From an uncultured Actinomycetes bacterium (GTDB lineage: Bacteria > Actinomycetota > Actinomycetes > Nanopelagicales > Nanopelagicaceae), in the NCBI GenBank assembly GCA_903852585.1, contig CAINRG010000052.1:1-39423 (forward strand): a DNA stretch of 39,423 bases, given 5' to 3'. Shown in pieces: positions 1-39,423 of the stretch. Position numbers and translations under genes: made by a program. The stretch's first letter is position 1. The number at the start of each line of letters is the position of its first letter. The notes under the pieces were generated by a model. That model was not told the origin of the DNA. It searched no databases and saw only the letters and a list, made by a program, of their open reading frames with translations.

Positions 1-1068
1 CGCGCTGACAGTCGCCGAGCCAACCACGCGATCGCCATCATAAATTACAAGGCCCTGGCCTGCGGCAAGTCCGAGAAGTGGCTCATCGAGCTCTGCAAAT
101 ATTTGGGAACCGTCGCTTCGATATTCGCAAGGAAGCGGAGTGCCGTGGGCGCGCACTTGTGCAAATCCACGATATCTCACACCGCTCTCTGGAACCGGTC
201 CACACCAAATTGCTTTCTCGCCTTCAATATGTGAAATCGCGAGCGCTTCCTTTGCTCCGACGACAACAGTGTTTGTCTTTGGTTCAATCTTTAAAACATA
301 ACGAGGATTTCCACCTTCTGTCGGAACAGAAAGATGTAATCCACGACGCTGCCCAATTGTGTAGGTATATGCGCCTTGATGCTCACCTACAGTCTTTCCA
401 TCTTCATCAACGATTGGTCCGCTTTCACTTCCTAAACGATCGCGAAGCCATCCAGCATTGTTTCCAGAAGGAATAAAACAAATATCATGTGAGTCGGGTT
501 TGTTTGCGACATAAAGACCGCGCTTTTTTGCCTCGACACGAATATCTTCTTTAACGGTATCGCCCAAGGGAAAAAGAGCGCCGTCGAGTTGCTCCTTATT
601 GAGAACAGCTAATACATACGATTGATCTTTGCCAGGATCTATGGCTCTATGCATTGTGCGGCCATGTTCAGTCTCACGCATTTGTGCATAATGACCTGTC
701 GCAACTGCATCAAAACCAAGTCCCTTTGCTCGTTCGAGAACGGCTGCGAATTTAATCTTTTCGTTGCATCGAAGGCATGGGTTTGGGGTGCGTCCATTTG
801 CATATTCCTCAATGAAGTTTTCAACGACACCTTCATGAAATTCTTCTGCCATGTCCCAGATATAAAAAGGTATACCAATCATGTCTGCTGCGCGCCGAGC
901 ATCGTGACTATCTTCGATCGTGCAACATCCTCGTGCACCACTTCGATACTTTTGAGGATTACTTGAAAGTGCCAGGTGTACGCCAATCGCCTCATGACCT
1001 TGATCATGAATGCGAGCTGCGGCAACTGCAGAATCGACGCCGCCTGACATTGCTACGACTATCTTCAT
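1..1068 (-). CDS. mnmA: tRNA-specific 2-thiouridylase MnmA (3' end cut by window edge)
   Basis: This cytoplasmic enzyme activates U34 of Lys, Glu and Gln tRNAs with ATP and transfers persulfide sulfur to make 2-thiouridine. The frame is open from the ATG at 1068 to base 1. It starts with the PP-loop MSGGVDSAVAA (residues 7-17), and has the catalytic-type NPCLRC motif (Cys98, Cys101) and a DICFIP cysteine motif near residue 200. It ends in the conserved beta-barrel tail GQGLVIYDGDRVVGSAT, so only a few residues are missing at most. Its ATG overlaps the stop of the desulfurase gene (ATGA), implying translational coupling to its likely sulfur donor. The same gene pair (iscS, trmU) lies downstream of the etf genes in mycobacteria. 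Confidence 0.96.
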   Translation of the reverse strand, partial: MKIVVAMSGGVDSAVAAARIHDQGHEAIGVHLALSSNPQKYRSGARGCCTIEDSHDARRAADMIGIPFYIWDMAEEFHEGVVENFIEEYANGRTPNPCLRCNEKIKFAAVLERAKGLGFDAVATGHYAQMRETEHGRTMHRAIDPGKDQSYVLAVLNKEQLDGALFPLGDTVKEDIRVEAKKRGLYVANKPDSHDICFIPSGNNAGWLRDRLGSESGPIVDEDGKTVGEHQGAYTYTIGQRRGLHLSVPTEGGNPRYVLKIEPKTNTVVVGAKEALAISHIEGEKAIWCGPVPESGVRYRGFAQVRAHGTPLPCEYRSDGSQIFAELDEPLLGLAAGQGLVIYDGDRVVGSATVSA

Positions 1069-2201
1069 ATTTTTGCCTTCTTTACTACGTCGGCAATGAC
1101 TGAACGCAGGGCGCTTATATCTTCTTCAGTAGATGTAAAACCTAATGAAAAGCGAACAGTTGAATCCGCTTCAGATTCGCTCAGCCCCATCGCCAGTAAG
1201 ACATGGCTCGGACGTTGCACACCTGCACTGCACGCTGAACCTTGTGAAGCAGAAATTCCAGCCATATCAAGAAGAACAAGTAGCCCTTCATTTTTTGTGC
1301 CAGGGAAGGTCACATTCACAATCGTTGGAAGGGATGCATCAAAAGAACCATTTACTCGCGCATCGGGTACGGATGTAGAGATTGCAGAACGGAGCTTGGA
1401 ACGAAGTTCGTTCATGCGATGAGAATTTTCGTTCATATTCATTAAAGCCTGATCTACAGCTGTTGCAAAAGAGATAATTCCAGGAGCATTGACTGTGCTT
1501 GAGCGAATGTCACGTTCTTGTCCTCCCCCATGAAGAAGTGGCGTGATATCCATTCCTCGCTTAAGGATGAGCGCTGCGACTCCTAGAGGTCCCCCTAGCT
1601 TATGCGCGCTGATTGTTGCCGATGTAACACCAAGGGCCTTGTAGTCAAAAACAACTTTTCCAAAACTTTGGACCGCATCGGTGTGTACTGGAATTCCCGC
1701 TGCAATTTTTACAACTTCGACAATAGGTTGCAGCGTTCCAACCTCATTATTGGAATGCATCACAGAAATGAGCGCGATGTCCTCTCGATTTTCTTCAACG
1801 ATTTTCGCGAGAGAGACCAGATCAAGAATTCCCTCTGATGAAACGGGGGCAAATATTGCCTTTGCTCCTTCGTGAGAAACAAGCCATTCCACAGGATCGA
1901 CGATTGCATGATGTTCAATTGATGATAGAACGATTGTCTTCTTAGATGGATCTGCCCAGAAGAGCCCTTTTATTGCAAGATTATTTGCTTCGGTTCCAGA
2001 TGAAGTAAAAATAATTTCAGATGCATCACACCCGGCCGCGCGAGCAATGAGTTCGCGAGATTCTTCTACCGATTTGCGCACAGCACGTCCCTGAGCATGA
2101 AGGCTTGAGGCGTTTCCAACCTCAGCCATTTGGCGTGAATATGCATCGATGGCAGCAGGATGCATCGGCGTGGTCGCCGCATGATCCAAGTAAATTGCCA
2201 T
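1065..2201 (-). CDS. NifS/IscS-type cysteine desulfurase
   Basis: A class V aminotransferase-fold PLP enzyme of 378 residues, full length for the family. It takes sulfur from cysteine to form an enzyme persulfide. The sequence shows LDHAATTP at the N-terminus, the PLP-binding Lys201 in SATISAHKLGG, and the mobile persulfide Cys324 in GSACSAG. It lies 26 bp after etfA and overlaps mnmA by 4 bp. This suggests that its main job here is sulfur supply for tRNA thiolation, though Fe-S cluster assembly is also possible. I cannot tell IscS from NifS function by sequence alone. Confidence 0.95.
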   Translation of the reverse strand: MAIYLDHAATTPMHPAAIDAYSRQMAEVGNASSLHAQGRAVRKSVEESRELIARAAGCDASEIIFTSSGTEANNLAIKGLFWADPSKKTIVLSSIEHHAIVDPVEWLVSHEGAKAIFAPVSSEGILDLVSLAKIVEENREDIALISVMHSNNEVGTLQPIVEVVKIAAGIPVHTDAVQSFGKVVFDYKALGVTSATISAHKLGGPLGVAALILKRGMDITPLLHGGGQERDIRSSTVNAPGIISFATAVDQALMNMNENSHRMNELRSKLRSAISTSVPDARVNGSFDASLPTIVNVTFPGTKNEGLLVLLDMAGISASQGSACSAGVQRPSHVLLAMGLSESEADSTVRFSLGFTSTEEDISALRSVIADVVKKAKI

Positions 2202-2227
2202 TGGGCAATTCTAGGGTGCCGTAGGAG

Positions 2228-3169
2228 TTACTGAATTTCCTTCAAAGCCGCGCTTGCCTGAGGCAATACAGCGAAAAGGTCTCCCACAACGCCGAAATCT
2301 GCAACGTCAAAGATTGGGGCTTCTGGGTCTTTATTAATTGCCACAATCGTTTTACTTGTCTGCATTCCTGCTCGGTGTTGGATAGCGCCAGAAATTCCGG
2401 AGGCAACATAGAGCTGGGGGCTTACAGTTTTGCCGGTCTGCCCAACCTGATGTGAATGTGGATACCACCCAGCATCTGTTGCAGCACGAGATGCTCCAAC
2501 GGCTGCGCCGAGAATATCTGCAAGCTCTTCAACGGGAGCAAAGTTCCCATCAGTTCCGCGTCCACCAGAAACAACTATCGAAGCTTCTGTCAGCTCTGGT
2601 CGACCGCCTTTAACCGCAGGCTCAACAGATGTCACAACTGCTTTATCTGCTCCATCAAATGTCACAGAAAAATTCTCAACAGTTGGTGTACCGCTACCTA
2701 CTTCAACTTCAATGGAGTTTGAGCGAAGTGTCACAATCGGAGTTCCATGACCGACTAATGAGTGGACAGTCGTTGAACCACCAAAGACAGATTGTGTTGC
2801 TGTCAGAGTTGAATCGATATCAATCGCATCAGTAATCAGACCAGAATCACATCGAACAGCTAGTCGGCCGGCAATCTCTTTTCCGCGAGCAGATGATGTA
2901 ATCAACACTGCAGTGGGATTCACTTTTGCAACAACTTGCGAAAGACCTTGGGCAGTTGCACCAACAGAGTATTTTTCAAATTCCACACCATCGCAAACAA
3001 TCACTGTGTTGATTGCAAAAGAAGAGAGCTGTGGGATCAATGCTGCTGATTGAGAGGAACAGATCACAGCAGTGACTTCTCCTATCCGCTTTCCAAATGT
3101 TGCAAGTTCGCCCACTGAACGTGGAACAACTCCACCAACATGATCAACAAGAATCAGTACCGCGCTCAT
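2228..3169 (-). CDS. etfA: Electron transfer flavoprotein alpha subunit
   Basis: This is the FAD-binding subunit of the soluble heterodimer that takes electrons from acyl-CoA and related dehydrogenases and passes them toward the quinone pool. The protein has 313 residues, normal for EtfA. The C-terminal FAD domain shows the family signature [20 protein letters not shown] followed by [17 protein letters not shown]. The start ATG overlaps the etfB stop (ATGA, 3166-3169), so the two subunits are translationally coupled. No ETF dehydrogenase or acyl-CoA dehydrogenase gene lies in this window. Confidence 0.96.
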
Positions 3170-3957
3170 ACGATTCTCCTCTCTTGAAGAAATGCGACCA
3201 ATTTCTTGCCGCCATCTCCTTCATCAACAATCTTTATTCCGGCACCACGAGGTGGGCGCACTGCAGAATCCTTCACACCACTCCATGCACTCTGTACAGA
3301 AACGCCAATATCTGAAAGAGTTTTTATTGCAATAATCTTTTTCTTTGCAGCCATGATTCCCTTAAATGATGGGTACCGAGGTTCATTAATTTTTTCTACA
3401 ACGCTTAGAACAACAGGTAGTGGGGCGCTCATCTGTTCAACGCCGAATTCTGTTTGACGTGCGATAGAAATCGTTGCGCCATTGACCATGACGCTTCCGG
3501 CAAATGTGAGCTGGGCAAAACCCAAACGCTCGGCGAGCATCGCAGGAACAACACTCATGCGAGCATCGGTAGATTCAGTTCCGCAGATCACCAGGTCATA
3601 CCCACCATCGCGAATGGCGGCAGCAAGAACAGCTGAGGTAGCGAGCGCATCGCTTCCGACGAGTGCGGGATCGGTGATGACAATTGCATCATCTGCTCCC
3701 ATGGAAAGAGCCTTTCGAACGGCTTCACTTGCTCGTTCTGGTCCCATAGAAATAACCGTGATGGTGTGGCCACTACCCTCACCCGCTTCATTCGTAGGAG
3801 AATTTGCTTCAACAATTTTGAGGGCTTCTTCCACTGCATATTCATCAAGATCATTGAGAACTGCATCCACTCCAGCGCGGTCGAGTAGGCCATCGCTTCC
3901 CATCTTCTTCTCTGCCCAAGAATCTGGCACCTGCTTCACGCAAACAGCTATTTTCAT
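3166..3957 (-). CDS. etfB: Electron transfer flavoprotein beta subunit
   Basis: Partner of EtfA; the beta subunit binds AMP and contacts the dehydrogenase partners. It has 263 residues and begins with the typical MKIAVCVKQVPDS, and carries the ETF-beta signature region with LVICGTESTDARMSVVPAMLA near residues 120-140. It is the first gene of an etfB-etfA-desulfurase-mnmA unit, the same order as mycobacterial fixA-fixB-(...)-iscS-trmU. A TAGCAT hexamer sits 7 nt upstream of the ATG, suggesting a leaderless or nearly leaderless transcript. Confidence 0.96.
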   Translation of the reverse strand: MKIAVCVKQVPDSWAEKKMGSDGLLDRAGVDAVLNDLDEYAVEEALKIVEANSPTNEAGEGSGHTITVISMGPERASEAVRKALSMGADDAIVITDPALVGSDALATSAVLAAAIRDGGYDLVICGTESTDARMSVVPAMLAERLGFAQLTFAGSVMVNGATISIARQTEFGVEQMSAPLPVVLSVVEKINEPRYPSFKGIMAAKKKIIAIKTLSDIGVSVQSAWSGVKDSAVRPPRGAGIKIVDEGDGGKKLVAFLQERRIV

Positions 3958-3970
3958 GAGCGTAATGCTA
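3958..3970 (-). promoter_or_regulatory. Putative -10 element, leaderless start of etfB
   Basis: TAGCAT (3970-3965, minus strand) matches the actinobacterial -10 consensus TANNNT and lies 7 nt from the etfB ATG. No Shine-Dalgarno sequence lies between them. I see no clear -35 element. Confidence 0.5.
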
Positions 3971-4029
3971 CTGGTCGGTAACAGCTTTGCAAGCGTGATT
4001 TTCTATTCATCTTCCCTTCAGAGACACGT

Positions 4030-4052
4030 AACCTCAATCTCGCCTTGAGGTT
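4030..4052. promoter_or_regulatory. Perfect 8-bp inverted repeat between etfB and the glycosyltransferase gene
   Basis: AACCTCAA, 7 nt, TTGAGGTT. It lies in the 119-bp divergent intergenic region, 24 bp before the glycosyltransferase start at 4077, and that start has no TANNNT at 6-7 nt. It could be an operator for a dimeric regulator or a hairpin in a leader transcript. There is no T-tract, so a terminator is unlikely. Confidence 0.45.
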
Positions 4053-4076
4053 GCCCTCTGCACTCACCCTGCTTCC

Positions 4077-5213
4077 ATGAGAGTTGGAATCGTTACAGAA
4101 TCATTTCTCCCTCAAATTAATGGGGTCACTAACTCCGTTCTCCGCGTTCTTGAATATCTTGAATCCGAAGGTCATCAAGCAATGGTGATCGCTCCTGAAA
4201 GTGAAGGTGGGGCGAAGGAATACCGAGGATTTAAGGTGAAGAGAGCGCCATCTCTTCCTGTTCAATCGGTCTTACCGGTGGGAATGCCTTTTGGGTTACC
4301 GACGAAAAGATTGGAATATTTGCTCGACGGTTTTACCCCAGATGTTGTCCACCTGGCATCGCCACTCATTTTGGGAGCGTATGCTGCAAAAGTTTGCAAG
4401 AAATTGCACATTCCCACAGTGTCGATTTATCAAACAGACATTGCTGGATTTGCTCGGCATTACGGTTTGAACGCCGCGCATAGTTCTCTTCGCAAGGTTG
4501 TTGGAAAAATTCATTCATCAACCAATCGCACACTTGCTCCATCTACGTCTGCAATTCGAGAATTAGAAGATCTAGGCGTGGAAAATCTGCACTTGTGGCG
4601 TCGAGGCGTCAACACAATTCTCTTTCATCCGTCAACGCGCTCAGAGGCACTTCGTGATTCATGGGGTGCCTCTGAAAAGTTAATTATCGGTTACGTCGGA
4701 CGACTTGCAAATGAGAAAAGAATTACAGATCTTAAAGTTTTACATGAAGACCCTCGTATCCAACTCGTTCTTGTGGGAGAAGGCCCTTCAGGACAAAAAC
4801 TTCGCCGAGAGCTACCGCGCGCCATCTTTGCTGGTTTTCGTAGTGGAAATGACTTGGCTTCCCATTATGCAAGTTTTGATTTATTCATTCATCCTGGACC
4901 AAACGAAACTTTTTGCCAGGCTGTTCAAGAAGCACTTGCTTCAGGTGTGCCGTGCATCGTTCCACAAACTGGTGGTCCTGCTGATCTTGTGAAGAATGCA
5001 AAGACCGGATACATCGTGCCTACGCATGTACCGGAGACTTTGACGGCTGCAGTCGATCACTTTCTATTACGGGCCAATAGAGAACAAATGCGGATCGATT
5101 CTCGATCATCGGTGCAAGAGCGCACATGGACGCACGTGAATTCACAACTCATTCGACATTATGAAGAAACCATTCGCGATTGCTCAAAGTTACGGGAAGG
5201 GAGCGCCGCATGA
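4077..5213 (+). CDS. GT4 glycosyltransferase, MgtA-like mannosyltransferase
   Basis: A GT-B fold retaining glycosyltransferase of 378 residues. The N-terminal half starts MRVGIVTESFLPQINGVTNS and includes DVVHLASPLILGAYAA and TDIAGFARHYG. The C-terminal half has GYVGRLANEKR and the catalytic E-x7-E element in HPGPNETFCQAVQEALASG, followed by the nucleotide-sugar loop GGPADLV. The overall pattern resembles actinobacterial GDP-mannose-dependent alpha-mannosyltransferases (MgtA/PimB group) that build membrane glycolipids on the cytoplasmic face. Donor and acceptor cannot be read from the sequence. It is the first gene of a three-gene unit with a second GT4 and an SGNH hydrolase. Confidence 0.88.
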   Translation: MRVGIVTESFLPQINGVTNSVLRVLEYLESEGHQAMVIAPESEGGAKEYRGFKVKRAPSLPVQSVLPVGMPFGLPTKRLEYLLDGFTPDVVHLASPLILGAYAAKVCKKLHIPTVSIYQTDIAGFARHYGLNAAHSSLRKVVGKIHSSTNRTLAPSTSAIRELEDLGVENLHLWRRGVNTILFHPSTRSEALRDSWGASEKLIIGYVGRLANEKRITDLKVLHEDPRIQLVLVGEGPSGQKLRRELPRAIFAGFRSGNDLASHYASFDLFIHPGPNETFCQAVQEALASGVPCIVPQTGGPADLVKNAKTGYIVPTHVPETLTAAVDHFLLRANREQMRIDSRSSVQERTWTHVNSQLIRHYEETIRDCSKLREGSAA

Positions 5214-6385
5214 GAATTGTTCATGTTGCAAATTTTTACGGTCCGAATTCAGGTGGAATCAAAACAACCCTTCACGAACTCGGAAAGGGTTACCAGGCTT
5301 ATGGTCACGAATTCATCTACATCGTCCCCGGCATCAATCGCGTTGAGGAGATAACACCGTACGGTCGCAAAATCACTCTCCCCGGAGTGGCCCTGCCCCA
5401 AAGTGGTGGCTACCGAATCATTCGGAATAATTGTGATTTAAAGGCTCTTCTAGAAAAACTCAAGCCAGATCGCCTTGAAGTGTCTGATCGATTCACTCTT
5501 ACTTCACTTGGCAAATGGGCAAAAGAGAATCAAATTCCATCTGTAGTTTTCAGTCACGAAACGCTGCGAGGTCTGGTCGATCGATTCCTTCCAGGTTTAC
5601 CGAATTTTCTTAAGAAAAAAATCGTGAATTGGCACAACACACGCCTTGCTGAAAGCTTTGATCATGTAGTGGCAACTACTAACTTTGCTTCCAAAGAATT
5701 TCATGACATCGGAGCTGAAAATCTAGTTCGCGTTTCCCTTGGTGTCGATCTTCAAACTTTTCATCCAGATTTACGCTCTGAAGAGTTGCGACAGGAGATG
5801 CTGAAAGGTTCGCGAGTATTACTTGTTCACTGCGGACGGATGTCACGCGAGAAGGAACCACAGCGAAGCATCGATGCATTGGAAATTCTTTTGAAGAGAG
5901 GAATTTCAGCCCGACTTGTCTATGTCGGCACCGGGCCCATGTGGCACAAACTTCGTAAGCGTGCTGAAGGTATGCCTGTGGATTTTCTTGGCTATATTGC
6001 CGATAGACATCGTGTTGCAAAAATTCTTGCAAGCTCGGATATTTCTATGGCACCAGGTCCGCTTGAAACATTCTGTCTAGCCGCCTTGGAATCGCTTGCA
6101 AGTGGCACACCTGTTGTGGCATCAAGCAGTAGTGCCGTTGGTGAGTTTTTATTGCATAGCCAAAATCATCCAGCCGGTGCCATCGCAAGCGATCAACGAT
6201 TTGCATTTGCCCACTCCATTCAACACCTTCTCAAGCGTCCTCGTCTTCGCGTTACGGCAAGAGAGGTTGCAGAATCACTTCCTTGGGACGCAACAGTGAG
6301 GAATATGTTGATGTTGCATGATGCCCTTGAACCTCAAATGGATCTGCCCCCTCTGGAAGTGCGAAAAAGTTTGAAGGTCGCATAA
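5210..6385 (+). CDS. GT4 glycosyltransferase (second of tandem pair)
   Basis: A 391-residue GT-B glycosyltransferase, a distant paralogue of the upstream gene. The start is placed at ATG 5210, which overlaps the preceding stop (ATGA), follows a purine-rich GGGAAGGGAG stretch, and begins MRIVHVANFYGPNSGGI as the family does. A TTG at 5180 would add ten residues and is less likely. The donor-side domain has HCGRMSREKEPQ and the E-x7-E element in APGPLETFCLAALESLASG. Translational coupling suggests that both enzymes work on one glycan or glycolipid. The specificity is unknown. Confidence 0.87.
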   Translation: MRIVHVANFYGPNSGGIKTTLHELGKGYQAYGHEFIYIVPGINRVEEITPYGRKITLPGVALPQSGGYRIIRNNCDLKALLEKLKPDRLEVSDRFTLTSLGKWAKENQIPSVVFSHETLRGLVDRFLPGLPNFLKKKIVNWHNTRLAESFDHVVATTNFASKEFHDIGAENLVRVSLGVDLQTFHPDLRSEELRQEMLKGSRVLLVHCGRMSREKEPQRSIDALEILLKRGISARLVYVGTGPMWHKLRKRAEGMPVDFLGYIADRHRVAKILASSDISMAPGPLETFCLAALESLASGTPVVASSSSAVGEFLLHSQNHPAGAIASDQRFAFAHSIQHLLKRPRLRVTAREVAESLPWDATVRNMLMLHDALEPQMDLPPLEVRKSLKVA

Positions 6386-7167
6386 TGTTTATGGCGCCAA
6401 CACTTACATTCGCAGTAATTGGAGATAGCGCCGCATATGGCACCGGGGATACTGATCCATCAGGAAACCCACGAGGGTGGGCGCACTACCTCAAGGAAAG
6501 CTTTCGAGACGATGTGAACTACTTCAATTTCTCACGCCCGGGAGCGCAATCAACGGAGGTTAAAAATGTCCAGCTGCCGAAAGCTCTCCAGGTGGATCCA
6601 GATATTTGTGCAGTTATTGTTGGTGGAAACGACTTATTGCGAAATGGATTTGATCCAGAGTTACTACACCAAAATTTAGTTTCGACCTGTCGGGACCTCC
6701 TCTCTCGCGGAAGTGAAATCTTGATGGTGCAACTTCATGATCCTGGCGAGCTACTACGTATCCCCCGGCTTCTCAAACGAGTTCTTCGCAGGCGTGTGAA
6801 TGCAGTAAATGCTGTCTATGAAAAAGTTGCACAAGATTTAGAAATAATTCTCATTCGCACTCGGGAAATACCTCATGTGCATGATTTAAGAAATTGGCAT
6901 ATCGATCGAATGCATCCGGCCCGACCAGGACATCAACTCTTGGCTCGCGAAATGGCTGAGCAACTTAGGCGACGTGGGTGGAATCTTGGCTTGCCTGGCT
7001 TTGTCCCCGCCGACAAAGCTTCACAATCAAAAGAAATTCTCTGGCTCATTCGAAATGGTCTGCCATGGTTTCTCAAGCGCTCTGTGGATTTACTCCCTGT
7101 TGCAGTCCTTCTTATGGCTATTGAATTTTTACGAGTACTTAGGGAGTTTGTATTACAAACCCGCTAG
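6385..7167 (+). CDS. SGNH/GDSL-family hydrolase with C-terminal membrane helix
   Basis: A 260-residue serine esterase/lipase-like protein. Block I is VIGDSAAYGTG (Ser nucleophile near residue 13), the GGND block is VIVGGNDLLR, and the DxxH block is IDRMHPARPGH. There is no N-terminal signal peptide. After the catalytic domain the tail turns hydrophobic (SVDLLPVAVLLMAIEFL, roughly residues 228-250), which I read as a single C-terminal transmembrane anchor that would leave the catalytic domain in the cytoplasm. The start shares one base with the preceding stop (TAATG), so it is coupled to the two glycosyltransferases and may trim an acyl group of their product. Confidence 0.87.
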   Translation: MFMAPTLTFAVIGDSAAYGTGDTDPSGNPRGWAHYLKESFRDDVNYFNFSRPGAQSTEVKNVQLPKALQVDPDICAVIVGGNDLLRNGFDPELLHQNLVSTCRDLLSRGSEILMVQLHDPGELLRIPRLLKRVLRRRVNAVNAVYEKVAQDLEIILIRTREIPHVHDLRNWHIDRMHPARPGHQLLAREMAEQLRRRGWNLGLPGFVPADKASQSKEILWLIRNGLPWFLKRSVDLLPVAVLLMAIEFLRVLREFVLQTR

Positions 7168-7176
7168 GGTGCTTTC
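7165..7176 (+). promoter_or_regulatory. Putative -10 element, leaderless start of glgX
   Basis: TAGGGT (7165-7170) lies exactly 6 nt before the GTG start at 7177 and overlaps the stop codon of the SGNH gene. There is no Shine-Dalgarno match in the gap. This suggests that glgX has its own leaderless transcript besides any read-through. Confidence 0.5.
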
Positions 7177-9288
7177 GTGAAACCAGCAGATCCACGCTAC
7201 CTGGGCTCCTACCTCACTGAGGAGGGAGCAAACTTTGCGATTTGGGCAGCAGCTGCCGATGCTGTGGAGATATGCCTCTTTAACGAGGTCAATGGAAAGA
7301 TTCTTGAGACTCGCTTCGCGCTCTCCCACCGCGATGGCCCAATCTTTCATGGATATCTAGCTGGAGTAAAAGCTGGGCAACGTTACGGCTTTCGCGTCTA
7401 TGGTCCATGGCGACCTGAAGAAGGTTGGCGATTTAATCCCAACAAACTTCTCATTGATCCCTATGCCCATCTTCTTGATGGAGAAGTTCAATACGTTCCT
7501 GAAATTTATGGCCACCAAGCAAGCGATGGTGAAGGAAATGGCGATAACACCGTCATGGATACGCGCGATTCGGCTGGATTTGTTCCGTATTCAGTCGTGG
7601 TGGATTTGGATAAGCGCCATGTAAAGCACATGAATAAGCCGTGGACAAAGATGGTTATTTATGAAGCACATGTTCGCGGCCTCACTATTTTTAATGAAGA
7701 GATTCCAGAAAACGAGCGAGGAACATATAAGGCCCTTGGCCATCCCAGCACCATCGCCTATCTTCAGAAACTAGGAATCACAGCCCTTGAGCTGCTTCCA
7801 ATACATCACTTTATGACCGAGCCTTCCATTAGCGCTCGAGGGCGAGAAAATCATTGGGGCTATAACGCGCTCGCTTTCTCCGCTCCCCATCGCGCATATG
7901 CATCAACCGAGGATCCAATTTCTGAATTACAAACGGCGGTCCGCGCACTTCACGATGCAGGAATCGAAGTCATTCTCGATGTTGTGTACAACCACACGGC
8001 AGAAGGTGGCACAAATGGACCCACCTTGCACTTTCGAGGAATCGATAACAAAGGTTTCTATCGCCGAACTCACGGGGATACATATGCGGATGTAACAGGA
8101 TGTGGAAACACAGTCGATTCTCGCCGCACATGGGTTGTGCGCATGATTATTGACTCACTTCTTTTCTGGTCTGAAGTCATTGGCGTAGATGGCTTTCGCT
8201 TTGATTTGGCCACAGCATTAGCAAGAAATGAATATGGAATTGAAACGCATAGCTCTCTGATGACAGCGATTGTGGCTGAACCGCTGCTTCGTTCACGAAA
8301 GTTAATTGTTGAGCCGTGGGATATCGCCGGCTATGCACTAGGCGATTTCTCTCATCCGTGGCGCGAATGGAATGATCATTACCGCGACACTCTGCGCCAA
8401 TTCTGGCTTGCAAATCCATCACGCGGATATTCAGAAGGTGTTGGGGATTTTGCATCACGCTTGAGTGGATCTCATGACATTTTCTATTACAGAGGCCCAA
8501 CATCCTCCATCAATTTCATCACCGCACACGATGGATTTACATTGGCTGATCTGGTGCGTTATAACTCAAAGCACAATGAAGTAAATCTTGAAGAAAATCG
8601 AGATGGAAGTGATAACAACCGTTCTTGGAACGTTGGAGTTGAAGGTGAAACGAGTGATGAAAGCATTAACAAGATTCGCCATAAACTTCAAAAATCGATG
8701 CTTGCTTCCTTAATTCTCTCGACCGGAGTTCCGATGATCACCATGGGCGATGAAGTTGGTCGAACACAGTTTGGCTCTAATAACGCCTACTCACTTCCCA
8801 CAGATCACTCCTTGACATCACCCGAAGCTTTTAACGGAGGATGGGCGCTCAATTGGAATCCTGATGAAAATCAGCGGGATCTCTTTGAAACGGTTTCAAC
8901 GCTCAATTCACTTCGCTCAAAATATCTCAGCGATGTAATGAAAGAATTCTTCACCGGACAACTCGATCTTGCAACAAGTAGAAAAGATCTCGCATGGTTT
9001 CGTCGAAATGGCGAGGAGATGTCGAATGAATCATGGCACGAAGGAAATCGCACATATCTTTCAATGTTTGTCGATGCGACTGCAAACCAAGCCTTGCTCA
9101 TGCTTTTCAATGGAAGTACCGAAGAGCAAGAGTTCACGCTTCCTGATGAAAAATGGGGAACAGCATTTAGGTCTGTCTTTGATTCATCCATTCCCACTTC
9201 AAGTTTTGAACCATCCATTGCTGCTCCCAGCGGAGTGACAAAAGTCGCTTCACATGCTGCCCAAGTCTGGCTTGTGAACCGGAAATAA
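7177..9288 (+). CDS. glgX: Glycogen debranching enzyme GlgX (isoamylase type)
   Basis: A GH13 enzyme of 703 residues, normal for GlgX/TreX, which hydrolyses alpha-1,6 branches of glycogen or limit dextrin in the cytoplasm. An N-terminal CBM48-like domain (YLTEEGANFAIWAAAADAVEICLF) is followed by the catalytic barrel. The four GH13 regions are visible: DVVYNHTAEG, GFRFDLATALAR with the nucleophile Asp, IVEPWDIAGY with the acid-base Glu, and FITAHDGFTLADLV. The start is GTG; it is supported by the TAGGGT element 6 nt upstream. A nearby trehalose synthase gene pair (treY/treZ), often a neighbour of treX, is not present in this window. Confidence 0.93.
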   Translation: MKPADPRYLGSYLTEEGANFAIWAAAADAVEICLFNEVNGKILETRFALSHRDGPIFHGYLAGVKAGQRYGFRVYGPWRPEEGWRFNPNKLLIDPYAHLLDGEVQYVPEIYGHQASDGEGNGDNTVMDTRDSAGFVPYSVVVDLDKRHVKHMNKPWTKMVIYEAHVRGLTIFNEEIPENERGTYKALGHPSTIAYLQKLGITALELLPIHHFMTEPSISARGRENHWGYNALAFSAPHRAYASTEDPISELQTAVRALHDAGIEVILDVVYNHTAEGGTNGPTLHFRGIDNKGFYRRTHGDTYADVTGCGNTVDSRRTWVVRMIIDSLLFWSEVIGVDGFRFDLATALARNEYGIETHSSLMTAIVAEPLLRSRKLIVEPWDIAGYALGDFSHPWREWNDHYRDTLRQFWLANPSRGYSEGVGDFASRLSGSHDIFYYRGPTSSINFITAHDGFTLADLVRYNSKHNEVNLEENRDGSDNNRSWNVGVEGETSDESINKIRHKLQKSMLASLILSTGVPMITMGDEVGRTQFGSNNAYSLPTDHSLTSPEAFNGGWALNWNPDENQRDLFETVSTLNSLRSKYLSDVMKEFFTGQLDLATSRKDLAWFRRNGEEMSNESWHEGNRTYLSMFVDATANQALLMLFNGSTEEQEFTLPDEKWGTAFRSVFDSSIPTSSFEPSIAAPSGVTKVASHAAQVWLVNRK

Positions 9289-9330
9289 GCGCAACATTTG
9301 CGACTACCAGGCAGTATGAAAAGTAAGGAA

Positions 9331-9342
9331 TAAACTCTCACC
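9331..9342 (+). promoter_or_regulatory. Putative -10 element, leaderless start of fabD
   Basis: TAAACT (9331-9336) then 6 nt, then the fabD ATG at 9343. The 54-bp gap after glgX contains no strong ribosome-binding site at the usual distance, so leaderless initiation of the fab operon is the simplest reading. Confidence 0.55.
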
Positions 9343-10278
9343 ATGCTCGCAATTGTTGCTCCAGGACAAGGGTCACAGACTCCAGGATTTCTAACTCCAT
9401 GGTTTGAACATTTCGCAGCTGTTCCACAGATTGCGCAGATGGTCGAGCATTGGTCGACTCTTTCTGGTGTCGATCTCAAGCATCTTGGGACAACTGCTGA
9501 CGCCGATGAGATTCGCGATACTGCAAATGCCCAACCACTTCTTCTTCTTGGCGCGATGACTGGCGCCGGGGCGCTCTTTGCTGGAAATGATGAAGCAATC
9601 GCTGTTGTCGCTGGCCACTCCGTTGGCGAGATTGCTGCAGCAACATTTGCAAAGATTCTCAACGCAGACGATGCATTCACACTCGTTTCAGCCCGTGGTC
9701 GCGAAATGGCAAAAGCTGCAAAATCATCGGATACGGGAATGTCTGCTGTTTTGGGTGGAGATCGCGAAGTTGTCGTGAAACACCTGCTATCACTTGGCCT
9801 GACTGCAGCAAATGAAAATGGAGCCGGCCAGATTGTTGCTGCAGGTTCATTGACTGCACTTGCTGCCCTCAGCGAAAACCCACCTGAAGGTGCGCGAGTT
9901 CGCCCACTCCAAGTTGCTGGCGCATTCCACACTCAGGCTATGGCTGCCGCTGTTGCACCTCTCTCTGAACTTGCCGCAAAAACGTCTGCCAACGATCCTG
10001 CCCTTCGCATCATCTCCAATAAAGAAGGATCTGAAGTAAAGAACGGCCGTGAATTCCTCGATCGCATAGTCGGCCAGATTGCTGGTCCTGTCCGTTGGGA
10101 TCTTTGTATGGATACTCTCGCTGCAATGGGCGTCACTGGCGTTATTGAAATGCCACCCGCTGGAACTCTCGTTGGTTTGATCAAGCGCGCCCATCCTGAG
10201 ATTGAAACTTTTGCACTCAAGCTTCCAGAAGATCTGGATTCTGCCCGTGAATTTGTTGCAAAGCACGGAGGAAAGTAA
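9343..10278 (+). CDS. fabD: Malonyl-CoA:ACP malonyltransferase FabD
   Basis: Loads malonyl groups from CoA onto acyl carrier protein for type II fatty-acid synthesis. The protein has 311 residues. It has the N-terminal GQGSQTPGF motif, the nucleophile Ser93 in GHSVGEI, and the catalytic His in AGAFHTQAM near residue 196. The stop codon is directly followed by the fabH ATG (no gap). Gene order fabD-fabH-acpP-fabF is the conserved actinobacterial fab cluster. Confidence 0.95.
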   Translation: MLAIVAPGQGSQTPGFLTPWFEHFAAVPQIAQMVEHWSTLSGVDLKHLGTTADADEIRDTANAQPLLLLGAMTGAGALFAGNDEAIAVVAGHSVGEIAAATFAKILNADDAFTLVSARGREMAKAAKSSDTGMSAVLGGDREVVVKHLLSLGLTAANENGAGQIVAAGSLTALAALSENPPEGARVRPLQVAGAFHTQAMAAAVAPLSELAAKTSANDPALRIISNKEGSEVKNGREFLDRIVGQIAGPVRWDLCMDTLAAMGVTGVIEMPPAGTLVGLIKRAHPEIETFALKLPEDLDSAREFVAKHGGK

Positions 10279-11286
10279 ATGAAGATTCAAAATACCCAAC
10301 CATCTCAAAACACTCGGATCATCTCGGTGGGGGCATACCGTCCCTCTCGCGTTGTTCCGAACTCTGAAATCGTGGATGCTATTGAGTCCAGTGATGAATG
10401 GATTCAACAACGCACCGGTATCAAGACTCGCCACTTTGCTGGCCCTGAAGAATCACTTGTCGACATGGCCTATCAAGCCTCACTCATCGCAATTGAGCGC
10501 AGCGGACTTAAGGCCGAAGATATCGACACGGTAATTTTCTCGACAATTACATACCCATACCAGGCACCGAGCGCAGCAACAGAGTTGATTGTTCGACTAG
10601 GAAACACAAAGGCCGCAGCATTTGACCTCAGCGCTGCATGTGCTGGATTTAGCTATGGCGTGGGAATTGCATCGGATCTAGTCCGCAATCACACATCAAA
10701 GTATGTCTTGGTGATTGGTGGCGAAAAACTCTCTGATTTCACAAGCCCAACGGATCGAGCAACAGCATTTATCTTTGCCGATGGCGCAGGCGCAGTAATT
10801 GTTGGGCCATCCGATGAAGTGGGAATTGGTGCAACTGTCTGGGGCGCTGATGCGGAAAATCGCGACGCAATTGTGATGCAACCTTCATGGCTAGATTTCA
10901 AAAAGGGTGCAACGGTTGATCAAGTAGGTTGGCCTGATATTGCACAAGAGGGTCAACGTGTATTTCGTTGGGCTGTTTATGAAGTTGCGCAGGTCGGAAA
11001 GAAAGCTATCGAAGCAGCGGGTATCGCTCCTTCAGATCTTGCGGCATTTATTCCTCACCAAGCAAATGAACGCATTATTGATTCCCTTGTAAAGTCGATG
11101 GAGTTACCCGAGGGTATTGTCATCGCACGAGACATTCAGACGACAGGAAATACGAGCGCAGCCTCAATTCCCCTCGCCATGGACCGTGTACTCGCCGAGA
11201 ATCCAGAACTTAGCGGTAAGTTGGCTCTTCTCATAGGATTTGGCGCAGGGTTGGTCTACTCCAGCCAAGTAGTTGTTTTACCGTAA
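10279..11286 (+). CDS. fabH: Beta-ketoacyl-ACP synthase III FabH
   Basis: Condenses an acyl-CoA primer with malonyl-ACP to start fatty-acid chains; primer choice (straight or branched) cannot be read here. The protein has 335 residues. The thiolase-fold Cys-His-Asn triad is visible: Cys121 in DLSAACAGFSYG, His in IPHQANERIID near residue 262, and Asn in TTGNTSAASIP near residue 292. Its ATG follows the fabD stop without a gap; a GGAGG stretch (AGCACGGAGGAAAG) at the end of fabD provides the ribosome-binding site. Confidence 0.96.
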   Translation: MKIQNTQPSQNTRIISVGAYRPSRVVPNSEIVDAIESSDEWIQQRTGIKTRHFAGPEESLVDMAYQASLIAIERSGLKAEDIDTVIFSTITYPYQAPSAATELIVRLGNTKAAAFDLSAACAGFSYGVGIASDLVRNHTSKYVLVIGGEKLSDFTSPTDRATAFIFADGAGAVIVGPSDEVGIGATVWGADAENRDAIVMQPSWLDFKKGATVDQVGWPDIAQEGQRVFRWAVYEVAQVGKKAIEAAGIAPSDLAAFIPHQANERIIDSLVKSMELPEGIVIARDIQTTGNTSAASIPLAMDRVLAENPELSGKLALLIGFGAGLVYSSQVVVLP

Positions 11287-11330
11287 TAAGAGATCCCAAA
11301 GCTAGATAACGAACGAAAAGGAATAAAACA

Positions 11331-11576
11331 ATGGCACTAACACAAGATGAAGTACTTGCAGGAATCCGCGATATCGTCGTAGAGGTTGCAGGCATCGACG
11401 GAGCACAGGTTGCAATGGATAAGAAGTTTGCAGATGACCTCGAAGTTGATTCACTCAGCATGGTTGAAGTTATTGTTGCTGCTGAAGAGAAGTTCAGCGT
11501 CAAGATTCCAGATGATGAAGTAACAAAGATGGCAACTGTTGCAGATGCTGTTAACTTCATCGTTGCTCATTCATAA
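11331..11576 (+). CDS. acpP: Acyl carrier protein
   Basis: Carries growing acyl chains on a phosphopantetheine arm during fatty-acid synthesis. It is 81 residues long and acidic, with the attachment Ser41 in the motif LEVDSLSMVEV. It has a clear Shine-Dalgarno sequence (AAAAGGA, about 8 nt before the ATG), unlike the many leaderless starts in the window. It sits between fabH and fabF as in other Actinobacteria. Confidence 0.96.
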   Translation: MALTQDEVLAGIRDIVVEVAGIDGAQVAMDKKFADDLEVDSLSMVEVIVAAEEKFSVKIPDDEVTKMATVADAVNFIVAHS

Positions 11577-11600
11577 TCAGATTGATTTTTTGAGATAAAA

Positions 11601-12845
11601 ATGTCTAATTCAAGGACCCGCGTCGTAGTAACTGGCCTTGGTGCAACAACACCCCTTGGTGGAGATGTTCCAAGCACATGGGAAGCACTTCTTGCTGGAA
11701 AGAGTGGCGCACGCCTTCTTCCTGAAGGAATGTTGACTTCCGTCAATGTGAAGTTTGCTGCGACGATTGCGGTCGAGCCTGCAGAGGTTATGAAGCCTGT
11801 CGAGATTCGCCGCTTGGATCGCTCCGAGCAATTCGCGATGATTGCAGCACGCGAGGCGTGGGCAGATGCGGGTTCTCCTGAAGTAGATAAAGAACGCCTC
11901 GGCGTTGTTATTGCCTCCGGTATTGGCGGAGTAACCACCATGCTTGAGCAATATGACATTCTTCGTGAAAAAGGCGCACGCCTTGTTTCACCGCATACCG
12001 TTCCTATGCTGATGCCAAATGGCCCAGCAGCGAATGTTGGTTTGGAATTTAAAGCACAAGCAGGTGTTCACACTCCTGTATCTGCTTGCGCATCTGGTGC
12101 CGAAGCAATCGGATATGCGATGGAGATGATCCGACTCGGACGTGCCGATATTGTTATTGCTGGCGGAGTTGAAGCTGCCGTGCACGAACTCCCAATGGCT
12201 GGCTTTGCTGCCATGAAGGCTCTATCGACTCGTAACGATGATCCAGCAAAGGCATCGCGCCCTTACGACAAGGACCGTGACGGTTTTGTTCTTGGCGAAG
12301 GTGGCGGAGTTCTCGTTCTTGAGTCACTGGAGCATGCACAAGCTCGTGGCGCAACAATTTATTGTGAATTAGCAGGACAAGGCCTCACATCTGATGGCTA
12401 TCACATTGCCGCTCCAGATCCATCTGGTTCAGGCGTTACACGTGCCGTGAAATTTGCACTGCGCGATTCCGGCGTTGATCTTTCCGAAGTTGTTCACCTT
12501 AATGCGCACGCAACTTCCACTCCTGCTGGTGACGTTGCTGAAGCACATGCGTTAACGGCCGCACTTGGCGAACACATGAGCCATGTTGCTGTCTCTGCAA
12601 CAAAGTCGATGACGGGCCACCTTCTTGGGGGCGCGGGTGCGATTGAATCAGTTTTTGTTGTTTTGGCCCTCAAGCATCGCCTGGCTCCCCCAACAATTAA
12701 TATTGAAAACCTTGATGAAGCAGTAAAAGTGGACGTCGTACGCGATGTACCACGCCCACTTCCATCAGGTCCGATTGCAGCAATCAACGATTCATTTGGC
12801 TTTGGTGGCCATAACGTTGTGCTGATCTTTAAATCTTACGAATAA
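11601..12845 (+). CDS. fabF: Beta-ketoacyl-ACP synthase II FabF
   Basis: Elongates acyl-ACP by decarboxylative condensation with malonyl-ACP. The protein has 414 residues. It shows the Cys-His-His triad: Cys163 in TPVSACASGAEAIG, His in LNAHATSTPAGD near residue 303, and His in KSMTGHLLGGAGA near residue 339, plus the C-terminal NDSFGFGGHN. It closes the fab operon and is convergent with the SIMPL gene, with 2 bp between stop codons and no hairpin terminator that I can see. Confidence 0.96.
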   Translation: MSNSRTRVVVTGLGATTPLGGDVPSTWEALLAGKSGARLLPEGMLTSVNVKFAATIAVEPAEVMKPVEIRRLDRSEQFAMIAAREAWADAGSPEVDKERLGVVIASGIGGVTTMLEQYDILREKGARLVSPHTVPMLMPNGPAANVGLEFKAQAGVHTPVSACASGAEAIGYAMEMIRLGRADIVIAGGVEAAVHELPMAGFAAMKALSTRNDDPAKASRPYDKDRDGFVLGEGGGVLVLESLEHAQARGATIYCELAGQGLTSDGYHIAAPDPSGSGVTRAVKFALRDSGVDLSEVVHLNAHATSTPAGDVAEAHALTAALGEHMSHVAVSATKSMTGHLLGGAGAIESVFVVLALKHRLAPPTINIENLDEAVKVDVVRDVPRPLPSGPIAAINDSFGFGGHNVVLIFKSYE

Positions 12846-12847
12846 GA

Positions 12848-13588
12848 CTACTTACTCGTCTTAAAGCTCACCGACACTGTCACTGTCACAGTCTTTGGAA
12901 TTGTGGCTGTGTCATACATTCCACCAGCACTTGTATCTACTGAATCTGGTGCAGTGACTTGAACTGGTCCACTTGTTACGGCAAGAACAGCGCCAAGCTT
13001 TGAACCAACAGCACCTGTAATGGATTCAGCGCGCAACTTTGCATCCTTCATTGCATCGGCAAGAAGTTGTGGGCGAAGGGCGGCAAGATTTGAAACATAG
13101 TATTGAGGACCATTGTTGTAAACGTTTACACCCGTTGCAAGAAGTGATCCGATTCCATCGCTGAGCTTCTTCACGAGATTGACATCCTTAGAGCGGACAA
13201 TCACATTTTGAGTCGCTTGGTAGGCCAAAACTTTGCCCGTTTGGTTTCCATTGATGTATTGCTGAATCGCATATGTTCCGATTGCGCCTGTCTCAATCGT
13301 GGCCGCATCTACGCCACCCTTTGTGAGATAACTCGAAGCAGCAGCAACAGTTGATTCAACTTTTTTAACAGCTGAAGCAACATTAGGCGAGCTTTCTTGT
13401 GCCATCAAAGTCCATACAACATTATCTGCAGTCGCAGATGTCTTTGCAGATCCGGTGACGGTAATCGCATTTCCAGAACGAGCAGCAAAACCATTGCCCA
13501 TCAAAGATCCTGCGAACCCAATTCCAAGGGCGAGAATTAATGCCGATGAAATTACAACAACTTGACGAGGTCTCACATTGAGTTTCAT
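12848..13588 (-). CDS. SIMPL-domain (DUF541) exported protein
   Basis: A 246-residue protein with one N-terminal hydrophobic segment (VVVISSALILALGIGFAGSL, about residues 10-30) acting as signal peptide or membrane anchor. The rest fits the SIMPL/DUF541 family (YggE-like, Bp26-like): AITVTGSAKTSATADNVVWT at the front, QATQNVIVRSKDVNLVKKL in the middle and a VTVTVSVSF strand at the end. The biochemical role of the family is not settled; members have been linked to stress resistance and envelope assembly. The start lies 2 bp after the DUF3145 stop, and a TAGTAT element 6 nt upstream could also drive it alone. Confidence 0.8.
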   Translation of the reverse strand: MKLNVRPRQVVVISSALILALGIGFAGSLMGNGFAARSGNAITVTGSAKTSATADNVVWTLMAQESSPNVASAVKKVESTVAAASSYLTKGGVDAATIETGAIGTYAIQQYINGNQTGKVLAYQATQNVIVRSKDVNLVKKLSDGIGSLLATGVNVYNNGPQYYVSNLAALRPQLLADAMKDAKLRAESITGAVGSKLGAVLAVTSGPVQVTAPDSVDTSAGGMYDTATIPKTVTVTVSVSFKTSK

Positions 13589-13600
13589 GACTAAATACTA
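13589..13600 (-). promoter_or_regulatory. Putative -10 element, leaderless start of the SIMPL gene
   Basis: TAGTAT (13600-13595) lies exactly 6 nt from the ATG at 13588. It overlaps the last codons and stop of the DUF3145 gene, so the SIMPL gene may be transcribed both from its own promoter and by read-through. Confidence 0.45.
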
Positions 13601-14088
13601 ATCCTTAATGGAGCAGCGTCGGAGTCAATCTGCCGCCGGTAACACTCAAGCTCGTTATCCCAAGCAACACCGAGCGCATCCTGCATCCCTGCACGCAGGG
13701 ATTCGTATCCACGAGATTGGGAAAGAATCGTGAGGATTCGATTTTCATGCACCATCACATCACCAGTGCTTGAAGTCACTGCTTGATGAAGGCCAAGCTC
13801 GGGTGTGCAGCGATAGAGAACCCCCTCTCCTCCATCGGTAGGAAATTCTCGAACTTCAAAACGAATGAAATGCCAACTCTTGAGCGTCGCTGCAATTTTG
13901 GAGGCAAATTCTTTATTGCTTCGCCACTGCACTTCACATGCAAAAGATCCCATCGCAAGTGGTTGCTCTACCCATTCCAATGAAACCTTCTCGTCGAAGA
14001 TTGAATTAAGTGACCATTGGATATGACGAAGAAGCGCTCTGGGCGCTGAATAGATCCGAAGATCTCCAGAATTACTGGCTCGTGACAT
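13591..14088 (-). CDS. DUF3145 family protein
   Basis: A 165-residue protein that I recognise as the actinobacteria-restricted DUF3145 family: RIYSAPRALLRHIQWSLNSI near the start, FACEVQWRSNKEFASKIAATL in the middle, and GVAWDNELECYRRQIDSD near the end. Its function is not known. In Streptomyces a member is encoded next to the fab cluster, and the same neighbourhood here (fabF, then this gene convergent with it) suggests a conserved link to lipid metabolism. An AGGAAG stretch about 8 nt before the ATG can act as ribosome-binding site. Confidence 0.82.
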   Translation of the reverse strand: MSRASNSGDLRIYSAPRALLRHIQWSLNSIFDEKVSLEWVEQPLAMGSFACEVQWRSNKEFASKIAATLKSWHFIRFEVREFPTDGGEGVLYRCTPELGLHQAVTSSTGDVMVHENRILTILSQSRGYESLRAGMQDALGVAWDNELECYRRQIDSDAAPLRISI

Positions 14089-14389
14089 GACAACTGCTTC
14101 CTAAGAACGCACCTGATGCGACCTTCCCCAGCCCATCCATACGCTCAAAACAGCAGTGTCAGGAGGCTGATTATGCGCTTCTCGGGCGTGTTGCGCTAGT
14201 CCCCTAAAAATACGCAGCGGTATGTACCCAACCCTCAATAATCAAGTTAGACTCTCTACTAGTCCGACGCTTGGCAGTACCCGTAGTTCAGCTCGACGTA
14301 AGTCTGGTTTCTCGGTAAAAATGCAGAAGAGGAAGACCGGCGTTTAATGTTTTGTTAAATGCCAACATTTATCGAAGGAATACAGTTAC
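14089..14389 (+). promoter_or_regulatory. Long cspA upstream region, probable 5' leader
   Basis: This 301-bp stretch contains no recognisable gene other than the 41-codon candidate. Long structured leaders that control translation with temperature are known for cold-shock genes in other bacteria. Just before the cspA ribosome-binding site is a 6-bp inverted repeat, AATGTT (14346-14351) and AACATT (14364-14369), separated by 12 nt, which could fold next to GAAGGA (about 14373-14378). I could not place a promoter with confidence. Confidence 0.4.
14222..14347 (+). CDS. Possible 41-residue basic peptide upstream of cspA
   Basis: An ATG-started frame of 41 codons fills much of the only gap longer than 300 bp in the window. 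The product is rich in Ser, Thr, Arg and Lys (for example RRKSGFSVKMQKRKTGV at the end) and strongly basic, as small ribosome-associated or nucleic-acid-binding peptides often are. The stop codon lies 42 bp before the cspA ATG. I see no convincing ribosome-binding site or TANNNT element at its start, and I do not recognise a family. It could be a real small protein, a leader peptide, or chance. Confidence 0.3.
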   Translation: MYPTLNNQVRLSTSPTLGSTRSSARRKSGFSVKMQKRKTGV

Positions 14390-14593
14390 ATGGCAACAGG
14401 TACAGTTAAGTGGTTCAACTCTGAAAAGGGTTTCGGTTTCATTGCAGTTGATGGTGGCGGACAAGATGTTTTCGTTCACTACTCAGCAATCCAAGGAAAC
14501 GGTTACAAGTCCCTTGAAGAGGGTCAGGCAGTTACTTTTGAAGTCGTCCAAGGTCCAAAGGGCCCACAGGCTGACGCAGTAAACCCTGCATAA
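14390..14593 (+). CDS. cspA: Cold-shock domain protein CspA family
   Basis: A 67-residue single cold-shock domain that binds single-stranded RNA or DNA and acts as an RNA chaperone. It begins [20 protein letters not shown] with the RNP1 motif KGFGFI, followed by RNP2 DVFVHYSAI. The length is standard for the family. Codon use is rich in preferred codons, and a strong intrinsic terminator follows, consistent with a highly expressed single-gene transcript. The GAAGGA ribosome-binding site is about 10 nt upstream. Confidence 0.97.
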
Positions 14594-14612
14594 GTAAAAC
14601 CCTTACTTTAAG

Positions 14613-14641
14613 AAAACCACCTTGAAAGAGGTGGTTTTTTT
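14613..14641 (+). terminator. Intrinsic terminator after cspA
   Basis: Perfect 10-bp stem AAAACCACCT / AGGTGGTTTT with a 6-nt loop, running into a T-tract (TTTTTTT). It is 19 bp after the cspA stop. This is the only strong Rho-independent terminator that I see in the window. Confidence 0.92.
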
Positions 14642-14651
14642 ATGCCCCAAA

Positions 14652-15245
14652 TTAGTAACCAACCTGCTTTGGAATCGTTCCAATCTTTTTTTCTAACGCC
14701 AATACAGACTTTGCAGGTGAAATATCTTTTCCTGCTTTCCACGCATCTAAATATTTCCATGGATAAAGCTCGCCGCGGCGAACCCACCAGACATTCTTTT
14801 GAGATGGCGTAGGCCAAGAAATTCCAAAGTGCACATGTGGAGCCAATCCCTTTGAGTCCCCCGTCGCTCCAACAAAACCAATCAAATCACCAGCGTTCAC
14901 ACGCACTCCAGGCTCCATCAAATCTGCAACCTTCGACAAATGAGACCCGTAGTAACGAACTCCATCATCGCCAATGATTGAGATATAAAGCCCGCCACGA
15001 TCTGCGCCGAGATTTGTTTTCCACGTGAATCGATCGACTCGGTTTACTTCGTCCACAATTCCGGATATTGGCGCAACAAATTTGCACCCCTTTGCAGCCA
15101 AAATATCTGTAGCCGGGTAATTGTGGTGGGAATGAGCGTAAGTCACTTTGCACCCTTGAACGGGGAAGATATAGGCAGGGGCGGCCACCGCATGAGCAGC
15201 CGTTGCCAAATTTGTCAGAGCAAGAAGAAATATCCTTTTACGCAC
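14652..15245 (-). CDS. Secreted M23-family (LytM) metallopeptidase
   Basis: A 197-residue exported protein. The signal peptide covers about residues 1-22 (MRKRIFLLALTNLATAAHAVAA). The LytM-type peptidase fold follows, with zinc ligands in YAHSHHNYPATDI (His and Asp) and HVHFGIS (HxH), and a central GLYISIIGDDGVRYYGSHLS strand pair. M23 enzymes cut peptidoglycan cross-bridges or stems. The start must be GTG at 15245, because an in-frame TGA directly precedes it, and a TATGAT element lies 6 nt upstream. It is divergent from mmuM. Confidence 0.88.
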   Translation of the reverse strand: MRKRIFLLALTNLATAAHAVAAPAYIFPVQGCKVTYAHSHHNYPATDILAAKGCKFVAPISGIVDEVNRVDRFTWKTNLGADRGGLYISIIGDDGVRYYGSHLSKVADLMEPGVRVNAGDLIGFVGATGDSKGLAPHVHFGISWPTPSQKNVWWVRRGELYPWKYLDAWKAGKDISPAKSVLALEKKIGTIPKQVGY

Positions 15246-15257
15246 TCAATCATCATA
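15246..15257 (-). promoter_or_regulatory. Putative -10 element, leaderless start of the M23 peptidase
   Basis: TATGAT (15257-15252) lies exactly 6 nt from the GTG start. An in-frame stop directly upstream of the GTG rules out a longer protein, so the element and the start fit well together. Confidence 0.6.
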
Positions 15258-15267
15258 GTGAATAGAT

Positions 15268-15279
15268 TAGATTCTTCCA
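15268..15279 (+). promoter_or_regulatory. Putative -10 element, leaderless start of mmuM
   Basis: TAGATT (15268-15273) lies exactly 6 nt before the GTG at 15280. With the opposing TATGAT it forms a back-to-back promoter pair inside a 34-bp intergenic region. Confidence 0.6.
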
Positions 15280-16152
15280 GTGATTAAGGGATTCAATCGA
15301 CCAATGCTTCTAGATGGCGGTCTCTCCACTGCTCTCGAAGAGTTGGGTCATAATCTCAATACCTCGTTGTGGAGCGGTGAACTCCTTCGCACCGCACCTG
15401 ATCAAATTGAGGCAGCACATAAAGCATTCGTAGGCGCTGGTGCTCAAATCATCATTACTAGCTCTTACCAAATCTCGATGGATGGCTGTGCTGCACGCGG
15501 ATGGAGCGAATCAGAAGTTCGCAGTGCTCTTTTACTCTCCACTGAGTTGGCTCGAAGTGCGACAAATGGAACAAATGTTCTGGTTGCTGCATCTGTTGGC
15601 CCATATGGCGCATCCCTTGCCGATGGTTCTGAATATCGCGGGAATTACGGTCGAACTACGGCGCAATTGAAAGATTTTCATCGAATGCGCCTTCAAGTCT
15701 TGATTGAAAGCAATCCCGATCTTCTCGCTATTGAAACTATCCCTGAACTTAAGGAAGCAGAAGCGATTCTTGAGTTGTTAGAGGAGCAGGATGTAAAGAT
15801 TCCGTATTGGATGACATTTTCATGCAAGGATGAAAAACACATCAGCTCTGGAGAGAGATTTAGTGATGCGGTTGCACTCGTAAGTGGGAAGATTGGGGCG
15901 ATTGGTGTGGGGATAAATTGCACAGCGCCTGAGTTTGTTACTCCCCTACTTTCATCGGCAAAGTCGCGAATCCCATTTGTGGTCTATCCAAATTCTGGCC
16001 GTAAGTGGAACGCCGAGAAAAAGGAATGGGAAGGCGCCCCCGCTCAGGGATTCTCGGAAATGCAGATTTTTGAGTGGAAAGAGCGCGGAGCGAAGCTCAT
16101 TGGAGGTTGTTGCAGCATAGGGCCAGCGGAAATTGCCCAGATGCGCGTCTAA
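15280..16152 (+). CDS. mmuM: Homocysteine S-methyltransferase (MmuM type)
   Basis: Transfers a methyl group to homocysteine to form methionine, with S-methylmethionine or S-adenosylmethionine as donor in characterised members. The protein has 290 residues and starts with the family motif MLLDGGLSTALEELG. The zinc-binding cysteines are visible in GVGINCTAPEFV and in the C-terminal GGCCSIGPAEI. It lacks the cobalamin-binding modules of MetH. The start is GTG. It might recycle S-methylmethionine taken up from algae or recycle damaged SAM; this is inference. Confidence 0.92.
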   Translation: MIKGFNRPMLLDGGLSTALEELGHNLNTSLWSGELLRTAPDQIEAAHKAFVGAGAQIIITSSYQISMDGCAARGWSESEVRSALLLSTELARSATNGTNVLVAASVGPYGASLADGSEYRGNYGRTTAQLKDFHRMRLQVLIESNPDLLAIETIPELKEAEAILELLEEQDVKIPYWMTFSCKDEKHISSGERFSDAVALVSGKIGAIGVGINCTAPEFVTPLLSSAKSRIPFVVYPNSGRKWNAEKKEWEGAPAQGFSEMQIFEWKERGAKLIGGCCSIGPAEIAQMRV

Positions 16153-16173
16153 TACAATTCGCTGGTAATACTT

Positions 16174-16247
16174 GGGGCGGTAGCTCAGTTGGTTAGAGCC
16201 CAGAACTCATAATTCTGTCGTCGTCGGTTCGAGCCCGACCCGCCCCA
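16174..16247 (+). tRNA. tRNA-Met (CAT), elongator
   Basis: Full cloverleaf of 74 nt: acceptor GGGGCGG/CCGCCCC, D-stem GCTC/GAGC, anticodon stem CAGAA/TTCTG with loop CTCATAA (anticodon CAT), T-stem GTCGG/CCGAC with TTCGAGC. A paired G1:C72 and the lack of three G:C pairs in the anticodon stem argue against initiator tRNA. A tRNA-Ile2 with a lysidine-modified CAT anticodon is the main alternative. CCA is not encoded. A TACAAT hexamer at 16153-16158 may be its -10 box. Confidence 0.9.
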
Positions 16248-16248
16248 C

Positions 16249-16674
16249 TCAAGGAGATGTCACAACTCCAACAACAACGAGTTGGCCATCAACGCGAGCA
16301 AGCTGCATGTAATTAAAAGATCCATAAAGGTCAGTCTTGTGATGGACTCCGACGAGAAATCCCTCGGTCGCGTTCGTCGGAATGAAACCCTCATATCCCC
16401 CATTTGAAGAACCTTTATTCGTACATGTATGCCAACCAGCTGACATAAATTTTCGATTTGCTTTCATTGCATCTAAAAATGAAATCGGCATCAATTTTGC
16501 CTTAGTGAAATATTCGGTGATTACGGTCTTCTCCTCCTCGTTTACCTTGGCCGGTGAGTACCATGAAGAAATTTCACAAGAAGGCAAAGAAGTCTTTGAC
16601 TTGTACACCGAATACCCAAAGCCGGCGATTGAGAATGTCAGAAGCACAACAAGCAGGGTTTTCATAATCTTCAT
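16249..16674 (-). CDS. Small secreted protein of unknown function
   Basis: A 141-residue protein with an N-terminal signal peptide or lipoprotein-like hydrophobic segment (TLLVVLLTFSIAGFGYSVY, about residues 5-24); there is no clear lipobox. The mature part has two cysteines (SCEISSWY and WHTCTNKG) that could form a disulfide, and a C-terminal hydrophobic strand region. I do not recognise a family. It runs toward the tRNA-Met gene, with one base between its stop and the tRNA end. The start is supported by TACATT 6 nt upstream. Confidence 0.65.
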   Translation of the reverse strand: MKIMKTLLVVLLTFSIAGFGYSVYKSKTSLPSCEISSWYSPAKVNEEEKTVITEYFTKAKLMPISFLDAMKANRKFMSAGWHTCTNKGSSNGGYEGFIPTNATEGFLVGVHHKTDLYGSFNYMQLARVDGQLVVVGVVTSP

Positions 16675-16686
16675 ACTAGGAATGTA
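16675..16686 (-). promoter_or_regulatory. Putative -10 element, leaderless start of the small secreted protein
   Basis: TACATT (16686-16681) is exactly 6 nt from the ATG at 16674. Confidence 0.55.
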
Positions 16687-16718
16687 GTCGCCTCGACTGG
16701 GTATTGGATGTGAGGTCG

Positions 16719-16730
16719 TACTATTGGAGG
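16719..16730 (+). promoter_or_regulatory. Putative -10 element fixing the start at 16731
   Basis: TACTAT (16719-16724) lies exactly 6 nt before ATG 16731. The gap reads TGGAGG, which touches the ATG and is too close to serve as a normal ribosome-binding site. This favours leaderless initiation at 16731 over the TTG at 16704 or the GTG at 16710. Confidence 0.55.
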
Positions 16731-16991
16731 ATGGAACTCGAGGCGCTCAAGGCACAGTGGAATCAGGTGCTCGATTATCTCCTCGAGCGTGATCGGATTG
16801 CATGGCTCGCCTTCTTTGATGCCAGATTGGCTTCGCTGAATGAAAGAACTCTTACTCTGAACTTCGCCGACAGTGAGAAGTTTGGTGGAAAGCATGACTT
16901 CGCAAAAGCTCGAAATCCCAAGCACACCGCACTTCTTCATGAGGCAATTACTTGCGTTCTCGGTTTTGAGCTTGAGGTAATCGAGGAGTGA
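16731..16991 (+). CDS. Small protein resembling the DnaX (gamma/tau) C-terminal domain
   Basis: An 86-residue protein. The pattern of a helix (LKAQWNQVLDYLLERDRIAWLAFF), a strand with LTLNFADSEKFGGKH, a helix and a final GFELEVIEE strand resembles domain III and the tail of the DNA polymerase III tau/gamma subunit. No ATPase domain is present. The likeness is by eye and may not mean shared function. The start choice follows the TACTAT element. Its stop overlaps the GTG of the GH25 gene (GTGA), so the two are translationally coupled although their roles seem unrelated. Confidence 0.6.
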   Translation: MELEALKAQWNQVLDYLLERDRIAWLAFFDARLASLNERTLTLNFADSEKFGGKHDFAKARNPKHTALLHEAITCVLGFELEVIEE

Positions 16992-18313
16992 AGAGAGTTA
17001 TCCTGGCTCCTTCGCTAGTATTTTCTCTAGTAATTTCTCTAGTAATTTCTCTCGTACTTTCTTTATTTTCAACAAGTGCCTTCGCCTTTAATCCCCAAGC
17101 CGTCACCGCTGCTGGTCCAGGAGATCACATTCACGGAATGGATCTCTCCTATTGGCAACATCCATCGGGAAGCAAGATTGACTTCAAAAAAATGTATAGC
17201 GCAGGTATTCGCTTTGTAATGATTAAAGGTGCTGATGCACACGATGTTGCTGACGCCCAAGCTTACAAATATCTCAAGATAGATCGTCCTGCAGCACAAG
17301 CAGCTCGCCTCTACACAGGTTTCTATTACTACGCATATCTTCCAGATAGCACCGATGCGGCCTACATCATCAAAGATGCAACTGCGCAAGCACAAAAAGT
17401 TATTTGGCGATTGGCGGCAATTGGTGGCTACAACTTCCGTGATCTTCCAGTCTCATTAGATTTGGAAAATAATTGCGTTCGATCAGCAGCCAATGGAAAT
17501 TGCGCAAAATATATGGCCAGAACCAATGTGACTTTATGGGCAAAGACTTGGCTTGCCACAGTCGCTGCAAAGACAGGAAAGAAGCCTTTTCTTTACTCCT
17601 ACGCAAACTTTCTTGAGCAAAACGTTTCTCGAGATGCCGATCTTCGAACCTATCCCCTGTGGATGGCGCATTACTCCCTCAACCCAGCAAGTGCCCAGCC
17701 AAATCAGAAGAGTGTTGGTTGCTATGCCCATGCATGGACAAATGCAAACTGCACTGCAAATTGGCAGATGTGGCAATACACATCATGTGGAATAGCCGGT
17801 AAATATGGAGTCCCCGGTAGCCGCGTTGATTTGAATGTTTTCTCTGGTACATCCACACAATTCTTGAAATTACTCCGCAATACATGGGAACCAGAACAAA
17901 CCGATTTGTTGCCTATAAATGAAGCAACAACCATGAATATTCTTGATCAAAGCTCTTCTGATACAAACGCCGCAGTTAAAGTTACGATTGATGTCACACG
18001 CCCCGATGGCTCACCTGTTGTTGCAGGAACTGTTAATTGGCAATCAGCAGATTCGACTCAAACAAATGGAGTTCAAAGCGTTACTCGCGCAGCAAGTGGT
18101 CGATTTGTTTTAACGATTACAGGGCTTTCTGCAGGAAGCTATGTTGGAGCTGTAAATTTTGTCGATATCACTGGGACGCATGCCTCCAATCAACTCCCGA
18201 TCACATTTGCTGTCACACAAGGGCCTACTCCTACGCCTAAGCCAACACAACCCTCGTCAACTAAGCCCCCAAAGCCGCCTGTTGATTCGTGTGCAGGGCA
18301 GATCCGAATCTAG
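16988..18313 (+). CDS. Secreted GH25 lysozyme with C-terminal Ig-like domain
   Basis: A 441-residue exported muramidase candidate. The signal peptide (about residues 1-33, ending STSAFA) has a run of SLVx repeats. The GH25 barrel covers about residues 48-300: HGMDLSYWQH with catalytic-type Asp52, FVMIKGADAH, TGFYYYAYLP and the acidic pair in VSLDLENNC near residue 158. An Ig-like strand domain spans about 320-410 (VKVTIDVTRPDGSPVVAG). A Pro/Thr/Lys-rich tail follows and ends with CAGQIRI. It probably cuts peptidoglycan glycan strands, either its own or those of other bacteria. The GTG start overlaps the previous stop. Confidence 0.9.
   Translation: MKRVILAPSLVFSLVISLVISLVLSLFSTSAFAFNPQAVTAAGPGDHIHGMDLSYWQHPSGSKIDFKKMYSAGIRFVMIKGADAHDVADAQAYKYLKIDRPAAQAARLYTGFYYYAYLPDSTDAAYIIKDATAQAQKVIWRLAAIGGYNFRDLPVSLDLENNCVRSAANGNCAKYMARTNVTLWAKTWLATVAAKTGKKPFLYSYANFLEQNVSRDADLRTYPLWMAHYSLNPASAQPNQKSVGCYAHAWTNANCTANWQMWQYTSCGIAGKYGVPGSRVDLNVFSGTSTQFLKLLRNTWEPEQTDLLPINEATTMNILDQSSSDTNAAVKVTIDVTRPDGSPVVAGTVNWQSADSTQTNGVQSVTRAASGRFVLTITGLSAGSYVGAVNFVDITGTHASNQLPITFAVTQGPTPTPKPTQPSSTKPPKPPVDSCAGQIRI
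17011..17058 (+). repeat. Four imperfect 12-bp tandem repeats encoding SLVx in a signal peptide
   Basis: Units at 17011, 17023, 17035 and 17047 follow TTCTCTAGTAAT, with the middle two identical and the outer ones differing by a few bases. Each unit encodes Ser-Leu-Val plus Phe, Ile or Leu in the signal-peptide core of the GH25 protein. Loss or gain of a unit keeps the frame and changes the hydrophobic length by four residues. Confidence 0.85.
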
Positions 18314-18333
18314 TTAGATAGGATTGGCTCATT

Positions 18334-19440
18334 ATGAGCGAATCACTTCCGGGCGGTTTTTTCCGTACTGACCTACCCATGAACGATGGGCGCACGATTC
18401 GTTATTACGATCGCTCAGATATTTCTCGTAACGCGAAAGATCAACGCCCTCCAGAGTCACCTGCTGGGATTGGCGAACTTCGCCTTGATCCCCTCGTGAA
18501 TGAATGGATTGCTGTCGCTTCTCATCGCCAACACAGAACATATCTTCCTCCAAAAGAGCTTTGTCCAATCTGTCCTACCAGCGGTGATTTGCTCACAGAA
18601 ATCCCTGATTCAAATTTTTCAGTTGTTGTCTTCGATAATAAGAATCCATCCCTCAATTCGGCACCTGCCGGATGGGAGCTTCCAGAAGTAAACGGCCCAT
18701 ACACGGCTACGCCAGCTGGAGTTGGAAAGGCAGAGGTTATTGTCTTTACACCCAAGCATGATTCAAGCCTTCGGGAGCTTTCTGAAGAACAAATCGCACT
18801 CGTAGTTTCTGCCTGGCGTGATCGCACAAAGGAAATTTCACAGATTCCCCATATCGTTCAGGTTTTTCCATTTGAAAATCGTGGCGTGGAGGTCGGCGTA
18901 ACAATTCCTCACCCACATGGCCAGATTTATGCATATTCATACCTCACTCCCCGTACGGAGCGAATGCTGGCGGTCGCTCAGGAATATTTTTCTAAAACCG
19001 GCAAAGTCTTGATGGATGAAATTCTTGCTCGTGAGATCAATGACAAAGTCCGCATTGTTGCTGAGAATGAGCATTGGGTTGCCTATGTTCCATTTGCCTC
19101 ACGGTATCCATACGAAATTCATGTTGCCCCTCGAAAGCGTGTTCCAGATTTTGCAGAACTGTCAGATCTCCAGGCGAACGCCTTTCCATCGATTGCCAAA
19201 GAAGTTCTCTCTCGTCTTGATGGTGTCTATGGAGTAGCGATGCCATATATGGCTTCATGGCACCAAGCGCCTGTAAAAATTGGACGCGATCTTCTTGGAC
19301 TTCATTGGCAGATCACATCCGTACGTCGCACTCCCGATAAATTGAAGTACCTCGCAGGCTCTGAATCTGGCATGGGTGCATTTGTGATGGATATGGCGCC
19401 GGAACAATCGGCCGAACAATTGAAGGCTGTGCGGCTTTGA
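18334..19440 (+). CDS. galT: Galactose-1-phosphate uridylyltransferase
   Basis: Leloir-pathway enzyme that exchanges UMP between UDP-glucose and galactose-1-phosphate. The protein has 368 residues. It shows the metal-site cysteines in LCPICPT, the HIT-type active site IPHPHGQIYAY with the uridylylated His, and a C-terminal motif SWHQAPVKIG...HWQITSV. A TAGGAT element is 9 nt before the ATG, so the leader is at most a few bases. galE follows with a 4-bp overlap. No galactokinase gene lies in the window. Confidence 0.94.
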   Translation: MSESLPGGFFRTDLPMNDGRTIRYYDRSDISRNAKDQRPPESPAGIGELRLDPLVNEWIAVASHRQHRTYLPPKELCPICPTSGDLLTEIPDSNFSVVVFDNKNPSLNSAPAGWELPEVNGPYTATPAGVGKAEVIVFTPKHDSSLRELSEEQIALVVSAWRDRTKEISQIPHIVQVFPFENRGVEVGVTIPHPHGQIYAYSYLTPRTERMLAVAQEYFSKTGKVLMDEILAREINDKVRIVAENEHWVAYVPFASRYPYEIHVAPRKRVPDFAELSDLQANAFPSIAKEVLSRLDGVYGVAMPYMASWHQAPVKIGRDLLGLHWQITSVRRTPDKLKYLAGSESGMGAFVMDMAPEQSAEQLKAVRL

Positions 19441-20393
19441 GCATAGTGCTCGTCACAGGAGGCGCCGGCTATATCGGTTCGACTGCAGTAGCAATTCTTT
19501 TAGATGCAGGATTTCACGTTAGCGTACTTGATGATTTAAGTACTGGTCACGCAGATTCTGTTGATTCGCGAGCCAGGCTAATTGAAGGTTCACTTCTTGA
19601 TAAAGATGCAATTCGCAGAGCAATTGCTGGATGTGACTCGGTCTTGCATTTTGCTGGTAAATCTCTCGTTGGTGAATCTGTAGAAATGCCAGCGCTTTAT
19701 ATGCAGGTAAATGTAGAAGGAAGTACAAATCTGCTCGATGTCATGAAGGAAGTTGGCGTAAATCAGATCGTTTTCTCCTCATCAGCTGCAACTTATGGCG
19801 AGCCGCGCGAGGCGATTCTTACCGAAGAATCAGAAACTCAACCAACAAATCCGTATGGTGAATCAAAACTTAAGGTTGATCAACTTCTCAGCGAGCGTGC
19901 TGTGAAAGATGGAATTGCTGCCCTTTCACTTCGTTATTTCAATGTTGCTGGAGCATTCAAAGGCTCACGTGGATGGCTAACAGAGCGCCACAATCCAGAG
20001 ACGCATCTGATTCCCAATGTCTTAAAAGCAAGCGATTCACATCCGGTCACAGTATTTGGAATTGATTGGCCTACCGCCGACGGCACATGCATTCGTGATT
20101 ACATTCACGTTATCGATCTGATTGACGCCCATATAAAAGCTCTCAAGATTCTCAAAAATGGCACCCATGAGATCATTAATCTTGGAAGTGGTGAGGGCTA
20201 TTCCGTTCGCCAAGTTATAGATACAGCATCTGACGTGATGGGCAGAAAAGTTCCTACTCGTGATGCGCAAAGGCGTGCTGGCGATCCAGCGGTATTAGTC
20301 GCATCTATTGAGAAAGCTCAATCACTTCTCAATTGGAAGCCGACGAAGAATTTGTCGGAGATGATTTCTGACGTTTATAGCTCTACTCGTTAA
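19437..20393 (+). CDS. galE: UDP-glucose 4-epimerase
   Basis: Interconverts UDP-glucose and UDP-galactose with bound NAD. The extended-SDR protein has 318 residues: the Rossmann motif TGGAGYIGS, the SSSAATYGEP strand with active-site Ser, and YGESK as the catalytic Tyr-x3-Lys. The start taken is TTG 19437, which overlaps the galT stop (TTGA); GTG 19446 is an alternative three codons later. With galT it supplies UDP-galactose or uses galactose. Its stop codon is shared in a TTAA palindrome with the convergent ACT gene. Confidence 0.93.
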   Translation: MSIVLVTGGAGYIGSTAVAILLDAGFHVSVLDDLSTGHADSVDSRARLIEGSLLDKDAIRRAIAGCDSVLHFAGKSLVGESVEMPALYMQVNVEGSTNLLDVMKEVGVNQIVFSSSAATYGEPREAILTEESETQPTNPYGESKLKVDQLLSERAVKDGIAALSLRYFNVAGAFKGSRGWLTERHNPETHLIPNVLKASDSHPVTVFGIDWPTADGTCIRDYIHVIDLIDAHIKALKILKNGTHEIINLGSGEGYSVRQVIDTASDVMGRKVPTRDAQRRAGDPAVLVASIEKAQSLLNWKPTKNLSEMISDVYSSTR

Positions 20394-20626
20394 GCGGGAT
20401 TACAAGAAAGAACTTCAACGCCACCAATTTGGCCAAGAACGTTGAGCAAATCTGTTGGATCACTTCCTGGAATCGCCACAGTCACTTCATCAAATCCACG
20501 GCCATTCTCACTCTTAATAACCTGAAGTCCACGGATATCTCCGCCAGCAAATCCGATTGCAGATGCCATCGCTCCCAGTGAACCGGGACGATCTGGAAGT
20601 GAAACTTCGAGTTTAAAAAGTGCCAT
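20390..20626 (-). CDS. Single ACT-domain protein
   Basis: A 78-residue protein that is one ACT domain: FKLEVSLPDRPGSLGAMASAI has the usual strand, then the loop with conserved Gly at the ligand site, and helix. ACT domains bind amino acids and regulate enzymes as dimers. Being free-standing, it may sense an amino acid for a partner that is not obvious here. It is convergent with galE and divergent in no pair; a TTATCT hexamer lies 6 nt upstream but does not fit TANNNT strictly. Confidence 0.85.
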   Translation of the reverse strand: MALFKLEVSLPDRPGSLGAMASAIGFAGGDIRGLQVIKSENGRGFDEVTVAIPGSDPTDLLNVLGQIGGVEVLSCNPA

Positions 20627-20677
20627 GGCTAAAGATAACAGAGGCGATGTTAACGCGAGATTACAGAAATCTTCAGG

Positions 20678-21556
20678 CTAGGCCTGAACGATGTTCTCGC
20701 CCTGAATTGATACCGAGATCTTTGGAAGCGGGGTCGGAGCAGGACCTGCCAAGACAGCGCCTTCGTGTGTGGGATCAAAGCGCGCGCCGTGACAAGGGCA
20801 AGCAAGTTGATTTCCGAGTGAATCGTAATTAACTGTGCAACCCTGGTGGGTACAGATTCGGCTATAGGCAAAGACGCCAGCCTTTGTTCTAAAGAGAATT
20901 GCAGGTGATCCATCCATTGCAGTGAATTCTTTTGTGGAACCAATACTTACATCTGCCAGTTTTGCGATAACGGTATTCACGGAACCCTTCTTGGGACGTA
21001 AAGATCCGCCTGCAAGAGCCCCGATAACTGAAGTCACTGCGACACCAGCAATACGAATGACTTCGCGACGATCGCGAAGGTTTGGAATCAAACCACCATC
21101 ATGGCGGCCACGGCCATTGTTGGAATTTCGCACCATGATGAATAAAGAAATCCATAGAACTGCATAAGGCAGGTCATTGCTGAGAAAATATGGATGAACA
21201 TGGAAGCTCACCGATAGCCACAAAATTATCGCCATCGAGAATCCGCCAAGAGTCGCTGCTTGAAGAGCAACACCGGCCAGCACTGCTATTCCTATTGCAA
21301 ATTCAGAGAGCATGACAAACCAAGCGAATAAGGTCGCATGTTCGAGCATGTGTTTCAATAGAAATGAAATGGGTGAATGGCCAATCATTCCGTTTATCTG
21401 AGCCCCAAAATAATTTGGAGATGCAGCATCAAGATATCCGCCGTCAGTTGCCTTCGCCCATCCGCCATATATCCAGGTCACTCCGAGCCAAAGGCGGATG
21501 ATTGTCATATAGAGCGGTTGTGCTCGCCAAGAGTTAAGGCCAAATCGTGAAGTCAT
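20678..21556 (-). CDS. DoxX-like membrane protein fused to a Rieske 2Fe-2S domain
   Basis: A 292-residue fusion. The start is put at ATG 21556, supported by TACTCT 6 nt upstream; earlier in-frame codons run into the divergent gene's repeat and promoter. Residues about 10-150 form a four-helix DoxX/DoxD-like membrane domain (RLWLGVTWIYGGWAKATDGGYL, EFAIGIAVLAGV). Then DRREVIRIAG precedes another hydrophobic segment, which resembles a twin-arginine signal anchor. The C-terminal Rieske domain has both cluster motifs, CTHQGC and CPCHGARFD. The role is probably electron transfer at the outer face of the membrane, perhaps with quinone or thiosulfate; the substrate is unknown. Confidence 0.88.
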   Translation of the reverse strand: MTSRFGLNSWRAQPLYMTIIRLWLGVTWIYGGWAKATDGGYLDAASPNYFGAQINGMIGHSPISFLLKHMLEHATLFAWFVMLSEFAIGIAVLAGVALQAATLGGFSMAIILWLSVSFHVHPYFLSNDLPYAVLWISLFIMVRNSNNGRGRHDGGLIPNLRDRREVIRIAGVAVTSVIGALAGGSLRPKKGSVNTVIAKLADVSIGSTKEFTAMDGSPAILFRTKAGVFAYSRICTHQGCTVNYDSLGNQLACPCHGARFDPTHEGAVLAGPAPTPLPKISVSIQGENIVQA

Positions 21557-21568
21557 GGCGAGAGAGTA
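21557..21568 (-). promoter_or_regulatory. Putative -10 element, leaderless start of the DoxX-Rieske gene
   Basis: TACTCT (21568-21563) is exactly 6 nt from the ATG at 21556. The divergent gene has a matching element, so the 47-bp gap holds two opposed promoters. Confidence 0.6.
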
Positions 21569-21591
21569 CCGAATCAACCTGAGTTTCCAAC

Positions 21592-21603
21592 TAGTCTGAG
21601 ACC
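21592..21603 (+). promoter_or_regulatory. Putative -10 element, leaderless start of the dienelactone hydrolase gene
   Basis: TAGTCT (21592-21597) is exactly 6 nt before ATG 21604. It supports ATG 21604 over the internal ATG at 21616. Confidence 0.6.
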
Positions 21604-22341
<738 letters not shown>

Positions 22342-22367
22342 ATTCGCTCACCGACAGAGGAGAAATC

Positions 22368-23345
22368 ATGAAAAAGAGAAATTTGGGAACACTCGAAGTA
22401 AGCGCAATCGGCTTAGGCTGCATGGGCATGAGTGATTTCTACGGTCCTCGCAACGATGACGAATCAATTTCCGTCATTCGTCATGCACTCGATATTGGCG
22501 TCACATTTATCGATACTGCCGACATGTACGGTCCTTTTACAAACGAGATTCTCGTTGGAAAGGCAATTGCTGGGCGCCGCGATGAAGTCGTTCTGGCTAC
22601 AAAGTTTGGAAATGAACGCGCCGCAGATGGATCCTTTATAGGGGTAAACGGTAAGGCCGATTACGTTCGCACCGCTTGTGATGCTTCACTCAAGCGCCTT
22701 GGTGTTGACCACATTGACTTGTATTACCAGCACCGCGTTGATCGCTCCGTACCCATTGAAGAGACATGGGGAGCTATGAAGGAACTTGTCGAAGCCGGCA
22801 AAGTTACTCACTTAGGAATTTCAGAAGCCCTTGCGCCAACAATTCGCAAGGCTCACTCTGTTCACCCCATCACCGCAATTCAATCTGAATATTCGCTCTG
22901 GAGCCGTGACCCTGAAGTTAATGGAGTCTTTGAAGTGGCAAAAGAGCTCGGGATTGGATTTGTTCCTTACTCACCTCTTGGGCGCGGATTCCTTACGGGA
23001 ACAATCGCATCGACAAATGAGTTGGATGCATCAGATCGCCGTCGAACGTATCCACGTTGGAATGACGAGAACTTCGATGCAAATATGAAAATCGTTGAGA
23101 AGATTAAAGCCATAGCCAATGAGAAGAGCGCAAGTGCTGCTCAGATTGCTCTTGCATGGACACTTGCGATGAATCCTCACAACGCACCTATTCCGGGCAC
23201 ACGTAAGATTTCTCGCCTCGATGAAAATGCTGCAGCAGTAAACATCACATTAACTGCCGAAGATCTCTCTCGCGTCAACGAGGCAGCTCCCGTTGGAGTT
23301 GCAATCGGCGAGCGCTATCCAGATATGTCGACAGTCAACGCGTAG
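22368..23345 (+). CDS. Aldo/keto reductase
   Basis: An NADPH-dependent TIM-barrel oxidoreductase of 325 residues, in the AKR13-like group by its opening [22 protein letters not shown]. The catalytic tetrad is visible: Asp and Tyr in FIDTADMYG, Lys in LATKFG, and His in YYQHRVD. The C-terminal coenzyme site is [17 protein letters not shown]. It acts in the cytoplasm on an unknown carbonyl substrate. Unlike its neighbours it has a strong Shine-Dalgarno sequence (GAGGAGAAATC before ATG), so it is probably co-transcribed with the hydrolase 26 bp upstream. Confidence 0.93.
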
Positions 23346-23350
23346 AAAAA

Positions 23351-24085
23351 TTAAGACTGTTGGTTAATTGACCAAAGAGTCCAGATGTGAGTACGTACTG
23401 AACGAGGTTGCTTCAAGATCGTTGTGATCTGGAATGCAATATCTTCTGAGCGTAGGAAGCTTGCAAGTACAGGTGTACCCGCTGTGCGACCGGCACCAAT
23501 TGCGAACTCTGTTTCCGTTCCTGCTGGACAGACGAGTGCAACGCGTACACCTTTTTCGCGGAGTTCGCGATCAAGTCCACCTGCAAGACCAACTTGTGCA
23601 TGCTTTGTTCCAGCGTAGATGGATTCATCTCCGCCTCCACGGAAGCCTGCAACAGAGGAAACGATGACGATATCGCCAGCCTTCTTCTCAATCATTGTTG
23701 GTAAACATGCACGAATGATGTGAACGGTACCTTCGTAATTTGTACGCATCATGCGATTTACTTCATCATCGCTGTAATCAAGAATTGATCCATACATGCC
23801 GATACCCGCATTTGGCACAACAGCATCAATAGTTCCAAACTTATCTAGCGCTGCCTTTGCTACCGCGCGGGAAACGTCAGGTTCTGAACAATCACCAGCA
23901 ACATATGTTGCATTCGCCTCGCCAAGGGATGAAACAATCTCTTTGAGTCGAGCTTCGTTACGAGCGTTCAGCACAACTTTCGCACCTTGCTCAACGAGTT
24001 CTTTGGCCGTTGCTGCACCCATTCCTGCAGTGGCTCCGGTGATTACGATTACTTGACCCTTAAGGTCTCTGAGTGCGTATGTCAT
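23351..24085 (-). CDS. Short-chain dehydrogenase/reductase
   Basis: A classical SDR of 244 residues: TGATAGMGAATAK cofactor motif, NAG in VPNAGIGMYG, active Ser in VIVSSVAGFRGG, and the YAGTK Tyr-x3-Lys pair. The charged residue pattern after the second strand (LNARNEARLK) suggests NADP(H), which is inference. The substrate is unknown. It is convergent with the aldo/keto reductase, with 5 bp between stops. The start has only an imperfect -10 (CATACT) at 6 nt. Confidence 0.92.
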   Translation of the reverse strand: MTYALRDLKGQVIVITGATAGMGAATAKELVEQGAKVVLNARNEARLKEIVSSLGEANATYVAGDCSEPDVSRAVAKAALDKFGTIDAVVPNAGIGMYGSILDYSDDEVNRMMRTNYEGTVHIIRACLPTMIEKKAGDIVIVSSVAGFRGGGDESIYAGTKHAQVGLAGGLDRELREKGVRVALVCPAGTETEFAIGAGRTAGTPVLASFLRSEDIAFQITTILKQPRSVRTHIWTLWSINQQS

Positions 24086-24111
24086 GCACGAAGTATGCGT
24101 GAGGTGCGCGC

Positions 24112-25317
24112 CTAGCGCAAGGTCGCTCCGATAAAGCTTGGTGACATTGGATACATCGCCAAGAGACAGGCATTCAGGGCGTGGTAAATATCAGGCTTTC
24201 CTTCCCATGTCGAAGTAGAGACTTCCTGTCGTGCATTGAGTTCGTGAAACCACGATCCCTTTTCTTTATCAATCAGATATTGATCGATATAGCTCCACCA
24301 TTTTTCATAATCCTCAAGATAAATCCCCTCCCCTGTAAAATGGTGAAGGGTCCACGAAGTCATCGCAGCCTCTGCGGCAACCCAATGCATACGTTCTTTT
24401 ACGACAGGCTTTCTCTGCCAATCCATCGTGTAAATAAATCCATCAGAACCATCTGCGCCCCAGCCATATTTCTTCGCAGCTTCATACATGCCTTTCGCGC
24501 CAACATCAGCCCACTCCATTTTCATTTCGGTGGGTGCAATGAGCTTTACCTGTAGCACAAATCGAGCCCATTCAAGAAGATGTCCAATCGTCACCCCAAA
24601 GGGTCTAAAGGGATCGGCGGGGCGATCGCTATTGAAATCTTTGAGTACCTGCCAATTTTCATCAAAATGCTCGGGCAGAAGAAAATCATTCTTCATCACG
24701 ATTTCCACCATTGTGCGCTCACAAATAGATAATGCGCGGTCACGATATTTCACCTCTTTTGTAACTTCATATGCTGAAATCAGAGCCTCTACCGCATGCA
24801 TATTTGCATTGATCCCATGATAGGAATCGAGCAAAGAAAATTCTTGATTCCAAGAGTTATGCATCATCCTGTGTTGAGGATCCCAAAATTTTGAATCTAT
24901 AACTGCATCAATTTTTTCAAAAAGTTCATCTGCTCCCTTGACCCCAACTACCTTTGCAGTTGATGCGGCAAGAAGTACGAACATATGGTCGTAGGCCATT
25001 TTTTCAGTGCTAACAAATTTTCCATCCGAAGTGATCGCACTAAAAAATCCACCATTGTTCTTATCCTCAAAAAGATTGAGCAATCCATTCACGCCGTGCT
25101 CGACGAGCTCGACAAGATCTTTAGAATCACTGAGTCCGTGAAGGTGGCCCAACCCAAAGGATTGAATCATGCGGCAATTAATCCAGAGTTCTAGGGGTTT
25201 TGATGAATCAACTTTTCCATCGCCGTCGAGGTATCCAAATCCTCCCGATGGGAGAGCAGAAGCGCGCGCAAAATCTAAAAGTCTCTTTGCCTCACGCTCA
25301 AGATTTGGAACTCCCAT
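24112..25317 (-). CDS. AGE-family sugar isomerase/epimerase (YihS/mannose isomerase-like)
   Basis: A 401-residue (alpha/alpha)6-barrel protein of the N-acylglucosamine 2-epimerase superfamily. Features are WINCRMIQSFGLGHLHG at the active-site rim, conserved His in NANMHAVEALI and GHLLEWARF, and HWVAAEAAMTSW near the C-terminus. Relatives interconvert mannose and fructose or glucose, or isomerise sulfoquinovose. The residues needed to choose between these cannot be judged by eye. Context gives no sulfoquinovose genes. The SDR gene follows 26 bp downstream and may be co-transcribed. The start is supported by TATCGT 6 nt upstream. Confidence 0.88.
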   Translation of the reverse strand: MGVPNLEREAKRLLDFARASALPSGGFGYLDGDGKVDSSKPLELWINCRMIQSFGLGHLHGLSDSKDLVELVEHGVNGLLNLFEDKNNGGFFSAITSDGKFVSTEKMAYDHMFVLLAASTAKVVGVKGADELFEKIDAVIDSKFWDPQHRMMHNSWNQEFSLLDSYHGINANMHAVEALISAYEVTKEVKYRDRALSICERTMVEIVMKNDFLLPEHFDENWQVLKDFNSDRPADPFRPFGVTIGHLLEWARFVLQVKLIAPTEMKMEWADVGAKGMYEAAKKYGWGADGSDGFIYTMDWQRKPVVKERMHWVAAEAAMTSWTLHHFTGEGIYLEDYEKWWSYIDQYLIDKEKGSWFHELNARQEVSTSTWEGKPDIYHALNACLLAMYPMSPSFIGATLR

Positions 25318-25329
25318 GGCACAACGATA
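25318..25329 (-). promoter_or_regulatory. Putative -10 element, leaderless start of the AGE-family gene
   Basis: TATCGT (25329-25324) is exactly 6 nt from the ATG at 25317. Confidence 0.55.
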
Positions 25330-25378
25330 GCCAGCACTCTCAAGAATTCAATCAGAGGCTATAGACGAAAAGTAGGCG

Positions 25379-25390
25379 TACACTGAAAAT
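25379..25390 (+). promoter_or_regulatory. Putative -10 element, leaderless start of the SOUL gene
   Basis: TACACT (25379-25384) is exactly 6 nt before ATG 25391. The gap, GAAAAT, is not a ribosome-binding site. The same hexamer is used by the ZIP transporter gene. Confidence 0.6.
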
Positions 25391-25921
25391 ATGACCGAGC
25401 GCCAGAAGTTCCAGATGCTTCAGAAGTACAACAGCTTCGAATTACGTCGATACGAGCCATGCGTTGTCGCTGAGGTCTCTGTGAAGGATGACTACCGCTC
25501 TGCTGCTAACAAGGCCTTTCGCCCACTCTTTAATTACATCTCCAAGAACAACTCCACAGCCACAGGCATATCCATGACAGCACCGGTAGTTGCGCGAAAG
25601 CAAGAGGCTAGCGGAGCGCAGGAATGGATTATTCACTTTGTGATGCCCGCTGGATCAACGTTGAAAGATTTGCCGCACCCCAAAGATGCAAAGGTGCTTT
25701 TGCGAGAAGTTCCGGAAGAGGATTGTGTTGCAATTTCATTCAGGGGCCGAGCTACCGAAAGCCTCTGCAGAAAGAACGAGGAAGTTCTGAGGCTTCAAGC
25801 GGAAAAAGAACACTTCCAGTTGTCGGCAGAAACTCGAATCGCCCGCTTTGACCCTCCATTTAAACCAGGGTTCTTGATGTACAACGAGATTGTCATACCG
25901 CTTCTAAAATCTGAGAAATAA
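25391..25921 (+). CDS. SOUL heme-binding family protein
   Basis: A 176-residue protein with the SOUL fold: FELRRYEPCVVAEVSV, then FRPLFNYISKNNST followed by ISMTAPVV, which is the family hallmark. A late LMYNEIVIPL strand closes the domain. Animal members bind heme or act in apoptosis. Bacterial members are poorly characterised, and heme binding here is only possible. No signal peptide. The stop lies one base before the tRNA-Asn end (opposite strand). Confidence 0.9.
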   Translation: MTERQKFQMLQKYNSFELRRYEPCVVAEVSVKDDYRSAANKAFRPLFNYISKNNSTATGISMTAPVVARKQEASGAQEWIIHFVMPAGSTLKDLPHPKDAKVLLREVPEEDCVAISFRGRATESLCRKNEEVLRLQAEKEHFQLSAETRIARFDPPFKPGFLMYNEIVIPLLKSEK

Positions 25922-25922
25922 G

Positions 25923-25995
25923 CTCCCCCGGCTGGCCTCGATCCAGCGACATCTCGATTAACAGTCGAGTGCTCTACCAACTGAGCTACAGGGGA
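25923..25995 (-). tRNA. tRNA-Asn (GTT)
   Basis: Cloverleaf of 73 nt on the minus strand: acceptor TCCCCTG pairing with CGGGGGA (one T:G wobble), D-arm GCTCAGTTGGTAGAGC, anticodon loop CTGTTAA with anticodon GTT, T-arm with GGATCGAGG-type loop, discriminator G. CCA is not encoded. It lies after dnaG in the same direction, with an 84-bp gap. Confidence 0.95.
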
Positions 25996-26079
25996 CTACT
26001 TGCGAATTTGGTGATAACAGCTGTCCGTTAAGACGACTGCGTCCCACCTACGCCCTATTAATGGCGACGGTGAATGATA

Positions 26080-27903
26080 CTAAAGGGAATCCCCTATCGC
26101 CAATTCCTTCTGGACCCGCTTTGTGGCCTCAAGAGCGACTAATTCCGTGAAAATCTTTGTGTACTCCGCCTCATTTTCCACAGGGTTCAGGCGCTGAAGG
26201 GTCGACTTTATCTCTGCAATCTGGCGACTAATTGCGACTTCACGAAGTCTGGCGAAAATACTGGTGACATATTTGTCGCTCACTTCGCCATCCATGCGGA
26301 TCGGCTCCACTGTGAGTTCTGTTATGAGATGTTTGTAATCATCGGGTGCTGCATCAATTAATTTTTGTGTATCGCCATCTCCATTATCAATTGCTTGGCG
26401 AAGGGCAGCATAGGGAGCATATGTAAATGCTGATTCTTCAAGCGCGCTCCAGTCGGCAATCATCTCTGGCACTTGGAGCTTTGCCTTCAATACTTCACGT
26501 TCGAGCATCAAGAGAGGATCTTTGAGATTAATCTGTCCAGCTGGGATATTTGGAAGTGGCGTATTGCTCTTGCCGGCAACTCGCTTTACCGCTTGTGAAA
26601 CGGTGTCAGTATCCATGCCTAGCCATCCGGCAAGTGAGCGAATGTATTCAGGGCGAAGAGATGTGTCTTTAATCTTTCCAATAAGCGGAGCTACTTGGTT
26701 CAGCGCTGTGACGCGACCTTCCGGTGTATTTGTGTCGTAATTCTTAATGACGGACTTAATGGCAAATTCGAAGAGTGGGACACGTCGCGCAATGAGATCA
26801 CGCACTGCCTCATCTCCCCCACTTTGGCGCAATTCGTTTGGATCCATCCCGTTTCCGGCAACTGCGACAAATGTTTGAGCAACAAACTTCTGGTCATCAT
26901 CAAATGCTCGGAGCGCCGCCTTTTGACCAGCGGCATCTCCATCGAATGTGAAGATGACTTCACCGCGAAATGCATCATCATCCATCAACAATCTACGTAT
27001 AACGCGGATATGGTCATCCCCGAACGCTGTTCCACATGTCGCGACCGCCGTTGTTACTCCGGCAAGGTGCGCTGCCATGACATCGGTATATCCCTCAACG
27101 ATGACAACCTGACGCTTTTTTGCGATCTCTTTCTTAGCCACATCCAGGCCGTAGAGAAGTTGAGATTTTTTATAGATGGGGGTCTCTGATGTATTGAGGT
27201 ATTTAGGTCCTTGGTCCACATCATCGCCAGCAATTTTTCTTGCACCAAATCCCACAACATCTCCGGAGATATCTTTTACTGGCCACATCACGCGGTTTCG
27301 ATATCGGTCGATTTGGGTTCCGCGAGCGCTCTCTTTAATGAGTCCGGCAGTGGTCTGCTCTTCTTGGGTGTAGCCAAGGGAAGTCAGATGCTTTGTGAGC
27401 GCATCCCATTCATCAGGTGCGAACCCAACCTGGAATTGATCGCAATCTGCTTTTGTGAAGCCCTTCTTCTGAAGAAAGTCGCGGCCAGCTTGTGCTGGGC
27501 CTGGAAGATTGAGTTGTTCCTGGTAGAACTTCATCGCCGCAATATTTGCTGCAACTAATCGCGAACGGTTGACGCTTGGCCGATCTGATTGTGAACTTTC
27601 GTCGTACCGAAGTGTGTACCCAATCTTCTCGGCAAGTCGTTCAATAGTTTCAGTAAATGTAATGTGATCCATCTTCATGACAAATGCAATGACATCACCG
27701 CCGGTCTGGCAACCAAAGCAGTGGAAATACCCTTTACTCGGAGTTACGTGAAAGGAAGGAGACTTCTCATCGTGGAATGGGCAGAGTCCCTTTTTCTGTC
27801 CCCCGCCTGCGTTCTTTAATTGAACATAATCGGCGACAACTTCATCGATGGGGCTGTGGTCGCGAACATACGCAACATCTTCATCCCTAATACGGCCGGC
27901 CAT
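26080..27903 (-). CDS. dnaG: DNA primase DnaG
   Basis: Makes RNA primers at the replication fork. The start is set at ATG 27903, giving 607 residues and the typical MAGRIRDEDVAYVRDHSPID; the longer frame upstream overlaps the end of dgt and is rejected. The N-terminal zinc finger has Cys41, His44, Cys62 and Cys65. The TOPRIM centre has VIVEGYTDVMA and the acidic FTFDGDAAGQKA. A C-terminal helicase-binding region of lower conservation follows. A TAAGAT element lies 7 nt upstream. dgt-dnaG order is conserved in mycobacteria. Confidence 0.96.
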   Translation of the reverse strand: MAGRIRDEDVAYVRDHSPIDEVVADYVQLKNAGGGQKKGLCPFHDEKSPSFHVTPSKGYFHCFGCQTGGDVIAFVMKMDHITFTETIERLAEKIGYTLRYDESSQSDRPSVNRSRLVAANIAAMKFYQEQLNLPGPAQAGRDFLQKKGFTKADCDQFQVGFAPDEWDALTKHLTSLGYTQEEQTTAGLIKESARGTQIDRYRNRVMWPVKDISGDVVGFGARKIAGDDVDQGPKYLNTSETPIYKKSQLLYGLDVAKKEIAKKRQVVIVEGYTDVMAAHLAGVTTAVATCGTAFGDDHIRVIRRLLMDDDAFRGEVIFTFDGDAAGQKAALRAFDDDQKFVAQTFVAVAGNGMDPNELRQSGGDEAVRDLIARRVPLFEFAIKSVIKNYDTNTPEGRVTALNQVAPLIGKIKDTSLRPEYIRSLAGWLGMDTDTVSQAVKRVAGKSNTPLPNIPAGQINLKDPLLMLEREVLKAKLQVPEMIADWSALEESAFTYAPYAALRQAIDNGDGDTQKLIDAAPDDYKHLITELTVEPIRMDGEVSDKYVTSIFARLREVAISRQIAEIKSTLQRLNPVENEAEYTKIFTELVALEATKRVQKELAIGDSL

Positions 27904-27916
27904 AGCAGCTATCTTA
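27904..27916 (-). promoter_or_regulatory. Putative -10 element upstream of dnaG
   Basis: TAAGAT (27916-27911) lies 7 nt from the dnaG ATG and overlaps the dgt stop codon. It could allow leaderless transcription of dnaG alone within the operon. Confidence 0.4.
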
Positions 27917-29164
27917 CGATGAAAACTTGGAGGAGAGATCTTTGTGCAAGGCGTATGCGCCTGGGTCGGTGAGTGAGGCGACTTGATCAATCACGACGCG
28001 AAGCCTTTGAGCATCAGTGCTGGCTTGACGCCAATCTTCGAGGAAAAAGGACTCCAACGAGACGGGGGCATGTTCGAGAACAAGGTCGACGAGTTCGCGA
28101 ATGAGAACGTGTTGGTCGCTGTATCGCTTCTGAGAACTTTCTGCCTGTAAAACATAGTGGGCAGATATTGCTTTAAGGACTGCTACTTCAATCTTTTGCT
28201 CGCGAGGAACAATGAGATTTGCGTTGTATCGAGTGAGGTCACCATCTCCATATTGATCACGAGTTGCTGTTTCTGCGGCAAGTGCAAATCGACCAACAAG
28301 TTGGCTGGAAAGATCTTTGAGGCGAGCAAGGTGGCGATGGCTTCCATCGTATGTAACCGGCCAGCATGAGAGCTTCTGAAGATCGGAGAGGGCTCTTTCT
28401 GCCTCGGCTTCGCTCATATCATCCATGTAATCAGAGTGAGCAACTTTATAAATCTGTGGAAGATCATCGCGGAGATGGTGCAAATGAATCTGGCTTGTCA
28501 CAAGAGCATCTTCTAAATCGTGTACCGAGTAAGCAACGTCATCAGACCAATCCATGATCTGGGCTTCCATCGATTGCTTTCCTTCAGGTGCGCCTGTGCG
28601 CATCCACGTAAATATCTCCATATCGTCGTCATAGACGCCGAACTTGCGGGCGTTGACCGCGCGAGGCCATGGGTACTTTGTAGCTGCATCAAGGGATGCG
28701 CGAGTGAGATTGAGTCCGATGGACTTTCCGCTCTCATCAACCGTCTTTGCTTCAAGACGAATTAAAAGACGAAGTGATTGTGCATTTCCTTCAAAGCCGC
28801 CGCATTGCGCGGCAATCTCATTCAATACTTCTTCACCATTGTGGCCAAAAGGTGGGTGACCGATGTCGTGTGCAAGACAGGCACCTTCCATCAAATCCGG
28901 ATCTGCACCGAGGGCTTCACCAAGTTCACGGCCCACTTGTGCGCATTCCAATGAATGTGAGAGGCGAGTGCGAGGAAAATCCGTCTGCCATGGAACCGCG
29001 ACTTGTGTCTTTGCAGCAAGTCGACGTAGGGCCCATGAGTGAATGATGCGGGCACGATCTCGTGCAAATTCTGTGCGGCCACCGCGCTTTGCTGGCTCAT
29101 CAAGAAAGCGTTCGCGATCTGAATCTGTATATCCAGTGCGTTCGTGAGCGGGGCGAAGAACCAT
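27914..29164 (-). CDS. dgt: Deoxyguanosinetriphosphate triphosphohydrolase-like protein
   Basis: An HD-domain phosphohydrolase of 416 residues that splits dNTPs into deoxynucleoside and triphosphate in characterised relatives. The N-terminal DRARIIHSWALRRLAAKTQV and TRLSHSLECAQVGRELG carry the first metal His, and ACLAHDIGHPPFGHNGE carries the HD pair. Later, WSDDVAYSVHDLEDA holds the last metal Asp. It may balance dNTP pools near the primase gene. The stop is 10 bp before dnaG. A TAGACT hexamer lies 9 nt before the ATG. Confidence 0.93.
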   Translation of the reverse strand: MVLRPAHERTGYTDSDRERFLDEPAKRGGRTEFARDRARIIHSWALRRLAAKTQVAVPWQTDFPRTRLSHSLECAQVGRELGEALGADPDLMEGACLAHDIGHPPFGHNGEEVLNEIAAQCGGFEGNAQSLRLLIRLEAKTVDESGKSIGLNLTRASLDAATKYPWPRAVNARKFGVYDDDMEIFTWMRTGAPEGKQSMEAQIMDWSDDVAYSVHDLEDALVTSQIHLHHLRDDLPQIYKVAHSDYMDDMSEAEAERALSDLQKLSCWPVTYDGSHRHLARLKDLSSQLVGRFALAAETATRDQYGDGDLTRYNANLIVPREQKIEVAVLKAISAHYVLQAESSQKRYSDQHVLIRELVDLVLEHAPVSLESFFLEDWRQASTDAQRLRVVIDQVASLTDPGAYALHKDLSSKFSS

Positions 29165-29176
29165 AGTGAGAAGAGT

Positions 29177-29827
29177 CTAGTTCGTATTCTTGTTCTGGTC
29201 TGTCAGATGAATTCCTAAGCGATCTGCTGTCTTATACGCTAGATACGCGCCTGTTTCACGAGCGATGTAATGCCATCCAGTTGCACTTACTGCCCCGGGT
29301 CCAGTTGTTACCGGCGAACAGGTTGCTTTGACGCCAAGATCGGTTGCCATCGAAATTGCGCGATAACAGTGGTATCCATCGGTCACGATGATGACGCTTC
29401 TGTATTTTTTTGCCTTCATTACATCAACGTAAGCAATAGTGCTGCTTAATGTATCTTTGCCGAGATTTACAGCCGATAAAACCGATTTAGGAATCTGGCC
29501 CTTTGCAAGCGCGCGAACACTTGCTTGCGCTTCTGTCCAAAGATCGCCCTTTTGATTGGCGCCCACTGTCAAGATTCGTGGTGCATATCCTTCTTTGTAA
29601 AGGCGATGCGCCTCATCAATACGCGCTTGAAGAATTGGGGTTGGGCTTCCGTTATTTTGCGCCGCACCCATCACGACGATGGCATCACTCTTTGTTGGGG
29701 TTGCATGATGACCGGTGTTATAAACCTGAAGGGCAATATATGCAGGAACCAAAATGATAACGAGCGCAATTAACGAGAGAGCGCGACGAATCCACTTGAA
29801 TGGATTGAGAAGACCAAGACCCAACAT
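29177..29827 (-). CDS. YdcF/SanA-like DUF218 membrane-anchored protein
   Basis: A 216-residue protein with one N-terminal membrane segment (ALSLIALVIILVPAYIALQV, about residues 16-35) and a DUF218 domain outside the membrane: SDAIVVMGAAQNNGSPTPIL, RIDEAHRLYKEGYAPRILTVG, and SVIIVTDGYHCYRAISMA. Relatives are linked to envelope integrity and vancomycin sensitivity; some bind SAM. The function here is not known. The start ATG lies 3 bp after the dusB stop, so it is translated in an operon with dusB and dgt. Confidence 0.85.
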   Translation of the reverse strand: MLGLGLLNPFKWIRRALSLIALVIILVPAYIALQVYNTGHHATPTKSDAIVVMGAAQNNGSPTPILQARIDEAHRLYKEGYAPRILTVGANQKGDLWTEAQASVRALAKGQIPKSVLSAVNLGKDTLSSTIAYVDVMKAKKYRSVIIVTDGYHCYRAISMATDLGVKATCSPVTTGPGAVSATGWHYIARETGAYLAYKTADRLGIHLTDQNKNTN

Positions 29828-29830
29828 CCA

Positions 29831-31021
29831 TCAACCCCCAGAAACTGAATCATCGATAGTGATCGTTGCGTACTCATCGGGATCGTTGAGCCAACCATCG
29901 GGAAGTGATGGTGGACGACCATGCGAACGACGACCACGTGGAGCTTCTGAAACAGCTGTGGGATATGGCTGATCCTCTAATTGCGATGTCAGATATTCAA
30001 GTTCGCCATAACTTGCCACCATTCCAAGACCCGAACGAATCTCGCGCGGAACGGTAAATCCTTTGAGATACCAAGCCATATGTTTGCGAAGATCGCGCAT
30101 TGCACGTCCTTCTGCTTCGAAAAATTCCATGAGCAATTGACCATGGCGACGCATAACATCTCGGACTTCAAAGAGTGTTGGCGCTGACTTTTCTTGCCCA
30201 CCATTCATTGCAGTGACAAGATCGGCAAAAAGCCAAGGACGCCCAAGACATCCACGGCCCACAACAACACCAGCGCATCCAGTCTCTTCCATCATGCGAC
30301 GACCATCTGCTCCGCTCCAGATATCTCCGTTTCCAAGAACCGGGACACCAGTTGGCTTTAAATGTTCGACAAGTTCAGAAATCTTCGACCAATCAGCTTG
30401 GCCGTCATACATCTGTTGAGCTGTGCGGGCATGAAGTGCAACCCATGCAACTCCTGCATCTGCGGCGCTCTTTGCTGCTTCTAAATATGTCTGGTGATCG
30501 CTATCAATACCAACACGCATTTTCACGGTGACAGGAATTCCAAATGGCTTTGCATTTGCAACAGCCGATTCCACAATTGCGCTAAATATTTTGCGCTTAA
30601 AAGGAAGTGCTGCTCCCCCACCTTTTCGGGTGACTTTAGGAACCGGGCAACCAAAGTTCATATCAATATGATCTGCAAGATTTTCTTCACAAAGCATCTT
30701 TACTGCAAGACCTATAACTGTTGGATCCACTCCATACAGCTGCACTGAACGAGGACTCTCTCCTTTTCCAGGGGTGATCAAACGAAGTGTTTCTGGGTGG
30801 CGCTCAATCAAAGCTCGAGCTGTCACCATCTCTGAGACAAAAAGTCCCGCTCCTTGTTCACGGCAGAGCGTTCTGAATGCAGAATTTGTAATTCCAGCCA
30901 TCGGAGCAAGAACGACTGGTGCAGCTAAGACCACCTCGTTCTTCTCGAAATTCCCATTGGAAATGGGCAAACGAAGTGGTGGGAAAGTCGTTAGCAACCC
31001 AATAGACGTGGAGCTAACCAC
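29831..31021 (-). CDS. dusB: tRNA-dihydrouridine synthase DusB
   Basis: An FMN-dependent enzyme that reduces uridines in tRNA D-loops. The protein has up to 396 residues. The TIM barrel begins [20 protein letters not shown], has the catalytic Cys in [19 protein letters not shown], and the phosphate-binding [15 protein letters not shown]. The start is uncertain: GTG 31021 gives a 30-bp overlap with glyS and has an AAGGTG site 5 nt upstream; a shorter protein starting near the first strand is possible. A variable Ser/Arg-rich tail follows the barrel. Confidence 0.93.
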
Positions 31022-32370
31022 GCCTGCACCTTGTCCAAAGAGACCCGCTCTTGAGCCATGGTGTCGCGATCGCGAATTGTCACAGCGTTATCTTCGAGAG
31101 TTTCGAAGTCGACAGTGATGCAATATGGAGTTCCGATTTCATCTTGACGACGGTAACGACGGCCAATTGCGCCTGCATCATCAAAGTCGATATTCCAATT
31201 CTTGCGAAGCTCCATCGCCAAATCACGTGCCTTTGGTGATAAATCAGCGTTACGAGAAAGTGGTAGTACTGCGACCTTGATAGGAGCAAGACGATAATCA
31301 AGCTTCATTACAGCGCGCTTTTCCATTTCGCCCTTTGAATTTGGAGCTTCATCTTCGGTATATGCATCCATCATAAATGTCAGTGCGCAACGATCTACGC
31401 CTGCCGCAGGTTCAATGACGAATGGAACCCATCGTTCATTCTTTTCTTGATCAAACCACGAAAGATCTTTACCAGATGCTTTCGAGTGTGCCTTGAGGTC
31501 AAAGTCAGTTCGTGAAGCAATACCTTCAAGCTCGCCCCATTCAGTTCCTGCAAATTCGAATTTGTATTCAATATCAACAGTTCGCTTCGAATAATGTGAG
31601 AGCTTCTCTTTAGGGTGTTCAAACAAACGAAGGCGCTCTGGATTAATTCCAAGATCCTTGTACCAAGCAAGGCGTGTATCAATCCAATATTGGTGCCAAT
31701 CTTCATCAGTACCAGGGACAACGAAGAATTCCATCTCCATCTGTTCGAATTCACGTGTGCGGAAAATAAAGTTTCCAGGAGTGATTTCGTTTCGGAAGGA
31801 CTTTCCAATCTGTCCAATTCCAAATGGTGGCTTCTTGCGAGAGGTCGATGCGACGTTATCAAAGTTAATAAAGATTCCCTGTGCTGTCTCTGGGCGAAGG
31901 TATGCAAGACCAGATTCATCTTCTACTGCACCAAGGTATGTCTTGAGCAGACCAGAGAATTGCTTTGGCGCTGTGAACTTTCCCTTATTTCCACAGTTTG
32001 GGCAATTCACATCATCCATCGATGCAGGAGCCTTGCCATGCTTTGCTTCGTAGGCTTCTTCGAGGTGATCGGCGCGGTAACGTTTATGGCACTCGATACA
32101 TTCGGTAAGAGGATCTGTAAAAGTTTCTACGTGGCCAGATGCTGCCCACACTTCGCGAGCGAGAATGACGCATGAATCCAGACCAACAACATCTTCGCGC
32201 CCTTGAACCATATATTTCCACCATTGGCGCTTGACGTTATTTTTGAGCTCAACGCCCAATGGGCCGTAATCCCAGGATGCGCGCAATCCACCGTAAATTT
32301 CAGATGATGGGTAGACAAATCCACGTCGCTTTGCGAGTTGGACGATATTTTCTAAACGATCTGCGGCCAT
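30991..32370 (-). CDS. glyS: Glycyl-tRNA synthetase (homodimeric type)
   Basis: Class II synthetase that charges tRNA-Gly. The start is at ATG 32370, preceded by GGAGGAGTAAAA, giving 459 residues beginning [20 protein letters not shown]. The frame extends further upstream but that part overlaps the promoter region. A zinc-finger-like insert has CIECHKRY and NCPNCGNKG. Motif 2 is in [27 protein letters not shown], and [17 protein letters not shown] is motif 3. This is the single-chain alpha2 type usual in Actinobacteria. It is the first gene of the glyS-dusB-ydcF-dgt-dnaG unit. Confidence 0.96.
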
Positions 32371-32425
32371 TTTTACTCCTCCGGCTGGCTGTCGGCTTGT
32401 TTCCTTGCTGGTCGCAAGAAGCCTA

Positions 32426-32431
32426 ATTATA
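32426..32431 (-). promoter_or_regulatory. Putative -10 element of glyS (TATAAT)
   Basis: A perfect TATAAT on the minus strand, 55 bp before the glyS ATG. With the strong ribosome-binding site it implies a conventional leader of about 50 nt, in contrast to the leaderless starts elsewhere. Confidence 0.5.
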
Positions 32432-32440
32432 GACGCCCGA

Positions 32441-32452
32441 TACACTTTATCT
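32441..32452 (+). promoter_or_regulatory. Putative -10 element fixing the ZIP start at 32453
   Basis: TACACT (32441-32446) is exactly 6 nt before ATG 32453. This sets the start at [15 protein letters not shown] rather than at upstream in-frame codons, and opposes the glyS promoter in an 82-bp region. Confidence 0.6.
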
Positions 32453-33190
32453 ATGCTCGCAATCCTGCTCTCAGCCCTCACAGTCGGTGCCACCACCGTC
32501 GGTGGCCTAGTTGCGGTGAAGTCAAAGGACCGATTCCATCTCATTCTTGGTCTCGCCGCTGGATTGCTCCTCGGCCTGGTTTCTTTCGACTTGTTGCCTG
32601 TGGTTTTCGCTCATTCAACCGTTATGGTCAACGGAAAGATTGCTGCGGTATCGGTCGCATTTCTTGTTGGCTTTTTAGCTCTTCACTTTCTAGAAGAATC
32701 TTTTGCCGGCCACGAACCTGTTGACTCTGATTACGAGCACGATCATTCTCATTATGGAAATATCGCTGGCGGTCTTGGTGCAGTTGCAATGGCTGTACAC
32801 GTATTTCTTGATGGCCTTGCCCTCGGTGTTGCATTCCATGTTTCTAACAAACTCGGACTAGCAATCTTCTTCGCTCTTCTTGTTCATGCATTTAGCGATG
32901 GCCTTAATACGGTCGCAATGCTCAAAAAATCAGGCCACCTCACAAAAGCTGCTGCCTACCTTCTCTTGGTGGATGCGATTGCACGTATTGGTGGGGCGAC
33001 ATTGGGTAATTCCATTCATCCATCACCAGCCTGGCTAGCAATCTACCTAGCCCTCTTCTCTGGAATTATCATTTACATCGCTACTTCTCATATTTTGCCA
33101 GAAGCACATTCCAGCCATCCTTCAAAGGTCACAATTCTGACCACCCTTATTGGCGTTGCAATTATGTTTTGTGTTGTAACACTTCTCTAG
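32453..33190 (+). CDS. ZIP-family metal transporter
   Basis: A 245-residue membrane protein with about eight hydrophobic segments. The ZIP metal-path motifs in the central helices are visible: [16 protein letters not shown] and [13 protein letters not shown] short His-rich loop ([11 protein letters not shown]) lies between helices 3 and 4, as in zinc or iron importers. It probably brings divalent metal, most likely zinc, into the cell. It sits between glyS and uppS, where mycobacteria carry the zinc regulators smtB and zur; that link is inference. Convergent with uppS. Confidence 0.88.
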
Positions 33191-33199
33191 TTGTAAAAA

Positions 33200-33931
33200 T
33201 TAAGCCTTACCGAAACGGCGTTCTCGCTCGCCATAAATGGAAATAGCGTCCCACAGAGTCTTTCGTGTGACATCTGGCCATAAGACATCCAAAAAGACCA
33301 TCTCGGCATAAACGCTCTGCCACGGCAAAAAGTTACTCGTTCGCTGCTCCCCCGATGAACGCAGGAAGAGATCTACATCGCTCATTCCTGGGTTATAGAG
33401 ATATTTACTAAATAGTTTTTCTGAAATTTGATCTGGCTTAATCTTTTTCTTTGCAACATCTGCGGCAATCCGAGTTGTGGCATCAACAATCTCCGCACGA
33501 CCTCCATAGTTAACACACATATTTAAAGTGAAATCTTTATTCTTCTTTGTCATTTCCTCAGCTTCGAGCAATTCATCCAAAACGCTCTTCCACAACCGCT
33601 TTTCTTTACCGACCCAGCGAACGCGAACACCCATCTCATGCATTTGATCACGGCGGCGACGAATGACATCGCGATTAAATCCCATAAGAAATTTCACTTC
33701 ATCGGGGCTGCGCTTCCAGTTTTCTGTACTAAACGCATAGGCGCTCAGCTCTTTGACGCCCACTTGAATCGCGCCTTCGACCATATCAAATAGCGCTGCT
33801 TCACCTGCCTCATGGCCTGCTGTTCGTGGGAGTCCGCGCTTCTTTGCCCAACGACCATTTCCATCCATCACAACTGCAACGTGATGAGGCACCGATCCCT
33901 TGGCAAACTTTGGGGGCTTCAATTCCTTCAC
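33200..33931 (-). CDS. uppS: Isoprenyl transferase (undecaprenyl/decaprenyl diphosphate synthase)
   Basis: A cis-prenyltransferase of 243 residues that adds isopentenyl units to make the long lipid carrier for cell-wall synthesis. It has the signature VVMDGNGRWAKKRGLPRTAGH with the catalytic Asp23, FSTENWKRSPDEV, and the C-terminal RSSGEQRTSNFLPWQSVYAE. Product chain length cannot be read by eye; the mycobacterial counterpart in the same position makes decaprenyl diphosphate. The GTG start overlaps the recO stop (GTGA). Confidence 0.95.
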   Translation of the reverse strand: MKELKPPKFAKGSVPHHVAVVMDGNGRWAKKRGLPRTAGHEAGEAALFDMVEGAIQVGVKELSAYAFSTENWKRSPDEVKFLMGFNRDVIRRRRDQMHEMGVRVRWVGKEKRLWKSVLDELLEAEEMTKKNKDFTLNMCVNYGGRAEIVDATTRIAADVAKKKIKPDQISEKLFSKYLYNPGMSDVDLFLRSSGEQRTSNFLPWQSVYAEMVFLDVLWPDVTRKTLWDAISIYGERERRFGKA

Positions 33932-34665
33932 GAGCCCATTCTTTCAACCAAGGGCAGACTTCGTAAACCTCGCTCTAAATGCCATTGCAAATATGCAGCA
34001 ATCAACCCAGATGCTTCACGTTGGTGGCGAAGTTCAGAGATAACGGCCTGTTCCCAATCGCTGGAGAGAAGTTGTTGCATCAATGCCAATGTTTCTGGTG
34101 CGGGAGTCGCCGCAGCCGATGGGCGACATGTATCGCAGACAGACCCTCCTCCTACGAGTGAGAAATATCGATGTGGTCCGGGCAGATCGCAGACTGAGCA
34201 ATTCATCAGGGAAGGTGCGTATCCTGCAACAGCTAGCGAGCGCAATAAGAATGCATCCAATATGAGCGATGAATCATATGTCTCGTAGGCAAGAGCTTTC
34301 AGTGCTCCAACGAGTAACAAATATTGCTGGAGTGCAGGTTCGTGCTCGTGTGTTGTGAATCGTTCAGCCGCCTCCAAAATTGCACTAGCAATCGTCCACT
34401 TTTGATAATCCTCGGATAAGCGATCGCCAAAGTGTTCAATCGAAACAGCTTGTGTAACGGTGTCGAGAGATTTACCCGTATAGAGCTGGAGATCTACATG
34501 GGATGTTGGTTCTAAGCGAGCGCCCCAACGAGATTTTGTACGGCGAACACCTTTTGCGACAGCCTTAATCCGTCCATGCTCGCGAGTAAAGAGTGTGATG
34601 ATGCGATCGGCTTCTCCCAATTTCTGGGTGCGCAAGACAATTGCTTGATCGCGATATGTAGCCAC
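33928..34665 (-). CDS. recO: DNA repair protein RecO
   Basis: A recombination mediator that helps load RecA with RecR at gaps. It has 245 residues: an N-terminal OB fold (YRDQAIVLRTQKLGEADRIIT and HGRIKAVAKGVRRTKS), a helical domain and a four-Cys zinc site (CSVCDLPG ... CDTC). The start is GTG 34665, supported by TACGGT 6 nt upstream, so it probably has its own leaderless transcript although it follows leuA by 20 bp. recO-uppS is conserved in Actinobacteria. Confidence 0.94.
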   Translation of the reverse strand: MATYRDQAIVLRTQKLGEADRIITLFTREHGRIKAVAKGVRRTKSRWGARLEPTSHVDLQLYTGKSLDTVTQAVSIEHFGDRLSEDYQKWTIASAILEAAERFTTHEHEPALQQYLLLVGALKALAYETYDSSLILDAFLLRSLAVAGYAPSLMNCSVCDLPGPHRYFSLVGGGSVCDTCRPSAAATPAPETLALMQQLLSSDWEQAVISELRHQREASGLIAAYLQWHLERGLRSLPLVERMGS

Positions 34666-34677
34666 GGTCAGACCGTA
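34666..34677 (-). promoter_or_regulatory. Putative -10 element, leaderless start of recO
   Basis: TACGGT (34677-34672) lies exactly 6 nt from the GTG start of recO, inside the 20-bp gap after leuA. Confidence 0.5.
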
Positions 34678-34685
34678 GCGCGGGA

Positions 34686-36424
<1,739 letters not shown>

Positions 36425-36431
36425 ACAGGGG

Positions 36432-37736
36432 CTAAAGAATCGGCAAATACCGGTCTAATTCGTACGCGGAGACCTGCTTGCGGTACTCCTCCCACTCAGA
36501 TTTCTTATTTCGCAAGACATATTCAAAGACATCTTCACCTAAAGTCTCACGTACGAGTGCACTGGACTCCATCGCGGCGATTGCTTCATCCAGGTTTGCT
36601 GGCAGCGAGAGAGTGCCATCGCTTTCCACTAACTCATACTTCTCTGTAATTCCCTTAAGACCAGCTGCCAGAATCACGGCGAAAGCAAGGTATGGATTGC
36701 ATGCAGAATCCAAAGAACGTACTTCAATACGAGTGCTATTTTCCTTCAAAGGTTTATATGCAGGAATACGAACAAGTGCACTTCGCGAGTTTGAACCCCA
36801 TGTAACAGATGCTGGAGCTTCTCCCCCGCCATGAATACGTTTATAAGAATTTACCCATTGATTTGTTATCAAAGTAAATTCGCGAGCATGTTTCATGATG
36901 CCTGCAATAAATTGTCGGCCAACGGGAGAGAGTGAATATGGAGCACCATCTTGGTGAAATGCATTTGCTTCTTCACGGAAGAGTGAGAAGTGGGTGTGCA
37001 TTCCGCTGCCAGGATGTTCAGTGAATGGTTTTGGCATAAATGATGCATGCATGCCCTGTTCGAGTGCAACTTCCTTTATAACATGGCGAAATGTCATGAT
37101 GTTATCTGCGGTCGAAAGAGCATCTGCATAACGAAGATCAATTTCTTGTTGCCCCGGAGCACCCTCATGATGTGAGAACTCAACAGAGACGCCCATCGAT
37201 TCAAGCATTGTGATTGCGTTGCGGCGGAAATCATTTCCCACAGTTGCAGGTGTCTGATCAAAATATCCACCTTGATCAACCGGCGCCGGGGCGCTTCCCT
37301 TTTCATGGGCGTTCTTAAAGAGGAAGAATTCCATTTCTGGGTGGGTGTAACAGGTGTATCCCATATCGGCTGCTTTTCGAAGAACGCGCTTTAAAACATT
37401 GCGTGGATCAGATGGAGATGGAGTTCCGTCAGGAAGAGTGATGTCGCAAATCATTCGAGCAGCGCCGGGCAACTGTGTCCGCCAAGGCAGGACAGAGAAG
37501 GTCGCTGCATCAGGTTTTGCCAACATATCTGATTCAGTCAGACGTGCATATCCTTCAATGGCAGATCCATCAAAACCAATTCCTTCAGCAAATGCGTTGT
37601 CGAGCTCTGCCGGTGCGATTGCAACGGACTTCAAAAAGCCCAGTACGTCTGTAAACCACAAACGAACGAAACGGATATTGCGCTCTTCGATTGTGCGAAG
37701 GACGAAATCCTCTTGGCGACTAATATCTTCACTCAT
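36432..37736 (-). CDS. Glutamine synthetase family protein, GlnA2-like
   Basis: A class I glutamine synthetase-fold ligase. The start is ATG 37736 with AGGA 7 nt upstream, giving 434 residues; about 108 codons of open frame further upstream overlap the divergent gene and are rejected. It has FVRLWFTDVLGFLKSVAIAP, EGIGFDGSAIEGYARL, GSGMHTHFSL, and NSRSALVRIPAYKP. It matches the mycobacterial/streptomycete GlnA2 group more than GlnA1, and the adenylylation-loop Tyr motif (NLYDLPPEE type) is absent. So it probably is not controlled by GlnE; some relatives add glutamate to amines instead of making glutamine. Confidence 0.9.
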   Translation of the reverse strand: MSEDISRQEDFVLRTIEERNIRFVRLWFTDVLGFLKSVAIAPAELDNAFAEGIGFDGSAIEGYARLTESDMLAKPDAATFSVLPWRTQLPGAARMICDITLPDGTPSPSDPRNVLKRVLRKAADMGYTCYTHPEMEFFLFKNAHEKGSAPAPVDQGGYFDQTPATVGNDFRRNAITMLESMGVSVEFSHHEGAPGQQEIDLRYADALSTADNIMTFRHVIKEVALEQGMHASFMPKPFTEHPGSGMHTHFSLFREEANAFHQDGAPYSLSPVGRQFIAGIMKHAREFTLITNQWVNSYKRIHGGGEAPASVTWGSNSRSALVRIPAYKPLKENSTRIEVRSLDSACNPYLAFAVILAAGLKGITEKYELVESDGTLSLPANLDEAIAAMESSALVRETLGEDVFEYVLRNKKSEWEEYRKQVSAYELDRYLPIL

Positions 37737-37821
37737 AAGCCCATCCTGCCCCACGCGTGTTACATCTTTGTTAAGTGCTATATAACCCGATTCTGAGCGT
37801 GTGCATGGGAGAATTACGCTC

Positions 37822-38382
37822 ATGTTTAAAGCATCTATCGACACCTCGCTGACCCAGACCCTCAATAACTGGGGCGTATCCCACCAGTGGATTACTCGTC
37901 TGGCGGCAAAAGATTTCCTCTTCGCAATAATTGCTCTAGGAGTTCTGTGGATATTTCTTGATTCCCGAAAAGAAGATAACTCTGGCAATTCAGCAGGGTT
38001 TCTGAAAAAACTTGCTATCGATGGGTTTTTTGTCTTTCTCCTCCCTTCTGGCGTCACCATTGTCGCTGCTCAGCTCATTGCCCACTCGAGAAATCGCCCC
38101 CGCCCTTTTATTGCTCATGAAAACATCAGTGCAGTGATTCACAATGTAAGTGGAGGGAGTTTTCCTGCTGTGCAAGTTGCCTTCATGACAGCAATCTCAA
38201 TGGCTATTTTCTTGCGCAATCGTCAGGCTGGAAACGGGCTTATGTATTTCACGGTGATCGCTGGAATTGCCCAGATTGCGGCAGGAATTCAATACCCTAC
38301 CGACATAATTTTCGGAATATTTCTTGGAGTTGTTGTAACAGTTGGTTTGAATCGGATTTTGATGCGTCTTATGAGCCTTTAG
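37822..38382 (+). CDS. PAP2-superfamily-fold membrane protein lacking catalytic residues
   Basis: A 186-residue integral membrane protein. The start is set at ATG 37822, after GGGAGAA; an upstream GTG at 37801 adds seven residues. It aligns with PAP2 phosphatases by HSRNRPRPF, then GGSFPAVQVAF, then AAGIQYPTDIIFG. The expected K-x6-RP Lys is Ala87, PSGH is PAVQ (115-118), and SR-x5-H-x3-D is A-Q-x5-Q157-x3-D161. Both catalytic histidines are lost, so it should not be a working phosphatase. It lies 37 bp before uppP in the same direction. Confidence 0.82.
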   Translation: MFKASIDTSLTQTLNNWGVSHQWITRLAAKDFLFAIIALGVLWIFLDSRKEDNSGNSAGFLKKLAIDGFFVFLLPSGVTIVAAQLIAHSRNRPRPFIAHENISAVIHNVSGGSFPAVQVAFMTAISMAIFLRNRQAGNGLMYFTVIAGIAQIAAGIQYPTDIIFGIFLGVVVTVGLNRILMRLMSL

Positions 38383-38407
38383 CCCCGCCTTTAGGAATGC
38401 CAGGCGA

Positions 38408-38419
38408 TACCCTTTTCAC
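38408..38419 (+). promoter_or_regulatory. Putative -10 element, leaderless start of uppP
   Basis: TACCCT (38408-38413) is exactly 6 nt before ATG 38420, with no ribosome-binding site in the gap. Confidence 0.55.
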
Positions 38420-39277
38420 ATGACTATTACGTACTTCCAAGCCATTCTCACAGGATTTGTTCAAGGAATCACAGAGCTTTTTCCAGTTTCAAGCCTTGGT
38501 CACGCAGTTCTGCTTCCAGCGTGGATAGGTGGTTCTTGGAGCAAATTCACCTCCGATGCAGAGTCTCCGTATCTTCCTTTTACGGTCTTTCTTCATTTCG
38601 CAAGTGCAATTGCACTTTTTTGGGTATTTCGTAAACGTTGGATTGAATTGATTTCACATGGCCTTGGTAACGCGAAAAAACGAAAGACCGAAGCTGGCCG
38701 AGTCTTTTGGCTTCTGGTTATCGCAACTCTTCCGGTTGGAATTATTGGGTTGGTCTTCGAACACGATCTTCGAGTTCTATTCGCAAAGCCTCTAGCTGCT
38801 TCAGTATTTCTAATGATAAATGGTGCAATTCTCTTAACCGCTGAGCGCCTGAGTCGTAAAAGGCTTGATGCAGTCACCGGTTCTGCAAATCTTGAAATCG
38901 TTGAGCACATCACTCCCAAGGTTGCACTCACTGTTGGATTTGGTGAATCGCTGGCTCTCTTTGCTGGCATAAGTCGTTTTGGTGTCACAACGTCTGTTGG
39001 TCTACTTCGCCGCCTATCCCACTCAGTCGCATCCGACTTTGCTTTCCTTGCTGCACTTCCAGTAATTCTTGCAGCAGCCGTCTATAAGATCCCAGAGGCG
39101 CTGTCTTCACAATATGCCGATATGCGCCCGCAAATGTTTCTCGGAGCGGCAGTCTCCTTCATTGCAACATACTTCTCGGTGAATTTTCTCGTGCGTTGGT
39201 TTAAGACTCGCACGCTCTATCCATTTGCAATCTACTGCTTCGTAATTGGATTGGTTTCAATAATTAAATTTGCGTAA
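38420..39277 (+). CDS. uppP: Undecaprenyl-diphosphate phosphatase UppP/BacA
   Basis: Membrane enzyme that dephosphorylates undecaprenyl diphosphate so that the lipid carrier can be reused. It has 285 residues and many hydrophobic segments. The first conserved block is QGITELFPVSSLGH (Glu19, Ser24-Ser25, His28); the second is FAGISRFGVTTS with the conserved Arg. Both differ at flanking positions from the common QGLTEFLPISSTGH and PGTSRSG types, so it is a divergent subgroup with the core residues kept. With uppS it covers two steps of lipid-carrier metabolism in the window. Confidence 0.9.
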   Translation: MTITYFQAILTGFVQGITELFPVSSLGHAVLLPAWIGGSWSKFTSDAESPYLPFTVFLHFASAIALFWVFRKRWIELISHGLGNAKKRKTEAGRVFWLLVIATLPVGIIGLVFEHDLRVLFAKPLAASVFLMINGAILLTAERLSRKRLDAVTGSANLEIVEHITPKVALTVGFGESLALFAGISRFGVTTSVGLLRRLSHSVASDFAFLAALPVILAAAVYKIPEALSSQYADMRPQMFLGAAVSFIATYFSVNFLVRWFKTRTLYPFAIYCFVIGLVSIIKFA

Positions 39278-39282
39278 ATACT

Positions 39283-39423
39283 CTACAAACCGTGTGCTGA
39301 TGCGACTGCTGCGTATGTAATTTTGCCCTCATGGGCATTGAGTCCCTTGGCAAAACCAGCATCATCAGAGAGCGCTTTTTCCCAACCTTTATTTGCAAGT
39401 GCAAGTGAGTACTTCAACGTTGC
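39283..39423 (-). CDS. ald: Alanine dehydrogenase, 3' end (cut by window edge)
   Basis: Only the last 46 codons are in the window. They read ALANKGWEKALSDDAGFAKG, then LNAHEGKITYAAVASAHGL and a stop, matching the C-terminus of alanine dehydrogenase, which links alanine to pyruvate and ammonia with NAD. The gene is convergent with uppP, with 5 bp between stops and no clear terminator. Confidence 0.82.
   Translation of the reverse strand, partial: ATLKYSLALANKGWEKALSDDAGFAKGLNAHEGKITYAAVASAHGL

Follow-up and report, generated by a model that had tools for sequence, protein, structure and literature searches.

A DoxX-Rieske fusion protein widespread in Actinomycetota, a likely dual Sec/Tat membrane protein

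In an uncultured actinobacterium of the family Nanopelagicaceae, a DoxX domain is joined to a Rieske electron carrier in one small membrane protein, encoded in the window (the whole stretch of 39,423 nucleotides analysed here, contig CAINRG010000052.1). Sequence, conservation and a structural model suggest that dual Sec/Tat insertion of this fusion is likely, and its placement and route, taken as a whole, appear to us probable. A function in quinone-linked electron transfer outside the cytoplasm, still putative, is plausible.

Architecture and occurrence of the fusion

The ATG start assigned to the fusion (Table 1) aligns with the starts of its relatives and was preferred to the upstream TTG of the ORF list. 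Residues 16–117 matched the Pfam models DoxD (39.1 bits, cut-off 22.7) and DoxX (26.6 bits, cut-off 23.6) of the DoxX/DoxD superfamily (PF04173, PF07681), and residues 196–279 matched Rieske (51.0 bits, cut-off 20.3). An AlphaFold2 model, built from 30 homologues of the same family (mean pLDDT 88.6, pTM 0.78), consists of five membrane helices followed by the Rieske beta fold. The order of parts proposed from the letters alone, that is four DoxX-like helices, the motif DRREVIRIAG (residues 162–171), a further hydrophobic segment and a Rieske domain with both cluster motifs, was thus confirmed by Pfam, motifs and model.

Table 1. Features of the DoxX-Rieske gene and its conserved neighbours (window coordinates)
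Feature	Position	Strand	Basis or remark
CDS, DoxX-Rieske fusion	20678..21556	(-)	292 aa; ATG at 21556, stop ends 20678
DoxD/DoxX half, residues 16-147	21116..21511	(-)	Pfam, model, conservation
Membrane helix 1, residues 15-37	21446..21514	(-)	AlphaFold2 model
Membrane helix 2, residues 74-94	21275..21337	(-)	AlphaFold2 model
Membrane helix 3, residues 98-116	21209..21265	(-)	AlphaFold2 model
Membrane helix 4, residues 128-147	21116..21175	(-)	AlphaFold2 model
Twin arginine Arg163-Arg164, putative internal Tat signal motif DRREVIR	21065..21070	(-)	Conservation
Helix 5, residues 165-186 (163-185 in the model), Tat-type hydrophobic region, basic residues behind	20999..21064	(-)	AlphaFold2 model, charge counts
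Rieske [2Fe-2S] domain, residues 195-292	20681..20974	(-)	Pfam, structure matches
Cluster box 1 CTHQGC, residues 235-240	20837..20854	(-)	Cys235/His237 ligands, Cys240 disulfide
Cluster box 2 CPCHGA, residues 253-258	20783..20800	(-)	Cys253/His256 ligands, Cys255 disulfide
ACT-domain-like 78-aa protein, conserved downstream neighbour	20390..20626	(-)	Context
tRNA-Asn(gtt), conserved upstream landmark	25922..25995	(-)	Context
dnaG primase, conserved upstream neighbour	26080..27990	(-)	Context; start codon uncertain

The four cluster ligands and the two disulfide cysteines (C235, H237, C240, C253, C255 and H256) are invariant in all 70 family fusions, and the domain is of the bc1/b6f/arsenite-oxidase type having the disulfide pair. 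Its closest structural matches, with Z scores of 14–15, are the small subunits of arsenite oxidase (AioB) and the Rieske domains of Chlorobaculum and of the cyanobacterial plasma membrane. In bc1 complexes, a Ser and a Tyr hydrogen-bonded to the cluster raise its potential. Both are absent from the window protein, having Ala258 at the Ser position of bc1 proteins and Phe260 at that of Tyr; the family fusions carry mostly Ala (58 of 70, Ser in 7) and Phe (58, Tyr in 12), and most fusions of a wider set likewise have Ala and Phe, for which a lower potential, suited to menaquinol, would be expected.

The full-length protein was found in 117 of the 201 genomes of the order, hence an architecture far above chance; one additional copy is interrupted by Ns and another is cut by a contig end. 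By means of profiles made from 30 members, in a survey confined to Actinomycetota, the same architecture was retrieved in other families of the class and of the phylum. In the Streptomycetaceae, 78 of 298 genomes encode the fusion, mostly in two genera (g380 above all, and g369), where it carries the twin arginine. Most other genomes of that family, belonging to genus g34 (presumably Streptomyces), encode a free DoxX of about 200 aa only, and no Rieske gene was found within about 5 kb of it in the seven loci examined. Fission, loss or separate origin may account for the fused and free states within the Streptomycetaceae. An apparent split of the fusion into two genes in genome G059 was rejected, the break coinciding with NN in the contig; it was therefore taken as an assembly gap rather than a true split.

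The twin arginine and the predicted insertion route

The pair Arg163-Arg164 is invariant in all of the 70 distinct family fusions, down to about 37% identity, and the loop ahead of it varies in length and sequence; of the other columns of this loop none exceeds 46% Arg, except R168 (76%). A second set of 107 fusions, partly overlapping the first, includes about 60 from outside the family and reaches into further families and classes of Actinomycetota; all 107 have a twin arginine followed by a hydrophobic stretch ahead of the Rieske domain, as against 18 of 107 and 4 of 107 when this test was applied within the DoxX half. No fusion without the pair was found in either set, so that the conservation which the sequence-only reading had proposed to survey among fusion homologues was borne out. 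Given the high Arg content of the loop, 53% of shuffled loops also had a twin arginine ahead of the helix, and the weight therefore rests on the positional invariance of the pair rather than on its mere presence. The Tat-signal model TIGR01409 gave no match on the internal segment of the window protein and 15.5 bits on that of two relatives, against a cut-off of 16.7. The case for Tat draws on conservation, and on the DoxX losses described below, rather than on a Tat predictor. TatC is encoded in the source genome (1.35 Mb, 99% complete, 77 contigs).

Lys and Arg residues average 2.1 for the N-terminal tail, 0.46 for loop 3 and 6.8 for the loop carrying the twin arginine, and the long first loop has a mean of 1.9 basic versus 2.7 acidic residues; by this charge bias the N-terminus and the twin-arginine loop are predicted inside. 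Since the model has an even number of helices (four) ahead of the twin arginine, both ends of the DoxX bundle would lie inside and the Rieske domain outside, in agreement with the placement given by the sequence-only reading. Helix 5, rich in Ala and Gly, has the weak hydrophobicity expected and is comparable to helix 3 of the QcrA encoded in the same genome; a crude hydrophobicity index is positive for both helices (0.20 and 0.34 per residue), and by the same index, which is not a delta-G predictor, DoxX helices 1 and 4 are no more hydrophobic than helix 5. Behind it, residues 184–196 contain a mean of 3.2 Lys and Arg. The published rule for dual Sec/Tat proteins is a last helix of low hydrophobicity, to which helix 5 does not clearly conform; basic residues behind the last helix have been shown to release such helices from Sec (PMC5449189).

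On the proposed route, the four DoxX helices would be inserted by the Sec pathway with the N-terminus inside, the Rieske domain would gain its [2Fe-2S] cluster and fold in the cytoplasm, and Tat would recognise Arg163-Arg164 and move helix 5 together with the folded domain across the membrane, leaving the latter anchored outside by an uncleaved helix. Judging from sequence, conservation and model, these three steps, and with them the outer location of the Rieske domain, are in our opinion very probable.

The locus and its DoxX-less short forms

The fusion lies in a fixed family neighbourhood, composed of dgt, dnaG, tRNA-Asn(gtt), the fusion itself, often an HtrA-like gene, the ACT-like small protein and gal genes. 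Such housekeeping surroundings point to vertical descent rather than to a pathway, and no functional operon partner or electron acceptor was found beside the gene at the family loci. The HtrA-like gene, coding for a secreted protease, is often directly downstream on the same strand (L074, L044 and others) and is also present behind DoxX-less Rieske genes. In relatives, dnaG and tRNA-Asn directly precede the fusion; in the window, five genes (21604–25921) lie between the tRNA gene and the fusion, as if inserted beside the former, and were named by eye as dienelactone-hydrolase-like, aldo/keto reductase-like, SDR-like, epimerase-like and a 176-aa SOUL-like protein. An in-frame Ser-Gly repeat, due to a hexamer-type DNA repeat (21658–21705), was observed near the start of the divergent dienelactone-hydrolase-like gene, and on the opposite strand the repeat lengthens the fusion ORF by a spurious stretch rich in Ser and Gln.

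Ten related genomes (L044–L053) encode, in the corresponding syntenic position, the Rieske half alone, with an N-terminal twin-arginine signal (for example, a short form starting MNRRGFLRSAAIAAGALIFGRTQSAIAA-SPKK...); an eleventh candidate (L054) fits, its contig beginning there. These short forms share with the fusion the gene neighbours, the twin-arginine signal and a Rieske half about 41–53% identical, but have no DoxX half, and their signal is N-terminal and apparently cleavable (AxA-type in most), whereas that of the fusion is internal and would remain uncleaved. The single short form tested passes the TIGR01409 model (17.6 versus 16.7 bits). In the dnaG tree, with the artefactual L042 set aside, the short forms are placed among the fusions, about four changes being needed, and the genome of short form L047 is a near sister of a fusion-bearing one; in the Rieske tree, built on few columns, they nest inside the family fusions. 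In three of them (L051, L052 and L053) the four cluster ligands are kept and both disulfide cysteines are lost together, a change that has arisen naturally in an exported Rieske domain; the boxes read CPHQGG/CTHQGG and CPVH/CSVH.

The DoxX half has thus probably been lost about four times at this locus with the twin arginine retained, and the simplest reading is that, after several such losses, the internal twin-arginine helix was re-used as a normal N-terminal Tat signal. Retention of the pair in the short forms argues for a role as Tat signal and against one as a charge setting the topology of the DoxX bundle, and its occurrence at the same locus makes dual Sec/Tat insertion of the fusion likely. 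Together with the invariant pair, the four preceding helices and the presence of TatC, this upholds, as a likely prediction drawn from sequence and model, the proposal that Sec takes the first helices and Tat the last helix with its Rieske domain. The short forms also show that the Rieske half is able to persist without a fused DoxX domain; other DoxX proteins are encoded in the short-form genomes. The further suggestion of a self-contained electron-transfer module is accordingly left unproven, the fused DoxX half being dispensable at the locus in several lineages.

The pair might otherwise be a positive-inside signal, or a product of chance, in a protein inserted by Sec only, whose Rieske domain would stay inside or be threaded out unfolded. 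An Arg-rich loop in which shuffling yields the pair in about half of the cases, and an internal segment under the Tat profile cut-off, would both fit such a reading, which we nevertheless judge very improbable: the twin arginine is the sole invariant pair of the loop, it persists after DoxX loss within an N-terminal Tat signal, and Tat-dependent Rieske proteins gain their cluster before export (PMC7317946).

Putative function and relation to known systems

In the DoxX half, R21, L24, K35, E85 and P122 are invariant in all 56 aligned sequences, fused and free. A fold search with the whole model returned mainly the Rieske half, and the DoxX half was therefore modelled alone (residues 1–147, window 21116–21556; pLDDT 93.6). 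Its best fold match was the human receptor-assembly factor NACHO/TMEM35A (Z 11.8, rmsd 3.3 over 124 residues); the comparison with GGCX, the vitamin K hydroquinone enzyme, gave a Z of 7.8, within the range of unrelated helical bundles, and no PDB relative was found by sequence. On the model, a quinone site in the DoxX half is thinkable. As a last step of the proposed mechanism, the DoxX half would dock or contact the menaquinone pool, and the Rieske domain would shuttle electrons one at a time between this pool and a partner outside the cytoplasm; this is a weaker proposal than the insertion route, and we advance it only tentatively. Carried further, the DoxX half might be a small membrane quinol site feeding a Tat-delivered Rieske domain directly, in a widespread actinobacterial, quinone-linked unit for electron export; such a single-gene shunt, needing no cytochrome b, would lead from menaquinol to an acceptor outside the cytoplasm, an idea that we regard as unlikely for the present.

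Sec/Tat co-insertion is established for QcrA, Sco3746 and a polyferredoxin (Tooke et al. 2017, PMC5449189). As in the route proposed here for the fusion, the first helices of actinobacterial QcrA (S. coelicolor Sco2149) depend on Sec for insertion, and Tat moves the last helix, which has basic residues behind it, with the folded Rieske domain; unlike the fusion, QcrA has three helices, the first ones unrelated, and is a bc1 subunit, whose model the fusion fails. The Sco3746-type heme/MoCo proteins and the NapGH-like polyferredoxin are alike in having four Sec helices, a twin arginine, a fifth Tat helix and an extracytoplasmic cofactor domain, with a membrane partner fused to a Tat substrate (PMC5449189), but differ from the fusion in membrane half and cofactor. 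Some actinobacterial Rieske proteins with five helices were mentioned in a 2020 review (PMC7317946), and KSE_30950 of Kitasatospora setae was described as a five-helix Rieske homologue with a twin arginine at helix 5 and a candidate Sec/Tat protein (Tooke et al. 2017, PMC5449189). The latter shares with the fusion five predicted helices, a twin arginine beside helix 5 and a C-terminal Rieske domain; its source paper lists it as a candidate only, with no mention of DoxX or DoxD (PMC5449189). KSE_30950 probably belongs to the DoxX-Rieske family, as the fusion is widespread in genera of the Streptomycetaceae outside g34.

The sequence-only reading had linked the DoxX half to thiosulfate:quinone oxidation, and the fusion could accordingly be a DoxDA-like thiosulfate:quinone oxidoreductase in which a Rieske domain stands in for DoxA. 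Indeed, DoxDA has a similar DoxD-like four-helix membrane domain, 29 of 30 family members match DoxD, the membrane half of the window protein scores above the Pfam DoxD cut-off, and DoxD is a subunit of the Acidianus enzyme feeding caldariellaquinone (PMC8551704). On the contrary, the fusion reaches 18.8 bits on the equivalog model NF041179 (TQO_large_DoxD), far under the cut-off of 300, DoxA (PF07680) has no match in the 99% complete source genome, no sulfur gene was seen adjoining the fusion, the DoxX half was lost several times while the Rieske half stayed, and the same DoxX halves weakly match other, unrelated DoxX-type families. The link to thiosulfate was therefore not sustained, and we hold a DoxDA-like enzyme to be highly improbable. 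A QcrA paralogue, serving the cytochrome bc1-aa3 chain as a second Rieske subunit, would agree with the type of the C-terminal domain and its disulfide pair, and with the fact that actinobacterial QcrA is also a multi-helix Sec/Tat protein; it appears improbable, as the fusion scores 61.8 against a cut-off of 275 on NF050121, the genome's own QcrA (389 bits) is encoded on another contig, the fusion is unlinked to qcr genes, and the Ser and Tyr of bc1 are replaced by Ala and Phe, as in most fusions.

By analogy with MsrPQ and with the mycobacterial DoxX-SodA-SseA complex, the fusion may instead belong to a redox-repair or stress module, in which DoxX would draw electrons from menaquinol and the Rieske domain would hand them to an extracytoplasmic repair or detoxifying protein. 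The dual-targeted, five-helix Sco3746 family resembles, as a distant analogue, a fusion of MsrQ and MsrP (PMC5449189), mycobacterial DoxX is reported to occur together with SodA and SseA, and an HtrA-like protease gene is often directly downstream of the fusion. This adjacency, however, is absent in the window and may reflect neighbourhood only, and no repair enzyme adjoins the gene; we consider such a module rather unlikely. Quinone-linked electron transfer outside the cytoplasm is retained as a plausible, and the most likely, function of the fusion.

No published account of DoxX or DoxD and Rieske as one protein was found in a search covering few subscription journals. The Sec/Tat principle was already known, and a likely member of the family, KSE_30950, had been listed in 2017; within that literature coverage, the identity of the DoxX half, the breadth of the family, the invariance of the twin arginine and the repeated loss of the DoxX half are apparently new. 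Dual Sec/Tat insertion has been demonstrated for few protein families, to which DoxX-Rieske would add one, common in freshwater actinobacteria with tiny genomes and present across Actinomycetota. It also offers a built-in natural control, in the form of close relatives that lack the four Sec helices and keep the Tat signal, and it ties DoxX, a domain so far poorly understood, to an iron-sulfur carrier outside the cytoplasm, thus raising the concrete question of whether DoxX handles quinone.
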